This document shows positions 1 to 64,000 of a stretch of 64,000 nt of DNA, piece after piece. The notes below the pieces were generated by a model that was given only the letters and a program-made list of their open reading frames with translations, did not search any database and had not been told where the DNA came from. The DNA is taken from positions 1 through 64,000 of the forward strand of contig JADYYS010000006.1 of NCBI GenBank assembly GCA_020853525.1. The letters run 5' to 3'. The DNA is from Ardenticatenales bacterium (lineage in GTDB: Bacteria; Chloroflexota; Anaerolineae; Epilineales; Epilineaceae). The first letter of the stretch is position 1. Each line of letters starts with the position of its first letter. A program made the translations under genes and the position numbers.

Positions 1-87
1 ACCAAACGCTGGACCGGCGCCATCCCAGGTTGGCCCCTCGTCCTCAATCAGCTCGCCATCCGCTTCGATGACCGCCTCCCCCTCTGA
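1..87 (+). CDS. IS256-type transposase, C-terminal end only (runs off the left edge of the window)
   Basis: Translation TKRWTGAIPGWPLVLNQLAIRFDDRLPL* is identical to the C-terminus of the full transposase at 39919-41232 (-). Confidence 0.95.
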   Translation, partial: TKRWTGAIPGWPLVLNQLAIRFDDRLPL

Positions 88-126
88 CCTGCGGCCGGCT
101 GGTTACACAAGATTCCGGACGGACCC
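1..126 (+). mobile_element. 3' end of an IS256-family insertion sequence (partial copy)
   Basis: Sequence 1-126 matches the reverse complement of 39880-40005, including the terminal GGTTACACAAGATTCCGGACGGACCC. Confidence 0.93.
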
Positions 127-167
127 ACGCGGAACTCCAGGCCGTCGCCCCGAGTCGAGGGATGGCT

Positions 168-248
168 CCTAGTACACCGCCACTGCGGAATCTCCGGGTT
201 CCGTACTCTGGTGGCCGCTCCGAGCGTGTCCAGTGGCGGGGTACTAGG
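168..248. repeat. Dispersed terminal-inverted repeat, copy 1
   Basis: CCTAGTACaCCGCCACTG...TCTCCGGGTTCCGTACTCTGGTGGCCGCTCCGAGCGTGTC...CAGTGGCGGGGTACTAGG; same family at 23993, 29357 and 46216. Confidence 0.9.
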
Positions 249-272
249 CTGCCATCGACTGGTCCAGTTCTA

Positions 273-1139
273 TCACACCCCGCCCACTCCCTCATCCACC
301 GCCCGCGACACGTCGATCCCCCCCGCCACCGCCGCGCCCGCCAACCGCAGCCCCCCGTCCCCGATCGCCCGCATCGTCGCCAACATCAACGGCACCTCCC
401 GCACCACCCCCCGCCTCCGAATCGCCCAGAACAACGCATCCCCCGTCTCCCGCTTCTTCGCCCGCTCGGCCGCGATATACGCGGCGCGCTCGACGTCGTC
501 GGCAGGCAGCGCGTCCCAGAGCGGGGCGAGTTCCGGCGTCGCGATCCCGAACCGGCAGTAGCTGACGACCGGCCCCTCGTCGACCTCGACGATCACGCGG
601 TGCAGCATCGCGCCCGACTCGGCCGGCGCGTCGGCCGTGCCCGGCCCGGCCGCGATGAGATCCCAGATCACATCGAACCACATCTTCCCGAGCGGCCCCC
701 ACGGTAGCGCCGGGTGCAGGTTCACCCCGCGCCGCTCGGCGCACGCGCGCGGGCCCCAGATCCACATGTCGCCCAGCAGGAAGTCGAGCGCGGTCGGCGG
801 CAGCCGGTCGCGGTGGGCGGCGTAATAGTCGTCGCGCCACGCCTGGAGCGGGCCGGGGTCGCCGGCGGCCTCGGCGGCGCGGGCGGCCTTGCGCTGCGCA
901 GGTGCGTGGCGGACGGCGGAGGTGCGGACGATTTCGACCTCGGGGAAGCGGGCGGCCAACTCGGCGACCGATGCGTCCGTGTCCGCGCTCTCGCCGGCGA
1001 CACGGTTCACGGCGACGAACGCGATCGCGACGTCGCCCGCCCGGCCGGCGCGCACGGCGTCGACGATGGCCAGGATGCCGTCGCGGGAGCTCGGGCCGGT
1101 GAACGTCGTGAAGAGGCCGATGGGGGTGGGGGTCGACAT
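273..1139 (-). CDS. Formyltransferase-like protein (PurN/GART-like)
   Basis: MSTPTPIGLFTTFTGPSSRDGILAIVDAV... with VNLHPALPWGP and a distal D-EGPVVSYC segment, typical of formyltransferases. Confidence 0.6.
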   Translation of the reverse strand: MSTPTPIGLFTTFTGPSSRDGILAIVDAVRAGRAGDVAIAFVAVNRVAGESADTDASVAELAARFPEVEIVRTSAVRHAPAQRKAARAAEAAGDPGPLQAWRDDYYAAHRDRLPPTALDFLLGDMWIWGPRACAERRGVNLHPALPWGPLGKMWFDVIWDLIAAGPGTADAPAESGAMLHRVIVEVDEGPVVSYCRFGIATPELAPLWDALPADDVERAAYIAAERAKKRETGDALFWAIRRRGVVREVPLMLATMRAIGDGGLRLAGAAVAGGIDVSRAVDEGVGGV

Positions 1140-1231
1140 CGAGGGGTATTCTAGTTGCGCCGGATGCGGATCGGGCTCGGCGCCGGATCGATGACTTGCG
1201 CCGCGAACGCCCATGCGAAAGGAGCGAAGGC

Positions 1232-1660
1232 ATGTCGGTGCGCTATCAGGACCACGTCGACGACCTCTCACCCGACCACCTGCGCGGCGGGTTCTGGGAC
1301 GGGTGGTCACCCAACCCGCCCACGCCCGAGACGCACCTCGCGCTGCTCCGCGGCAGCACCCACCGCGTGGTGGCCATCGACGAGGCCACCGGCCACGTCG
1401 TCGGCTTCGTCACCGCCGTGAGCGACGGCGTGCTGTGCGCCTACATCCCACTCCTTGAAGTGCTCCCGGCGTACAAGGGTCGGGGAATCGGCACGGAGTT
1501 GATGCGGCGGCTCCTGGCGGCGCTCGACGATCACTACATGATCGATCTGCTGTGCGACGAGGACGTTCAACCGTTCTACGCGCGGCTGGGGATGCAGACG
1601 ACGACGGGGATGGCGGTTCGGAACTACGATCGCCAAGCGGGCGCTGACCTGCCCGCTTGA
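1232..1660 (+). CDS. GNAT family N-acetyltransferase
   Basis: LEVLPAYKGRGIGTELMRRLLAAL acetyl-CoA-binding motif; C-terminal FYARLGMQ. Confidence 0.85.
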   Translation: MSVRYQDHVDDLSPDHLRGGFWDGWSPNPPTPETHLALLRGSTHRVVAIDEATGHVVGFVTAVSDGVLCAYIPLLEVLPAYKGRGIGTELMRRLLAALDDHYMIDLLCDEDVQPFYARLGMQTTTGMAVRNYDRQAGADLPA

Positions 1661-1731
1661 CGCCTTGCACCGCTCATCCTACCATCGCCCCGCGTCCGAA
1701 CATCCGTTCGTCTTTCGCCTCGGAGCCGCCC

Positions 1732-2172
1732 ATGGGCCGCGTGATCAATACGGACTCCACCGGAGCGCAGCGCTCCCGCCTGCGCCGAACCATCGCCGAG
1801 TGCCTGAACCGCCTGATGGCCAAGCCGGAGCTCGATGCCGAGGCCAAGGACATCGCCTCGCTCATCGTCCTGGCGCTGCGCGAGATCACGGACGGCGTGG
1901 CGCAGAGCGCCGACGTCTGGGACAAGCGCGGCTACTATCTGAAGAGCGACGCGCTCCGCAACGATTGGGACTGGGCCGATCGCACCGCCGATCGCATGGG
2001 CAATCTCATCCGCGTCGGCGACTGGGCCCGGCTGCCGGTCGTCCTGGCGACGCTCGTACCGCGGTTCGCCGACGTCGACGTCGTCAAGCTGACGCGGACC
2101 GAGGCACTGTGGCGCGGGGCGTATGCGCGGCTGCTGGCGGACGAGACGAAGCGGCGGGCGAAGGTGCAGTAG
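1732..2172 (+). CDS. Hypothetical protein
   Basis: ORF starting MGRVINTDSTGAQRSRLRRTIAECLNRLMAKPELD; coding-like composition. Confidence 0.7.
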   Translation: MGRVINTDSTGAQRSRLRRTIAECLNRLMAKPELDAEAKDIASLIVLALREITDGVAQSADVWDKRGYYLKSDALRNDWDWADRTADRMGNLIRVGDWARLPVVLATLVPRFADVDVVKLTRTEALWRGAYARLLADETKRRAKVQ

Positions 2173-2223
2173 ACGATGTGAAGCAGACTGCGCGGCGCAG
2201 CAGACCACCCGCGTTCCCGGCCG

Positions 2224-5055
2224 TCACGCTTCCTCCTCAGGCGCCGCGTTGAACACCAATCGCTGGTACACGTACGCCAGACCGAGCAGCGACACCCCGA
2301 GCCCGAGGAAGCTGAACACGCGCTCCAGCCCGGTCAGTCCCGAGATATCGAACAGGAATACCTTGCACACGGTGACGATCATCACAGCCAACGATGCGTA
2401 TCGCGCCGCGGGCAGCTTGCGCAGGACGCCAAGGCCGAGCAGCGCAACGCCGTACAGTGTCCAGGCCAGCGAGTAGGCGTACATCTCGCGCGATGTCGTG
2501 GCACCGCCGGCGAGCACGCTGCCGTGGAATGCCTGGCGCACCTCGAGCGACAGCAGCACGAACCCGAGGATGCCGATCAGCACGCCGGTCGCCCACAGCA
2601 GCGGTGACCTTGGGCCGTCGGACTTCGACGCCCGGGCAAGGACAACGCACAGCACCGCCGGAGCGCCGAACGCGAGGACGAGCCAGTTGAACACCGGCCA
2701 CGGGCCGACGGGCAGCGGCCGGAAGAGCGGGTTGGCGAGGAACATACTGATCCCAACCGTCATCGCCAGACCCGACCAAGCCAACAGCCATCCGCCCGCC
2801 ACCACCGCCCGCCACGGCCACCGCGCCGCCGCCGCGCGCAGTGCCAGCGCCAGTCCGAGCGGCACGATCACGTGCAGCGTCCACTCGACGATGGCCAATG
2901 GTCCCTCGCCCGGATCCCAAAGGCCGACCGCTCCGTGGAAGCCGTGGCCGATCAGCACGTGTGCCAGCGCGACGGTCAGGACCAGCCCCATCCAGCGCAG
3001 CGCTTCGCTCAAAACCGCTTCGCCGCGGGCGGCAAACGGACGCCGCCACACGCCGCTTTCCGGCGCCGTCACGGACGTCGGCAGGCCCGCGAGGACGATC
3101 GCGGCCCAGCGTGCCGCCGCAACGAACGCGACGATCGGCACCCCGTAACCAAGCAAGGCGGCGTTCAGGATCGGGCGGGCGCTGATCGGGAAGTGGGCCA
3201 CGGTGGGAGGTACGACAAGGCGAAGGGTAGCCAGTCCCGCCAACGGCCACGCGGTCTGCGCCAGTGCCGGCAGCCGGAGACGCATCGCCGTCCAGCACGC
3301 CGCGGCCGCGAGGATCGCCAGACCCGCCGCGAGCCACCAGTCTTCGAGATCGATCGCCACACCGAGCGCAAGGAGCGCGACGACGCCGATCGCGAGAGCG
3401 GCCAGGGCGCGGTCATGGACAGCGGGCGTGATCGACGCCGACCCGTCCGTCGATCCGCCGCCCAACCTCGCCCGCCGCTGCCCGATCGGCACGGCCGCGA
3501 GCGCGAGCACGACCGCGAGCGCCGTCGCGACGATGCCCCAGGCGATCGGCATGCCGTTGGGATACAGGAGGTCGTCGGGCCACAGGACGTTGCGGGCGAC
3601 GATGTAGTAGCCCACGAACACCACTGCTGTGAGCCCGGCCCACCGATCGACCCGCGCCGCGCTCCAGCCGAGGGCGTAGCCGCCGACGGCGAAGAGGGCG
3701 CCGAACGCGAGGACGAGCCAGACCGGGACGTCGCCGTCCTGAGCGGCGCCCGATAGCAGCAGCAACGCGGTCACGGTCGCCGCCAGCCAAGGCACCCGAT
3801 CCCAGTCCGCGCGCAACCGGCCGAGGGCGAGCGAGCCGGCGCCGAGGCAGCCGATGAACAGCCAGTCCGTCAACCGGTAGCCGCCGGTGTCGAGGCTGAT
3901 ACCCAGCAGGAAGGCGGCGTAGATCGCGCCCGCCCAACCCGCCGCCACTGCGATGGCCTCGCGCTGCGCGCTCCACGCGTCGCCCGCGCGCCCGAGTTTG
4001 CTCGCCGCCGCGATCGACGTGGCGGCGCCGAACAGCGCGAAGAGCCCGAGGACCGTCCCGTCGCCGGGATCGTACGTTCCGCTCAGCAGCCACAGCACGA
4101 ACCAGCCTGCGCCGCCAGCCAACACCACCAGTCCGGCCCACCACCAATCGCGCTTGCGGGCCACCACCACGACGCCGAGCTGCAGGAGCGCGAGGTAGCC
4201 GAACAGCCGCAGCGGGCTCGGGTCGGGCACGTCGAGCAGCGCCGGCGTCAGGAAACCGCCGATCATGCCGATGATCACGATCACCGGCCCGTAGCGCAGG
4301 GACAACGCCACGGCCGCCGCCGTCGTCACCGCCATGCACAGCCCGCCGATGGCCGGCGGGAACAGCTCGTAGACATTCGTTGCGACGAGGAACGTCGTGT
4401 AGAGCACCGCGATGCCGGCCGCCGCCGTGCCGCCGGCCACCGAGCGCGACCGCCCACGGATCCGCTCGGCCACGCCGAGCGCGCCGAGCCCGAACGCGAT
4501 GCCCGTGACCACGCGCGCCGTCTCGCCGAACCACCCGTTGTCGATCGCCCACTTGAAGAAGAACACGCCCGCCAGCGCGATCAGGATCGCCCCCACCCAG
4601 AGCAGGCCGCGCGTGCCGAGCATCCGCTCGAACCCGCCGCCGCGCCGGGCGGGCGGTGCGGACGGTGGTGCGATGGGCGCGGACGGTGTGGGCGGTGCTC
4701 CTTCCGACGACGTCGTGGCGGCCGTCGGGACCCGCGCCGCAGCCGCGGCGACGGCCGGGGCGGACACGGGCGTCGCTGGCGTCGCCGGGCTCGAGGTCAC
4801 CGGGCTCGAGGTCGCGGCCCGCGGCGGCTGGGGCGCCGGTACGGGCACGGGACGGTCGACCGGGCCCGTTGCCGGGGGCAACGACGTCGCACCCTCCGCG
4901 CCTCTTCGCTCGTCCCCTGCGGCCCCCTTGAGCTCGATCACCTCGCGCTCGAGCCGCTGGACGCGCTGCCGGAGGTTGAGGACGAGGACGAATGCCGCAA
5001 AGGGCAGCAGCGCAAGGCCGCAGATGAGGAACGCACCGAGGATCTCGTACCCCAT
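2224..5055 (-). CDS. DUF2339-type polytopic membrane protein
   Basis: ~940 aa with about 25 hydrophobic segments after a Pro/Ala-rich linker; FFFKWAIDNGWFGETARVVTGIAFG and ...MIVTVCKVFLFDISGLTGLERVFSFLGLGVSLLGLAYVYQR. Confidence 0.85.
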   Translation of the reverse strand: MGYEILGAFLICGLALLPFAAFVLVLNLRQRVQRLEREVIELKGAAGDERRGAEGATSLPPATGPVDRPVPVPAPQPPRAATSSPVTSSPATPATPVSAPAVAAAAARVPTAATTSSEGAPPTPSAPIAPPSAPPARRGGGFERMLGTRGLLWVGAILIALAGVFFFKWAIDNGWFGETARVVTGIAFGLGALGVAERIRGRSRSVAGGTAAAGIAVLYTTFLVATNVYELFPPAIGGLCMAVTTAAAVALSLRYGPVIVIIGMIGGFLTPALLDVPDPSPLRLFGYLALLQLGVVVVARKRDWWWAGLVVLAGGAGWFVLWLLSGTYDPGDGTVLGLFALFGAATSIAAASKLGRAGDAWSAQREAIAVAAGWAGAIYAAFLLGISLDTGGYRLTDWLFIGCLGAGSLALGRLRADWDRVPWLAATVTALLLLSGAAQDGDVPVWLVLAFGALFAVGGYALGWSAARVDRWAGLTAVVFVGYYIVARNVLWPDDLLYPNGMPIAWGIVATALAVVLALAAVPIGQRRARLGGGSTDGSASITPAVHDRALAALAIGVVALLALGVAIDLEDWWLAAGLAILAAAACWTAMRLRLPALAQTAWPLAGLATLRLVVPPTVAHFPISARPILNAALLGYGVPIVAFVAAARWAAIVLAGLPTSVTAPESGVWRRPFAARGEAVLSEALRWMGLVLTVALAHVLIGHGFHGAVGLWDPGEGPLAIVEWTLHVIVPLGLALALRAAAARWPWRAVVAGGWLLAWSGLAMTVGISMFLANPLFRPLPVGPWPVFNWLVLAFGAPAVLCVVLARASKSDGPRSPLLWATGVLIGILGFVLLSLEVRQAFHGSVLAGGATTSREMYAYSLAWTLYGVALLGLGVLRKLPAARYASLAVMIVTVCKVFLFDISGLTGLERVFSFLGLGVSLLGLAYVYQRLVFNAAPEEEA

Positions 5056-5199
5056 CGCCCGTCTCCCCCTTGAGCGGCCCGCCGTTCGCCGGCGCCGCAA
5101 CGGCCGGGGTAGCATATCACCGACGTTCGATCCAACCACGTCCGATCATCCCTGCCTCTCCCGACGCTCGCTTCCTTCCCCCTCCGAAAGGCGCTGCCG

Positions 5200-6678
5200 A
5201 TGTCCTGCCCGTTGCCCCGGCTCCGCCAGCGCGGCGCGCATGCCGCCGGTACCGTCCTCGCCCTCGCTCTCACGCTCACCCCGGCCGCGTGCACGCCCGC
5301 CGCGTCGACGACGTCGCAGCCGTCGCCCGACGGCGCCCGCACCAACCCGCCGATCACCGCCACCCTGGCGACGACGACGCTGGCAGCCACCTCCGCCGCG
5401 ACCGAGCCAACGGCCATCCGTCCGACGCTGCCCGCCGGACCGGTCCTCCCCGCCGGCGCCCCCCCGCCGACGCTCGCCGAGATCGGCATCACCAGCGCCA
5501 CTTCCGAGACGTTCGACGCCGTCGCGACGCTCGGCGTGCACAGCCCGTCCGGCGACCCGTTGTGGGTGGCCCACACGACCGGCCTCCGCAGCTTCGACCC
5601 GGGTGCCGAGACGCCGCACACCGTCGCCGTCCTGTCCCGCGAGGGCGATGCGTGGCGCCTTCTCGACCGCATGGCGCTCGGCGGCGATGTGTCCAAGGCC
5701 GGTGCGGCGTCGACGCCGGATGTCGACGCGTACTACGGCCCGGACTACATGGGCGAGGGCGGCATCACCCAAGTGCAGATCGAACCCGCCCGACTCTGGC
5801 TGACCGTCGACGGCGGCATCGGCGCCCACAGCGGCAGCTTCGCCGTCCTCTCGTTCGACGGCGGGCAACTCAAGCTCGAAGTGCACGCCTCGAACAGCTT
5901 CCCGGGGGTCGGGCACGTCGAGGACCTCGACAACGACGGGATCGGTGAGGTGGTGATCGACCAGTCGGACGCCTACGTGTTCTGCTATGCATGCGGGGTG
6001 CGCGAGGCGAGCGTCAGCGTGCTGAAGTGGGACGGCGATCGACTGCAGCCCATCGTGCTCCAGCCCGTTGCGGATGACGACAACGCCGACGATGCGCGCT
6101 ACGCGCTCGACGCGGCCGCCGGCGGATTCTGGGCGACGGCGGCCGCATTGGCCCGCGGCGCCTTGCAGTCCCAGGGACCGACGCCGCCCGGCGCGTCAGA
6201 CACCGCGCCGAACGCCCACTGGGCGATCCTGCGGAACAACGGCATCGTGATCGACGCCAACTTCGAAGCCCGTGCAGCGCTTATCGGATCCGACGACCCG
6301 TACCCCGTCCTCCACCACGTGTTCCTCGGCGACTGGGCCGGCGCGGTCGACCCCCTCCGCGCCTATGCCCCCGAGCGCCTGTTCGCGCCCGATTCGCCCG
6401 TCGTGGTCGGCTCCCCTGCCGAAGGTAGCGTGCCGGCGCTCGCCGAACGGATCGGCATCGCCGCAGGCAACGCGCTGAACTATGGACCGAAGTTGGTCGG
6501 CGCGCCCACGGCGTTTCGGTGGGACGCCGCCCCGATCCACTTCCTTCGCGGCTGGTCCGCCTGGCTCGCCGCCCCCGGCACCGCCGCCGCCCGGGCCGAC
6601 ATCGCCGAGGCTGCCGAGCTGGCGCCGGACGATGCGCTCTTCTCCGCCTCCGCTGCCTGGATCGCCACCCAACCGTAG
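5200..6678 (+). CDS. Secreted lipoprotein of unknown function
   Basis: N-terminal signal and lipobox-like LALTLTPAAC; no recognised catalytic motif. Confidence 0.65.
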   Translation: MSCPLPRLRQRGAHAAGTVLALALTLTPAACTPAASTTSQPSPDGARTNPPITATLATTTLAATSAATEPTAIRPTLPAGPVLPAGAPPPTLAEIGITSATSETFDAVATLGVHSPSGDPLWVAHTTGLRSFDPGAETPHTVAVLSREGDAWRLLDRMALGGDVSKAGAASTPDVDAYYGPDYMGEGGITQVQIEPARLWLTVDGGIGAHSGSFAVLSFDGGQLKLEVHASNSFPGVGHVEDLDNDGIGEVVIDQSDAYVFCYACGVREASVSVLKWDGDRLQPIVLQPVADDDNADDARYALDAAAGGFWATAAALARGALQSQGPTPPGASDTAPNAHWAILRNNGIVIDANFEARAALIGSDDPYPVLHHVFLGDWAGAVDPLRAYAPERLFAPDSPVVVGSPAEGSVPALAERIGIAAGNALNYGPKLVGAPTAFRWDAAPIHFLRGWSAWLAAPGTAAARADIAEAAELAPDDALFSASAAWIATQP

Positions 6679-6787
6679 AGGAACGATCAACCGCTGAAGC
6701 CGTCGTCTCTCTTGCGCCCGTGTCCTTTTCAGACCGCGTTAGGACCGCCACCCCCAAGCGCCCGACAACCGGTCGTCCCCCATTGGC

Positions 6788-6793
6788 TATAAT
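6788..6793 (+). promoter_or_regulatory. Putative -10 (TATAAT) upstream of hemA
   Basis: TATAAT 48 bp before the hemA ATG; no clear -35. Confidence 0.45.
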
Positions 6794-6840
6794 CCGCTCC
6801 CCCCAAGCCTGCCGCCCGCCGACCCCTCCCCCGGAACCGC

Positions 6841-8385
6841 ATGGACATCGTCTGCCTCGGCCTCTCTCACCACACCGCCCCCCTCGGCGTGCGCGAACGC
6901 GTCGCGCTGGACCATGCCGCGCGCCACGATCTCATCCGCGGCTTGACCGACGCCTCGAATGGCGGGGCGGCACGCGAGGCCGTTGTCCTCTCGACGTGCA
7001 ACCGGACGGAGATCTATTCCGCCGGCGACGACATCGACGCGCTGCGCGCCACGCAGCTTCAGGCCTTGGCGTCGACGGCCGACGTTGCCCCCGACGAGAT
7101 CGAGCCCCATCTCTACCTTCACACCGGCCCCGACGCGGTCGCCCACCTGCTCCGCGTCGCCGCCGGCCTCGACAGCATGGTCCTCGGCGAAGCACAGATC
7201 CTCGGCCAAGTCCGCACCGCCGCCGCCGAGGCCCGCTCCGCCGGTTCCGCCGACCTCATCCTTGCCACGCTCTTCAAGCACGCCGTGCGCGCCGGCCGCC
7301 GCGCGCGCGCCGACACCGACATCAACGCCCGCGCCGGCAGCGTACCATCGGCCGCCGTCGAGTTGGCCGGGCGCGCGCTCTCGCAGATGCGGCACGGTCG
7401 GACCGACGCGCCGATCGTTCCGTCGACGGACGCTTCGGCCCATCCGTCGGCCGATCCCTCGGCAGGCCGTTCGACCCCAGCGAGCCCCCGCGTCATCGTC
7501 GTCATCGGCGCCGGCAAGATGGCCGTCCTGGCCGCCCACGCCTTCGGCAAGGACGGCACGAGCCACATCGTCGTCACGAACCGCAGCTACGACGCCGCGA
7601 TGGCCCTGGCCCGCCAATGGAACGGCTGCGCCGTCACGTTCGACCACCTCCAGGACGCCGTCAGCCGCGCCGACATCGTCCTCTCCTCCACCAGCGCGCC
7701 GCACGCCGTCCTGACGCAAGCCGACGTCGCAGCCGCGATGCGCACCCGCCCCAACCGTCCCCTCGTCATCGTCGACATCGCCGTGCCGCGCGACGTCGAG
7801 CCCGGCGTCGCCGACGTGCCGGGCGTACGCCTGCTCGACGTCGACGACCTGCAGAGCGTCGTGGCCACCAACCTCGCCGAACGCGCCTCATCGATTCCGC
7901 ACGTCGAAGCCATCGTCACCGCCGAGGCGGAGCGCTTTGCCCGGTGGCTCGCCGCGCTCGACGTCACGCCCACGATCGCCGCCCTCAGGCAGTGGGCCGA
8001 CAGCGTCCGCGCCCACGAACTCAGCCGCATGTTCCGCCGCCTCGACACGCTGGGCCCGCGCGAGCGCGAGCTCGTCCAGGCGCTCTCCGTCGCCCTGGTG
8101 GGCAAGCTCCTCCACGCACCCGTCGCCCGCCTCAAAGCCAGTGCCGGGTCGATGGAGTCGCTCCAGCTGACCTCGACCGTGCGCGAGCTGTTCAACATCG
8201 ACGGCCCTGTCACGGACCCCGATGACGGGCTTGTCGCCGACGCCGGCCTTGCTGCTGCCTCCGATGACGGGCGCGTCGCTGCGCTCGTCGATCGCATGGC
8301 CGATCGCCTCCACGCCGCCCAAGCCGCCCCCCAAGCCGCCGCTCAATCCCATGCGCGACCGCCTCGTCCTCGCGACGCGCGGTAG
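6841..8385 (+). CDS. hemA: Glutamyl-tRNA reductase
   Basis: MDIVCLGLSHHTAPLGVRERVAL, STCNRTEIY, GEAQILGQV, VIGAGKMA. Confidence 0.97.
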   Translation: MDIVCLGLSHHTAPLGVRERVALDHAARHDLIRGLTDASNGGAAREAVVLSTCNRTEIYSAGDDIDALRATQLQALASTADVAPDEIEPHLYLHTGPDAVAHLLRVAAGLDSMVLGEAQILGQVRTAAAEARSAGSADLILATLFKHAVRAGRRARADTDINARAGSVPSAAVELAGRALSQMRHGRTDAPIVPSTDASAHPSADPSAGRSTPASPRVIVVIGAGKMAVLAAHAFGKDGTSHIVVTNRSYDAAMALARQWNGCAVTFDHLQDAVSRADIVLSSTSAPHAVLTQADVAAAMRTRPNRPLVIVDIAVPRDVEPGVADVPGVRLLDVDDLQSVVATNLAERASSIPHVEAIVTAEAERFARWLAALDVTPTIAALRQWADSVRAHELSRMFRRLDTLGPRERELVQALSVALVGKLLHAPVARLKASAGSMESLQLTSTVRELFNIDGPVTDPDDGLVADAGLAAASDDGRVAALVDRMADRLHAAQAAPQAAAQSHARPPRPRDAR

Positions 8386-9283
8386 CGCCCTCGCGCTCGC
8401 CCAGGCGAACCACGTCGCCGACGCCTTGCGCGCCGCATGGCCCGGGTTGGCGGTGGACCTGACGATCATCCGAACGATCGGCGACGCCGTCACGGACCGC
8501 TCGGTCGCCGAGATCGGGCAAGGCGTCTTCGTCCGCGAGGTTCAGCAAGCCGTCCTCGACGGCAGCGCCGACATCGCCGTTCACTCCTACAAGGATCTCC
8601 CGACCGCCCCGGCCGACGGCCTGCGCGTTGCCGCCGTGCCGCTCCGCGCGGATGCCCGCGACTGCCTCGTCAGCGCGGGCGGCCGAGCCCTGGCCTACAT
8701 GCCGCCCGGCGCCCGCATCGGCACCGGCAGCGCCCGGCGGCGCGCCCAGCTCCTGCGGCGGAACCGTGCGCTCATCGTCGAGCCGCTCCGCGGCAACGTC
8801 GACACCCGCCTCGGCCGCGCAGCCGCCGGCGACCTGGACGGTGTCGTCCTCGCCGCCGCCGGCCTGCGCCGCCTCGGGTTGGCCGACCGGATCACAGAGG
8901 CCTTCGACACGGACGTCATGGTCCCGGCCCCGGCGCAAGGCGCGCTGGCCCTCGAGATCCGCACGGACGACCTGAGCACCGGTGAGGCCGTCGGCGCGCT
9001 GCACGACGATTGGACGGGCGACGCCGTCACCGCCGAGCGCACGTGCCTCGCGCTCCTCGGCGGCGGCTGCCATGCCCCGATCGGCGTGCACGCCGTGACG
9101 GACGGTGAGACGATCGCGCTCGTGGGCATCGTCAGCCGACCGGACGGCAGCAAGTCGGCGCGGCTGCGCTGGAAGACGCACACCCAGAGCCCGACAGAGG
9201 CCGGCTCGATGCTGGCCGATCTCCTGATGGCCAGCGGCGCGGGCGCCATCCTGGCCGAGTCCGAGCGCGGCGGGTCGGCATGA
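8351..9283 (+). CDS. hemC: Porphobilinogen deaminase (hydroxymethylbilane synthase)
   Basis: RLVLATRGSALALAQA, HSYKDLPT, GTGSARRRAQL, LLGGGCHAPIGVHA. The start overlaps the end of hemA. Confidence 0.97.
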   Translation: MRDRLVLATRGSALALAQANHVADALRAAWPGLAVDLTIIRTIGDAVTDRSVAEIGQGVFVREVQQAVLDGSADIAVHSYKDLPTAPADGLRVAAVPLRADARDCLVSAGGRALAYMPPGARIGTGSARRRAQLLRRNRALIVEPLRGNVDTRLGRAAAGDLDGVVLAAAGLRRLGLADRITEAFDTDVMVPAPAQGALALEIRTDDLSTGEAVGALHDDWTGDAVTAERTCLALLGGGCHAPIGVHAVTDGETIALVGIVSRPDGSKSARLRWKTHTQSPTEAGSMLADLLMASGAGAILAESERGGSA

Positions 9284-10191
9284 CGATCGAGCTGACGCTG
9301 CCGACGCCTCGCCCGCTCGCCGGACGACGCATCGTCGTGACCCATCCGGCGGACCGCGACGACGCGCTCGCGACGCGCCTCCGCGCGCTCGGCGCCGTCG
9401 TCCTATCCGCGCCGAGCATCGCATTCGCCGTTGCCCGCCCGGATGAACCGTCGCCGCTCGACGACCACCTCGCGCGCCTCGAGGCATACGATTGGTTGAT
9501 CTTCACGAGCGCCACGGCGGTCCAGGCCGTCGTCGCTCGTCCCGCGTGGGCCGCCCCGCCCCGCTTGGCTGCCTCGTCGGCCACCGATTCGTCCACCGCC
9601 GCCTCGCGCCGGCCGCGGGTCGCCGTCGTCGGGATGGCGACGGCGGCGGCATGTCGGCGCGCCGGGATCGACGTCGCCCTCGTCGGCGACGCCGGCACGG
9701 CCCTGGGCCTCGTCGAACAGCTTCACGCTGCTGAGCCGGTACGCGTGTCGACAGGTGCACATCCCGGCAACGCGACCGACCCCGACGACCACGCCCCGCT
9801 CGCCCTCTTCCCTCGCGCCGACATCGCCCGCCCCGATCTCCCCGACGGCCTGCGCGCCGCCGGCTGGCAGGTCGACGAGGTCGTGGCCTACCGGACAACG
9901 AGCCTGGCGCCCGGCGCAGACGTTGTCGCCGCGTTTGCCGACGGCGTCGACGCGGTCACGTTCGCGTCGCCGAGCGCCGTGCGGGCCCTCGTGGACGGGC
10001 TCGACGCTGCGTCGCGCGAGCGGCTGGCCGCCGCCGCCGCCGTGTGCATCGGGCCGACGACGGCGGCCGAGGCAACGGCCGCGGGGCTGACAGTGGCCGC
10101 CGTGGCGCGGGAGCGGTCGACGGATGGGTTCGTGGCGGCGGTGCTGGGGGCGTTGGCTGCCCGTTGGACGAATGAAGGAACGACCGAATGA
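9280..10191 (+). CDS. hemD: Uroporphyrinogen-III synthase
   Basis: [24 protein letters not shown]..., [42 protein letters not shown] overlap with hemC. Confidence 0.93.
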
Positions 10192-11243
10192 CGATCCGCA
10201 AGCCGAACATCGGCCCTTCCGACGACCCGCTCGTCGACCTCCTCTCCCACCGCCCGCGCCGCCTTCGCCGCCTCCCCGGCCTGCGGCGGCTCGTCCGAGA
10301 GACGATCCTCACCCCCGCCGACTTCATCTACCCGCTGTTCGTCGTCCACGGGACCGGCGTCGAGCGCGCCATCGAGTCGATGCCCGGCCAGGCGCACCGC
10401 TCGATCGACCGCCTGCCGGCGGTGATCGACGCCGTCGTCGCGGCCGGCGTGCCCGGGGTGATCCTGTTCGGCCTGCCGGCCGCCAAGGATGCCGCCGGCT
10501 CAGAGAACTTCGCCGCCGACGGCATCGTCCAGCAAGCGATCAGGGCCATCAAGGCGCGTGCGCCGGAACTCATCGTCATGACGGACGTCTGCCTGTGCGA
10601 GTACACGGATCACGGTCACTGCGGCATCCTCGGCGTCGACGCGCACGGCCACGGTCCGATCGTCCTGAACGATGCGACGCTGCCCGTCCTCGGTCGCGTC
10701 GCCGTCAGCCACGCCGCGGCAGGTGCGGACGTCGTCGCTCCGAGCGGCATGATGGACGGCATGGTGGCCGCCATCCGCGGCGCGCTGGACGAGGCAGGGC
10801 ATGCCGACGTCGCGATCGTCTCCTACGCCGCCAAGTACGCGTCCGCGTTCTACGGCCCGTTCCGCGAGGCGGCGGACAGCACGCCGCAGTTCGGCGACCG
10901 GCGCGGCTATCAGATGGACCCCGCCAACCGGCGCGAAGCGCTGCGCGAGATGGCGCTGGACGCGGACGAGGGTGCAGACGTGCTCATGGTCAAGCCGGCG
11001 CTGGCCTACCTCGACGTCATCGCCGCCGCGCGCGACGCCTTCGACCTGCCGGTGGCCGCCTACAACGTGTCGGGCGAGTACGCGATGGTCAAGGCCGCCG
11101 CCGCCCGCGGCTGGCTGGACGAGCGAGCGAGCGCACTCGAGACGCTGCTTTCCATCAAGCGCGCCGGGGCGGACATGATCCTGACCTACTGGGCGCTCGA
11201 GGCGTCCGCGTGGCTGGCGGAGGGGAGGGACGATGTCGGCTGA
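10188..11243 (+). CDS. hemB: Delta-aminolevulinic acid dehydratase (porphobilinogen synthase)
   Basis: [54 protein letters not shown]. Confidence 0.98.
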
Positions 11244-12306
11244 GACGACGGCGGGTCCGACGGCCATGCTCGCCTCCGCCAACGACCGCTTCCTCAGCGC
11301 CTGCCGCCGCGAGCCGGTCGACGCCACCCCGATCTGGCTCATGCGCCAGGCCGGGCGCTACATGCCGGCGTATCGCGCCCTGCGGGAGCGCTACGACATC
11401 CTCGAAATCATCCGCACCCCCGAGCTTGCCCTCGAGGTCACGCTCCAGCCGATGCGCGCCTTCGATCTCGACGCCGCGATCATCTTCGCCGACATCCTGA
11501 CGCTCCTGCCCGGCATGGGCCTCGAGCTCTCGTTCGCCCGCGGCGAGGGGCCGGTGATCCACAACCCGCCGCGCCGCCGCGCGGACATCGACGCCCTCGC
11601 CGACGCTCCGATCGAAGAGAGCGTCGGCTTCACCCTCGAAGCCATCCGGCTCGCGCGCGGTGCCCTCGACGGCCGGCGACCCCTCATCGGCTTCTCGGGC
11701 GCGCCGTTCACGCTGGCGTGTTATGCGCTCGAGGGCGGTTCGTCGCGCCATTACACGCACGCCAAGGGCCTGCTGTTCGACGATCCGGTCGCATGGGACA
11801 CGCTGATGCGCCGCATGGCCGAGCGCGTCGGCCGCTACCTGCTCGCCCAGGCCGAGGCCGGCGCGCAGGCGCTTCAGATCTTCGACAGCTGGGCCGGCGC
11901 CCTCTCGCCGTCCGACTACCGTGCCCACGCGCTGCCCTACACCCGCCGTGCGATCGAGATCGCCCGCGCGGCCGGCGTCCCGATCCTCCACTTCGGTACC
12001 GGCACGGCCGGCATCCTGTCGGACATCGCCACGTCCGGCGCCGACGTCGTCTCCGTGGACTGGGCGATCGACCTCGACCGAGCGTGGTCGCAGCTCGGCG
12101 ACCTGGCCGTGCAGGGCAACCTCGACCCCGTCGTGCTGCTCGGCGACTGGCCGGCGGTCCAGGCGAGGGCGGACGACGTGTTGGCGCGGGCGGCAGGTCG
12201 GACGGGACACATCTTCAATCTCGGCCACGGCGTGCTGCCCGCGACGCCGATGGACAACGTGCGGCGGCTCGTCGAGCACGTGCATCAGGCGACGTCCCGC
12301 GTGTGA
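11233..12306 (+). CDS. hemE: Uroporphyrinogen decarboxylase
   Basis: [58 protein letters not shown]. Confidence 0.98.
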
Positions 12307-13814
12307 GCACACCGGTGCCGCCCGTCGAACATCGGCCACAACGTATCGTCGTCGTCGGCGGCGGGATCACGGGCCTCGCGGCGGCGTGGCATGTCCGTCG
12401 CCTGGCGGCGGAGGGGGGACGGGCGGTCGACATCGTCGTGCTCGAGGCGGGCGATCGCGTCGGCGGGAAGGTGCACACGGTACGGCGCGACGGCTGGGTC
12501 ATCGAGGCCGCCCCCGACAGCTTCCTGACGACGAAGCCGTGGGCCCGTGACCTGGCGCTGGCGCTGGGGCTGGGCGATCGGCTGATCGCGCAGCGGCCGG
12601 GCGGGCGGCAGGTGTTCGTGCGGCACGACGGCGCGCTCGTGCCGCTGCCGGCCGGCTTCCGCCTGGCCGCACCGACCGACCTCGGCGCGTTCCTGCGCAC
12701 ACCTCTCGTGTCGTGGCCCGGCAAGCTGCGCGCGCTGTTCGACCTCGTGCGCCCGGCCCGACGCGAGGAAGGCGACCGGAGAGGCGACCGGAGAGGCGAT
12801 GAGAGCATGGCGGACTTCGTCCGGCGGCGGATGGGCCGTGAGGTGCTCGAGCGTCTGGCGGCGCCCCTCATGGCCGGCATCCATGTCGGCGATCCGGAGC
12901 GGCTGAGCATCGAGGCGACGTTCCCGCAGCTTGCGGATCTCGAACGGCGCCACGGCAGCCTGATACGCGGTCTGCGCCGCTCCGCCACGGATCGCCGGAG
13001 GGACGGCGCGGGCGCGGCAGCGACGTTCACCAGCCTCTCGGGCGGCGTCGGGGACCTCGTCGACGCGTTGGCGGCCGATCTCGGCGGGATCGTGCGCACG
13101 CGATCGGTGGTGGCGCGGATCGCACGCGACGGGCGGAGCGATGCCGCCCACGATGACGATTTCACGTACACGGTGGCGCTGGCCGACGGCTCGACCGTCG
13201 GCGCCGACGCGGTGATCGTAACGACGCCGGGCCCGGCGACGGCCCGGCTCATCGTGGACGCGGCGCCCGAGGCGGCGCGCATCGCGGGGGCGGTACGCCA
13301 CGTCTCGTCGGCCACGGTTTCGCTCGGATACCGCCGCGACGACGTGGCCCACCCGCTCGACGGTCTGGGGATCATCGCACCACGCGGTGAGGGCGTGCGG
13401 TGGCTGGCGTGCTCGTGGTCGTCGTCCAAGTGGGAGGGGCGCGCACCGGACGGCCATGTGCTCGTGCGGCTGTTCTACGGGGGCGATGGGCGCGAGGCCG
13501 AAGCCGAGCGGGACGAGGAGACGCTCATCGCGTGGGCCAAGGAGGATGCGGAGACGGTGCTCGGCGCCACGGGTGCGCCGGTGATCGCCCATGCCTTTCG
13601 CTGGGTGAAGGGCAACCCGCAGTACGACGTCGGCCACGAGGCGCGGGTGAAGGCCGCGGCGGCGGCATGTCCCGCCGCGCTCGTGCTTGCGGGCGCGACG
13701 TGGCGCGGAGTCGGCGTTCCCGACTGCGTGCGGCAGGCGCTCGACGCGGCTGAGACGGCGCTCGGCGCAATCCATCCCCGATCCGGCCACCAATCGAGCC
13801 GCCAATCGATCTGA
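12303..13814 (+). CDS. hemG: Protoporphyrinogen/coproporphyrinogen oxidase (HemY type)
   Basis: GTG start overlapping the hemE stop; IVVVGGGITGLAAAWHVRR FAD-binding motif; SLSGGVGDLVDALAA; C-terminal GVGVPDCVRQALDAAE. Confidence 0.9.
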   Translation: MSTPVPPVEHRPQRIVVVGGGITGLAAAWHVRRLAAEGGRAVDIVVLEAGDRVGGKVHTVRRDGWVIEAAPDSFLTTKPWARDLALALGLGDRLIAQRPGGRQVFVRHDGALVPLPAGFRLAAPTDLGAFLRTPLVSWPGKLRALFDLVRPARREEGDRRGDRRGDESMADFVRRRMGREVLERLAAPLMAGIHVGDPERLSIEATFPQLADLERRHGSLIRGLRRSATDRRRDGAGAAATFTSLSGGVGDLVDALAADLGGIVRTRSVVARIARDGRSDAAHDDDFTYTVALADGSTVGADAVIVTTPGPATARLIVDAAPEAARIAGAVRHVSSATVSLGYRRDDVAHPLDGLGIIAPRGEGVRWLACSWSSSKWEGRAPDGHVLVRLFYGGDGREAEAERDEETLIAWAKEDAETVLGATGAPVIAHAFRWVKGNPQYDVGHEARVKAAAAACPAALVLAGATWRGVGVPDCVRQALDAAETALGAIHPRSGHQSSRQSI

Positions 13815-13853
13815 AAACTTGCCTGACCACCGGCTGACAAAACCTTAAAGGTA

Positions 13854-13882
13854 TTGACACGGACCCTCCGGATCGTTAGACT
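13854..13882 (+). promoter_or_regulatory. Sigma70-type promoter upstream of the sigma factor gene
   Basis: TTGACA - 17 bp - TAGACT. Confidence 0.7.
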
Positions 13883-14049
13883 AACAAGGCTCTTGCCCGG
13901 GTCGTGTTCGGTGCATCTACGCAATCGCGCCAGCACCATGGCCAGGCCATACGCGACTGCCCCTGGCGGGTGGTCGCTCATTATGTCGGGGACAGTCGCC
14001 AACTCGTCGCGGCGACGCCGACGGAACCGAAGGGTTAAGGGGGAAGACA

Positions 14050-15258
14050 GTGCCGGAAGCAGTGTGGGAGCTACCGTCCTCGGACGGGGTGCTTGGGCCG
14101 ATGGCGCTGTCAGACCATGACATGCAACAACATGACCATGACCACGAAGCCGATCACCGACCCGCCGCTGGCGAGGCCGTGCCGACCGACGAATGGGCCG
14201 ACATCGAGCACATGGCCGATGCGATCGACGAGATGCTCGCCGACTTCGACGTCTCGCAGAGAATCCTCACCGATGAGCTGCTGGACTTCGACCTCGACTC
14301 ACTGCCCGTCCACATCCGGCACCATGCCTACGACCTGACGGGCATCGATTCCGATGACACGGTCAGCCTCTATCTGCGCGAGGTCGGCAACATCCCGCTC
14401 CTCAAGGCCGAGGAAGAGGTGGATCTCGCCCAGCGCATCGAACGCGGCCTCGAGGCGGCGCTGCGCCTTTCGGCGAACGGCGTCAACGGCGCGGCCCACC
14501 ATCAGTTCGCCGCACTCGTCGACGATGGAGAGGCGGCACGACACCACCTGACGAAGGCGAACAGCCGCTTGGTCATCGCCATGGCCAAGAAGTACATGAA
14601 CCAGGGTGTGCCGTTCCTTGACCTCATCCAAGAGGGCAACCTCGGGCTGATGAAGGCGGTCGAGAAGTTCGACTGGCGGCGCGGCTTCAAGTTCAGCACC
14701 TACGCCACGTGGTGGGTGCGCCAGGCGATCACGCGGGCGATAGCAGATCAAGGGCGCACGATCCGTGTGCCCGTGCACATGTCGGACCGCATCCGTCGCC
14801 TCTTCCAGGTCAGCCGCCAGCTCGAGCAGACGCTGGGCCGCGAGCCGGCACTCGAGGAGTTGGCGGCCGAGCTCGACCTGCCGGTGAAGAAGGTGCAGTG
14901 GATGATGCGCATCGCGCGCAACCCGCTGTCCCTCGAGAAGCCGGTCGGCGAGGACCAGGACTCGGAGCTCGGCGACTTCATCGAAGACGACGACCAGCCC
15001 TCGCCGGCCGAGGCCGCCGCGTACGCGATGCTGCGCGACGAGATCGAGACGATGCTCATGGCGCTGCCGCCGCGTGAGGCGCGCGTCCTCGAGCTGCGGT
15101 TCGGGCTGCTCGACGGCCAGACCCACACCCTCAAAGAGGTCGGCGAGAAGTTCGGGGTCACCCGCGAGCGGATCCGGCAGATCGAGACCGAGGCGCTTGC
15201 CCGGCTTCGCGACACCCACCGCGCCGGCCGTCTCCGCGCCTTCCTCGAGGCCGACTGA
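14050..15258 (+). CDS. RNA polymerase sigma factor, RpoD/SigA type
   Basis: [55 protein letters not shown]-terminal [18 protein letters not shown]. Confidence 0.96.
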
Positions 15259-15266
15259 CCCCACAC

Positions 15267-15746
15267 GTGGACGACGATCTCAGCCCAAAACCCCCCTCGG
15301 CCTCGGTGGCACGGTCCGTCTTCCTGACGTTTCCGAACGACGCGAACGTTCACGGCACCGTCTTCGGCGGCCGCGTCATGAGTTGGATCGACGAGATCGG
15401 CGCGTTGGCCGCGATGCGCCATGCCCGCAAGCCCGTCGTCACCGTTCTCATCGACGCCGTGGGCTTCTGCGTCCCGATCCGCGTCGGTGACTTCGCCGTC
15501 GTCGAGGCCGTCGTCACCCGAGCCTGGACCACCTCGATGGAGATCTGGGTGAAGGTCGAGACCGAGGATCCGTTCGCCGACACCCGCCAGAACGCCGCCC
15601 AGGCGTTCCTGACGTTCGTCGCCGTCGACACGGACGGCGCGCCGCAGCCCGTGCGGCCCGTCCTGCCCGAGACGGACGACGAGAAGACCCGCTTCGCCGA
15701 AGCCCAAGCCCGCCGCGAGCAACGCCTCGCGGCGCGGCGCGGCTGA
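15267..15746 (+). CDS. Acyl-CoA thioesterase (hotdog fold)
   Basis: NDANVHGTVFGGRVMSWIDEIGALAAMRHA...VDAVGFCVPIRVGD. Confidence 0.88.
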   Translation: MDDDLSPKPPSASVARSVFLTFPNDANVHGTVFGGRVMSWIDEIGALAAMRHARKPVVTVLIDAVGFCVPIRVGDFAVVEAVVTRAWTTSMEIWVKVETEDPFADTRQNAAQAFLTFVAVDTDGAPQPVRPVLPETDDEKTRFAEAQARREQRLAARRG

Positions 15747-15787
15747 CGACCCTCCCCCCGCCCCGCCCCCTGCCCGCGGCCACCACG

Positions 15788-16744
15788 ATGTTCGCCGTCG
15801 ATCTCCCTGCCTTCGCCGCCGCCTTCGCCTTCGGCGCGCTCGCCGGCTGGCTCGGCCGCCCGTGGTGGTCGCGCCGTCTCGGGCGCATCGGACTCGTCGA
15901 CGTGCGCGACGAGGCGCTGCGGACGTTCGTCGCCGCCGAATCCGGCGACGAGACGCTCGAGGAGTCGTCGATCGAGCGAATCGAGGAGATGTTCGAGGGC
16001 GTCGTCGAGCTCGGGCAGGCCAAGGCGCGCGAGGTGATGGTGCCGCGCGTCGACATCGTGAGCATTCCGGACACCGTGACGCTCGACGAGGCCCTCGACT
16101 GCATCATCGCCGAAGGACATTCGCGGATCCCGGTCCACCACGAGACGCTCGACTCGGTGGTCGGAATCCTGTACGCCAAGGACCTGCTCAAGCGCTTCCG
16201 CGACCGCGACTTCAAGGCGTCCGTCACCGACCTCGTCCGCCCGCCGACGTTCGTTCCCGAGAGCAAGCCGGTCGATGAGCTGCTGCGCGAGCTGCAGGCC
16301 AGCAAGGTCCACATCGCCATCGTCGTCGACGAGTACGGCGGTACGGCCGGCCTCGTCACGATCGAGGACATCCTCGAGGAGATCGTCGGCGAGATCCGGG
16401 ATGAGTACGACCCCGAGGAAACGGACGTCGAGTCGCTCGACGCGGTGGCCGGACGCGGCACGTTCAAGGCCACCGCCCACATCGACGCGGTAAACGATCT
16501 CCTCGATCTGCACCTGCCCGCCGACGACGACGTCGAAACGGTCGGCGGCCTCGTCTTCTCCGCCCTCGGCCGCGTGCCGAGTCCGGGTGACAGCGCGACG
16601 ATCGGCGACGCGCGCATCGAGGTGCTCGACGTCGAAGGTTCGCGCATCCTGCGGGTCCGGGTCGTGCGCCTTCGCACGGAAGCCGCCGAGCGGCCCGATC
16701 TGGGTGCGAACGACGGCGCACGGCCGTTGTCGACGCACGCCTGA
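15788..16744 (+). CDS. CBS-domain CorC/HlyC-type transporter-associated protein
   Basis: AREVMVPRVDIVSIPDTVTLDEALDCIIAEGHSRIPVHHETLDSVVGILYAKDLL; VVDEYGGTAGLVTIEDILEEIVGEI. Confidence 0.9.
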   Translation: MFAVDLPAFAAAFAFGALAGWLGRPWWSRRLGRIGLVDVRDEALRTFVAAESGDETLEESSIERIEEMFEGVVELGQAKAREVMVPRVDIVSIPDTVTLDEALDCIIAEGHSRIPVHHETLDSVVGILYAKDLLKRFRDRDFKASVTDLVRPPTFVPESKPVDELLRELQASKVHIAIVVDEYGGTAGLVTIEDILEEIVGEIRDEYDPEETDVESLDAVAGRGTFKATAHIDAVNDLLDLHLPADDDVETVGGLVFSALGRVPSPGDSATIGDARIEVLDVEGSRILRVRVVRLRTEAAERPDLGANDGARPLSTHA

Positions 16745-16762
16745 CGCCCCCCCGCCCGGCCC

Positions 16763-17173
16763 GTGTCCCCAACCGCCCTGCCCGACCTCGCCACCCTCGT
16801 CGCTGTCGCCCGTGCGGCGCGCGCGAACGCGTACGCGCCCTATTCCCGCTACGCCGTCGGCGCCGCCGTGCTGTCCGACGACGGCCGAACGTTTTCGGGC
16901 GCCAACGTCGAGAACGCGTCGTACGGCGCCACGGTCTGCGCCGAACGTGTCGCCATCTGGACCGCGGTCGCGGCCGGGGCGAGGCGCATCGTGGCCGTCG
17001 CGGTCGTGACCGCCGGCGGGGGGTCACCGTGCGGGCTTTGCCGCCAAGTAATGACCGAGTTCGCCGACGCCGCGGCGCCGATCGTCATGGCCGCGCCGGA
17101 CGGTGATCCGACGGTCCGGACGCTCGGCGAGCTGCTGCCGCTGGCCTGGACGGCCGACGACCTGACGCGGTAA
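16763..17173 (+). CDS. cdd: Cytidine deaminase
   Basis: ANAYAPYSRYAVGAAVLSDDGRTFSGANVENASYGATVCAERVAIWTAV; PCGLCRQVMTEF. Confidence 0.96.
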   Translation: MSPTALPDLATLVAVARAARANAYAPYSRYAVGAAVLSDDGRTFSGANVENASYGATVCAERVAIWTAVAAGARRIVAVAVVTAGGGSPCGLCRQVMTEFADAAAPIVMAAPDGDPTVRTLGELLPLAWTADDLTR

Positions 17174-17242
17174 GGGGTCGCTCCGGATCCGCACCGGCGG
17201 ACCGGAGGCGGGTCGCGGCGACGATGGACGTCGGCGGCGTCC

Positions 17243-18625
17243 CTACGACCCGGCGACGGCCCGCATCCGTTCGGCGCGGGACAGCGCGCCAACGTCGACC
17301 GGGTTGTCGCGCACGGTATACGCGCCGCCGGTCAACGTCGCCATCTTGCCCGGCGGCAGATCCGCATCCAGAACGACGCCCGGGCCCACGATGCTGTTCG
17401 GGCCGATCTTGCGACCCGGGAGGAGGACGGCATTGCATCCGGTGCGACAGTCGTCGGCCATGATGACGCCGAAGTACGGACGGCCGGTCGAAACGACATC
17501 GTCGCCGACCGCGACGCGGATCGGACCCTCGTCGAAGCGCAGGTTGGCGGTGATCGTCCCGGCGCCGAGCGAGCAGTTGTCCCCGATGACCGAGTCGCCG
17601 ACATAGTTCATATGCGTCCAGGTGTGGTCGCCGATCATGCTGTGGCTGATCTCGGTGCGATAGCCGACGACGCAATGCGCCCCGAGGCTGACGCCGCCGC
17701 GGATCAGCGCCCCGTTGCCGACGATGCAGCCCGGCCCGAGGTACGCCGGCCCGCGGATCACGGCGTGCTCGAACACGCGCACGCCCGCGCCGAGGATCAC
17801 ATCGCCATCGATGACGGCCAAGTCCGAGATGCGGGCCGTCGGGTCGATCCGGCGGCAGCGCGCACGCTCGAACAGCACGTCGCCGACCGCGAGCACGTCC
17901 CACGGGTGCTTGAACGAGGCGAACGGGCCATCGTAGGGCAGCCACTTCGCGCTCCCGCGCGCGATGAGGCTGCCGTATGCGCGCTCGAACGCGTCGTCCG
18001 CCGGCCCGTCGGGGGTGGCATCGAGCGCGGCCCAGATCGCATGACTGAAGCCGTAGACGCCGACGACGGCGACGTCGCTTGGCGCCGCCTGGCGCGGCGG
18101 CTTCTCGACGACGCCGACGAGGCGAGGGCCGCCGGCTGCCGACGGATCGGCATCGCCGCCCGCGCCTCGGACCGCATCCCCGTCGCCGTCGAAGACCATG
18201 ATCCCAAACCGCTCCGGCTCCGTCGTCCGCCGCCCGACAAGGACCACGTCGCCGCCCGACTCCACGGAGCGGACGACGCGCGCCAGCACGCGCGGGTCGT
18301 AGGCGTCGTTGGCGTTGAGGACGAGGACCGGCCCATCGCCCGCCTCGGCGCGGGCCGCACGGAGGGCATCGGCTTGGCCGCGCGGGGTGGCCTGGGTTGC
18401 ATAGCGCAGCGCCACGCCGAAGGCGCGGTCGCCCAAGGCGGTTCGGATGCCTGCTTCGCCCGGCCCGGTGACGATCACGGCATCCGGTACCCCCGCGTCG
18501 GCCAGCGCTTCGAGCACCCAGCCGATCAGTGGTCTGCCGAGGAGCGGGAAGAGCGACTTCGGGCGCTGAACGCCCAGCGGATGACTCCGGTTGCCGGCGC
18601 CGCCGGCGAGAACGATGGCGCGCAT
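17243..18625 (-). CDS. Nucleotidyltransferase with left-handed beta-helix (GlmU-like sugar-1-phosphate nucleotidyltransferase)
   Basis: MRAIVLAGGAGNRSHPLGVQRPKSLFPLLGRPLIGWVLEAL; hexapeptide repeats; SHSMIGDHTWTHMNYVGDSVIGDNCSLGAGTITANLRFDE. Confidence 0.85.
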   Translation of the reverse strand: MRAIVLAGGAGNRSHPLGVQRPKSLFPLLGRPLIGWVLEALADAGVPDAVIVTGPGEAGIRTALGDRAFGVALRYATQATPRGQADALRAARAEAGDGPVLVLNANDAYDPRVLARVVRSVESGGDVVLVGRRTTEPERFGIMVFDGDGDAVRGAGGDADPSAAGGPRLVGVVEKPPRQAAPSDVAVVGVYGFSHAIWAALDATPDGPADDAFERAYGSLIARGSAKWLPYDGPFASFKHPWDVLAVGDVLFERARCRRIDPTARISDLAVIDGDVILGAGVRVFEHAVIRGPAYLGPGCIVGNGALIRGGVSLGAHCVVGYRTEISHSMIGDHTWTHMNYVGDSVIGDNCSLGAGTITANLRFDEGPIRVAVGDDVVSTGRPYFGVIMADDCRTGCNAVLLPGRKIGPNSIVGPGVVLDADLPPGKMATLTGGAYTVRDNPVDVGALSRAERMRAVAGS

Positions 18626-18683
18626 CGTGGTCCTCACGGGAAAAGGCACGTGCCGTCGGGCCGCGGCGGCTCGACGGACCCGG

Positions 18684-18737
18684 ATTGTATCGGATGGGCG
18701 ACGGATCGGATGGGCGACGGATCGGATGGCGACGGAT
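18684..18737 (-). repeat. Three tandem 15-16 bp direct repeats abutting a putative -10 box upstream of the nucleotidyltransferase
   Basis: CGGATGGGCGACGGAT x2 (18691-18722) plus CGGATGGCGACGGAT (18723-18737); TACAAT on the minus strand at 18684-18689. Confidence 0.75.
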
Positions 18738-18770
18738 CGGGTGCGGAGCGGGCGGATGGGCAAGCGGATC

Positions 18771-18792
18771 GGGCGGCGCGAACGCGCCGCCC
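18771..18792. repeat. Perfect palindrome GGGCGGCGCG-AA-CGCGCCGCCC at the 3' end of the VWA gene
   Basis: 10-bp perfect inverted repeat; could act as terminator and/or REP-like element. Confidence 0.75.
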
Positions 18793-19920
18793 CTATCTGG
18801 CGCAGCGAACCGTGGCCACCGCGTCGTGCAGGGCATCGTCCAGCCGCGAGCCGTCCTGACCGACAACGCCTTCCGGCGGGTTGTCGGCGATCGCCCTGAG
18901 AAGCGGCCAGTTGGGCGCCGGCCCGACGCCGATGGCGATGACCGTCACGCCGTGGCGCCGCGCTTCGCGGGCGGCGTCGAGGACGGGCGTATCGCCGCCG
19001 GGGCCGATCTGGACGCCGTCGGTGATGAGGATCAGCGCTCGGCGGCGCAGGCCGGCGGGCGTGCCGTCCTCGAGGTGCGCAACGCCCGCATGCAGGGCTC
19101 GATCGATCCGTGTGCCGTTGCGCGGGGTGAGCGTTCGGAGAGCCGTTTCGACAACCGCTCGGTCGTGCGTGAGCGGCGCCAGAACCTCGACCTGGCTGTC
19201 GAAGCCCAGCACGGCCATCCGGTCGACGGTGAGGTCCAGCTGGTCGACGAAACGCGTTGCCCGGCCGATCGCGCCCGTCAGCCCGCCGCCGCCCATGCTG
19301 GCCGAACGGTCGACGATGAGCACCAGATCGGTCGGCCGTGCCGCCGGCGCGCAGCCGGGGCTCATCGCCAGAGGCAAGTAGAGCGCTTGCGGCCTCCGTT
19401 CGGGCACCGCGCCGCACGGGTTGACGACGAGCGTTGCCGGGGTGAGGTAGGACGTCCAGACCTTCCCTTGACGATCGGTGATCTCGACCGTTGCAGCACC
19501 CAGATCGTACACGCCGGGGCGCAGCGCCGTCACGCGGTGTCCGACCTCGACGTGCGCATTGATCTCGTTCGACAGCTCCATCGACCACCGGTTCTGCTGG
19601 CTCGGACCCGCCTGGGTCTGCTCGGCGCCGGCAAACGGGACGATGCCGTCGGGCAGATCGTGGCGCAGCAGGAGGTGCTGGATCGCGCCTCGATCGGAGC
19701 CGTCGCCGCAAACGGGGTCGAGGGCGAAGCGGACCTCGACGGCATCGTTCGGGCACGCCAGCTTGCGCGGCAGGATCGCGCGGCCGGTCACGCGGCAGTC
19801 CAGGGCATCCTGTTCCGGTTGGCTCACATCCGCATGGAGTGCCGATGGGCGCAGCATCACCCAGCCGGTTGCCACAAAGACGGCCGCCGCGGTGGTGGTG
19901 ACGAGCGCCCATCGGATCAC
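18793..19920 (-). CDS. von Willebrand factor type A domain protein
   Basis: DLVLIVDRSASMGGGG MIDAS (DxSxS); ALILITDGVQIGPGGDT; N-terminal TM segment. GTG start overlaps the upstream gene. Confidence 0.85.
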   Translation of the reverse strand: MIRWALVTTTAAAVFVATGWVMLRPSALHADVSQPEQDALDCRVTGRAILPRKLACPNDAVEVRFALDPVCGDGSDRGAIQHLLLRHDLPDGIVPFAGAEQTQAGPSQQNRWSMELSNEINAHVEVGHRVTALRPGVYDLGAATVEITDRQGKVWTSYLTPATLVVNPCGAVPERRPQALYLPLAMSPGCAPAARPTDLVLIVDRSASMGGGGLTGAIGRATRFVDQLDLTVDRMAVLGFDSQVEVLAPLTHDRAVVETALRTLTPRNGTRIDRALHAGVAHLEDGTPAGLRRRALILITDGVQIGPGGDTPVLDAAREARRHGVTVIAIGVGPAPNWPLLRAIADNPPEGVVGQDGSRLDDALHDAVATVRCAR

Positions 19921-21236
19921 GGCGACGTCCCTGCCGGCGGTTCGGGTCCGCCGCCCGCTCCGACTTCGCTCGGCCCGGCCGGATCCGGCGATACCGACGT
20001 TGCGCCAGACACCCCGGCGGGCGGTGGAACCACGGGGCATGCCTGGCGGAGGGCGAACTGGACGGTCGACGCTTCCGGCCCCGGAAGCGATGCCTCGAAG
20101 CCTGTCGACGGGCACGCCGCCCAACCCTCGGACGCGCCCTCCGGCAGGATGACGAGCTGCGTGACCACCGGCCACTCACTCGGGGCGACGCACGCGTCGA
20201 ACGTCACCGTGACGTCGCCCGCCTCGGTGTAGCGCGCGTCGCCGGCCAGGATCGTCGTCTCGCCCGCCAGGTCGGGCCGCGTCGCCGAGAAGTAGCCGAC
20301 CTGCATGGCGGGCATCGACCGCATCGTCGCCGCAAGGAGGTCGCGGTCGCGGTCATCGAACCGCCCGTCGCAGCCGGCACAGGCAGGATCGTCACCGCCG
20401 GCGACGTCGGCGACGATGCGCACCGAGATCGCCACGGTCGTGCAGGGCGGCGCGGTCGGAGCCGTCGGCACCGCCGGCGCGGCGGTCGGCGCTTCCGTCG
20501 GCATCGCCGGCGCGTGGGCGGTCGATCGATCCGCGGGCTTCGGGCGCGATGCCGGAGGATCGCCGGCCATCGGGGGTGGCGGGATCGCTTGGCCGCTGCC
20601 GCCATCCCCCTCGGGTGCCGACGCGGCGATGCCGGCGCCGCTGCTCCGCGGGCCGCGGCCCTGGGGCGCGCCGTTGGGCGGCCGGCCCGGCGCGTCGTCC
20701 GGGCCGACCTCGCCGCCGAGCGCGGCAACACGCGGTGGAACGCGAAGATCGAGCGGGAAAAGCCGCGCCACCGCGGTCGGTCCCCCCGCCAGGGCGAGCT
20801 CGTCGCCGGTCAGCCCTTGGGCGCGGCGCGGATCCCCCTTGCGCGCGTCGGCGACGTCCCGACCGCGCTCATCCGCAACGGGCGGGAACGCGCCGGGATG
20901 CCGACCGTCCGGGTCGACCAGGCCGGCACGCCACACGCCCCATGCGGTGAGGACGGTTGCGGTCGCCAACACGAGCCAGACGAGCCGTTCCGTAAGCACG
21001 GGGGAGAGGGACATCGGCGCAGCGGCGGATGTCGGGAGGGCCAGCAAGCGTGCTTCGAGGCCGGGCGGCGGCTCTCGCAGCGGCAGATTGCGCAGCCTTG
21101 CCACTGCAAGCTGCTGCTCCGCCATCGCTCCGCCGCAGGCTGCGCACGTCTGCAGATGGGTCGCGATGGCTTGCGCCGTCGACGGATCGAGGGCGTCGCG
21201 CTCGGCCAGGCAGAGCCGCACGTCGCTGCACCTCAC
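19917..21236 (-). CDS. Anti-sigma factor-like protein with N-terminal zinc finger
   Basis: THLQTCAACGGAMAEQ (HxxxCxxC ZAS motif), one TM helix (LVWLVLATATVLTAWGVW), Cys-containing C-terminal domain. GTG start overlaps the sigma gene. Confidence 0.75.
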   Translation of the reverse strand: MRCSDVRLCLAERDALDPSTAQAIATHLQTCAACGGAMAEQQLAVARLRNLPLREPPPGLEARLLALPTSAAAPMSLSPVLTERLVWLVLATATVLTAWGVWRAGLVDPDGRHPGAFPPVADERGRDVADARKGDPRRAQGLTGDELALAGGPTAVARLFPLDLRVPPRVAALGGEVGPDDAPGRPPNGAPQGRGPRSSGAGIAASAPEGDGGSGQAIPPPPMAGDPPASRPKPADRSTAHAPAMPTEAPTAAPAVPTAPTAPPCTTVAISVRIVADVAGGDDPACAGCDGRFDDRDRDLLAATMRSMPAMQVGYFSATRPDLAGETTILAGDARYTEAGDVTVTFDACVAPSEWPVVTQLVILPEGASEGWAACPSTGFEASLPGPEASTVQFALRQACPVVPPPAGVSGATSVSPDPAGPSEVGAGGGPEPPAGTSP

Positions 21237-21789
21237 AGGTCGAACCCTTTGAGCGCCAGGGCCAACGCTTCGCGCGCCCGCTGCCGTCGCTTGCGGGCGG
21301 CTTCCGGCTTGATGCCGAGCGCCTCGGCAACTTCCGGCGCCGAGAGTTCGGCGAACTCGAACAGGTTGAGGATGACACGATGATGCGGCGCGATCGCGGC
21401 CATCGCCCCTTCGATCGCCAGCCGGCGCAGACGCTCGTCCTCGTTCTCGCCGTCGGCGCGAAGAGACGGCCCGAGGCCGAGCAGTTCGGCGGGACGCCGC
21501 TTGCGGCGGCGAAGCTCGTCCGTCGCGGCGTTTGTGGCGATGCGGTACAGCCACGCCCGGAAGTTGGCATCGCGCGGCAGGCGACGCAGCGCGCGGTAGG
21601 CGCGCAAATAGGCGTCCTGGGTGACGTCTTCAGCCACGGTCCCATCCCAAACGATGCGATAGACGTAGTTGTAGATCGCCCGGTGCTGGGTGCGCACCAA
21701 GTCGGCGTAGACGGTTTCAGCCTCAGTGGGGCTCAACCGACCCGTCTCCGCCACGGCCATCGCCTCGTTCGGCAGGGTAATCGCCATCA
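21233..21789 (-). CDS. ECF-family RNA polymerase sigma factor
   Basis: RAIYNYVYRIVWDGTVAEDVTQDAYLRAYRALRRLPRDANFRAWLYRIATNAATDELRRRKRR; AEALGIKPEAARKRRQRAREAL. Confidence 0.93.
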
Positions 21790-22042
21790 TCGCCCTGTTG
21801 AAACGCGCATCATCCGACGTGTGTGACCTCCGCCCGCGCCGCCCGGTCATGTGATCGACCGCACCATCCCAACGGCATCGCAGCCGTCGGCATGGGGTAA
21901 CGACGATCATAGCATGGCGGTTCAGCGGGTCATCGACGGCCTTGGGCGGCCGATTGAACCGGCAGCGGCCCGTTCCCGTTGGAATGGGCAGGGGACGCGG
22001 CCCCCGGGAGTGACGGCGGCCGCTCAAGGAGGTGTCGATACG

Positions 22043-22750
22043 ATGGCTCTTCGCACTAGAGCTCTTCGCACTGGGGCGGCGCTTCGCGCAAGGGTCGCCC
22101 TTCTGCCGTCCGATGCGGCCCAGCCCGCGACAGACCCGTCCGTGACCGACCAGTCGGATGCGGAGCTGATCGGCCGTGCCAAGGCAGGCGATGCAACCGG
22201 GTTCGCCGCGTTGTACGCGCGCCACCATGTGGCCCTCTACCGCACCGCATTGGCGATGACGCGCCATCAGGCACGGGCCGAGGAGCTCGTTCAGGACACG
22301 TTTCTGCGCGCCTACCGCCACTTGGGGCAGGTCGTCCTGGCACCGAGCGCATCGCTTCGGCCGTGGCTGCAGCGGATCCTGATCCACCTGGTCTACGACG
22401 ATGCGGCGCGCCGAACGCACGCGACCGTGTCGCTTGACGCGGTACAGGAGCGCGTTTCGGCGCCCCTGCAAGTGCCGACCGAGCGTCGAATCGAGGCGCG
22501 CGAGCTGCGCCGCACGATCGCCGACGCCATCCGACAGCTGCCCGAGAAGCACCGGCTCGTCGTCATCCTGTTCTACCTGCACGATCTCGATGTCGGCGAG
22601 ATTGCCGAGACGCTCGGCGTGCCGCCGGGAACCGTGAAGTCACGGCTGTTCTACGGCCGCTCTCGGCTACGGGAGCTCCTGGCGTCCGAGGATCCAACGG
22701 CCGAGGGGCGCGTCGGCGCGATCGGGGCGGTGGGCGCGGTGATCGGATAG
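22043..22750 (+). CDS. ECF-family RNA polymerase sigma factor (tandem paralog A)
   Basis: DAELIGRAKAGDATGFAALYARHHVALYRTALAMTRHQARAEELVQDTFLRAYRHLGQV; GVPPGTVKSRLFYGRSRLRELL. AAGGAGGTG RBS upstream. Confidence 0.95.
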   Translation: MALRTRALRTGAALRARVALLPSDAAQPATDPSVTDQSDAELIGRAKAGDATGFAALYARHHVALYRTALAMTRHQARAEELVQDTFLRAYRHLGQVVLAPSASLRPWLQRILIHLVYDDAARRTHATVSLDAVQERVSAPLQVPTERRIEARELRRTIADAIRQLPEKHRLVVILFYLHDLDVGEIAETLGVPPGTVKSRLFYGRSRLRELLASEDPTAEGRVGAIGAVGAVIG

Positions 22751-22804
22751 TCCGATTTGCCCGCTTTGCGCAGGCCGCGGGCCTGTACTAGAGTGACGCT
22801 TGGG

Positions 22805-23410
22805 ATGAATGAGCCCATCATCGGCGACGCTGAGTTGGTTGCGCGCGCGGCGTGTGGGGACGGCATGGCGTTCGAGACGCTGTACCGTCGTCACCACGTG
22901 CCGCTGTTTCGCACGGCGCTCGCCATGACCGGGCAGGTCAACACGGCCGAGGACGTGCTGCAGGACGCATTCGTTCGCGCCTACCGCCACATCGGTCGCG
23001 TGCAGCTCGCCGAGGGCGCATCGCTGCGGCCATGGCTGCACCGCATCGTCGTCAACCTGGCCCGGGATCTGGCCGCACGACGCGAGCCGATCGTCACCAG
23101 CGATACCGACCTCGAGCGCTTCGCGATCGGTGGGCCGTCGCTGGAACGTACGGCCGAGCGGCGCGAACTGAACCGGATCGTGGCCGAGGCGGTAGACAGA
23201 CTACCGTTCGATCAGCGGCTCGTGGTCGTGTTGTTCTATACGCAGGACATGGACGTGGAACAGATCGCGGCGACGCTCGGGATCCCGCCGGGGACCGTCA
23301 AGTCCCGGCTATACTATGGTCGGGTTCGCTTGCGCGCAGCGCTGGCTGAGGACGTACGGCTGGTTGCTTCGCGGGCGATGGAACAGGTGTACAGCGATGG
23401 ACGAGGCTAG
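22805..23410 (+). CDS. ECF-family RNA polymerase sigma factor (tandem paralog B)
   Basis: DAELVARAACGDGMAFETLYRRHHVPLFRTALAMTGQVNTAEDVLQDAFVRAYRHIGRV; GIPPGTVKSRLYYGRVRLRAAL. Confidence 0.95.
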   Translation: MNEPIIGDAELVARAACGDGMAFETLYRRHHVPLFRTALAMTGQVNTAEDVLQDAFVRAYRHIGRVQLAEGASLRPWLHRIVVNLARDLAARREPIVTSDTDLERFAIGGPSLERTAERRELNRIVAEAVDRLPFDQRLVVVLFYTQDMDVEQIAATLGIPPGTVKSRLYYGRVRLRAALAEDVRLVASRAMEQVYSDGRG

Positions 23411-23996
23411 TGAGATGAAGCGGAATTCGACGCGCGCGGGCGGCGGCGCGCCGCGGCACCCGTGGTATGACGATCGGCTCGGGCGCGCCGTACGCACCGG
23501 GTTGGGCGACGTGCGCAACGCACGGCCGTCGGACGACGTGTGGCTGCGCATCGCGAGCGATCTCGGCATCCCGGCGGACGCAGGATTGGCAGTCGGGCTC
23601 GCGGCGACGCCGAGCGGCTGGCACCGTCGCCTCGAGCGATGGCGCGTCGAGCTGATCTCCCCGTTCCGGCGACTGGCGTCGATCAGCGCCATCGCGGTGG
23701 CGGTGCTCGTCGTCGGCCTGAGCTTCGACGTCGTGCTGTCGGGCCAGTCGGGCCAGTACGGCGGCCCGTTCGCATGGACGGCCGCCGGACTCCATCAGAT
23801 CGGCGTTCCGCAGGATGAAGCCGGCATCCAGCCTTCGCCGCAGAACCGCGCCCCGGCCGACATGTCGGCGGCACGCTGGTGGCCGGATGACATTGTCGCT
23901 CGCCGAAGAGATCGCGATGGGTCGCGCGGTTCGCCGCTCGTCCTCGCTCCCGCGTACGCCGGCCGACCCCCTGCGCGCGTCGTTGTCCCTCGCTAG
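23397..23996 (+). CDS. Single-TM protein, candidate anti-sigma partner
   Basis: Overlaps the ECF sigma stop; central TM segment ISAIAVAVLVVGLSFDVVLS. Confidence 0.6.
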   Translation: MDEASEMKRNSTRAGGGAPRHPWYDDRLGRAVRTGLGDVRNARPSDDVWLRIASDLGIPADAGLAVGLAATPSGWHRRLERWRVELISPFRRLASISAIAVAVLVVGLSFDVVLSGQSGQYGGPFAWTAAGLHQIGVPQDEAGIQPSPQNRAPADMSAARWWPDDIVARRRDRDGSRGSPLVLAPAYAGRPPARVVVPR

Positions 23997-25836
23997 TCCA
24001 CCACCACTGCAGAATCTCCGGGATCCACGCTCAGGTGGCAACCCCGAGCGTGTCCAGTGGTGGTGCGCTCGGGTCGTCACGGGAATCGTCGGCCTCGGTC
24101 TCGGCGCGGCCGTGCTCGGCTGTGGGATCGCGCCGTCCCGGCCGCCGGTCGAGGTCGATGGCGGCGCCCGCCTCGACGGTGCGGCACCTCCGTCCGCGAC
24201 GCGCACGCCTGCCGAGGGCGCAGCCGTCCGCGATGGCGGTGTCGGCGTCGAGAACGCGCAGTCCCGTGCCGCGGGCAGCGATGGTTCGGCTGCGGGATCC
24301 CGTGCGCCGGGGACGGCCCTGCCGCGGACCGGCGGCACGCTCCGCCTGCCCGGCGCGGCACCGACGACGCTGGATCCGCACCGCGCCCGTGACGTCGTGT
24401 CGGCCGAGTACATCTACGAGGTCTTCAGCGGGCTCGTCACGCTGTCCAACGATCTGAAGGTCGTGCCCGATCTGGCCGAGCGGTGGACCGTGTCGTCGGA
24501 CGGGACGGCCTTCACGTTCACGCTGCATCCCGCGCGCTTTCACGACGGCACGGCGGTGACGTCGGAGGACGTGCGCTGGAGCCTCGAGCGGGCTTGCGAT
24601 CCGGACACCGCGCCCGACCTCGCCGCCACCTATCTGGGCGATGTCGTCGGTTGTGCCGACAAGCTTGCCGGGCGCGCGGCAACGCTGGCGGGTGTGACGG
24701 CCGACGATCCGACCCACATCACGATCCGAATCGACACCCCGCGGGCCGACTTCCTGGCCAAGCTCACGTACCCGACGTCGTTCGTGCTGGACAGGCGGCA
24801 GGTCGAAAGCGATCCCGACTGGTCGGACCACCCGATCGGGACGGGTCCGTTCCGGCTGACGAGCCACGAGGCCGAAACGCGCATCCGTCTCGAGCGACAC
24901 GCGGGCTACCACGGCGCCCGCGCCCTGCTCGACGCCGTCGAATACGACCTCCGCCCGCTCGACCCGGTCACGCGCTTCGAGAACGGCGAGCTCGATGCGT
25001 CGCCGGTGGGTGCATCCGATCTTGCGCGCGTCCAGGACCCGCTGAACCCGCTGTCGCACCTCGTGGTTCAAGGGCCGGGCGATCTCGGCGTCAGCTACAT
25101 CGGGTTCAACACGCGCATGGCGCCGTTCGACGACATCCACGTCCGCCGCGCGTTCAGCTTGGCGGTGGACAAGCCGCGCCTCGCATCGTTGGTCCTGCGC
25201 GGCGCCGTCCGCCCGGTCGACACGATCCTTCCACCCGGCATGCCCGGGTTCGACGCGGCGAGAAGCCCGCTCAGCCACGATCCGCCGGACGGACCCGCGC
25301 TCGCCCGAGCCGAGCTCGCCGCATCACGCTACGCCGGCGCGTTGCCGCCGATCACGATCGTGGCCAGCGGCGGGGGCGGCAACAGCCCTTCGACGCTGGC
25401 CGTCGTCGAGGCATGGCGCGACGTGCTCGGCGCCGAGGTGACGATCGAACAGGCGCCGTGGGACACCTTTCAGGCCGACATCGACCGCGGCGTCTACCAG
25501 GCTTGGCCCCTGGGCTGGGTGGCGGACTATCCGGACCCGCAGAACTTCCTCGACGTCCTGTTCCACAGCGGCAGCGCCCTGAACGCGACGCGCTACGCCA
25601 ACCCCGAGGTCGATGCGTGGCTGGTGGCTGCCCGCACGGAACTCGACGCCGACGCGCGGCTGGCCCTGTACGCGAAGGCGGAGAGCCGGATCCTGTCCGA
25701 TGCACCGTGGCTGCCCCTCGTGTCGGGCATCGAGACATGGCTGGTGGCGCCCAACGTGCGCGGCTTCACGGTGCCGCCGATCGTCGTCCAGCGCCTGGGG
25801 CAGGTCTGGTACGCCTCCGAAACCAAAGGCCGATGA
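23917..25836 (+). CDS. Family 5 extracellular solute-binding protein (peptide/dipeptide ABC)
   Basis: GGTLRLPGAAPTTLDPHRARDVVSAEYIYEVFSGLV; DVRWSLERACDP; IGTGPFRL; lipobox LGAAVLGC. Start codon uncertain because a repeat lies in the 5' region. Confidence 0.85.
   Translation: MGRAVRRSSSLPRTPADPLRASLSLASPPPLQNLRDPRSGGNPERVQWWCARVVTGIVGLGLGAAVLGCGIAPSRPPVEVDGGARLDGAAPPSATRTPAEGAAVRDGGVGVENAQSRAAGSDGSAAGSRAPGTALPRTGGTLRLPGAAPTTLDPHRARDVVSAEYIYEVFSGLVTLSNDLKVVPDLAERWTVSSDGTAFTFTLHPARFHDGTAVTSEDVRWSLERACDPDTAPDLAATYLGDVVGCADKLAGRAATLAGVTADDPTHITIRIDTPRADFLAKLTYPTSFVLDRRQVESDPDWSDHPIGTGPFRLTSHEAETRIRLERHAGYHGARALLDAVEYDLRPLDPVTRFENGELDASPVGASDLARVQDPLNPLSHLVVQGPGDLGVSYIGFNTRMAPFDDIHVRRAFSLAVDKPRLASLVLRGAVRPVDTILPPGMPGFDAARSPLSHDPPDGPALARAELAASRYAGALPPITIVASGGGGNSPSTLAVVEAWRDVLGAEVTIEQAPWDTFQADIDRGVYQAWPLGWVADYPDPQNFLDVLFHSGSALNATRYANPEVDAWLVAARTELDADARLALYAKAESRILSDAPWLPLVSGIETWLVAPNVRGFTVPPIVVQRLGQVWYASETKGR
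23993..24067. repeat. Dispersed terminal-inverted repeat, copy 2
   Basis: CTAGTCCACCACCACTGCAGAATCTCCGGGATCCACGCTCAGGTGGCAACCCCGAGCGTGTCCAGTGGTGGTGCGC. Confidence 0.9.
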
Positions 25837-25936
25837 ACCGGCGTCGCGGTGCGAACGTTGTTCCTTGCGATTCGCGTCGACGCGGACGGAGCAGCGGTCA
25901 CCGGCCGCACCACCCGCTCGGCAGTTCACAACCCGG

Positions 25937-25964
25937 TTGACGGTCCGGCGCGCCATGTTACAAT
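25937..25964 (+). promoter_or_regulatory. Sigma70-type promoter upstream of the second solute-binding protein
   Basis: TTGACG - 16 bp - TACAAT. Confidence 0.6.
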
Positions 25965-26121
25965 GGCCGCGCGCTCCGGGGGCATCTTGCCCTCCGGTGG
26001 GTCGTACCTTCGGATCGGGCTGTGTGCCCTCGAGCGTTCGGTGTGGACCAGCGGACGGCAACCCTTTCCCCCGTCCCGTCACCCACCGACTTAGTCGGGA
26101 AGACCAGGAGGAGAACGCAAC

Positions 26122-28134
26122 GTGAAGACCCCATTTGCAAGCAAGCGGCTTGCCCTAGCACTCGGAATGGCGATGACGGGACTGCTCGTCGCCTGCACGC
26201 CGCCGGGCGACGGCGGCGTGGAGCAGGGCGCGGACAGCGAAGCGCCCGCGGCCATCACCGACACGGAAGCGGCGGACACGACGCCGATGTCGGAGCCCGT
26301 CGCGGCCGACGCCGAGACCGGCATGGATGTGATGGCGTACGACAAGGCGGCGACGAAGGGCGCGGACGGCACGCTCGTCATCGGCCAGGCGCAGGAACCG
26401 GACGTGCTCTACACCCACGGCGCCACGATGCTGGCCTCGACGCACGTCCTCAACTCGCTCTATGACGGCCCGATCGAGGGGCTGTCGTACGACTACCAGG
26501 CCGTGACCGTCAAGGCGCTGCCGAAGATCGAGAACAACGACGGCTCGGCATCGCTGGCGATGGTCAGCGTCGATGCCGGCGGCAAGTACGTCGACGCGAC
26601 GACCCAGGAGGTCACGACGGCCACGGCCACGGTGGCCGACCTCGGCCAGCTGACCGTCCGGTGGACCTTCGTCGACGGGTTGATGTGGCAGGACGGGACG
26701 CCCGTGACGGCCGAGGACTCGGTCTGGAGCAAGACGCTGGCGTGCGACATCGACTCGCCGACGAGCAAGTTCCTGTGCGACCGCACCGTGAGCTACAAGG
26801 CGATCGACGATCACACCGTCGAATGGGTCAGCCTTCCGGGCTACACCCCGCAGGACTACTTCACGAACGTCTACACGCCCCTCCCGCGCCACCAGCCGGG
26901 CGCCGGCGGCAAGGCGATGTCCGAGATGACCGCCAAGGAGATCCTCGAGGACAACGAGTTCAACCGCAAGCCGTGGTCGTACGGTCCGTTCATGATCGAG
27001 GAGTGGTCGGACGGCGACTACATCAAGCTCACGCGGAACCCGAACTACTGGCGCGCAGCCGAGGGCCTGCCGATCCTCGACACCGTCATCCACAAGTTCA
27101 TCAAGGACTCCAACGCGCTCCTCGCGGCGCTGCGCACCGGCGACATCGACGTCGCGACGCAGGACGGTCTCGACATCACGATGTTCGATGACCTCGAGGC
27201 CGCCAACACGGGTGGCGAGGCGACGCCGTACTACGTTCCCGGCACGGTCTGGGAGCACATCGACTTCAACCTGCAGCCGCTGGACGATCGCCCCGCCTTC
27301 GGCGCGTGCAAGGACGTCCGCTTGGCGATCGCCTACGGCACGGACCGCGCGACGATGGCCGACGAGATCCAGAAGGGCAAGACGACGGTCGCGGACACGA
27401 TCATGCCGGCCGAGCACTGGGCCTATCCGCCCGAGGGCATGCTGACGTCGTATCCGTACGACTCGGAGAAGGCGATCGAGATGCTCGAGGCGGCCGGGTT
27501 CACCGATCCGGACGGCGACGGCACGCGAACGGCGGCGCAGGACATCACGTGCTCGGTCGTCACCGGCGTGGACGGGGCGACAACCGACAAGGTCATCAAG
27601 GCCGGCACGCCGCTCGAGCTCAAGCTGAACACGACGAAGGGCAACGTGATGCGCGAAGAGACGACGCTGCTCTTCCAGCAGAACATGACCGATATCGGCG
27701 TCAAGGTCAGCCTGGAGTACCTGCCGGCCGACACCCTCTTCGCCAAGAACGAAGAGGGCCCGCTCACCGGTCGCCGCTACGACCTCGGCGAGTTCGCGTG
27801 GGTGTCCGGTGTCTCGCCGAGCGTCGGACTCTACTGGTGCGACCAGATCCCGTCGCCGGAGAACAACTGGGCCGGCCAGAACAACCCCGGCTACTGCAAT
27901 CCGAACTACGACAAGGTGTCGAAGACGGCCGACAACACCCTCGAACGTGACGAGGCGTTGCCGATGTACCATGAGGCGCAGAAGATCTTCAGCGACGAGC
28001 TGCCGGTCCTGCCGCTGTTCGCCCGGGTGAAGGTAATGGCCACCAAGCCGGAGGTCATGAACTTCATGCCGAACGCCACGGTCAGCAGCGAGACCTGGAA
28101 CATCGAGACCTGGGGCTTCGCAGCCGCACCGTAA
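26122..28134 (+). CDS. oppA: Family 5 extracellular solute-binding lipoprotein
   Basis: MKTPFASKRLALALGMAMTGLLVAC lipobox; GTLVIGQAQEPDVLYTHGATMLASTHVLNSLYDG; SYGPFMIEEWSDGDYIKLTRNPNYW. Confidence 0.9.
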   Translation: MKTPFASKRLALALGMAMTGLLVACTPPGDGGVEQGADSEAPAAITDTEAADTTPMSEPVAADAETGMDVMAYDKAATKGADGTLVIGQAQEPDVLYTHGATMLASTHVLNSLYDGPIEGLSYDYQAVTVKALPKIENNDGSASLAMVSVDAGGKYVDATTQEVTTATATVADLGQLTVRWTFVDGLMWQDGTPVTAEDSVWSKTLACDIDSPTSKFLCDRTVSYKAIDDHTVEWVSLPGYTPQDYFTNVYTPLPRHQPGAGGKAMSEMTAKEILEDNEFNRKPWSYGPFMIEEWSDGDYIKLTRNPNYWRAAEGLPILDTVIHKFIKDSNALLAALRTGDIDVATQDGLDITMFDDLEAANTGGEATPYYVPGTVWEHIDFNLQPLDDRPAFGACKDVRLAIAYGTDRATMADEIQKGKTTVADTIMPAEHWAYPPEGMLTSYPYDSEKAIEMLEAAGFTDPDGDGTRTAAQDITCSVVTGVDGATTDKVIKAGTPLELKLNTTKGNVMREETTLLFQQNMTDIGVKVSLEYLPADTLFAKNEEGPLTGRRYDLGEFAWVSGVSPSVGLYWCDQIPSPENNWAGQNNPGYCNPNYDKVSKTADNTLERDEALPMYHEAQKIFSDELPVLPLFARVKVMATKPEVMNFMPNATVSSETWNIETWGFAAAP

Positions 28135-28189
28135 CCCTGCTCGGCGGTCGCTCTGACCGCGACCAGGTTCGCTGGATGTAAAGATGAGC

Positions 28190-28229
28190 CACGCTGGGCC
28201 GGCGCCACGCCAGGTGCCGGCCCAGCGTG
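28190..28229 (+). terminator. Strong GC hairpin between oppA and oppB (terminator/attenuator or mRNA stabiliser)
   Basis: CACGCTGGGCCGGC ... GCCGGCCCAGCGTG perfect 14-bp stem; no following T-run. Confidence 0.65.
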
Positions 28230-28289
28230 CTCCCGGCGACCGGACACATTCCGGTGTCTGCCGGGGGTTGCCAAGGGGAAAGGGAACCC

Positions 28290-29360
28290 ATGAGCGCCTA
28301 CCTGATCCGCCGCCTGATCCAAATGGTCATCGTGCTCATCATCTCTTCGATGGCGATCTACACGCTGCTCAACATGGTGCCGGGCGGTCCGTTCGACGGG
28401 CTGATGCAGAATGCTGACGCGAAGACACGTGTGACGCCCGAGCAGATCGAGCGTATGAACGCCATGCTCGGCCTCGACAAGCCGCCGGCCATTCGCTTCA
28501 TCGCCTGGGCCACCGGCGACGATTGGATGGGCGTGCTCGACGAGGCGTGGGCAGGCGACGGGCGCGGCATCATCCGAGGGGACTTCGGGATGTCGTTCAA
28601 AGAGCGCCGACCCGTCCTCGAAATGATGGGGGACCGAATCAAGAAGACGGTCGTCATCACCGGCCTGTCGGCCATCCTGGCGATCGTCATCGCCATCCCG
28701 ATCGGCATCTTCTCGGCGGTGCGCCAGTACTCCAAAGCGGACTACGCCGTGACCTTGTTCACGTTCATCGGCACCGCGATCCCCGGGTTCTGGTTCGCGC
28801 TCATGGCGATCGTGCTCTTCGGCATCAAGTTCCAGGACTGGGGGTTGCCACAGCTGCCCACAAAGGGCTGGGCATCGCTACGCGCTCCTAGACCGGGAAC
28901 ATTGACGCATACCCTCGGGGTCACGCAGGGCTCGTTGGCGGACGTCGCCCTGCACCTGGTGATCCCGGTGGTCGTGCTCGGACTCCTTCAGATGGCCGGT
29001 TGGACCCGCTTCATGCGCTCGAGCATGCTCGAGGTCCTGCAGCAGGACTACGTTCGCACCGCGCGCGCCAAGGGCCTTGGCGAGAGGTTTGTCGTCATCA
29101 AGCACGCCCTTCGCAACGCGCTCATCCCGCTGGTGACCATCGTGACGTTCGAGCTGCCGTTCCTGTTCGGCGGGACGATCCTTTTGGAGCAGATCTTCTC
29201 GATCCCCGGCATGGGCCTCATGTACTTCGAAGGCCTGAGCCAGTTCGATTGGCCGGTCGTCCAAGGCTATCTGCTCATCTCGGCCGTACTGACGGTGATC
29301 GCGACGCTGCTCTCGGACATCTTGTACACCGTGGTCGACCCGCGGATCCGGCTGGGCTAG
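28290..29360 (+). CDS. oppB: ABC transporter permease, oligopeptide type
   Basis: MSAYLIRRLIQMVIVLIISSMAIYTLLNMVPGGPFDG; RTARAKGLGERFVVIKHALRNALIPLVT EAA loop. Confidence 0.95.
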   Translation: MSAYLIRRLIQMVIVLIISSMAIYTLLNMVPGGPFDGLMQNADAKTRVTPEQIERMNAMLGLDKPPAIRFIAWATGDDWMGVLDEAWAGDGRGIIRGDFGMSFKERRPVLEMMGDRIKKTVVITGLSAILAIVIAIPIGIFSAVRQYSKADYAVTLFTFIGTAIPGFWFALMAIVLFGIKFQDWGLPQLPTKGWASLRAPRPGTLTHTLGVTQGSLADVALHLVIPVVVLGLLQMAGWTRFMRSSMLEVLQQDYVRTARAKGLGERFVVIKHALRNALIPLVTIVTFELPFLFGGTILLEQIFSIPGMGLMYFEGLSQFDWPVVQGYLLISAVLTVIATLLSDILYTVVDPRIRLG

Positions 29361-29434
29361 TACCCCGCCACTGTAGAATCTCCGGGTTCCGTACTCTGAT
29401 GGCCACTCCGAGCATGTTCAGTGGCGGGGTACTC
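29357..29434. repeat. Dispersed terminal-inverted repeat, copy 3 (between oppB and oppC)
   Basis: CTAGTACCCCGCCACTGTAGAATCTCCGGGTTCCGTACTCTGATGGCCACTCCGAGCATGTTCAGTGGCGGGGTACTC; perfect ends GTACCCCGCCACTG / CAGTGGCGGGGTAC. Confidence 0.93.
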
Positions 29435-29457
29435 GTACCCTCTCGAGGAGGATCCTC

Positions 29458-30507
29458 ATGGCCGTTGCAGAGCTGACATTTGGACGCGAGGAACTGGCGG
29501 CAGCGCAGGACGAGTCGCAGTTGTCGGTGGTCTGGCGTCGATTCCGACGCCACAAGCTCGCCGTCGTCGGGCTGTCGATCGCGATGCTGTTGGCGCTGAC
29601 GTGCTTCATCGGGCCGGTCGTTTCCCCGTACGCGGCGAACAAGATCGAAGCCGGCGGCGTCGCCTATCGTGGGCTCAAGAAGCTCAGTCCGGGCACGGCA
29701 GTGACGCTGGAATGGGATCGCGGCGTTCCCGAACGTACGAACGACGACCGCATCGTCGCGTTCTCGACGGGTTGGGTCGGCGCCAAGGATCCGGCCAATG
29801 AGATCGAGCATCGCCTGTACGTCCTCGGCACGGACAACTCAGGGCGCGATACCCTCACGCGGCTCATGCAGGGCGGGCGGGTTTCCCTCTCCCTGGCGCT
29901 GATCGTCGTGCTCATCCAGCAGATCCTTGGGACGATCATCGGCGCGATCAGCGCATACTACGGCGGCTGGGTGGACAGCGTCATCATGCGCGGCGTCGAC
30001 TTCCTGATCACCCTCCCGTCGCTGCCGATCTTCATGGTGTTGCAGGTCATCCTGCGCGACAGGGGGATCCCGGGTGGTTCGATCGGCGTGCTCGCGGTCG
30101 TGTTCATCGCGCTCGGCTGGACGGGTTCGGCGCGCCTGGTGCGGGGGATGGTCCTGTCGCTCAAGAACCAGGAGTTCGCCGAGGCCGCGCGGGCCATGGG
30201 CGCATCGGACCGTCGGATCGTCCTGCGACACCTCATCCCGAACGCGCTCGCCCCGGTCCTCGTCTCGGCGACGCTCGCGATCGGCGGCATCGTCGTCGGC
30301 GAGGCATCCCTTTCCTACCTGGGATTCGGCGTTCAGCCGCCGGACCCGAGCTGGGGCAACATGCTCTCCAACGCCCAGCAGCTGATCCTCGATCAGCCGT
30401 GGGCGGTGTTCTACCCCGGCCTGGCGATCTTCCTCACCAGCCTCAGCTTCAACTTCATGGGCGACGCGCTGCGCGACGCACTCGATCCTCGCGGACAGAT
30501 CCGGTAA
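29458..30507 (+). CDS. oppC: ABC transporter permease, oligopeptide type
   Basis: VVWRRFRRHKLAVVGLSIAMLLALTC; LGTDNSGRDTLTRLMQGGRVSLSL; EAARAMGASDRRIVLRHLIPNALAPVLV. Confidence 0.95.
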   Translation: MAVAELTFGREELAAAQDESQLSVVWRRFRRHKLAVVGLSIAMLLALTCFIGPVVSPYAANKIEAGGVAYRGLKKLSPGTAVTLEWDRGVPERTNDDRIVAFSTGWVGAKDPANEIEHRLYVLGTDNSGRDTLTRLMQGGRVSLSLALIVVLIQQILGTIIGAISAYYGGWVDSVIMRGVDFLITLPSLPIFMVLQVILRDRGIPGGSIGVLAVVFIALGWTGSARLVRGMVLSLKNQEFAEAARAMGASDRRIVLRHLIPNALAPVLVSATLAIGGIVVGEASLSYLGFGVQPPDPSWGNMLSNAQQLILDQPWAVFYPGLAIFLTSLSFNFMGDALRDALDPRGQIR

Positions 30508-30593
30508 ACTACCCGCCCTGCGGGCAGCGGCCACAGCAACCACATGCCGCGTCTCTGCAACGACCGGTCGCCAGGCAAACTTGAGGTATCACC

Positions 30594-31667
30594 TTGACCA
30601 GCAACGGCACAGCACACGACACCCTGCTCGAGATCCGGGGGCTGAAGACGTACTTCTTCACCGAAGAGGGCGTCGTGCGTGCCGTCGACGGCGTCGACCT
30701 CTCGGTACGCCGCGGTGAGACGCTCGGTGTCGTCGGCGAGTCCGGCTGCGGCAAGAGCGTCACGATGTTCTCGGTCATGCAGCTCGTCGGCCACCCGGGC
30801 CGCGTCGTCGACGGCGAGATCCTGTTCGACGGGCGTGATCTGCTCAAGACGTCCGCCCGTGAGATGCAGGATCTGCGCGGCAACCGGATCTCGATGATCT
30901 TCCAGCAACCACTGTCGAGCCTCAACCCGGTCTTCCGGATCGGCGATCAGGTGGCTGAGGTGTACGAGATCCACCAAGGCCTTTCGCGGGACGACGCACG
31001 GGCGAAGGCCGTCGAGATGCTTCAGATCGTCGGCATTCCGGACGCAGCGCGCAAGGCGAAGGCGTTTCCGCACGAGATCTCCGGCGGCCAGGCGCAGCGC
31101 GTGATGATCGCCATGGCCCTGGCCACCCAGCCGGAGCTGCTCATCGCGGACGAGCCGACGACTGCGCTCGACGTGACGATCCAGGCACAGATCCTCGATC
31201 TCATGCGCGGTCTGCGCGATCGCACGAACGCCGCGATCATCTTCATCACCCACGACCTCGGCGTCGTGGCCGAGATGGCGGAGAACGTGGCCGTTATGTA
31301 CGGCGGGCAGATCGTCGAGTACACGGATGTCGGCACGATCTTCAAGTCGCCCAAGCATCCATACACCGTCGGCCTGCTGGAGTCCATCCCGGTCCTTGGC
31401 GACATCCGCGACCGGCTGGCGGTCATCCCGGGAACCGTGCCGACGCTGATCGACCTTCCGCCCGGCTGCCGCTTTGCCGGGCGCTGCGCCTCGCGCATCG
31501 AGCACAACCTCTCGATCTGCACGGCCGTCGACCCCGACCTCATGCCCGTGGAGGAGGGTCACGTCGTCCGATGCTGGCTGTACCACGATCATCCGCCGAG
31601 CGACCACAAAGCTCCACTCGCCACCGGCCGGTCAACCGATGAGGCCGCGCGGCGCTGGGCGCCATGA
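30594..31667 (+). CDS. oppD: Oligopeptide ABC transporter ATP-binding protein
   Basis: [13 protein letters not shown] Walker A; ISGGQAQRVMIAMALATQPELLIADEPTTALDVT; C-terminal GCRFAGRC. TTG start. Confidence 0.95.
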   Translation: MTSNGTAHDTLLEIRGLKTYFFTEEGVVRAVDGVDLSVRRGETLGVVGESGCGKSVTMFSVMQLVGHPGRVVDGEILFDGRDLLKTSAREMQDLRGNRISMIFQQPLSSLNPVFRIGDQVAEVYEIHQGLSRDDARAKAVEMLQIVGIPDAARKAKAFPHEISGGQAQRVMIAMALATQPELLIADEPTTALDVTIQAQILDLMRGLRDRTNAAIIFITHDLGVVAEMAENVAVMYGGQIVEYTDVGTIFKSPKHPYTVGLLESIPVLGDIRDRLAVIPGTVPTLIDLPPGCRFAGRCASRIEHNLSICTAVDPDLMPVEEGHVVRCWLYHDHPPSDHKAPLATGRSTDEAARRWAP

Positions 31668-31700
31668 CCGGCCCCGGACGACGCACGGACGCCTGACCGA

Positions 31701-32792
31701 ATGGAACGCGAACCCCCGACCGCAAGCTGGAGCAAGGACATGGACAACGCCGCACCCGACGCGCAGGTGATCGCGTCGCCGACAATGCACGCCAACGGCG
31801 CCGACCCGTCGATTCTGCAGGTCGAGAACCTGGTCAAGCACTTTCCCGTGCGCAGCGGCGTATTGCAGCGGGTTGCCGCCTGGGTCAAGGCCGTCGACGG
31901 CGTTTCGTTCGACATCCGCGAGGGCGAGACATTCGGCTTGGTCGGTGAGTCGGGCTGCGGCAAGACCACCGTCGGGCGGACGATCCTGCGCCTCGTCGAG
32001 CCGACGGCGGGCAAGGTCATCTTTCGGGGGCAGGACGTCTTCGCGACGAAGCGGCGGGACATGAAGCTCCTCCGCAAGGACATGCAGATCATCTTCCAGG
32101 ATCCGTTCTCGAGCCTCGACCCGCGCATGCCCATCGGCCAGAGCATCGGCGAGGGCCTGCACGTTCACGGGATCAACGGTGCCGCAGCCGACCAACGGGT
32201 GCGGCAGGTGCTCGACGAGGTCGGCCTGCACCCGGAGCACAGTCGACGCTATCCGCATGAGTTCTCGGGCGGCCAGCGGCAGCGCATCGGCATCGCTCGA
32301 GCGCTGGCGCTGCGGCCCAAGCTCATCGTGTGCGACGAGCCCGTTTCGGCCCTCGACGTGTCGATCCAGTCGCAGGTCCTCAACCTGTTGAACGACCTGC
32401 AGAAGGAATACGGTCTCACCTACCTCTTCATCGCCCACAACCTGAGCGTCGTCGAGCACATTTCCAACCGCGTCGGCGTGATGTACCTCGGTCGCATGGT
32501 CGAGCTGACCGATCGACGCGAGTTGTTCGTGAACCCGCTGCACCCGTACACCAAGGCCCTCATCAGCGCCGTTCCCGTGCCCGACCCAACGCTGAAGCGC
32601 GAGCGGATCATTCTGCAGGGCGATGTTCCGAGCCCGCTCAACCCTCCTTCCGGCTGCCGGTTCCACCCGCGCTGCCCGGTCGCGGTCGAGCGCTGCAAGC
32701 GCGTCGAGCCGGCTTGGCGCGATGTCGGTTCGGCCGGCACCGAGCACTGGGTGCAGTGCGATCAGGTCGAGCCCAAGATCGAAGACCAGTAG
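31701..32792 (+). CDS. oppF: Oligopeptide ABC transporter ATP-binding protein
   Basis: [66 protein letters not shown]. Confidence 0.95.
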
Positions 32793-32884
32793 CCCGCCGC
32801 CAGCCTCGCGCGGCGGCCTGGCTCCCCGGCGGTGATCCGGACACGTGATCGGGACAAAGCTGACGTTTCTCTGACGCGGACTGC

Positions 32885-32913
32885 TTGACGGTGTCGGGGA
32901 ATCGGTGTATTGT
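32885..32913 (+). promoter_or_regulatory. Sigma70-type promoter
   Basis: TTGACG - 17 bp - TATTGT upstream of the 33027 gene. Confidence 0.55.
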
Positions 32914-33026
32914 GGACGGCCCGCAGGGCCGCTGACCGCGCCTCGCACGCTCCCCAGGCGCGGTCGCAACTCGGATGATGCGCCGGAATCCCGCTTACTT
33001 GGCCCTGCCCTGTCGAGGAGGAAAAC

Positions 33027-34034
33027 TTGAAGCGCCTGTTCCCGCTGCTCGCCACCGCCGGGCTGGCTTGTCTCGCCCCGCTGTTCGGTGCTTCCGGTGC
33101 AACCGCTGCACCGCGTCAGATCACGTGCGCGAACCCGCTGCGTGCCATCGCCCCTTCCAGTCAGGACACGTTCGTCGTCACCAACGTGGAAGGCGTCGGC
33201 AAGCAGGGCGAGATGGTCGCCGGATTGCAGACCAACATCGAGCACTTTGCCTTCGTGCAATTTGCGATGCCGCCCTCCGTTCCACCGGATGCGCAGCTGT
33301 GCGAGGTCCAGCTCGAGCTCTTCTGCAACAGGTTCGTGGGCCAGAACACCCCCGCGCGGAAGGTCACCGAGCTTCTGTTCGCCAACGCCAACCGAAGTTG
33401 GGACGAGGACACGCTCAGGTTCGCCGGGATCGTGCCGAAGAAGTCCGCACCGCAATGGACCACGGACCTTGGCGAGTGTGCCGAGGGCGGCGAGTTCAAG
33501 CGCATCATCGCCAAGCCGGACGTCACCACGAATGACGGTCTGCTCGAGAGCGTCCAAGGCTGGCTGGACGGCGAGATCGACAACAACGGGTTGATCATCG
33601 GACCGACGCGGAACGACAACCTGGATGACCATCGCTTCTTCTTCACTACCCGGGACGGACAACTGCCGCCGCCGGCGGGCAATGGGCCAAGGATCTTCAT
33701 CTTCTACGCAGGCGGCGCAACCCCGACGTTCACGCCGTCGGTCTCGCCGACCGCCTCGAACACGCCGACGCCAAGCGTGACGCCGATTCCATCGGACACA
33801 CCGACGCCGACCGAAACGCCGATTCCGTCGGACACGCCGACGCCGACCGACACGCCTGAGCCGAGCGCGACGCCGACCGAAACGCCGGTGGTCTCCCCCA
33901 CGCCGAGCCGCCGCATGGTCTACCTGCCGATCGGCCTCCGCACGGGCACGCTGTACCTGAACGAGGCGCAGGCCGCGCTGATCGCGCCGGATGGCCGGCT
34001 GCGGCGCCTCTGGCATCGGCTTTCGATCCGCTGA
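33027..34034 (+). CDS. Secreted protein with DNRLRE-like domain and Thr/Pro-rich linker
   Basis: Signal peptide [26 protein letters not shown]; beta-rich region; [30 protein letters not shown] linker; C-terminal [11 protein letters not shown]. Confidence 0.6.
33780..33851 (+). repeat. Tandem 36-bp repeat encoding [11 protein letters not shown][E/D]
   Basis: acgccgattccatcggacacaccgacgccgaccgaa followed by acgccgattccgtcggacacgccgacgccgaccgac. Confidence 0.8.
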
Positions 34035-34061
34035 CATCGCGATCCGTTGCGACATCCGTTA

Positions 34062-34093
34062 CGAAGGCCCGGTGCTGCAGCACCGGGCCTTCG
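34062..34093 (+). terminator. Perfect 32-bp palindrome, probable terminator
   Basis: CGAAGGCCCGGTGCTGCAGCACCGGGCCTTCG 28 bp after a stop codon. Confidence 0.75.
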
Positions 34094-34133
34094 TTCGTTC
34101 GCCCAGCCGGCGCCGGCCGCCTTGTCGGTCGCC

Positions 34134-34161
34134 TTGTCGGTCGTTCGCCTGGTGCTATAAT
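34134..34161 (+). promoter_or_regulatory. Sigma70-type promoter for the scpB operon
   Basis: TTGTCG - 16 bp - TATAAT. Confidence 0.55.
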
Positions 34162-34228
34162 GGCGCCCGCGCGTTCCAACACCACAACATCTTGTGGTCA
34201 GCACCGTGCTGGGGGTCCAGCAGTCGTC

Positions 34229-35020
34229 ATGGCCAGCGAACCGATCGAGCGCCGCGCGCGGACCAGCCGGAACGGCTCGGGGCCGGCGTCGGCCCACGGC
34301 ACGAACGACGCCGTCACGCCGACCTTCGTCGAGCCGCAGCGCGGGCTGCCGGTGGATGGTGACGCCGTTCAGCTGGCAGCCGGTGCGCTCGGCGCCAGCA
34401 CGCATACCACCGGGCTTGACTTGGCCGCGCTGATCGAGGCGATCCTCTTCGTCACCGACCGGCCTGTTGCCGTTTCCGAGATGGCAAAGGTGCTCGAAGT
34501 GCCGCGGCCGATGGTCGAGCGCGCGTTGGGCGACTTGTCGACCACGCTGGTGGGGCGCGGCGTGCGACTGCTCCGGCGCAACGGCACTGTCCAGATGGTG
34601 TCCGCCCCAGAGGCGGCCCCCGTGGTACAGCGCATCCTTGGGCTGACGCAGGACGGACGACTTTCCCGCCCGGCGCTCGAGACGCTTTCGATCATCGCCT
34701 ACCGCCAACCTCTCACCCGGCCGGAGATCGAGTCGCTGCGTGGCGTCAGCTCCGAGGGCGTGCTTCGGACGCTGCTTTCTCGCGAGCTGATCGAACCGCT
34801 CGGGAGGCGGGCGACCGTCGGGAACCCGGTCGAGTACGGCACGACACTCCATTTCCTGGCCTATTTCGGGCTGACCTGCGTGTCGGACCTGCCGCCGATC
34901 GAGGCATATGCGGCAGCGGACCGCGAAACCGACGGTGATACCGGCCAGACTACCGGCCAAGCTATCGGCCAGGCGACCGACGATACGAACGGCGATGCGC
35001 CGGTCGACGTCCGCTTGTAG
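34229..35020 (+). CDS. scpB: Segregation and condensation protein B
   Basis: LIEAILFVTDRPVAVSEMAKVL; ALETLSIIAYRQPLTRPEIESLRGVSSEGVLRTLLSRELI; YGTTLHFLAYFGL. Confidence 0.93.
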   Translation: MASEPIERRARTSRNGSGPASAHGTNDAVTPTFVEPQRGLPVDGDAVQLAAGALGASTHTTGLDLAALIEAILFVTDRPVAVSEMAKVLEVPRPMVERALGDLSTTLVGRGVRLLRRNGTVQMVSAPEAAPVVQRILGLTQDGRLSRPALETLSIIAYRQPLTRPEIESLRGVSSEGVLRTLLSRELIEPLGRRATVGNPVEYGTTLHFLAYFGLTCVSDLPPIEAYAAADRETDGDTGQTTGQAIGQATDDTNGDAPVDVRL

Positions 35021-35039
35021 CGGCTGAGCAGCCAGCAGC

Positions 35040-35966
35040 GTGGCACGGGAGCGTTTGCAGAAGGTCATCGCCGCGGCAGGGCTGTGCTCGCGCCGTCGGG
35101 CGGAAGAGTTGATCGCCGCAGGTCGCGTCCAGGTGAACGGCGAGGTCGTCGCGGTGCTTGGCGCGACCGCCGACCCGCATTCGGACACGATCGTTGTCGA
35201 TGGTGCCGAGCTGACAGCCGAGCCGTTCGAGTTCTGGGCGGTCCACAAGCCGCCCGGAGTCGTCACCACCCTCAAGGATCCGGAAGGGCGTCCTCAGGCG
35301 CGCGACCTCGTGCCGACGCGCGCACGGGTTTACCCGGTCGGCCGCTTGGACGTCGCCTCGTCCGGCCTGCTCCTGTTCACGAACGACGGCGCGCTGGCGC
35401 ATCGCCTGATGCATCCGCGCTTCGCGCACACCAAAGTCTACGAGGTCCTCGTTTCCGGCTATCCCAGCGAGGACGTGCTGAACCAGTTGCGCGGCGGCAT
35501 CACACTGGACGACGGACCGACGCTGCCGGCCGAGGTGCGGCAGCTGAAGACGACCGGCGACGGCACGTGGCTCTCGATCACGCTCCGCGAGGGCCGGAAG
35601 CGCCAGATCCGGCGGATGCTCGAACTCGTCGGCTATCCCGTGGTCCACCTCAAGCGCGTCGCCTTCGGGCCGGTCAAGCTCGGTCGCTTGCCCAGCGGTC
35701 AGGCTCGACCGCTCGCCGGCCGCGAGTTGGCGGACTTGCGCCAACTGGCCGGCGTCGCCGCGCCGCCACGCACCGGCAACCCGCGCAATACCGCCCTTCG
35801 GGCGACCAACAAGCGGCCGCCGCGCGCGGCGGCCGGCGGTACCCGCGGCAAGCCGGCGGGTCGATCGCGGTTGGGGCAAGAATTCGGGCCGACGACCGCT
35901 CCGGCAGGCAAGTCGCGGAGTCGCCAGGGTGGAGACCCGAAGCGACCCCGCCCCGCCCGCCCTTGA
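35040..35966 (+). CDS. rluB: Pseudouridine synthase (RluB/RsuA family)
   Basis: S4-like N-terminus ERLQKVIAAAGLCSRRRAEELIAAGRVQVNG; VYPVGRLDVASSGLLLFTNDG; EGRKRQIRRMLELVGYPV. GTG start. Confidence 0.93.
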   Translation: MARERLQKVIAAAGLCSRRRAEELIAAGRVQVNGEVVAVLGATADPHSDTIVVDGAELTAEPFEFWAVHKPPGVVTTLKDPEGRPQARDLVPTRARVYPVGRLDVASSGLLLFTNDGALAHRLMHPRFAHTKVYEVLVSGYPSEDVLNQLRGGITLDDGPTLPAEVRQLKTTGDGTWLSITLREGRKRQIRRMLELVGYPVVHLKRVAFGPVKLGRLPSGQARPLAGRELADLRQLAGVAAPPRTGNPRNTALRATNKRPPRAAAGGTRGKPAGRSRLGQEFGPTTAPAGKSRSRQGGDPKRPRPARP

Positions 35967-35974
35967 GCGGGCCC

Positions 35975-36700
35975 ATGAGCGCTCCCGATTCGCCGCCGAC
36001 GCCCGCCGTTCATCTTCGGGCGACGTTGCCCCGGGCGATCGCGATCGACGGTCCGGCGGCCGTCGGCAAGAGCACCGTCGGGCGGGCGTTGGCCGATCGG
36101 CTCGGCTATCTCTACTTCGACACCGGGGCGATCTACCGCGCTCTGACATGGTTGGCGTTGGAGAACGAAGTGCCGGTATCGGACGGCCCGGCATTGGCAC
36201 AGCTGGCGACAGCGCACCCCATCATCGTTCAGCCTTCTGCCGACACACCCGACGGCTACCGCGTCACCGCCGGCGGACGCGACATCACCGATCGCTTGCG
36301 TGCTCCGGCCGTCGACGCGCAGATCTCCGCCATCAGCCAGCACGCCGCGGTGCGCGCCGCACTGCTCGACGCACAGCGGGCGGTGGCGGACGGGACCTCC
36401 GTCGTCATGGTCGGCCGGGACATCGGCACCATCGTGCTGCCCGATGCCGGACTCAAGATCTTCCTGGAGGCCTCGCCGATCGAGCGTGCGCGGCGGCGAT
36501 ACCGCGAGCGCCTGCGGCGCGGTGAGAGCGCCGACTGGTCCGACGAGTTGGCCAGCACGGTCGCCCGCGACGCCCGCGACCGCGGACGGGCCAACGCCCC
36601 GCTCGTGGCCGCTCCGGACGCGATCGTCCTGCACACGGACGACCTCGACGCAGCCGGCGTCGTCGCAGCGATCCTGGCGCACATCGATATCGGCTCGTGA
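35975..36700 (+). CDS. cmk: Cytidylate kinase
   Basis: AIAIDGPAAVGKSTVGRALADRLGYLYFDTGAIYRALTW; VMVGRDIGTIVLPDAGLKIFLEAS. Confidence 0.95.
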   Translation: MSAPDSPPTPAVHLRATLPRAIAIDGPAAVGKSTVGRALADRLGYLYFDTGAIYRALTWLALENEVPVSDGPALAQLATAHPIIVQPSADTPDGYRVTAGGRDITDRLRAPAVDAQISAISQHAAVRAALLDAQRAVADGTSVVMVGRDIGTIVLPDAGLKIFLEASPIERARRRYRERLRRGESADWSDELASTVARDARDRGRANAPLVAAPDAIVLHTDDLDAAGVVAAILAHIDIGS

Positions 36701-37560
36701 CGGGCAGCGGCACGAACGCTGCGGGCGCTTCGGCACCCCGGCGCACGATGGAGCGAAGGGCACGGCCGACGCCCAGGCCCCCGAACCGCTGGCCGCTGCC
36801 CGTGCATGCCGTACTGACCGTCGCCGTCCTCGTCGCCCTTGTCGCCGTGAACGTGTGGTTCGTCTGCAGCCCGACGTACCTGCGCTTGGCTTACGGCCCG
36901 CTGCGCCCGCCCGACGCACCGCTGGCCGGACCGCCGGACTGGGTCGCCGATGCGGCGGAGGCTACGGCCGGCTACGTTGCCAACCGCCGCGGTCGCGAGG
37001 CCGTTGCCCTGCTGATCGATTCCTCTTCCGCAGCCGTCGGCGACAGCACCTTGGCGGATCGCGTCCCGACGCCCGCGGTTGCGGCGCCCCCCCCGGCCCG
37101 CATCGGAGCGGCGGATGCCGGCACGGCAACGGGCATCGTGCCCGGCCGCACGCTGTTCGATCAGGCCGAGCTGGACCACCTGGCCGATGTCCGCCGCATC
37201 ATCGAGCGGTTGTTCGCGCTCGGCATCGCCGCCCTCGCCGGCCTCGCGCTGGCGCTGGCCGCCGACGCCGCCACCGGTCGGCGACGGACGCGGATGGCGC
37301 TCGTGCACGGCGGTCAGCTGGCCGTCGGGCTCACCGTCCTGGTCGGCGTGCTCGTGGCGGTGGCGTGGGACGGGCTGTTCACCGCGTTCCATATGCTCCT
37401 GTTTCCACCGGGCACGTGGCAGTTTCCATCCGACAGCCGTCTGATCCAGCTCTTCCCCGACTGGTTCTGGCAGAGCGCGGCGGCGGTGCTCGCAGGGCTG
37501 CTCCTGGTCGAAGGGCTCGTCGTCCGCCGCGTGGCCGGCCGTCCACGGGCAGATCGATGA
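36697..37560 (+). CDS. Integral membrane protein, DUF1461/TIGR01906-like
   Basis: DGLFTAFHMLLFPPGTWQFPSDSRLIQLFPDWFWQSAAAVLAGLL; TM segments; overlaps cmk. Confidence 0.7.
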   Translation: MTGSGTNAAGASAPRRTMERRARPTPRPPNRWPLPVHAVLTVAVLVALVAVNVWFVCSPTYLRLAYGPLRPPDAPLAGPPDWVADAAEATAGYVANRRGREAVALLIDSSSAAVGDSTLADRVPTPAVAAPPPARIGAADAGTATGIVPGRTLFDQAELDHLADVRRIIERLFALGIAALAGLALALAADAATGRRRTRMALVHGGQLAVGLTVLVGVLVAVAWDGLFTAFHMLLFPPGTWQFPSDSRLIQLFPDWFWQSAAAVLAGLLLVEGLVVRRVAGRPRADR

Positions 37561-38327
37561 CAACGCCGTCGGCCCGCCGCGCCGCCCGATCGACGTCGAG
37601 CGGGTCGGACGATCGCGCCCTCCTGGAGGCAGTTCCGGCGACGCACCCGATGGCCTACCGGCTCGCCTTCTGGTTCATGCGCCGGCTGTTCGACCACTAC
37701 CTGACGACGCACATCTCCGGCCGCGAGCACCTGCCTCCGCCCGGCGACGGCGCGATCCTGGCGATCAACCACACGAGCGCGCTCGACTATGTGGCCGGCC
37801 ACGCCTTGGGCCGCCCCGGCTTCGTCGGGATCAAGCGTGAAGCCGCCTATCGTCCGCTGCGCTGGATCGGCGGCATTCCGGTGAAGCGCGACGAGCAGGA
37901 CATGACGGCGCTGCGTTCGATGCGGGCCGTCCTGGCCGGCGGCCACGTCCTCGGCATCGCCCCCGAGGGCACGCGCAGCCGCGACGGTCGGCTGCTGCCC
38001 TTCGATCCGGGCTTCGTCTGGTTGGCGCTCAAAGCCGACGTGCCGGTGATCCCGTGCGCGATCCACGGCGCGCACGTGCTGTTGCCGCCCGGTCGCCGCT
38101 TCCCTCGCCGCGGTCAGCTGTGGGTGCGCATCGGCCCGCCGCTGCGTTGGCCCGATGCCGGCCCCCGCCCGTCCCGCGAAGCGCTGCAGTCGATGGCGGA
38201 CGAGACGCGCCAAGCGATGCTGGCGCTCCTGGCCGAGCTTGAGGTGGAGAGCGGCGTCGCGAGCCCGGCGTTGGCATGGGAGCGCGCCGCAGGATCCGCA
38301 GCGCCGCCGTCGTCGTTCGCTTCGTGA
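37557..38327 (+). CDS. plsC: 1-acyl-sn-glycerol-3-phosphate acyltransferase
   Basis: AILAINHTSALDYVAG (HX4D) and GIAPEGTRSRDGRLLPFDPGFVWLA. Confidence 0.93.
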   Translation: MTTPSARRAARSTSSGSDDRALLEAVPATHPMAYRLAFWFMRRLFDHYLTTHISGREHLPPPGDGAILAINHTSALDYVAGHALGRPGFVGIKREAAYRPLRWIGGIPVKRDEQDMTALRSMRAVLAGGHVLGIAPEGTRSRDGRLLPFDPGFVWLALKADVPVIPCAIHGAHVLLPPGRRFPRRGQLWVRIGPPLRWPDAGPRPSREALQSMADETRQAMLALLAELEVESGVASPALAWERAAGSAAPPSSFAS

Positions 38328-38401
38328 CGACCGGCCGGAGCGCGATCGCGCAGCATTACCGGGCCGGGCGATCGGCTGCGCCGTGAGCCGCAGCCGTGCC
38401 T

Positions 38402-39316
38402 TCAGCGTCCCCGGCGCTCACCCTCGTCCAGCGGCCGAACCGTCCACGCCGCGACATCGAGGCGGCGCGCGAAGTGGGCCAGCGGCGCAGGCTCGGGCAG
38501 CGCGATGCCGATGGGCTCGGCCATCGTGTTCCGCGCGACGTCGACGGCCGCCGGCTGCAATGGCCATTGCGCGTGGTCGATCTCGCCGCAGCCGACGCGG
38601 CCGCGGCGGTCGACGCTGAACAGGGCGTAGCGCTCGGTCAGCCAGTGGTCGAGCGTGCCGGGGGCGGCGAGGGACGCCGGGCCGGTCGGCCGGTAGCAGC
38701 CGGCGAAGGTCGCACTCGGCGCGCCGTGGTGGGTGCGGGTGCTGCTATATCGGATGGCGGCGACGTCGCCTCGGCCACCAAGTCCTGCGACGCCCGTGCC
38801 GGCCACGTCGCCCGCGTCATACGCGTCGACCTCGATCCGCGCGTCGAAGTACGGCAGGCCGAACCAGGCGCGGGCGGCGCGGACGGCCAGCCGGCTCGTC
38901 GCGTCCAGGCTGAAGAACCAGACGCCCGTCCGGCCGTCGGGGGCGACGGCGTACGTGCGGACGTTGATTTCGGGAAAAGCGGCGGTGCCGGGGATGGGCG
39001 GCAGTCCGCGCAGGCGGATGCCGGACATCCGGAACGGGACGACGCCCAGCCACGCCCGGCCGTCGAACGTGTCAAGCCGCAGAGGCGGCGGGATGAACGC
39101 TTCCAACGACGCGGGAGCGACGGGCCAGTGGAGGAAGAGGAGGTCGTGCCACGTCATTGCCATCGCCCATCGCCGTGCGGGGACGGGCCACGGGCGGTGG
39201 GTCGACGCGGCGGTGGCGTCGAGGATGCCGCCGCCATCGTCGACGTCGTCGACACCGACACCGACACCGACGCCGAGGGACCGATCAGCCGCGCGGTCGA
39301 CATCGTGCCGGGTCAT
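38402..39316 (-). CDS. DUF2071 (YqjF-like) family protein
   Basis: WHDLLFLHWPVAPASLEAFIPPPLRLDTFDGRAWLGVVPFRMSGIRLRGLPPIPGTAAFPEINVRTYV-type sequence. Confidence 0.85.
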   Translation of the reverse strand: MTRHDVDRAADRSLGVGVGVGVDDVDDGGGILDATAASTHRPWPVPARRWAMAMTWHDLLFLHWPVAPASLEAFIPPPLRLDTFDGRAWLGVVPFRMSGIRLRGLPPIPGTAAFPEINVRTYAVAPDGRTGVWFFSLDATSRLAVRAARAWFGLPYFDARIEVDAYDAGDVAGTGVAGLGGRGDVAAIRYSSTRTHHGAPSATFAGCYRPTGPASLAAPGTLDHWLTERYALFSVDRRGRVGCGEIDHAQWPLQPAAVDVARNTMAEPIGIALPEPAPLAHFARRLDVAAWTVRPLDEGERRGR

Positions 39317-39317
39317 C

Positions 39318-39749
39318 TCAACGGACCGCCGCGAGGAGATGCAGCACGCCGAGCGCCGCGAACGCGGCCGTGACCAGCCAGTCGCCGCGGCGGCGACCCA
39401 AGTAGCGCTGGCTGGCCGCGCGCACGGCGTAGAACCCCGCGATCCAGGCGGCGAGGAGCCGCCCGTGCGGCGTCGCAATCCACCGCGCGGCGAGGATGTC
39501 GGCGACGCCGATGGACAGGATCGTGTAGCTCACGCAGTGGTTCATCACCCAGGCGATGCCGTGGACATCGCCGCGCGTCGTGGCGTAGGCGAGGCGGGTG
39601 CCGGGCAGGCGCAGTGGGCGGAGCGGCGGGCCGTCGACGGGGATGGCGGCGCGGAAGTCGAGGAGCCGAGGGAAGAAGAAGTGGAGGGTGCCGAGACCGA
39701 CGGCGAAGACGCCGGCGAGACGGAGGGCGGCCGACAGCGCAGCGTCCAT
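39318..39749 (-). CDS. Small integral membrane protein
   Basis: MDAALSAALRLAGVFAVGLGTLHFFFPRLLDF; about 4 hydrophobic segments. Confidence 0.65.
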   Translation of the reverse strand: MDAALSAALRLAGVFAVGLGTLHFFFPRLLDFRAAIPVDGPPLRPLRLPGTRLAYATTRGDVHGIAWVMNHCVSYTILSIGVADILAARWIATPHGRLLAAWIAGFYAVRAASQRYLGRRRGDWLVTAAFAALGVLHLLAAVR

Positions 39750-39879
39750 CGTCACGGCCGGCTGCGGTGCTTGAGGTGGCTGTACCACGCGATCGTCATG
39801 CGAACCCCGGTCCCTTCGATCGATGCCCGGGATTGTAGGCGATCGGGCCGCGGTGGCGTCCATATGCCGCAGCCCCATC

Positions 39880-41450
39880 GGGTCCGTCCGGAATCTTGTG
39901 TAACCAGCCGGCCGCAGGTCAGAGGGGGAGGCGGTCATCGAAGCGGATGGCGAGCTGATTGAGGACGAGGGGCCAACCTGGGATGGCGCCGGTCCAGCGT
40001 TTGGTGATGTTTATGTGGGCCAGGTAGAGGAGCTTCCTGGCGGCGTCGGCAGTCGGGAAGGAACCCTTGGTCTTGATGACCTTGCGGAGCTGGCGATTGT
40101 AGGCCTCGATCCGGTTGGTCGTGTAGATGAGCTTGCGGATCTCAGCGGGGAAGTCGAAGAAGGTGGCCAGGTCGTCCCAGTGGGTCAGCCAGGAGCGTAC
40201 GGCGGCGGGATAGCGCTTGCCCCAGACCTCCTCGAGGCGTTGGAGCTGGCGCTCGGCCTCCTCGCGGGTCGGGGCGCGGTACACCGTCTTGAGGTCGGCG
40301 ATGAAGGCTTTGTAGTCCTTCCATGTGACGTAGCGGAGGCTGGCCCGAATCTGGTGGATCACGCAACGCTGAAGGCGGACCTTGGGGAAGATGGCCCGGA
40401 TGGCCTCATCGAAGCCGGCCAGACCATCGACGCAGGCGATGAGGATGTCCTCGACGCCCCGGCTCTGGAGGTCGGTGATGACCGACAGCCAGAAGTTGGC
40501 GCCCTCGGCGCCGTCGCTGACCCAATGGCCCAGGACGTCGCGGTGGCCTTCGGTGTCGATCGCAAAGACGATGTAGACGACGACGGTCTCGACCCGGTTG
40601 TTCTCGCGCCGCAGCTTGATATGCAGGCCATCGAGGAAGACGATGGGGTAGACAGCGGCCAGCGGCCGGGCCTGCCACGCACTCACCAGCGGCATGATCT
40701 TGTCGGTGACGGCACTGATCGTGGTCGGGGCGACGTCGATGCCGTAGAGCTCTTCAAGCACGTCCTGGATGTCCCGCACCGACTGGCCGCGGGCGTAGAG
40801 CGCAAGGATCTTCTCCTCGATCTCGTTGGTCTGCCGCTGGTAGGGCCCGATGATCTGCGGCTCGAAGGAGCCGTTGCGGTCGCGAGGCATGGCAATGGTC
40901 TGCTCGCCGCCCTCGGTCTTGAGCGTGCGTCGATAGCGCCCGTTGCGGCTGTTGCCGGAGTTCCGGCCCACGACCTCGTGCGCTTCGTAGCCCAGGTGAG
41001 CGGTGATCTCGCCTTCGAGCATCTCCTCGATGGTCTTGGCGAACAGCCGGGCGAAGATCCCGTCCTTGCCGTAGAAGTCGTTGACCGACTTGGCCGTTGC
41101 CAACTCGGCCATCACGCGTTCCGCAGAAGGCATCGACACCCCCGGCCGCCCGGCCGTCGCCTCCACGACGGCCTCGGCCAGCCGAGCGGCTCGGGCCTGC
41201 GCCACGCTCTCGCGTCGGGTCTTTTCACTCACGAAGGGAGTCCTTTCTTGTGCCGCTTGCGCGGCCGGCTCACGGTTCGAGCCGCCCTGACCCCGGTCGT
41301 TGCTGACACCTCCAGCCTACACCAGAGTCCGGGCGGTGGGGAGCCGGGCCGGGGCGCACATGCGCCCTGACCCGGTTCGCCATCGTCCGGAAACCGTTCT
41401 CCCTCCAACCTTACGTCACCTTCCGGTTACACAACTTTCCGGACGCCCTC
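39880..41450 (-). mobile_element. Complete IS256-family insertion sequence
   Basis: Transposase flanked by inverted ends GTCCGGAATCTTGTGTAACC (39886-39905) and GGTTACACAACTTTCCGGAC (41425-41444), 18/20 matching. Outer boundary set by identity with the partial copy and by the 8-bp flank analysis. Confidence 0.9.
39919..41232 (-). CDS. IS256/Mutator-type transposase
   Basis: VFLDGLHIKLRRE, IACVDGLAGFDEAIRAIFPKVRLQRCVIHQIRASLRYV, LIYTTNRIEAYNRQLRKVIKTKGSFPT. Confidence 0.97.
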   Translation of the reverse strand: MSEKTRRESVAQARAARLAEAVVEATAGRPGVSMPSAERVMAELATAKSVNDFYGKDGIFARLFAKTIEEMLEGEITAHLGYEAHEVVGRNSGNSRNGRYRRTLKTEGGEQTIAMPRDRNGSFEPQIIGPYQRQTNEIEEKILALYARGQSVRDIQDVLEELYGIDVAPTTISAVTDKIMPLVSAWQARPLAAVYPIVFLDGLHIKLRRENNRVETVVVYIVFAIDTEGHRDVLGHWVSDGAEGANFWLSVITDLQSRGVEDILIACVDGLAGFDEAIRAIFPKVRLQRCVIHQIRASLRYVTWKDYKAFIADLKTVYRAPTREEAERQLQRLEEVWGKRYPAAVRSWLTHWDDLATFFDFPAEIRKLIYTTNRIEAYNRQLRKVIKTKGSFPTADAARKLLYLAHINITKRWTGAIPGWPLVLNQLAIRFDDRLPL

Positions 41451-41721
41451 TTCCGCGTGGGTTCGTCCCCCATCTGGTAACCCACCGAGCGAAGCGGCCG
41501 CCAGCCGCGCGGCCGTCCGGCTGTCGCCAACGCGTCGCCAACGTGTCGTCCCGCGCCTTCCCCCCGCCACCCCCCTCCCATACTCTCCCCGGCACCATGA
41601 CAAGCGTCTGCCCCCCACCCCTCCACCCCGCGCGACCGCGATGGAATCCTCGTTGGCGCGGTCGGCGAGGTAGATCGGCAGCAACGGGGCCGATTCTGAA
41701 GAACATCCATCGCGTCACACT

Positions 41722-42489
41722 ATGAGCCAATTTGATCCCAACCGCCATCATCGCCGGTCTATCCGTCTGAAGGGCTACGACTACACGGCCGCCGGCGCGT
41801 ATTTCGTCACGATCGTGTCACATAGCCGCCGGTGCCTGTTCGGCGAGGTGGTGGATGGCGTAATGCACCGTAATCCCGTGGGCGAGATCGTGGCGGCGTG
41901 TTGGGCAGCGATTCCGCGGCACTTCGGACACATCGCGTTGGATGAATGGGTGGTGATGCCGAATCATGTGCACGGGATATTGGTGTTTCGCACGGCGGGG
42001 GCGGGGACACGTGCGGGGGCGGTCACGATGGCCGGGGGTAGGGGCGAAGCATCCGCCACGATTCCGGTCGGTTGTCCGGACGAACACTGGCTGGCGGATG
42101 CTTCGCCCCTACGCGACACGCCGAACCCCGCCGCCATCCGCCCCATTGGAACCCGTCCCGGTTCCGTCGGCGCCGTCATCCAAAATTTCAAATCGGTGTC
42201 CGCGCGCCGCGTGCGGGCCGGGGGCAGGGGCGAAGCGTCCGCCACGATTCCGGTCGATTGTCCGGACGATCATTGGCTGGCGGATGCTTCGCCCCTACGA
42301 CGTACGCCGCCCGAACCGCGCCAACGACGTTCCCCGGCGAACCCGTACGCCGGCCCCATCTGGCAACGCAACTACTACGAACACATCATCCGCGGTCCAG
42401 ACGCTCTGGATCGCATCCGGTGCTACATCCGCGAGAACCCCCTTCAGTGGGCCACCGATGCCAAACACCGGCCTGGGGAAAGCCCGTAA
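41722..42489 (+). CDS. REP-associated tyrosine transposase (RAYT, Y1_Tnp)
   Basis: RSIRLKGYDYTAAGAYFVTIVSHSRRCLFGEV; HUH motif VVMPNHVHGILVF; C-terminal IWQRNYYEHIIRGPDALDRIRCYIRENPLQW with catalytic Tyr. Confidence 0.93.
   Translation: MSQFDPNRHHRRSIRLKGYDYTAAGAYFVTIVSHSRRCLFGEVVDGVMHRNPVGEIVAACWAAIPRHFGHIALDEWVVMPNHVHGILVFRTAGAGTRAGAVTMAGGRGEASATIPVGCPDEHWLADASPLRDTPNPAAIRPIGTRPGSVGAVIQNFKSVSARRVRAGGRGEASATIPVDCPDDHWLADASPLRRTPPEPRQRRSPANPYAGPIWQRNYYEHIIRGPDALDRIRCYIRENPLQWATDAKHRPGESP
42039..42111. repeat. 73-bp palindromic repeat R1 inside the RAYT ORF
   Basis: Perfect 20-bp inverted ends TAGGGGCGAAGCATCCGCCA / TGGCGGATGCTTCGCCCCTA. Confidence 0.95.
42225..42297. repeat. 73-bp palindromic repeat R2 inside the RAYT ORF
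   Basis: AGGGGCGAAGCGTCCGCCA...TGGCGGATGCTTCGCCCCT; about 4 differences from R1 over ~71 bp. Confidence 0.95.
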
Positions 42490-42542
42490 CCACCGGTGGT
42501 GCTCGCGGCCTGACCGGTCCGCCCACTCCAACGTCCACGTGT

Positions 42543-42548
42543 TAGAAT
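42543..42548 (+). promoter_or_regulatory. Putative extended -10 (TGtTAGAAT) for a leaderless purD transcript
   Basis: TAGAAT ends 6 nt before the purD ATG. Confidence 0.45.
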
Positions 42549-42554
42549 GCCGCT

Positions 42555-44000
42555 ATGCCCTCCCCAGCGCCCCCCCCCCACCCCGCCCGCGTCCTCGTCG
42601 TCGGCTCCGGCGGCCGCGAGCACGCCCTCGCCTGGGCCATCGCCCGCTCGCCGCTCGTGAGCGAGGTGATCGTGGCGCCCGGGAACGGCGGGACGGCGCG
42701 CGAGGCCAAGTGTCGCAACGTGCCCGTGCAGGTGTACGACATCGACGGGCTTGTCGCGCTGGCGTCGCAAGCCGGCGTCGACGTGACCGTCATCGGGCCC
42801 GAGGACGCGCTGGCGGCCGGGCTGGCGGATGCGCTGCGGGCCGCCGGGCATGCGGTGTTCGGGCCGTCGCGCGAGGCGGCGCGGATCGAGAGCAGCAAGG
42901 GCTGGGCGCGGGCGTTCATGGTGCGCTACGGCATCCCGTGTCCGGTGTTCGCCACCGCAGCGAACGTCGACGACGCGCTGCGGGCCGTGGCGGAGATGGG
43001 CGGGCGGTGCGTCGTGAAGGCGGACGGGCTGGCGGTGGGCAAGGGGGTTGTGGTGTGCGACGACGCGGCGGCGGCCGAGGCGGCGGTCCGGACGATGATG
43101 GAGGACGGCGCCTTCGGCCCGGCCGGCGCGCACGTCGTCGTCGAGGAGCGGATGGAGGGGCCGGAGCTGTCCGTCATGGCGATCTGTGACGGCCACACCT
43201 ATCGGCTGCTGCCGCCGGCGCAGGATCACAAGCGCGTCGGCGAAGGGGACACCGGGCCGAACACGGGAGGCATGGGCGCGTACGCCCCGGCGCCGATCGC
43301 GACACCCGAGCTCATGGCGCGGATCGAGGCGACGATCATCGCCCCCGCGCTGGACGGCCTGCGCGCCGACGGGCACCCGTTCACCGGCTGCCTGTACGCC
43401 GGGCTCATGCTGACCGGCGATGCGCCCCACTACGCCCCCAGGGTCGTCGAGTTCAACGCCCGCTTCGGCGACCCCGAGACCCAGGTGCAATTGCCGCTCG
43501 TACAGAGCGACGTCGCCCTCCTCTTCGCCCTCGCCGCTGCCGGCCGCCTGGCCGACGCGCCGTTCGAGCTGGCGCCCGGCGCCGCCGCGTGCGTCGTCCT
43601 CGCCTGCCCCGGCTACCCCGGCCCCGTGACGACCGGCGCGACGGTCGTCGGCCTCGACGTGGCGGCCGAGCGCGCCGACATCAAGGTATTCCATGCCGGG
43701 ACACGCATCGAAGTCGCCGGCACCGACGCCGTGCGCACGTCGGGCGGCCGCGCGCTCGGCGTCACCGGTGTCGGCCCGAACGTCATCGAGGCGCTCCGAA
43801 CGACATACGCCGCGATCGGACCGGACGGCGTGCACTTCGACGACATGGTTGTTCGCCACGACATCGGCTGGCGGGCGCTGACGGATGCGATCGGCGACAG
43901 CGTGGACGGCGTTGAAGTCGGGGACGGCGTCGATGCCGCCGGGCGACACAGCGGCGTCGACACCGACGACACCGACCTGGGCGCGGGCGAAGGCGTATGA
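42555..44000 (+). CDS. purD: Phosphoribosylamine-glycine ligase
   Basis: VLVVGSGGREHALAWAIARSPLVSEVIVAPGNGGTA; KADGLAVGKGVVV; NTGGMGAYAPAP; FNARFGDPETQV. Confidence 0.97.
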   Translation: MPSPAPPPHPARVLVVGSGGREHALAWAIARSPLVSEVIVAPGNGGTAREAKCRNVPVQVYDIDGLVALASQAGVDVTVIGPEDALAAGLADALRAAGHAVFGPSREAARIESSKGWARAFMVRYGIPCPVFATAANVDDALRAVAEMGGRCVVKADGLAVGKGVVVCDDAAAAEAAVRTMMEDGAFGPAGAHVVVEERMEGPELSVMAICDGHTYRLLPPAQDHKRVGEGDTGPNTGGMGAYAPAPIATPELMARIEATIIAPALDGLRADGHPFTGCLYAGLMLTGDAPHYAPRVVEFNARFGDPETQVQLPLVQSDVALLFALAAAGRLADAPFELAPGAAACVVLACPGYPGPVTTGATVVGLDVAAERADIKVFHAGTRIEVAGTDAVRTSGGRALGVTGVGPNVIEALRTTYAAIGPDGVHFDDMVVRHDIGWRALTDAIGDSVDGVEVGDGVDAAGRHSGVDTDDTDLGAGEGV

Positions 44001-45091
44001 CCCGGCCGCTCATCGCCACGCTCGGCAGCCACTCCGCGCTGCAGATCCTGCGCGGCGCGCACGACGAGGGCTTCGCGTGTGCCGTCGTCGCGCCGGCGGG
44101 CAAGGACACGCTCTACCGCCGCTACCCGTTCATCGACGAGGTCATCGCGATCCCGTCCTACGACGCGTTCGAAGCGCTCGAGGACGATCTGATCGCCCGC
44201 CAGGCGCTCCTCGTCCCGCACGGCAGCTTCGTGGCCTACCTGGGGGAGACGACGAACCAGACGCTCCGCGCCGGCTACTACGGCAGCCGCGCCGTGCTAC
44301 GGTGGGAGGGCGATCGCGATCTGCAGCGGGAGTGGCTGACGGCCGCGGATGTGCCGATGCCGGCGGGCTTCGCGACGGCGGACGACATCGGCGCGGGCGA
44401 CTGGCCGGTCATCGTGAAGACGTTCGGCGCGGCGGGCGGCCAGGGCTACTTTCTCGCCCGCTCGCGCGGCCACCTGGACGACCAGCTCGCCGCGCTCGGC
44501 CACGACCGCTATACGATCCAGCGCTACATCGTCGGCGTCACGCTCTACGTCCACTACTTCCGGAGCATCGTCCACGACCGCCTCGAGATCCTGTCCATGG
44601 ATCGCCGCTACGAGACGAACGTCGACGGCCTCGGCCGGCTGCCGTGGCACGTCCAGCAGGCCGTCGAGCCCGTTCCGAGCTACGTCGTCGTCGGCAACAG
44701 CCCGCTCGTGCTGCGGGAGTCGATGCTCGAGGAGGCGTATCGCATGGGCGAGCGCGTCGTCGCGACCGCCTCGGACCTTATCGACCCGCGCGGTTTCTGG
44801 GGTCCGTTCTGCCTGGAGACGATCATCACGCCCGACCTGCGCTTCCACGTGATCGAGATCAGCTGTCGGATCGTCGCCGGCACGAACCTCTTCGTCGACG
44901 GCAGCCCGTACGCCGCGCTGTGGTTCGACGAGCCCATGAGCACCGGGCGGCGGATCGCGCGCGAGGTGCGGGAGGCGCACGCGGCGGGGCGGCTCGGCGA
45001 CGTCGTGACCGGGCACGTGCCGAGCTGGGATGCGTTCGACCGCACGAGCCGCACCGACCATATCGATCGCATCGACGAGGCTGCACGATGA
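43997..45091 (+). CDS. purP: PurP-type 5-formaminoimidazole-4-carboxamide ribonucleotide synthetase (formate-dependent), paralog 1
   Basis: LIATLGSHSALQILRGAHDEGFACAVVAP; LLVPHGSFVAYLG; ATP-grasp WPVIVKTFGAAGGQGYFLA; EISCRIVAGTNLFVDGSPYA. Confidence 0.88.
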   Translation: MTRPLIATLGSHSALQILRGAHDEGFACAVVAPAGKDTLYRRYPFIDEVIAIPSYDAFEALEDDLIARQALLVPHGSFVAYLGETTNQTLRAGYYGSRAVLRWEGDRDLQREWLTAADVPMPAGFATADDIGAGDWPVIVKTFGAAGGQGYFLARSRGHLDDQLAALGHDRYTIQRYIVGVTLYVHYFRSIVHDRLEILSMDRRYETNVDGLGRLPWHVQQAVEPVPSYVVVGNSPLVLRESMLEEAYRMGERVVATASDLIDPRGFWGPFCLETIITPDLRFHVIEISCRIVAGTNLFVDGSPYAALWFDEPMSTGRRIAREVREAHAAGRLGDVVTGHVPSWDAFDRTSRTDHIDRIDEAAR

Positions 45092-46218
45092 CGAACTGGC
45101 TGCCCGACGCCGTCGCCCGACTGTCCGGCGACAAGCTCACGATCGCCACGCTCGGCAGCCACTCCGCCCTCGAGATCTGCCGCGGCGCCAAGCTGCAGGG
45201 CTTCGGCACGCTCGTCGTCGTCGAGAATGGCCGTCATCGCACCTACGCCGAGCACTTCGCGACGGACGCCGCCACCGGCCGCGGCTGCGTGGACGCGACG
45301 ATCCTCGTCGACCGGTTCGCCTCCGTCCTGGCGCCCGAGGTCCAGGCCGAGCTGAACGCGCGCCACTGCGTCTTCGTCCCGCACCGCTCGTTCGAGGTCT
45401 ACGTGAACGACCTCGACGCGATCGAGAACGACTTCCACGTGCCGATGTTCGGCAACCGCCGGCTGCTCCGGATCGAGGAGCGCGACCAACACCCGAACCA
45501 GTACGATCTGCTGGACGCGGCCGAGATCCGCCACCCCAAGCTCTTCGCCAGCCATCGCGACATCGACCGCCCCGTCCTGGTCAAGGTCCTCGAGGCCGCG
45601 CGCGGCTTCGAGCGGGCGTTCTTCGTCGCCCGCACTCCAGAGGACTTCGAGCGCGTCGCCGAGGCGCGGCTGGCCGCCGGGACGATCACCGAGGCGGCGC
45701 TGGCCGCGGCGACGATCGAGGAGTTCGTCCTCGGCGCGCACGTCAACTTCAACTTCTTCCAATCGCCCCTGACCGGGCGCGTCGAGCTCCTCGGCACGGA
45801 CACGCGCCGCCAGACGAACATCAGCGGCCTGGCGACCGTCCCGGCCAGCCTGCAGGCCGAGATCCTCGACTACATCGCGCCCAAGTACGAGGAAGCCGGC
45901 CACGTGGCCGTGACCGTGCTCGAGAGCATGCTCGAATCCATCTTCGAGGCCGGTGAGCGCTTCGCCGCGGCCGCCGAGCGGCTGTACGCGCCGGGCGTGA
46001 TCGGCCCGTTCGCGCTGCAGAGCATCGTCGTGCCCGGACCGCCGAAGAAGGATTTCATCGTCGTCGACGTCAGCCCGCGCGTGCCCGGGTCGCCCGGCAT
46101 CACGGCCACGCCGTACAGTGCCTACCTGCACGGCCGCTCGGTGAGCGTGGGCGAGCGGATCGCGATGGAGCTGAAGGCGGCGGCGTACAAGGGACGGTTG
46201 GGCGAGCTGTTGACGTAG
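45088..46218 (+). CDS. purP: PurP-type FAICAR synthetase, paralog 2
   Basis: LTIATLGSHSALEICRGAKLQGFGTLVVVENG; VFVPHRSFEVYV; VLVKVLEAARGFERAFFVA; VDVSPRVPGSPGITATPYSAYL. Confidence 0.88.
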   Translation: MTNWLPDAVARLSGDKLTIATLGSHSALEICRGAKLQGFGTLVVVENGRHRTYAEHFATDAATGRGCVDATILVDRFASVLAPEVQAELNARHCVFVPHRSFEVYVNDLDAIENDFHVPMFGNRRLLRIEERDQHPNQYDLLDAAEIRHPKLFASHRDIDRPVLVKVLEAARGFERAFFVARTPEDFERVAEARLAAGTITEAALAAATIEEFVLGAHVNFNFFQSPLTGRVELLGTDTRRQTNISGLATVPASLQAEILDYIAPKYEEAGHVAVTVLESMLESIFEAGERFAAAAERLYAPGVIGPFALQSIVVPGPPKKDFIVVDVSPRVPGSPGITATPYSAYLHGRSVSVGERIAMELKAAAYKGRLGELLT

Positions 46219-46290
46219 CACACCACCACTGGACACGCTCGGGGTTGCCACCGGAGTAGGGAACCCGGAGACGATGCAGTGGTGGAGCGA
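46216..46290. repeat. Dispersed terminal-inverted repeat, copy 4 (inverted orientation, between purP2 and purE)
   Basis: TAGCACACCACCACTGGACACGCTCGGGGTTGCCACCGGAGTAGGGAACCCGGAGACGATGCAGTGGTGGAGCG. Confidence 0.9.
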
Positions 46291-46301
46291 TTGACCGGCC
46301 G

Positions 46302-46865
46302 ATGTCGCAGGCGCAGGAGGCAAGTTCGATGTCGAGTTCCAACCCGCGGGTCGCCATCCTCATGGGCAGCGACAGCGATCTCGGCGTGATGCGCGCCGCG
46401 GCCGATGTCCTCGACCGCTTCGGCGTGCCGCACGAGGTGCGCTTCCTGTCCGCGCACCGCTCGCCGGCCGAGACGGTCGAGTACGTCGAGGCGGCGCCGG
46501 ACCGCGGGGTGCGGGCGTTCATCTGCGGGGCGGGGATGGCCGCGCACCTGGCGGGCGTCGTCGCGGCGCACAGCGTTCTGCCCGTCATCGGGGTGCCGCT
46601 CAGGAGCGAATCGGCAGGGTTGAACGGCGTCGATGCGCTGTATAGTACGGTACAGATGCCGCCCGGCATCCCGGTGGCGTGCGTCGGCATCGGACAGGCG
46701 GGCAACGCGGCCCACCTGGCGGTTCGGATCCTGGCGCTGGGTGACACCGAGCTGGCCGGGCTGCTCGAGGAGTACCGGATCGAATTGGCCGACGGGCTGA
46801 TGGCCAAGAACGCCCGGCTCGACGAGCTCGGGATCGACGCCTACGTGGCAGGACAGCAACGATGA
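46302..46865 (+). CDS. purE: N5-carboxyaminoimidazole ribonucleotide mutase
   Basis: VAILMGSDSDLGVMRAAADVLDRFGVPHEVRFLSAHRSP; FICGAGMAAHLAGVVAAHSVLPVIGVP; NAAHLAVRIL. Start may be at 46329. Confidence 0.96.
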   Translation: MSQAQEASSMSSSNPRVAILMGSDSDLGVMRAAADVLDRFGVPHEVRFLSAHRSPAETVEYVEAAPDRGVRAFICGAGMAAHLAGVVAAHSVLPVIGVPLRSESAGLNGVDALYSTVQMPPGIPVACVGIGQAGNAAHLAVRILALGDTELAGLLEEYRIELADGLMAKNARLDELGIDAYVAGQQR

Positions 46866-46881
46866 GCGTGGAGGACATGCG

Positions 46882-47865
46882 ATGACGACACTCGCCGACG
46901 ACCTCGCCCGTCTGGCCGCCATCCCGACGACGGACGTCCTCACCGTCGACCTGCCGCTGCCCGGCAAGGAGCAGGGCAAGGTCCGCGACATCTGGCGCGT
47001 CGGCGACAAGCGGATCATCGTCACGACGGACCGGCAGAGCGCCTTCGACCGCGTCGTCGGGACGATTCCCTACAAGGGGCAGGTGCTCACGCGCCTGGCG
47101 CAGTGGTGGTTCGAGCGGACGGCCGACATCGTGCCCAACCACGTCGTCGACGTGCCGGACCCGAACGTCATCATCGCCCGCGACGCGCGCGTCTGGCCGG
47201 TCGAGATGGTCATCCGCGGCTACATCACGGGCGTCACGAAGACGGCGCTGTGGTTCAACTACGACCAGGGCAAGCGCCGGCTGTACGGCATCGACTTCCC
47301 GGACGGCCTGCGCAAGAACGAGCGGCTGCCCGAGCCGGTCATCACGCCGACGTCCAAGGCGGCGTCTGGAGCCCACGACGAGATGATGACGCGCGAAGAG
47401 ATCCTGGCAGCGGACTTCGTTCCGGCCGACGTCTACGCGCAGATGGAGGACGCCACTCGCCGCCTGTTCGCCCGCGGACAGGCGCTGGCGGCCGAGCGCG
47501 GCCTGATCCTTGTGGACACCAAGTATGAGTTCGGCGACATCGACGGCCAGCTGACGCTGATCGACGAGATCCACACGGTCGACAGCTCACGCTTCTGGAT
47601 GCAGGACAACTACGCCGCGCGCTTCGCCGCCGGCGCGGAGCCCGAGACGTTCGACAAGGAGTTCCTCCGCCGCTGGTACGTCGACGAGGCCGGCTACCGT
47701 GGCGACGGCGACCCGCCGCCCCTGCCGCGCGCACTGGCGGAGCGGATGAGCCGGCTGTACATCGAGGCGTTCGAGCGGCTCACGGGGGAGGCGTTCGTGC
47801 CGGATTCGGCGGATCCGGGGGAGCGGATGGTGTTGAATTTGCGGGTGGCGGGGGTGTTGGGGTAG
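46882..47865 (+). CDS. purC: Phosphoribosylaminoimidazole-succinocarboxamide synthase
   Basis: GKVRDIWRVGDKRIIVTTDRQSAFDRVV; EMVIRGYITGVT; LILVDTKYEFG; DEIHTVDSSRFW. Confidence 0.97.
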   Translation: MTTLADDLARLAAIPTTDVLTVDLPLPGKEQGKVRDIWRVGDKRIIVTTDRQSAFDRVVGTIPYKGQVLTRLAQWWFERTADIVPNHVVDVPDPNVIIARDARVWPVEMVIRGYITGVTKTALWFNYDQGKRRLYGIDFPDGLRKNERLPEPVITPTSKAASGAHDEMMTREEILAADFVPADVYAQMEDATRRLFARGQALAAERGLILVDTKYEFGDIDGQLTLIDEIHTVDSSRFWMQDNYAARFAAGAEPETFDKEFLRRWYVDEAGYRGDGDPPPLPRALAERMSRLYIEAFERLTGEAFVPDSADPGERMVLNLRVAGVLG

Positions 47866-47924
47866 TTGTGGAGTAGGCGGCGGCGTGCGGGCATGTGGGG
47901 CGGGCATCGGGGGAGCGGTGATCG

Positions 47925-50207
47925 TCAGGGCGGGGCGACGGTGACGGATGCGACGTCGATCGCGTCGCCGCCGGTGTCGGGGGCGAGGCGTTGGCCGGTG
48001 GTTGGGTCGTACAGGCCCAGGACGAGGCGGTAGCTGTCGCCGGGCGGCGCGTCCGGGGGAATGCGAAGGGCGATGAGGTCGAGGACGGGGCCGTCGGGCA
48101 TCGCGCTGTCGTAGGACGGTGCCGGCGAGCTCGGTTGATCGAGCGGTAGAGGTCGCCATGTCGATGTGGACGACATACCGCCGTGCGGGCGCATGTCGCG
48201 GGTGACCACCATTCTGCCGTCGCGGTCGACGAGTTGGGTGAAGACGACGTAGTCGCGATCGACGGGCCGCACGGCGTGCCACACGGCATCCAGCGTCACG
48301 TACCCGCCGGCACGCGCGTCGAGAGTCAACGGTTGCCGCGTCTGCGATGATCCGCCATGACTCCCCGTGTCTGGGCGCGCCGGAGCCGCAACGATCTCCA
48401 ACAGCTCGATCGTGTCGCCGAAGACGACGGGCGTGTCGATCAAGGGACGGCTGCTCGGCTGCCGCTCTGCGACCCACGCCGCCAGCCGCACGTTGCCGAA
48501 CCAGCGGTCATCGGCCTTATGGCGACGTGCGTTCAGCCAGGACTCGACGCGGCTCTCGGGATCGCTCTCGTTCGTCGCCCACAGGACGGCGTACACGTCG
48601 CGATGCCGTGCCCCCAGCGCGGACAGGGCGCGCTCCGTTGCCGCGACGTCGACCGGCCGGCCGATCGGCAGCGGGAACGTCGCATGCGCCCCCCGATCGT
48701 AATACCCGAAGACCTCCACCTGCGACGGCGCGTTCAACACCACCGCGTCCTCCGCCCCCGCCCGCGCCGCGATCTCCGCCGCGATCCCGCGGTAGTCGTC
48801 CCGCTGATACGCCGCGTCGTACGCGTTCGCCCGCCAGACGACCAGCCGCGGCCACAGGACGACGGCCAAGGCGATAGCGCCCGCCGCCGATCCCACAATC
48901 CCCCCGCGCATCCCCCCGCCGCCCCCCCCCACATCGCCCGTACCACCCGCGCCACCCGCACCACCCGCACGCCGCCTTCCCACCCCACCCCCGCGTAGGG
49001 GCGACGCATGCGTCGCCCTCGTCGCCCACGCCCATGCCACCGCCTCACCAATCCCCACCACCCCCACCGCCAACAACACCTCGAACCCCGGCGCCCCCGC
49101 AACAATGAACTTCGGATTCCACGCCGGCCGCCGCAACGAGGCCACCCACACCATCGCCGGCGGCACCGCCGCCACGACCCTCGCCACCCCCCCCGCCCAC
49201 CATCCCCGCCCACCCCGTGATCCCGCTCGCAGCCACCCCCACCCCCGTCCCCACATCACCCATCCCACGCCAACGACGACAACCGCCACCATCAGCCCCC
49301 ATGCCGCCCCTCCCACCGCCGGCCCCTTCACCCCGAACGCATACGTCCTCACCGCCTCCCGCCCCACGAACCCGAGCCCCACCGGCGCCCCAAGCGCCGG
49401 CCAATCGCGCAGCACCGGCCAGGCGCGCACGAGCCACGGCGCGAACAGCGCGGCGGCCACGGCGTAGGCGCCGAGCCAGCGGCCCATCGATGCGCGCGGC
49501 AGGGCACCGCGGCGGCGCCACGCCGCCGCCCAGCCGAGCGCCATCACCGCGCCGCCGACCGCCACGGCTGCCGCGCCGGCGAGGTACTGCGTGTAGAGCG
49601 CGGCCGTCGCGAGCAGGGCGATCAGTGCCGTGCGGGCGGCGGCCGAAACCGGACGCGGCCGAACGTCGGCGTCGCCGTGCCGATCGCCGTGCGCGACGAG
49701 CGCATCGACATCGCCGACCGCGAGCACGACGAGCCCCGCCCCGAGCGCGGCGGCCAGGACGTACATCCGCACCTCCTGGCCGTACCAGATCAGGTAGGGC
49801 GATGTGGCTGCCAGCAGGCCGGCGACGAGCCCGAGCCGCGCACCCCCCAGGCGCCGTGCGATCGCCAACGTCGCGGCAACCTGCGCCGTTCCGAGGATGG
49901 CCGACAGCGCGCGCAGCGCCACCACGCCGTGGCCGAAGAGGCGCGACCACGCCGCGAGGAGCAGATAGTAGAGGGGAGGGTGGATGTCGCCGGCCGCCGC
50001 GGTGACGATCCCACGGGCCGTCCGCCCCGCCAACTGGGCGCTCGTGCCCTCGTCGTACCACAGGCTCTGCGCGTCGGCACGGAACAGGCGAGCGGCGAGG
50101 GCAAGGGCGACGACGATCCACGCGGCGATCGCCGCCGTCGCCGACGGATCGAGCGCGCGAAACCTGTGCCTGCCCGTGATGCCCCCGTGCCTGCCCGTGT
50201 TGCCCAC
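47925..50207 (-). CDS. ArnT/PMT-like (GT39-type) membrane glycosyltransferase
   Basis: FRADAQSLWYDEGTSAQLA; GDIHPPLYYLLLAAWSRLFG; ATSPYLIWYGQEVRMYVLAAAL; many TM segments; C-terminal beta domain. Confidence 0.82.
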   Translation of the reverse strand: MGNTGRHGGITGRHRFRALDPSATAAIAAWIVVALALAARLFRADAQSLWYDEGTSAQLAGRTARGIVTAAAGDIHPPLYYLLLAAWSRLFGHGVVALRALSAILGTAQVAATLAIARRLGGARLGLVAGLLAATSPYLIWYGQEVRMYVLAAALGAGLVVLAVGDVDALVAHGDRHGDADVRPRPVSAAARTALIALLATAALYTQYLAGAAAVAVGGAVMALGWAAAWRRRGALPRASMGRWLGAYAVAAALFAPWLVRAWPVLRDWPALGAPVGLGFVGREAVRTYAFGVKGPAVGGAAWGLMVAVVVVGVGWVMWGRGWGWLRAGSRGGRGWWAGGVARVVAAVPPAMVWVASLRRPAWNPKFIVAGAPGFEVLLAVGVVGIGEAVAWAWATRATHASPLRGGGVGRRRAGGAGGAGGTGDVGGGGGGMRGGIVGSAAGAIALAVVLWPRLVVWRANAYDAAYQRDDYRGIAAEIAARAGAEDAVVLNAPSQVEVFGYYDRGAHATFPLPIGRPVDVAATERALSALGARHRDVYAVLWATNESDPESRVESWLNARRHKADDRWFGNVRLAAWVAERQPSSRPLIDTPVVFGDTIELLEIVAAPARPDTGSHGGSSQTRQPLTLDARAGGYVTLDAVWHAVRPVDRDYVVFTQLVDRDGRMVVTRDMRPHGGMSSTSTWRPLPLDQPSSPAPSYDSAMPDGPVLDLIALRIPPDAPPGDSYRLVLGLYDPTTGQRLAPDTGGDAIDVASVTVAPP
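49000..49019. repeat. 20-bp perfect palindrome (REP-like) inside the glycosyltransferase ORF
   Basis: GGGCGACGCATGCGTCGCCC within TAGGGGCGACGCATGCGTCGCCCT. Confidence 0.8.
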
Positions 50208-50212
50208 GGGAC

Positions 50213-50629
50213 CTACTGCCGGGCGACGTTCTCCGCAGGCACGATGCCGTACTCGATGCGGGCCGTCTTGAGGACGCGCAGCAGCGTCTCAGGGTTCGAG
50301 CGGTTCAAGCGGCGGTGCATCTCGACGGCCGTCATCGGCTCGTTGACGTTCTCCACGAGGGCGCGCAGGAGCGCGTTCGTCAGCGGCGTCGACGGCGTGA
50401 TGTAATCCGGCTGGTAGGCGCGCTCGGTGAGGACGCGCGCCCACAGCGGGTCGATCTGGCGAACTTCGGCGGTGCGGGGATGGATGAAGTCGACGGCCGT
50501 GTTCGTGGCGCGCGAGTCGTCCTCGGCGCCGACGATCTCAGCCAGGAAGCGCCCCAGGTTGCGGCCGTGCGAGGCCCACCACTGGAGGTCGATGTGGAAC
50601 GGCGTGTGGATCGTGGCAATCGTGTGCAT
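50213..50629 (-). CDS. Hypothetical protein, possible C-terminal winged helix
   Basis: MHTIATIHTPFHIDLQWWASHGRNLGRFLAEIVGAEDD...NEPMTAVEMHRRLNRSNPETLLRVLKTARIEYGIVPAE. Confidence 0.65.
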   Translation of the reverse strand: MHTIATIHTPFHIDLQWWASHGRNLGRFLAEIVGAEDDSRATNTAVDFIHPRTAEVRQIDPLWARVLTERAYQPDYITPSTPLTNALLRALVENVNEPMTAVEMHRRLNRSNPETLLRVLKTARIEYGIVPAENVARQ

Positions 50630-50632
50630 GGA

Positions 50633-51388
50633 TCAGCCCAGCGTAGCCAGCGTCCACAACGGCGCCTCGATGGCGCCGACATTGCGGAATCGCTTGTCGG
50701 TGGACAGCGCCAAGTCAAGCCCAAGCTCGCGCGTGGCCTCGGCCGCGGACTTGTCGACGTCCAGGTCCTTCAGGATCTTCTTGGCGGGCAACGGTTCGCC
50801 GGCCAGCATCAGAATGGCCTCAGCCAGGTTGCGATGACCGGTGTTGACTTCCGGAAGGAGCGACTTCAGGATCCAGCGGTCACCGAGGTTGGACCACTCC
50901 CCGTCAGCGCTCATCCGCTCGCGCAACCGGGGCTCGATCACACGGGACCACTTGTCGGACAGCGCGTCGGCATCGAGGTCGCCGATGGCCTGCGCCAGCT
51001 CGTGCGGGAACCCGATCCCGGCGGCGAACTCACGCCGCCGCCCATCGAGCGTAACGGCGATGACGTCGTAGCCGCCGTACTGTCCCGGGTTGTTGCCGGG
51101 CCGCACCGCCTCGACCTTGCCGTTCAACCCGCCCAAGGCAGGGAAGACGAGCTTCTGGCCGACCTCGAACCGGTTGACCGGCACGTAGACGGCGCCGTCG
51201 CCCTTGGTGTTGACCGCTTGCGCCGCCAGCGCGGCCGCTACCCGCCGTCGCACCACGGTGGCCGCTAGGGCCACCATCGTGGCAGGCTGCAGGACGTCGA
51301 GCATGTGGGCGTACAAGGCCTCGAGGTCGTCACCGGATGGTTCGAAGTCCTCGATCCAATACTCTGCGCTATCGATGCGGTTCGGCAT
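50633..51388 (-). CDS. Hypothetical protein, possible C-terminal helix-turn-helix
   Basis: MPNRIDSAEYWIEDFEPSGDDLEALYAHMLD...GHRNLAEAILMLAGEPLPAKKILKDLDVD; adjacent to and co-oriented with 50213-50629. Confidence 0.65.
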   Translation of the reverse strand: MPNRIDSAEYWIEDFEPSGDDLEALYAHMLDVLQPATMVALAATVVRRRVAAALAAQAVNTKGDGAVYVPVNRFEVGQKLVFPALGGLNGKVEAVRPGNNPGQYGGYDVIAVTLDGRRREFAAGIGFPHELAQAIGDLDADALSDKWSRVIEPRLRERMSADGEWSNLGDRWILKSLLPEVNTGHRNLAEAILMLAGEPLPAKKILKDLDVDKSAAEATRELGLDLALSTDKRFRNVGAIEAPLWTLATLG

Positions 51389-51525
51389 ATTCGGGGTCGT
51401 GTCCGGTCGGGCGACGGGTTGAGGCCGGGCAGTTCAACCTTTTGATGATAGTCGGAGGTTTGGGAGCCGTCAAGGCCGCGAACGGCAGGTGACTGTTACG
51501 CGCGCGGTGGGCGATCGGAGGGGTA

Positions 51526-52257
51526 CTAGGCGGGCTCGAGCGCCGCGAAGACCTCGCCCAGCATGGCCAGCACCGCCGCCACCGGATCGCCGTCCGGCCA
51601 TGCGACGGCCACGGCGCCGCGTGCCGCGGCGCGGGCAAGCTCGTCGGGCGCGTACGCACCGGCGGTCGGGCAGAAGAGGGCAACGGTGAACGGATGGTCC
51701 GGCAGCACGGTCCCGATCGGCGCGGCGCCGACCACCCCCATGAGGACGGCGGCGCCGGCGCGTGCGGCGCGGTCGACGGCCTGGTCGAGAAATTCGGCGT
51801 CGCCGAGGAGCGGCAGTCGGCCCCATCCGGCGGCTTCGGTCGCTTCCCGCACGACGGTCGCCAGCATCGCCGGCTCGGCGGGCATCACATCGACCCGGCT
51901 GGCGGATGAGAACACCGGCACAATCGCCACGACGCCGGCCGTCGTCGCGCCGCCGGCGAGCGCCCGCGCCGCGGGCGCGGCGAGCGGGCTGTGGTACAGG
52001 CTGATCTTCGTCCGACGCGCCGCCGCCAACCGCCGCTCGACCATGCGGCCGGCGCACGCGGCCGAGCCGACACTCGTCAGGTCGACCCAAGCTGCCCAGC
52101 CCGATCCGTCCAGCGCGACGATGCGGTCGCCCGCTGCGACGCCGTGCGCCGCAAGGGCCGCGGCGTCGTCGCCGTCGAGCCGGAGGACGCCGTCACGCAG
52201 CGCGCCGCGCGGGACGAACACGCGCAGCGGATCGGTGGTCGTCGGGTCCGCCGTCAT
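51526..52257 (-). CDS. rsmE: 16S rRNA (uracil-1498-N3)-methyltransferase
   Basis: RVFVPRGALRDGVLRLDGDDAAALAAHGVAAGDRIVALDG; EATEAAGWGRLP. Confidence 0.85.
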   Translation of the reverse strand: MTADPTTTDPLRVFVPRGALRDGVLRLDGDDAAALAAHGVAAGDRIVALDGSGWAAWVDLTSVGSAACAGRMVERRLAAARRTKISLYHSPLAAPAARALAGGATTAGVVAIVPVFSSASRVDVMPAEPAMLATVVREATEAAGWGRLPLLGDAEFLDQAVDRAARAGAAVLMGVVGAAPIGTVLPDHPFTVALFCPTAGAYAPDELARAAARGAVAVAWPDGDPVAAVLAMLGEVFAALEPA

Positions 52258-53393
52258 CGTGCACCGGCGTCGGATGCCGATTCGGCCTCGCGAACGGCCA
52301 CGAGCGCCACCCAGTCGCCGTCGATGCGCACGCCGGGCGCAGCGAAGCCGGCGGCGCACAGCGCGGCCGCCACATCGGACGACTGCTCCGCCAGGATGCC
52401 GCTGGCGATGAGCGACCCGCCCGGCCGCGTCCAATCCGCCAGCCCGCCGGCCAACTCGATGACCGTTGGGGCGAGGATGTTGGCGACGACGAGATCGAAC
52501 GGCGTCAGCGCCGGTGCCTCCGTCGCAAGCGCGTCCAGCGATCCCGCCCGCGCGTCCAGCGACACGCCGTTCGCCGCCGCGTTCGCCCGCGCCGTCTCGG
52601 CCGCGCGCGGGTCGATGTCCACGCCGACGACCTCGCCGGCGCCCGCCAGCCCGGCGCCGATCGCCAGGATCCCGCTGCCGACGCCGACGTCGAGGACGCG
52701 GTCGCCGTCGCGGACGTGCTCGGCGAGGGCGATCAGGCACAGCCGCGTCGTCGGGTGCTGGCCAGTGCCGAAGGCCATGCCCGGGTCGAGCCGGATGACG
52801 TGGGGGACGATCGGAGCGGGTGCATCGAACGTCGGCGGCGCATCTCCGCCGTTGCCGGCGACACTGCCGGCGTCGGCGAGCAACGCCGCATCGGCATCGA
52901 TCCAGCTCGGCACCACGAGGAACGGCCCGACGCGCTGCGGCGTGTAGTGCGCCTTCCATGCCTCGGCCCAGTTCGCCTCCGCCAGCTCGCGGACGATGGC
53001 TTCCGGCAACGGGTAGATCTGTCCGAGGTGCCACAGGCCAATCTCGACGCGCAGCCGCGCTTCGGCATCGCCGGCCGGGAGGTAGGTCCGAACCCAGGTC
53101 TGTGGCCGGGCGTCGTCGTACCCCGACTCGGCGCCGCGGACGCGCGTCTCGATGACGGCGCCGCCGCCGTGTCGCTCGAAGAGCTCGAAGACAGGCTCGA
53201 CGAGCTCGCCCTCGACCGGCACGGCGATCTCGATGAGCGCCGTCGAAACCGCCGCGTCCGATCCGGTTGCGTCCGATCCTGTCGCGTCCGACCGCATGGC
53301 GTCTGATCTCGTCGCATCCGACAACGCGCCGGGCACGACCTCGTCGCGGTCCTTCGAGGGCTGCCGCGGCGACGCGTTGCCGGCGTGCGTCAC
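52254..53393 (-). CDS. prmA: Ribosomal protein L11 methyltransferase
   Basis: RLDPGMAFGTGQHPTTRLCLIAL; VLDVGVGSGILAIGA; LVVANILAPTVIEL. Confidence 0.95.
   Translation of the reverse strand: MTHAGNASPRQPSKDRDEVVPGALSDATRSDAMRSDATGSDATGSDAAVSTALIEIAVPVEGELVEPVFELFERHGGGAVIETRVRGAESGYDDARPQTWVRTYLPAGDAEARLRVEIGLWHLGQIYPLPEAIVRELAEANWAEAWKAHYTPQRVGPFLVVPSWIDADAALLADAGSVAGNGGDAPPTFDAPAPIVPHVIRLDPGMAFGTGQHPTTRLCLIALAEHVRDGDRVLDVGVGSGILAIGAGLAGAGEVVGVDIDPRAAETARANAAANGVSLDARAGSLDALATEAPALTPFDLVVANILAPTVIELAGGLADWTRPGGSLIASGILAEQSSDVAAALCAAGFAAPGVRIDGDWVALVAVREAESASDAGAR
53257..53325 (-). repeat. Degenerate 15-bp tandem repeat encoding (xxSDA)n in the PrmA N-terminus
   Basis: SDATRSDAMRSDATGSDATGSDAA in the translated N-terminus. 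Confidence 0.75.
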
Positions 53394-54520
53394 GAGAAGC
53401 GCTCCTTGACGCGGTCCCAGAATCGGCTGCGCGCGCCGCGCTCGACGACCTCGGCGCGGGGCAGCGTGCTGCGCAGCTGCTCGAGGAGGTCGCGCTGCTC
53501 GCGCGTGAGCTTGTCGGGTGTCTTGACGAAGACCGTGACGACTTGGTCGCCGCGGCCGGTTCGCCGGAGGTGGGGCACGCCCTCGCCGGGGATCCGCAGG
53601 TTGTCGCCGGTCTGCGTACCGGCGGGCAGATGGACGGTCGCCGTGCCGTCGAGCGTCGGGACCTCGATCTCGGCGCCGAGGGCCGCGTCGGCCGGGTTGA
53701 TCCGCAGATCGAGCAGGACGTCGTCGCCGTCGCGCTGGAACGTCGGATCGGCCTCGACGTCGAGGACGATGAAGAGGTCGCCGGGCGGCCCGCCGTGTCG
53801 GCCGTGCTCGCCCTCGCCGGTCAGCCGCACCTGCGTGCCTTTGTCGACGCCGGCCGGGACGTCGATCTCGAGCGCCCGCGTGCGCTGCGAGCGACCGCGG
53901 CCGCGGCAGTCCGGGCACGGCGTCTCCACGTACAGCCCGGTGCCTTCGCACTCGGCGCACGTGCGGACGTTCACCAGCTGGCCGAGCATGCTCTGCTGTA
54001 CGTGGCGCACCTGGCCGGTGCCGCTGCAGTGCGGGCACGTCGTCGGTTCCGTCCCGGGCGCAGCGCCCGACCCGTCGCACCCTTCGCACGTCTCGCGACG
54101 CACGACCTCGACGCTCCGACGGACGCCGAAGACGGCCTCCCGGAACGTCAGCTTGAGCCGCAGCCGCATGTCGGCGCCGCGCTCGGCCTGCGGCCCGCTT
54201 GGCCGTTGCCGCTGCCGGCCGCCGAAGCCGCCGAAGAACTGCTCGAACAGGTCGGAGATGTCGCCGATGTCGACCCCGGCCGCACCGCCGCCCGCCCCGC
54301 CGCGCACGCCGGCGTGGCCGAAGCGGTCATACGTGGCGCGCTTGCGGGGGTCCTTGAGGACCTCATAGGCCTCGCTGACGGCCTTGAACCGATCGGCTGC
54401 CACTGGATCGGGATTCACGTCCGGGTGGTACTGCCGCGCGAGGCGCCGGTAGGCGCGCTTGATCTCGTCGTCGGTGGCGGAGCGTTCGACCTCGAGGGTC
54501 ACGTAGAAGTCGGTGGCCAT
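53390..54520 (-). CDS. dnaJ: Chaperone protein DnaJ
   Basis: DFYVTLEVERSATDDEIKRAYRRLARQYHPDVN; four CxxCxGxG zinc-finger repeats; GDLFIVLDVEADPTFQRDGDDV. Confidence 0.97.
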   Translation of the reverse strand: MATDFYVTLEVERSATDDEIKRAYRRLARQYHPDVNPDPVAADRFKAVSEAYEVLKDPRKRATYDRFGHAGVRGGAGGGAAGVDIGDISDLFEQFFGGFGGRQRQRPSGPQAERGADMRLRLKLTFREAVFGVRRSVEVVRRETCEGCDGSGAAPGTEPTTCPHCSGTGQVRHVQQSMLGQLVNVRTCAECEGTGLYVETPCPDCRGRGRSQRTRALEIDVPAGVDKGTQVRLTGEGEHGRHGGPPGDLFIVLDVEADPTFQRDGDDVLLDLRINPADAALGAEIEVPTLDGTATVHLPAGTQTGDNLRIPGEGVPHLRRTGRGDQVVTVFVKTPDKLTREQRDLLEQLRSTLPRAEVVERGARSRFWDRVKERFS

Positions 54521-54705
54521 CTGTCCTGGGACTCCACGAAACGGTCGGCGGGGCGGGCGTTGGGCGCGCGCGGGCGACCGGCTGGGGACGGGATTCGGAT
54601 GAGTATAGCGGGCAATCCGTGCGGCCGGGAGGGAGGAAGCGGGGCGGGAGGCGGGGCGGGTCGATAGATGCGCGTCAGAATTGGTTGAAGCGCTGGGCCG
54701 TCGAG

Positions 54706-54815
54706 CGGCGATTCGATCAACCGATCCATCCACGCCGTTCAAGCAACCGACCGATCCCGTTGAATCGTCGGACGAACGCCGTTGAACCGCCACACCGATC
54801 CCGTTGAATCTCCGG
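54706..54815. repeat. Degenerate short tandem repeats between hrcA and dnaJ
   Basis: gccgttcaagcaaccga / ccgatcccgttgaatcgtc / gccgttgaaccgccaca / ccgatcccgttgaatctcc. Confidence 0.6.
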
Positions 54816-54844
54816 GCGATTGCCTTATGCCGAACGTCGCTCCA

Positions 54845-55642
54845 CTACGCCACTTCGCCCCCCGCCACCCGCGACATCACCCCGCTCACGAACCCCACCG
54901 CCGGCACCGCCCGCTCGTATGCCAGCCGCGTCGGGCCGACGACGCCGACGATGCCGCCGTGGCCGCCGCGGCCGAAGCGGGCGAGGACGAGCGTGAGGTA
55001 CGGGACGTGCTCCAGGGGGGGCTCGCCGCCGATGAGGACGTGGACGCCCTCCGGCGGCAGGCGGTCGAGGACGTCGCGCAGGCCGTCGCCGCGCTCGAGG
55101 AGGCCGACGATGCCGCGGCGCGACTCCGCCTCGGCGAACTCCGGCGCTTCGATGCACTCCGCCAGCCCGGCGTGGTAGAGGCGGGGCACGGTCAGCTCGA
55201 GCGGCAGCGCCGCCGTGCCGGCGACGCTCGGCGTTTCCGGCACGGCCACGAGTCCCGCCGCGCCGGTCGCGCTGGCCACGGCAACGGCGGCCAGGCGCAG
55301 CCAGCGTTCGACGTCGCCGCCGGCCTGCTGGAACTGGTGGCGGATCGTGCGCATCTCGCGCGGGGCGAGGGCGGCGTGGCGCATCAGGCGCTCGACGAAC
55401 AGACGGTAGCCGGCGACCGTCGGAACGCGTCCGGCGGAGGTGTGCGGCTGGCCGAGGAGGCCCATCTCCTCCAGCGCCGCCATCTCGTTGCGGATCGTCG
55501 CGCTCGAGACGCCGAGGTCGTAGTGGTCGATCAGCCAGTGCGAGCTGACGGGCTGGCCATGCGCGATGTGCTCGCGCACGATCAGGCCGAGGACGAGCGC
55601 GCGGCGCTCGGTCAACACGACGTCGGCACTCCGGTGGGACAT
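54845..55642 (-). CDS. hrcA: Heat-inducible transcription repressor HrcA
   Basis: LTERRALVLGLIVREHIAHGQPVSSHWLIDHYDLGVSSATIRNEMAALEEMGLLGQPHTSAGRVPTVAGYRLFVERLM. Confidence 0.95.
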   Translation of the reverse strand: MSHRSADVVLTERRALVLGLIVREHIAHGQPVSSHWLIDHYDLGVSSATIRNEMAALEEMGLLGQPHTSAGRVPTVAGYRLFVERLMRHAALAPREMRTIRHQFQQAGGDVERWLRLAAVAVASATGAAGLVAVPETPSVAGTAALPLELTVPRLYHAGLAECIEAPEFAEAESRRGIVGLLERGDGLRDVLDRLPPEGVHVLIGGEPPLEHVPYLTLVLARFGRGGHGGIVGVVGPTRLAYERAVPAVGFVSGVMSRVAGGEVA

Positions 55643-55648
55643 GGCGGA

Positions 55649-55677
55649 ACGATAGACGGGCGCGGCCGGCACGTCAA
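55649..55677 (-). promoter_or_regulatory. Sigma70-type promoter for a leaderless hrcA transcript
   Basis: Minus strand TTGACG - 17 bp - TATCGT, then TCCGCC-ATG. Confidence 0.5.
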
Positions 55678-55731
55678 CGGCATTGCGCAAAGGGTCTATC
55701 ATCCGATCCCCGACGTGCACGGAGGGCGGAA

Positions 55732-57000
55732 GTGGCACCCTTGGCCGTCCGCGGCGGGAACTGCGCGACGGCGGCCGTTGGGATGGACGACGGGATGGAC
55801 AACGAGGACGTGGGCGTGGGCCAGACGAGATCGGTGGATGTGGTCATCATCGGCGCAGGCGAGTCCGGCCTTGCCGCGGCCTACTTCGCCAAGCGGGCCG
55901 GCTTGGACCATGTCGTCCTTGAGGCGGCGGACGTGGCCGGATCGGCGTGGCTGAACCGCTACGACAGCTTGGTGCTGTACACCCCGCGCCGGTTCTCCGC
56001 CCTGCCCGGCCTGGCGATGCCCGGCCGCCCCAACGGCTACCCGACGCGCGACGAGGTCGGGGCCTACCTGCAGCAGTACGCGCGGGCGATGGACCTCGAC
56101 GTGGCGTACGGCGAGCCCGTGCGGCGCGTAACGCTTGCCGCGTCAACGCGTACCGCGGCCCGATCCGCGTCCGCGCACGCGGGCCGGGGCGCCCCCGGCT
56201 TCGTCGTCGCCACGGTCACGGGCACGTGGCGTGCGCGGGCCGTCGTCGTGGCGACGGGCGGGTGCCATCTGCCGATCGTGCCCGAGTTCGGGACGCAGCT
56301 GCCGCGCGACGTCTTCCAGATTCACTCCGGCGAATACCGCAACCCCGGCCAAGTGGCCGGGCAGCGCGTGCTTGTCGTCGGTGCCGGGAACTCGGGTGCA
56401 CAGATCAGCGTCGAGCTGGCCGGCGCCGGCAGGGACGTGACGATCGCCGTCGGCGACCGGATGCGCTTCATGCCGCTGACCGTGCTCGGCCGCAGCATCT
56501 TCTGCTGGGGCGAGACGCTCGGCTACAACTACATCGGTCCGTCCAACCCGCTCGTGCGATGGACGTTCGGCACCGGCGAGGTGATCATGGGCTACGCGCT
56601 CCGCGATGCCCTCCGCGACGGCCGCATCCGCTCCGTCGGCCGCGTGCTCGGCTTCGCCGCCCGCCACGGCTTCCTGGCCGCCGACGATGCCGGCGCTGCA
56701 GCTGCGATCGGCGCGTTCGATGCCGTGGTGTGGTGCACCGGCTTCCGGCCCGACCACGGCTGGCTGGCGATCGACGGCGCGCTCCGGCCGGATGGACAGC
56801 TGCGGCAGGCCGGAGGCGTCGGCGACGTGCCCGGGCTGTACGCGATCGGACTGCCGTGGATGCGCAGCCGCGTCTCCGAGCTGATCGGCGGCGTGGGGCG
56901 GGACGCGGCGTGGGTGATGAGGCGCGTCGAGCGGCAGCTGGGCGAGAGTGCGGCAGCGGGTGGTGGCGGACGGGTGGTGGCGGTGGATGCGCTGCGCTAG
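55732..57000 (+). CDS. Flavin-containing monooxygenase-like FAD/NAD(P)-binding oxidoreductase
   Basis: VDVVIIGAGESGLAAAYFAKRAG; VVVATGGCHLPIVPEFG; VFQIHSGEYRNPGQVAGQRVLVVGAGNSGAQI. Confidence 0.9.
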   Translation: MAPLAVRGGNCATAAVGMDDGMDNEDVGVGQTRSVDVVIIGAGESGLAAAYFAKRAGLDHVVLEAADVAGSAWLNRYDSLVLYTPRRFSALPGLAMPGRPNGYPTRDEVGAYLQQYARAMDLDVAYGEPVRRVTLAASTRTAARSASAHAGRGAPGFVVATVTGTWRARAVVVATGGCHLPIVPEFGTQLPRDVFQIHSGEYRNPGQVAGQRVLVVGAGNSGAQISVELAGAGRDVTIAVGDRMRFMPLTVLGRSIFCWGETLGYNYIGPSNPLVRWTFGTGEVIMGYALRDALRDGRIRSVGRVLGFAARHGFLAADDAGAAAAIGAFDAVVWCTGFRPDHGWLAIDGALRPDGQLRQAGGVGDVPGLYAIGLPWMRSRVSELIGGVGRDAAWVMRRVERQLGESAAAGGGGRVVAVDALR

Positions 57001-57119
57001 CGCAGCTGCCGAGGCGTGGGACGGCCCAGCGGTCAGCGGTTCTCCTCGGGGACCGGTTGACCGCGACGAGACGTGACGATACGCTCCGGCCCTCGGCCCT
57101 GTTCCGCTGGAGTAGCCCC

Positions 57120-60100
57120 ATGTCGCCCCGCCGTCCGCTCGTTCGTCGCCAACGCGCTCGTTTGACGTCCACGATAGGGGTCGGCGCGATGCTCATCGCG
57201 TTGTCGCTCGTCGCGTCGTCACCCGTATCGGGACGGCCGCTCGGCCAGGCGCCGACCCCGGTACCGACCGCCGAGTCGTCGATGCGGAAGCTCCTGTTCC
57301 TGCCCGTCCTCCAGCGCAGCTGGTCGACGGCGACGAGCACGCTCGGCGATCCCGGCGCGCCGGGCCTCGGCAATCCGGGCTATGACGTCGAAAGCTATGA
57401 CGTGCGCCTGGCGTTTCGCATCGATCCGGGCACGGTCGGCCAGGGCGGGCAGCCCCCGCGCGTCGAGTACACCGCGGTCGCGTTCGTCCATGCGTACACC
57501 AACGTCGACCGCGTCGACCAGATCGCTCTCGACTTCGTGCTGCCGTCCGGCCCGGTCGATGTGCTGCTCGACGACGCGCCGGTCCGATGGTGGGCCGGGG
57601 CGGGCAACAAGGTCTGGGTCGCGTTGCCGCCGAACTGGGCGCGCGGAACGCGCTTCAACATCCGGTTCCAGTACACGAGCAGCGCCGGGTTCTCGGTCCG
57701 GCGGGCCAGCCAGGACAACGCGGACACGCTTCAGATCTGGACGCCAGTCGGCAACGCCAGCACCTGGTTCCCGGTGAACCACCACCCGCGCGATCGCGCC
57801 GAGTTCTCGTTCACGCTGACGGCGCCCGATCCGTACCTGGCCGTCGCCAACGGCCGTCGGGTGAACCACTTCCACGATTCCGGCGCCACGACGTCCGTCT
57901 TCTTCACGAAGCGGCAGATGGCCACCGCGGACGCGATGGTGAACATCGGCCGCTACATCGTCGACGAGTCCGAGAGCGAGAGCGGCCTGCCGCTGATGAG
58001 CTACACGTTCCGGCCCGTCGACGAGGCCAAGCCGACGATTCAGGCGCTCACCCGCCAGCTCGAGTGGTTCGGCGATCGCCTGTTCGGCAATCCGTACGGC
58101 AACATGACGTTCGTCGAAACCGGTGCGACCGGCTCGGCATCGCTGGCCGGGATGTTCGTCGTCGGGCGCAACCAGGCGAACGTGCGGACGGTCTACTGGG
58201 AGCGCAACGCCGCCCTCATGGCGCGGCAGTGGTTCGGCGCCGCCGTCGGCGTCCAGAACCGGGGCGACGACTGGCTGAACACCGGTCTGACGACATACCT
58301 CGGCTACCTGTACCAGGCGCGTGACCAGGGGCCGGAGATCATCCGCGCCCGCCTTGCGGCCCTCGAATCGGCCTACGCGTTCGGCGTCACCCGCGACGTC
58401 GCGCTGTCGGACCTGCCGGGCGACGGCTCGGCGTCGACGCAGGCCGTGGCGGCGAACAAGGCGCCGTGGGCCTATCACAATGTGCGCTGGCGGCTGGGCG
58501 ACGACGTGTTCTGGCAGGTGCTGCGCGATTACATCAAGAAGACGCCGCAGCTGCTCGCTTCCCTGCCCGCCTTCGAAGCCGCCGCGATCGACAACCTGAC
58601 GGAACCGCCCGACTTCTTCCGTGCCGTGCTCGACATCCACTTCCGAGCGGCCAAGACGCCTCGAATGAACCTGGCATGGTCGCGCGCCGGCGGTACGGCC
58701 CGGGCACGGGTCTGCCAGCTCACCGCCGAGCCGAATGGGATCGTGCTGCCGCTGCAGCTGTACGGCAGCTCCGGCACGGCCCTCGGCACCCTGGTCATCC
58801 GCAAGCTGGACGAGGCCTTCGAGATCCCGTACGACGGGACGCTGAGCGCGCTGACACCCGACCCCGATCAGATCGCCCTCGCCGACATCATCGTGCATCC
58901 GATGGGCGATGTGCCGTTGCCCGAGTGCGCCGCGCTGCCGCAGCCGGCGATCGCGACGGGCGGGGCGGCGACGATGGGGGCGTCCGGGGCCGTCGTCGAG
59001 GCGGGAGGCTTGCATGGCGATGGTGAGGGCGACGGCACCGTCTTCGACGTCGGCACCGACGACGAAACCGGTGCCGTCGTCCATGCCATGCGCAAGGCGC
59101 ACGCGCTGCGCCACTTCCAGCCGGCCCTCGACGCTGACACGGCTGTCGAGACGGCCGCCGACAACGTCGCCGCCGACAACATCGCCGCCGACATCGCCGC
59201 CGACGTCGCACACCCGCACGCCGCCGTGCCCGGCGAACCGTCGATGGGTGATCCGTACATCCCCTACCTGGGCAACACGGGCTACGACGTCATCACCTAC
59301 ACCGTCAAGGCCCGGATCGACCCGGTGGCGGGACGCGTGGACGCCGACACGACGGTTCAGGCGCGGAGCGTGATCAGCGGCCTGAGCCGGATCAGCCTCG
59401 ACTTCATCCGCATGAGCGCGGACGGCAAGGACGGCCTGGCGGTCACGACCGTCGAGGTCGACGGCCGGGCGGCGACGTACGAGCGGCCGGCGGACGTCGA
59501 CAAGATCTGGCTGGACCTTGCGCAACCGCTGGCCGACGGCCAGGCCTTCACGATGCGCTTCGTGTACGGCGGCGAGCCGCGTGAGGGCGGGACGGACATC
59601 TTCAGCGGCGGCCTGATGCCGCACAGCCAGCAGACGATGTATGCGATCTCCGAGCCCAACGGCACACGCAACTGGATCCCGTGCAACGACCACCCGCGCG
59701 ACAAGGCGGTGTTCCGCTTCGAGATCACCGCGCCGGCGCCCTTCCGCTCCGCCGCCAACGGCGTCCTCGTCGAGGAGCGCATCGGCGAGACGGAATCGAC
59801 GGCCGTCTTCGAGATGCGCCAGCCGATGAGCACCTACCTGGCCGGCGCCGCCGTCGGCCGCTATCGAACAGCCGATCAGGCCGGGCCGGACGGCGTGACG
59901 ATCCGTCACTACTTCCTCAACGAGCCCGCCGTCGGGATGCGCGTCGTCGACGTCACGCCCGACATCCTGAGCGTTTTCGGCCGCCTCGTGGCGCCGTACG
60001 CGTTCGACAGCTACGGCCACTTCGCGGCGCCCGACTTCGGCGGCGGGATGGAGAACCAGTCGATGACGGCGATCGGCGCCAACGTCTTCACGACGCGCAC

Positions 60101-60890
60101 ACCGCGCAACTCCTACAGCCTGATCGCCCACGAGGCCGCCCACCAATGGTTCGGCGACGCGATCAGCCCGTACTCGTGGGCCGACATCTGGCTGAACGAG
60201 GGCTTCGCAACGTACTTCGCCGAACTCTGGCGCGCGGACCGCGTGGGCCCGGAGCCGCTGGGGTGGCGGATGGAGGGCCTGCGCTACGCGATTCTGAACG
60301 GCGGCGCGAACGCGCCCGTAAGCCAGCCGATCCCGGCCGACATGTTCGGCACGAACACGTACGAGAAGGGCGGCTGGGTGCTCCACATGCTGCGCGCCCA
60401 GCTCGGCGAGGAGGCCTTCTGGAAGGGTCTGCGGGCGTACTACGCGGCGTTCGAGTACGGCAACGCCAAGACGGACGACCTCGAGGCGGCGCTGGCGGCC
60501 GAGGCGACCGGGACGGGCGTGGACGTCGAGGCGGCGTTCGACCAGTGGGTCCATCGGGCGGGCCAGCCGGTGGTGTACGCCGGCTGGACGCAGGGAGCGG
60601 ACGACGTCGTGCGCGTGCGGCTGTGCCAAAGCGAACCGGCGTTCGACCTCCCGATCACCGTCGCCGCCCATCAGAAGAACGGATCGCTACGGGCATCGGG
60701 CCGTCTCACCGGTGCCCAGTCGGACCTCGAAGTGTCGACGACGGAGTTCCCGTTCAAGGACGTAGCGGGCGTCACCGTCGACCCCGACGTCGAGCTGCTG
60801 GCCGACATCCGCGTCGTCCGCCTCGCCGACGGTGCGGCGACGGCGTGCGACGCGGTGGCGGCGGCCTGGGCGGCGGGCGGGAAACCGTAA
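57120..60890 (+). CDS. Secreted tandem M1-peptidase-like protein: degenerate N-terminal module plus intact C-terminal M1 module
   Basis: Second module has FGGGMENQSMTAIG and HEAAHQWFGDAISPYSWADIWLNEGFATYFAELW; the first module aligns visibly (ARQWFGAAVGVQNRGDDWLNTGLTTYLGYL) but lacks HEXXH. Confidence 0.88.
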   Translation: MSPRRPLVRRQRARLTSTIGVGAMLIALSLVASSPVSGRPLGQAPTPVPTAESSMRKLLFLPVLQRSWSTATSTLGDPGAPGLGNPGYDVESYDVRLAFRIDPGTVGQGGQPPRVEYTAVAFVHAYTNVDRVDQIALDFVLPSGPVDVLLDDAPVRWWAGAGNKVWVALPPNWARGTRFNIRFQYTSSAGFSVRRASQDNADTLQIWTPVGNASTWFPVNHHPRDRAEFSFTLTAPDPYLAVANGRRVNHFHDSGATTSVFFTKRQMATADAMVNIGRYIVDESESESGLPLMSYTFRPVDEAKPTIQALTRQLEWFGDRLFGNPYGNMTFVETGATGSASLAGMFVVGRNQANVRTVYWERNAALMARQWFGAAVGVQNRGDDWLNTGLTTYLGYLYQARDQGPEIIRARLAALESAYAFGVTRDVALSDLPGDGSASTQAVAANKAPWAYHNVRWRLGDDVFWQVLRDYIKKTPQLLASLPAFEAAAIDNLTEPPDFFRAVLDIHFRAAKTPRMNLAWSRAGGTARARVCQLTAEPNGIVLPLQLYGSSGTALGTLVIRKLDEAFEIPYDGTLSALTPDPDQIALADIIVHPMGDVPLPECAALPQPAIATGGAATMGASGAVVEAGGLHGDGEGDGTVFDVGTDDETGAVVHAMRKAHALRHFQPALDADTAVETAADNVAADNIAADIAADVAHPHAAVPGEPSMGDPYIPYLGNTGYDVITYTVKARIDPVAGRVDADTTVQARSVISGLSRISLDFIRMSADGKDGLAVTTVEVDGRAATYERPADVDKIWLDLAQPLADGQAFTMRFVYGGEPREGGTDIFSGGLMPHSQQTMYAISEPNGTRNWIPCNDHPRDKAVFRFEITAPAPFRSAANGVLVEERIGETESTAVFEMRQPMSTYLAGAAVGRYRTADQAGPDGVTIRHYFLNEPAVGMRVVDVTPDILSVFGRLVAPYAFDSYGHFAAPDFGGGMENQSMTAIGANVFTTRTPRNSYSLIAHEAAHQWFGDAISPYSWADIWLNEGFATYFAELWRADRVGPEPLGWRMEGLRYAILNGGANAPVSQPIPADMFGTNTYEKGGWVLHMLRAQLGEEAFWKGLRAYYAAFEYGNAKTDDLEAALAAEATGTGVDVEAAFDQWVHRAGQPVVYAGWTQGADDVVRVRLCQSEPAFDLPITVAAHQKNGSLRASGRLTGAQSDLEVSTTEFPFKDVAGVTVDPDVELLADIRVVRLADGAATACDAVAAAWAAGGKP

Positions 60891-60954
60891 CGATCCGACC
60901 GCACGCTCGTCCGACCGCGGGGCTCGTCCGGCCGCTGCGCGCGACGGGCGCGGC

Positions 60955-60984
60955 TTGACGACGGTCTTGCCCATCGCCTAGTCT
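60955..60984 (+). promoter_or_regulatory. Sigma70-type promoter for the second M1-like gene
   Basis: TTGACG - 18 bp - TAGTCT, 40 bp before the ATG. Confidence 0.5.
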
Positions 60985-61024
60985 TGCCCCAGCGAATGCA
61001 ACCCACGACTTCGGAGCCTGCATC

Positions 61025-64000
61025 ATGACCACGGTTCGCTCGCTTCTCACCGCGCCCACCCTCCGCCGCCTCGCCGCGATCATCGCCGGCGCCGTCGTCG
61101 CCGGCTCGGCCGTCGCCTCGGCCCGCCCTGCCGCCCAGGACCCGACGCCGCCGGCCGGCCCCCGCTCGCTGGCCTACCTGCCGATGCTCCAGCGGACGTG
61201 GTTCGCCGCCGATGAGCCGGGCTACGACGTCGAGAGCTACGACATCCGGCTGAACGTCGACATCGTCACCTCGGGTGGCACGACCCCCCGGGAGCTGATG
61301 GACATCTCCAGCGGGACCACGATTCGCGGCCGCACGACGGTCGACGGCCTGTCCGAGATCGACGTCGCGTTCATCCGACTGAACAACGAGCCCCTCGAGA
61401 TCCGCCTCGACGGCGCCCCGGCCCGCTGGGTGCCGAGCGACGACAAGGAGCACATCTGGGTCGCGCTCCCGCAGGCGGCACCGCGCGGCACGCCGTTCGA
61501 GATCGAGCTGACATACGACAACAGCCAATCGTTTCCGGCGCGGTACGCCCAGCCGGACGGCAAGTTGATCGTCCACGCTGCGTACGGCGCCGAGCCCGGC
61601 TACTGGTACCCCGGCAGCCCGGACGCAGACGACCGCGCACGCTTCAGGCTGAGCGTCGCCGTGCCGGAGCCGTTCATCGTCGTCGTGAACGCGGAGCGCG
61701 AGCGCGAGGACCGCGCGGACGGTAAGGCGATTTCGGTTTGGACGGTGGACTCGATCCTGCCGAGGGACCTCCGAGTGCACTTCGGCCGCTTCAGCGTCGT
61801 CGAGCGGGTCAGCGCGGCGGGCATCCCGCTCGCCTTGTACAGCCCGCGGCCGCCCGAGCAGAGCGGACCCGTCCTGGACGCCGTCGTCCGCCAGATCGAC
61901 TGGTTCGCGGCGCGGTTGGGTGCGCCGTACCCGCAGCTTCGGATCATCGACGCCGGAACCGAGGATCCACAGAAGTTCTACTCGTCCCCGCAGCAGGTGT
62001 CGTCGGCCGTGCCGGGAATGTTCGTCCTCGGCTCGGCGGACGCGAGGGACGGCATGCGGTTCGTCGACCGCAGCGCCGTAAACCGGCTCGCCGCCCTGTG
62101 GTTTCCGGTCGTGTACGACGACACGTACTGCTTTCACAACGGCCTGAACGACTACCTCGGCCTACTGTACGGCGCACGCGACCAAGGCCCCGAGCTCGTG
62201 CGCGCCCGACTCATGGCGTTCGAGCGCAACTACATCCAGTGGGTCACGGCGGACGCCCCGCTCGCGACGCTGCAGGGCGTGTACGAGGATCTCAACCTTG
62301 GCAACGTCGCGAACAACAAGCCGCCGTTCGCCGTGCACGCTGTCCGCCTCGCCCTCGGCGACGCGCCGTTCTGGACGGCGTTGCGGCGCTACCGCGCCGG
62401 CCTCCGGCCGGGCGAGTGGTCGCTCGCGGCGTTCGAGGCGGCGGCGATCGAGGCCGCCGGTCCGGACGGGGCGGCGATGCGCGCCCGGATCGAGGCCAAC
62501 TTCCACCAGGCCGCCGTGCCGCGCCTGCACCTGGCGTGGTCGCGCGCCGACGGCAAGGTCCGCATCCGGATCTGCCAATGGACGGCCCAGCCCGTGTCCT
62601 TCGCGCTGCCGGTCGCGCTCCACGGCAGCGCCGGCGTCGTCGCATCGACCCTTGCGGTTCAGGCTGCCGACCAGGTCGCCGAGCTGCCATACGCCGGGAT
62701 CCTTGAGGCCATCACGCCCGATCCGGAGCAGGCGATCCTGGCCGATGTCGTCGTCCGGCCGATGTGGGACGCCGCGCTCCCGGCGTGCGCCGACCTGCCG
62801 CCGCCGGCAACAGGTCCATCCGGCGGACGTGCGCCCGCGGGCGGGGAAGACATCGCTCGGACCGATGCGCCGGGCTCGGACGAAGCGCCCAGCCGCCCAG
62901 CGGACGCGGCGGCGGGCGGGTCGATCGACGCGGCCGGGGAGCCTTCCATCGGCGACCCGTTCGAACCGACGTTGGGCAACACGGGCTATGACGTCATCAC
63001 GTACACCGTCCGGGCCCGCATCGACCCGGTCGACAAGCAGGTCGACGCCGAAACGACGGTCGAGGCGCGCGCCGTCGTCACGGACCTGACCCGGCTCAGC
63101 CTGGACTTCCTTCGCGTCGTGGGCGGCGCCGGCCTCGCGCTCTCGGCCGTCGAGGTGGACGGCGCGGCCGCGACGTACGAGCAGCCGGCGGACATGGAGA
63201 AGCTCTGGGTCGACCTGCCGCGCCCGATGGCCGCCGGCGAGCCGTTCACGATGCGCTTCGCCTACGCCGGCACGCCGCGCGTCGTGCGGGGCGGGCTGCG
63301 GCCGGGCGCCCGGCAGACGATGCGGTCGTCCGGAGTGCCGACGGGCACCGGCAACTGGATCCCGGTGAACGACCACCCGCAGGACAAGGCGGTATGGCGG
63401 TTCGAGCTCACGGTCTCGCCGCCGTTCCGGGCTGTCGCCAGCGGCGTCCTCGTCGAGGAGCGCGCCGGCGATGCGGCATCGACCTTCGTCTACGAGATGC
63501 ACCAGCCGATGGCGCCGTCCGGCGTCGCGGCCAGCGTCGGGCCGTTCACGACCGTCGAGCGCGCCGGGCCGGGCGGGCTGCCGATCCGCTTCCATGTCCT
63601 GGACGACCCCGCGGTGATGCTGCGGGCCGCCTCGCGGACGCCGGACCTCGTCGCCGCGCTGAGCCGGCGGATCGCGCCGTACCCATTCGAAAGCTACGAC
63701 CTCTTCGCCGCGACGGGAGCGTCCGGCGGCCTGCCGTACCAGGCGACGATGGCCGTGGACGACCAACGCCTCCTGACGGAGAACCCGAGGACGTTCGAGA
63801 GTCGGATCGCGAACGCGACCGCCTACCAATGGTTCGGCGCGTCCGTCAGCCCGCACTTGTGGTCCGACATCTGGTTGACCGCCGGGCTGCCGACGTACCT
63901 CCAGTTCGTCGCCGTCGACGACGGCGTCGGTATCGAGCCGATCGCGTGGCGGATGGAGGACATCCGCGAGCTCGTCCTGCGGTACGGCGGGCGCACGCCG
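61025..64000 (+). CDS. Secreted tandem M1-peptidase-like paralog, catalytic motifs lost (runs off the right edge)
   Basis: ATG at 61025, open to the window end: MTTVRSLLTAPTLRRLAAIIAGAVVAGSAVASARPAAQDPTPPAGPRSLAYLPMLQRTWFAADEPGYDVESYDIRL...; second module ...IANATAYQWFGASVSPHLWSDIWLTAGLPTYLQF. Absent from the supplied ORF track because no stop codon is reached. Confidence 0.85.
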   Translation, partial: MTTVRSLLTAPTLRRLAAIIAGAVVAGSAVASARPAAQDPTPPAGPRSLAYLPMLQRTWFAADEPGYDVESYDIRLNVDIVTSGGTTPRELMDISSGTTIRGRTTVDGLSEIDVAFIRLNNEPLEIRLDGAPARWVPSDDKEHIWVALPQAAPRGTPFEIELTYDNSQSFPARYAQPDGKLIVHAAYGAEPGYWYPGSPDADDRARFRLSVAVPEPFIVVVNAEREREDRADGKAISVWTVDSILPRDLRVHFGRFSVVERVSAAGIPLALYSPRPPEQSGPVLDAVVRQIDWFAARLGAPYPQLRIIDAGTEDPQKFYSSPQQVSSAVPGMFVLGSADARDGMRFVDRSAVNRLAALWFPVVYDDTYCFHNGLNDYLGLLYGARDQGPELVRARLMAFERNYIQWVTADAPLATLQGVYEDLNLGNVANNKPPFAVHAVRLALGDAPFWTALRRYRAGLRPGEWSLAAFEAAAIEAAGPDGAAMRARIEANFHQAAVPRLHLAWSRADGKVRIRICQWTAQPVSFALPVALHGSAGVVASTLAVQAADQVAELPYAGILEAITPDPEQAILADVVVRPMWDAALPACADLPPPATGPSGGRAPAGGEDIARTDAPGSDEAPSRPADAAAGGSIDAAGEPSIGDPFEPTLGNTGYDVITYTVRARIDPVDKQVDAETTVEARAVVTDLTRLSLDFLRVVGGAGLALSAVEVDGAAATYEQPADMEKLWVDLPRPMAAGEPFTMRFAYAGTPRVVRGGLRPGARQTMRSSGVPTGTGNWIPVNDHPQDKAVWRFELTVSPPFRAVASGVLVEERAGDAASTFVYEMHQPMAPSGVAASVGPFTTVERAGPGGLPIRFHVLDDPAVMLRAASRTPDLVAALSRRIAPYPFESYDLFAATGASGGLPYQATMAVDDQRLLTENPRTFESRIANATAYQWFGASVSPHLWSDIWLTAGLPTYLQFVAVDDGVGIEPIAWRMEDIRELVLRYGGRTP

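Follow-up and report, generated by a model that had tools for sequence, protein, structure and literature searches.

A Chloroflexota RAYT gene with two in-frame REPIN-like palindromes of its predicted cognate REP type

The RAYT gene and its two internal palindromes

The window analysed here is a 64,000-nt stretch of an Ardenticatenales bacterium genome (contig JADYYS010000006.1, forward strand). On its plus strand, at 41722-42489, lies a gene for a RAYT (TnpA_REP), an HUH-Tyr enzyme of 255 aa that resembles subclass 2.4, as judged from the open reading frame, alignments, a fold match and the dN/dS of its core. Within this gene are two palindromic repeats, R1 (42038-42112) and R2 (42224-42298), both in frame, and the reading frame stays open over 255 codons, as a first-pass annotation of the same DNA had observed. 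An IS256-family (Mutator family) transposase is encoded upstream on the minus strand (39919-41232), and the gene directly downstream of the RAYT gene (42555-44000, plus strand) reads from its sequence as a putative phosphoribosylamine-glycine ligase (purD).

The RAYT identity proposed in the first-pass annotation was borne out by both alignment and fold. A profile of 22 relatives found a single solved structure, 4ER8 (E. coli TnpA_REP), that of the enzyme in complex with a REP hairpin, and a Foldseek search with the AlphaFold2 model of the window RAYT placed the same structure at rank 1 (4er8, E 4.5e-05), followed by IS200/IS605 transposases; the structure alignment covered loci outside the G-numbered relatives. 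H82, H84 and Y235 align with 4ER8, giving an HUH motif plus a single catalytic tyrosine in a Y1 fold. The two histidines, invariant in the alignments, belong to the motif NHVH (N81-H84, 41962-41973), and Y235 (42424-42426), which lies in YIRENP, is aligned to Y115 of 4ER8. The catalytic tyrosine had earlier been assigned to NYYEHIIR; this segment is instead part of the beta4 stretch WQRNYYEHIIR (42361-42393), where W214, Q215, E220, H221 and R224 align with W94, Q95, E100, H101 and R104 of 4ER8, the named GTAG-contact set of TnpA_REP (PMC8266576, PMC6006769).

The core of the AlphaFold2 model is confident, and the loops formed by R1 and R2 have low pLDDT. Between the window RAYT and its ortholog in a sister genus (G002), the core dN/dS is 0.13, which indicates that the enzyme is under selection despite its inserts; judged from sequence, the catalytic core has stayed intact under purifying selection. 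The sole family match to the protein was NCBIfam NF047646 (REP_Tyr_transpos), at 44.8 bits against a cut-off of 80 bits that is an annotation rule and not a biological feature. Since nine relatives tested, with or without inserts, also score below 80 on this model (47.6-73.2 bits), NF047646 under-scores the clade to which the window RAYT belongs, and with all ten clade members tested below the cut-off, automatic annotation probably misses this group. No PADLOC match to an anti-phage defence family was obtained.

R1 has perfect arms of 21 nt (42038-42058 and 42092-42112) around an interior of 33 nt, and covers residues 106-131 in the beta3-alphaC loop. R2 has arms of 19 nt that are 95% complementary (42226-42244 and 42278-42296), likewise with 33 nt between them, and covers residues 168-193 in the alphaC-beta4 loop. 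The conserved segment that the repeats flank, already placed between the HUH motif and the tyrosine in the first-pass annotation, corresponds to the alphaC helix of the AlphaFold2 model (residues 149-167, 42166-42222). The 94-nt units containing the two repeats are 90% identical at a spacing of 186, the 75-bp units differ at five positions, the interiors differ at three of 33 nt, and the 8 nt upstream (GGCCGGGG) are common to both. The near-identity of the repeats reported earlier is thus correct, while their length is 75 bp and not 73 bp, and the differences number five and not about four. Both units start in the same codon phase and measure 75 nt (25 codons) from foot to foot, so the 2-bp duplication once proposed alongside a 73-bp element is not needed to keep the frame.

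R1, a REPIN-like double-foot REP, carries the feet GTAG...CTAC and fits the rule of a 5' GT[AG]G with a 3' C[TC]AC. In R2 the 3' foot CTAC is kept and the 5' foot has degraded to GCAG; mutation of the GTAG foot lowers or abolishes activity in the enzymes tested (PMC8266576). Chance palindromes were ruled out by an expectation of 0.00 arm matches within the window together with the folding of the single-stranded DNA relative to shuffles (z = -8.5 for R1 and -5.6 for R2). No match to a known RNA family was obtained.

Related palindromes in the genome, the sister genus and other relatives

Across the genome that contains the window, no exact homology to the 94-nt unit was found elsewhere, and the exact arm ATCCGCC, with at most one mismatch, occurs only inside the window RAYT gene. 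The same genome has nine further hairpins with the head GTAGGGGCGAAGC (reversed-pattern control, 0). Among the nine longest frames overlapping these hairpins, one contains a Pfam domain (ABC2_membrane_6, residues 395-628 of the L055 frame, beginning downstream of the hairpin), a count that does not establish an intergenic position for the hairpins. In G002, the exact arm is dispersed at several other loci. That the palindrome might have no other genomic copies, a possibility raised in the first-pass annotation, therefore holds for the exact arm within its own genome and fails for the head and for the sister genus.

In the RAYT ortholog of G002, both sites hold inserts with the identical arm. 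The interiors differ between the window and G002 inserts, and the G002 site-2 interior is unlike the interior at its site 1, so that site 2 was either occupied before the genera split or filled separately. Between the window and G002, the arms are identical at 73 of 80 positions (91%) and the core at 350 of 492 (71%; p = 5e-5), which argues that the insert DNA has been maintained, converted or re-inserted. Local segmental duplication of R1, instead of REP insertion, is a serious if somewhat less probable account of R2: the nearly identical interiors and the shared upstream 8 nt are what it would leave behind, but it sits poorly with the G002 site-2 arms, which enclose an interior of their own. 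Because REPIN interiors normally differ and those of R1 and R2 do not, the template from which R2 was copied was probably R1 itself or the source of R1.

Other arrangements were observed in the same genomes. Two loci of G002 (C314:8559-8746 and C259:11550-11737) hold the same four-arm REP cluster of ~187 bp, one of them ~4 kb from the G002 RAYT gene. A paralogous RAYT in the own genome (L046, C47:20154-20819) has a different REP pair within its ORF, in which outer arms of 27 nt, separated by 80 nt, enclose two complete GGGCACGGCATGCCGTGCCC palindromes. No REPs flank the window RAYT gene in the 6-kb stretch examined, whereas relatives often have them; flanking REPs are usual in REPtrons but not universal.

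In three relatives (G017, G052 and G093), populations of elements of 67-75 or ~60 bp were found, with conserved ends and variable interiors. In G017 and G052, elements of 67-73 bp are bounded by the window-type head and vary in their interiors from copy to copy, and this combination of conserved ends with copy-specific interiors is the REPIN architecture. One such element lies inside the RAYT gene of G017 and another inside that of G093 (L144), the latter belonging to a many-copy family (56 head-to-head matches in G093, all types counted). The earlier reading of the repeats as REP-type mobile palindromes is upheld. In G052, a class relative, the window-type head is found on 13 elements of 69-71 bp whose interior sequences recur; its assembly is 81% complete and gave no RAYT match at E 1e-8, and it thus presents REPs without a detected enzyme.

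Internal palindromes are frequent in this group of enzymes. In the same-class set, a GT[AG]G...C[CT]AC palindrome lies between the HUH and WQ motifs in 28 of 57 RAYT ORFs, with a density of 2.07/kb in this interval, while elsewhere in the ORF the density is 0.19/kb and in the flanks 0.14/kb; under a looser palindrome rule, 40 of 63 RAYTs of the same clade are occupied and 23 have no internal palindrome. Of the 71 RAYT ORFs in a cross-phylum set, 60 contain a palindrome between HUH and WQ, at a density ~7-fold that of the flanks (4.1/kb vs 0.61/kb). Clade-wide, then, the first loop (beta3-alphaC) recurrently holds an internal REP whose sequence varies by subclade, and the suggestion that the repeats might be an ancestral, conserved part of the clade is right about the occupied loop and wrong about the sequence. 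Of 22 aligned RAYTs, only those of the window and G002 have the second loop (alphaC-beta4, site 2) occupied. The empty site sought by comparison with insert-free RAYTs was accordingly seen for site 2 at the protein level, and no close relative without inserts was found for a nucleotide comparison.

In-frame REPs inside tnpA_REP genes are a published hallmark of subclass 2.4, the subclass in which such insertions predominate (Quentin et al. 2018, PMC6006769). The frequency of internal palindromes agrees with that study, so the kind is already known, and the situation of the window gene is not exceptional, given that such REPs are both published and present in most relatives examined. The window gene is a further member of this published kind, with a second occupied loop.

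It is possible, though we hold it tentatively, that the in-gene copy is a functional, built-in REP, retained because it serves as, say, a linked master copy holding enzyme and substrate together, an autoregulatory mRNA hairpin or an end for mobilising the gene. Such a role would fit the excess identity of the arms over the core, the occupation of the first loop across phyla, an mRNA fold stabler than shuffles (z -4.5) and five genomes (G070, G116, G102, G084 and G139) in which the palindrome type, searched by exact pattern, occurs only inside the RAYT gene. However, the same pattern would arise if a REP population supplied the gene with new insertions time and again or with gene-conversion tracts, and 23 of the 63 clade members have no internal palindrome.

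The alphaC helix and REP type

For comparison among genes, REP type was defined as the four bases after GTAGGGGC. Nearest neighbours in alphaC agreed on palindrome type in 25 of 32 cases, compared with 2.6 in shuffled data (0 of 500 shuffles reached the observed value), in a test that carries relatedness among RAYT genes along and concerns a helix that physically adjoins the insert. Corresponding windows around HUH and around the W of WQ agreed in 7/32 and 6/32 cases, respectively. The alphaC signal was replicated in the cross-phylum set (24.5/45 vs 2.5 expected; maximum of 5000 shuffles, 11). Palindrome type follows alphaC much more closely than it follows other segments of the protein.

The signal is carried by columns -8, -5, -2, -1, +2, +3 and +7, which lie on one helical face, and column pairs with z>6 number 24 of 84 in alphaC vs 1 of 164 and 0 of 132 in other blocks. 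Gln at -2 occurs with A in 15 of 16 cases, Arg is accompanied by a purine in 40 cases out of 41, and Gly never occurs with A. The combination QN at -2/-1 is found with REP type [GA]AAG in 8/8 RAYTs, the window included, where Q154-N155 (42181-42186) are the predicted specificity residues and alphaC as a whole the predicted REP-recognition helix. In E. coli TnpA_REP, the equivalent helix, alpha3, contacts the REP (PMC8266576). In addition, the internal type equals the flanking REP type in 10 of 24 genes (1.1 in shuffled data, maximum 5). A RAYT core tree built without the loop or alphaC is poorly resolved, and on it REP type is weakly clustered (26 changes vs 30.8 shuffled).

Because the tests leave relatedness in and the helix adjoins the insert, the covariation might reflect mere linkage or shared ancestry, with REP and alphaC travelling as one DNA module. 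We consider this unlikely, although it is a live rival, and a degree of agreement (11-12.5/32) is also seen in windows located 32-40 residues upstream of HUH. The HUH and W windows lie near the insert as well and yet agree rarely; the covarying residues share one helical face and make chemical sense (Gln with A); the equivalent E. coli helix touches its REP; and flanking REPs, which lie beyond the gene, correspond in type to the internal one. Covariation, flanking match and recurrence together point to the internal REP as very likely the cognate substrate of its own enzyme, and the earlier proposal that this RAYT hosts its presumed substrate type is, by the matches of type, alphaC and flanks, very probably right. 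Coevolution of RAYTs with flanking REPs was already known (PMC2817692); the alphaC helix code and its link to an in-gene REP look new relative to the RAYT/REP literature compared.

In the cross-phylum set, five genes read the ACGG palindrome in one frame and five others in a different frame, and its two frames yield unrelated peptides (e.g., RHAVP and RGTACRAPT), so what recurs is DNA and not peptide. No intact-GTAG palindrome in that set lies in a frame giving an in-frame TAG, and the two palindromes found in the TAG-giving frame have a mutated foot. Selection on the inserts (RGEASA...ADASPLR) as surface loops with a peptide-level function, which their shared frame and nearly identical peptides might suggest, is accordingly disfavoured and very improbable, given the disordered, low-pLDDT loops, the two frames of the ACGG palindrome and the interiors that differ from those of G002. 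That the inserts add surface loops, as the first-pass annotation also considered, is consistent with their placement in low-confidence loops of the AlphaFold2 model.

Proposed explanation and comparison with known systems

The sequence evidence argues, in our view strongly, for a probably active RAYT of the subclass 2.4 / group 4 kind whose coding sequence hosts two copies of its predicted cognate REP as 75-bp REPIN-like inverted pairs. The enzyme would recognise GTAG with beta4 and the stem with alphaC, which would make the in-gene hairpins substrates when single-stranded. They may have entered by RAYT-mediated insertion of its own REP into tolerant loops, and would persist because an insertion leaves a working enzyme only when it lands in these loops, in frame and without an in-frame TAG. 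Points against this explanation are the confinement of the arm ATCCGCC to the gene in its own genome, the R2 foot GCAG, the deviation of YIRENP from the YIxNNP motif and the low NF047646 score. A bolder and distinctly less certain proposal is that the enzyme gene might be a self-contained unit, in which a fixed loop carries a copy of the substrate that alphaC would read by a simple residue-to-base code (e.g., Gln-Asn at -2/-1 with [GA]AAG), kept at the DNA level so that enzyme and substrate would be inseparable in inheritance or transfer.

Subclass 2.4 of TnpA_REP, which equals group 4 in the RAYT classification of Bertels et al. 2017, is the closest known system. The window gene resembles it in NHVH (NH[IFV]H), in the WQ motif (WQRNYYEH), in a long variable region between HUH and the tyrosine and in double-foot GTAG...CTAC REPs in frame inside the gene. 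The Y-motif of the subclass, YIxNNP, has one deviation in the window, reads YIRDNP in G002 and takes other variants in relatives. In contrast to the subclass, the window has a second REP in the alphaC-beta4 loop, its elements are 75-bp REPIN-like pairs, and no REP flanks the gene in the stretch examined. REPINs, as Bertels and Rainey reportedly described them in 2011, consist of two inverted REPs with a diverged spacer and a near-constant total length. The window units are likewise inverted REP pairs, but within the own genome their exact arm is found nowhere else, and both copies sit within the RAYT gene. E. coli TnpA_REP (4ER8) shares the fold, the HUH-Tyr core and the GTAG-contact W, Q, E, H and R, and differs in having no internal REPs, a REP with a bulge and a C-terminal tail. 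The GTAG REPs of Di Nocera et al. 2013 (PMC3733652) are also GTAG-tagged, RAYT-associated palindromes, some inside ORFs; the head GTAGGGGC is not named in the main text of that paper, and the window copies lie inside the RAYT itself. Rickettsia palindromic elements are similarly in frame in protein genes, but are CGTC-tagged, occur in unrelated genes and have no known transposase (PMC3733652).

How RAYTs choose their REPs and how REP populations spread is a largely unsettled field, and a 2021 study could offer no more than speculation on the residues by which group 3 REPs are recognised (PMC8266576). A gene with its own cognate REP inside would provide a matched enzyme-substrate pair straight from sequence, and from such pairs a recognition code could be inferred and tested by helix swaps. 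For annotation, the insert peptides of such genes should not be recorded as conserved protein domains.

As to the neighbouring IS256-family transposase, its 24-28 C-terminal residues recur at ~15 places in the own genome, mostly at contig ends; the element is thus multi-copy and interrupts the assembly, and the window's own contig starts with it.
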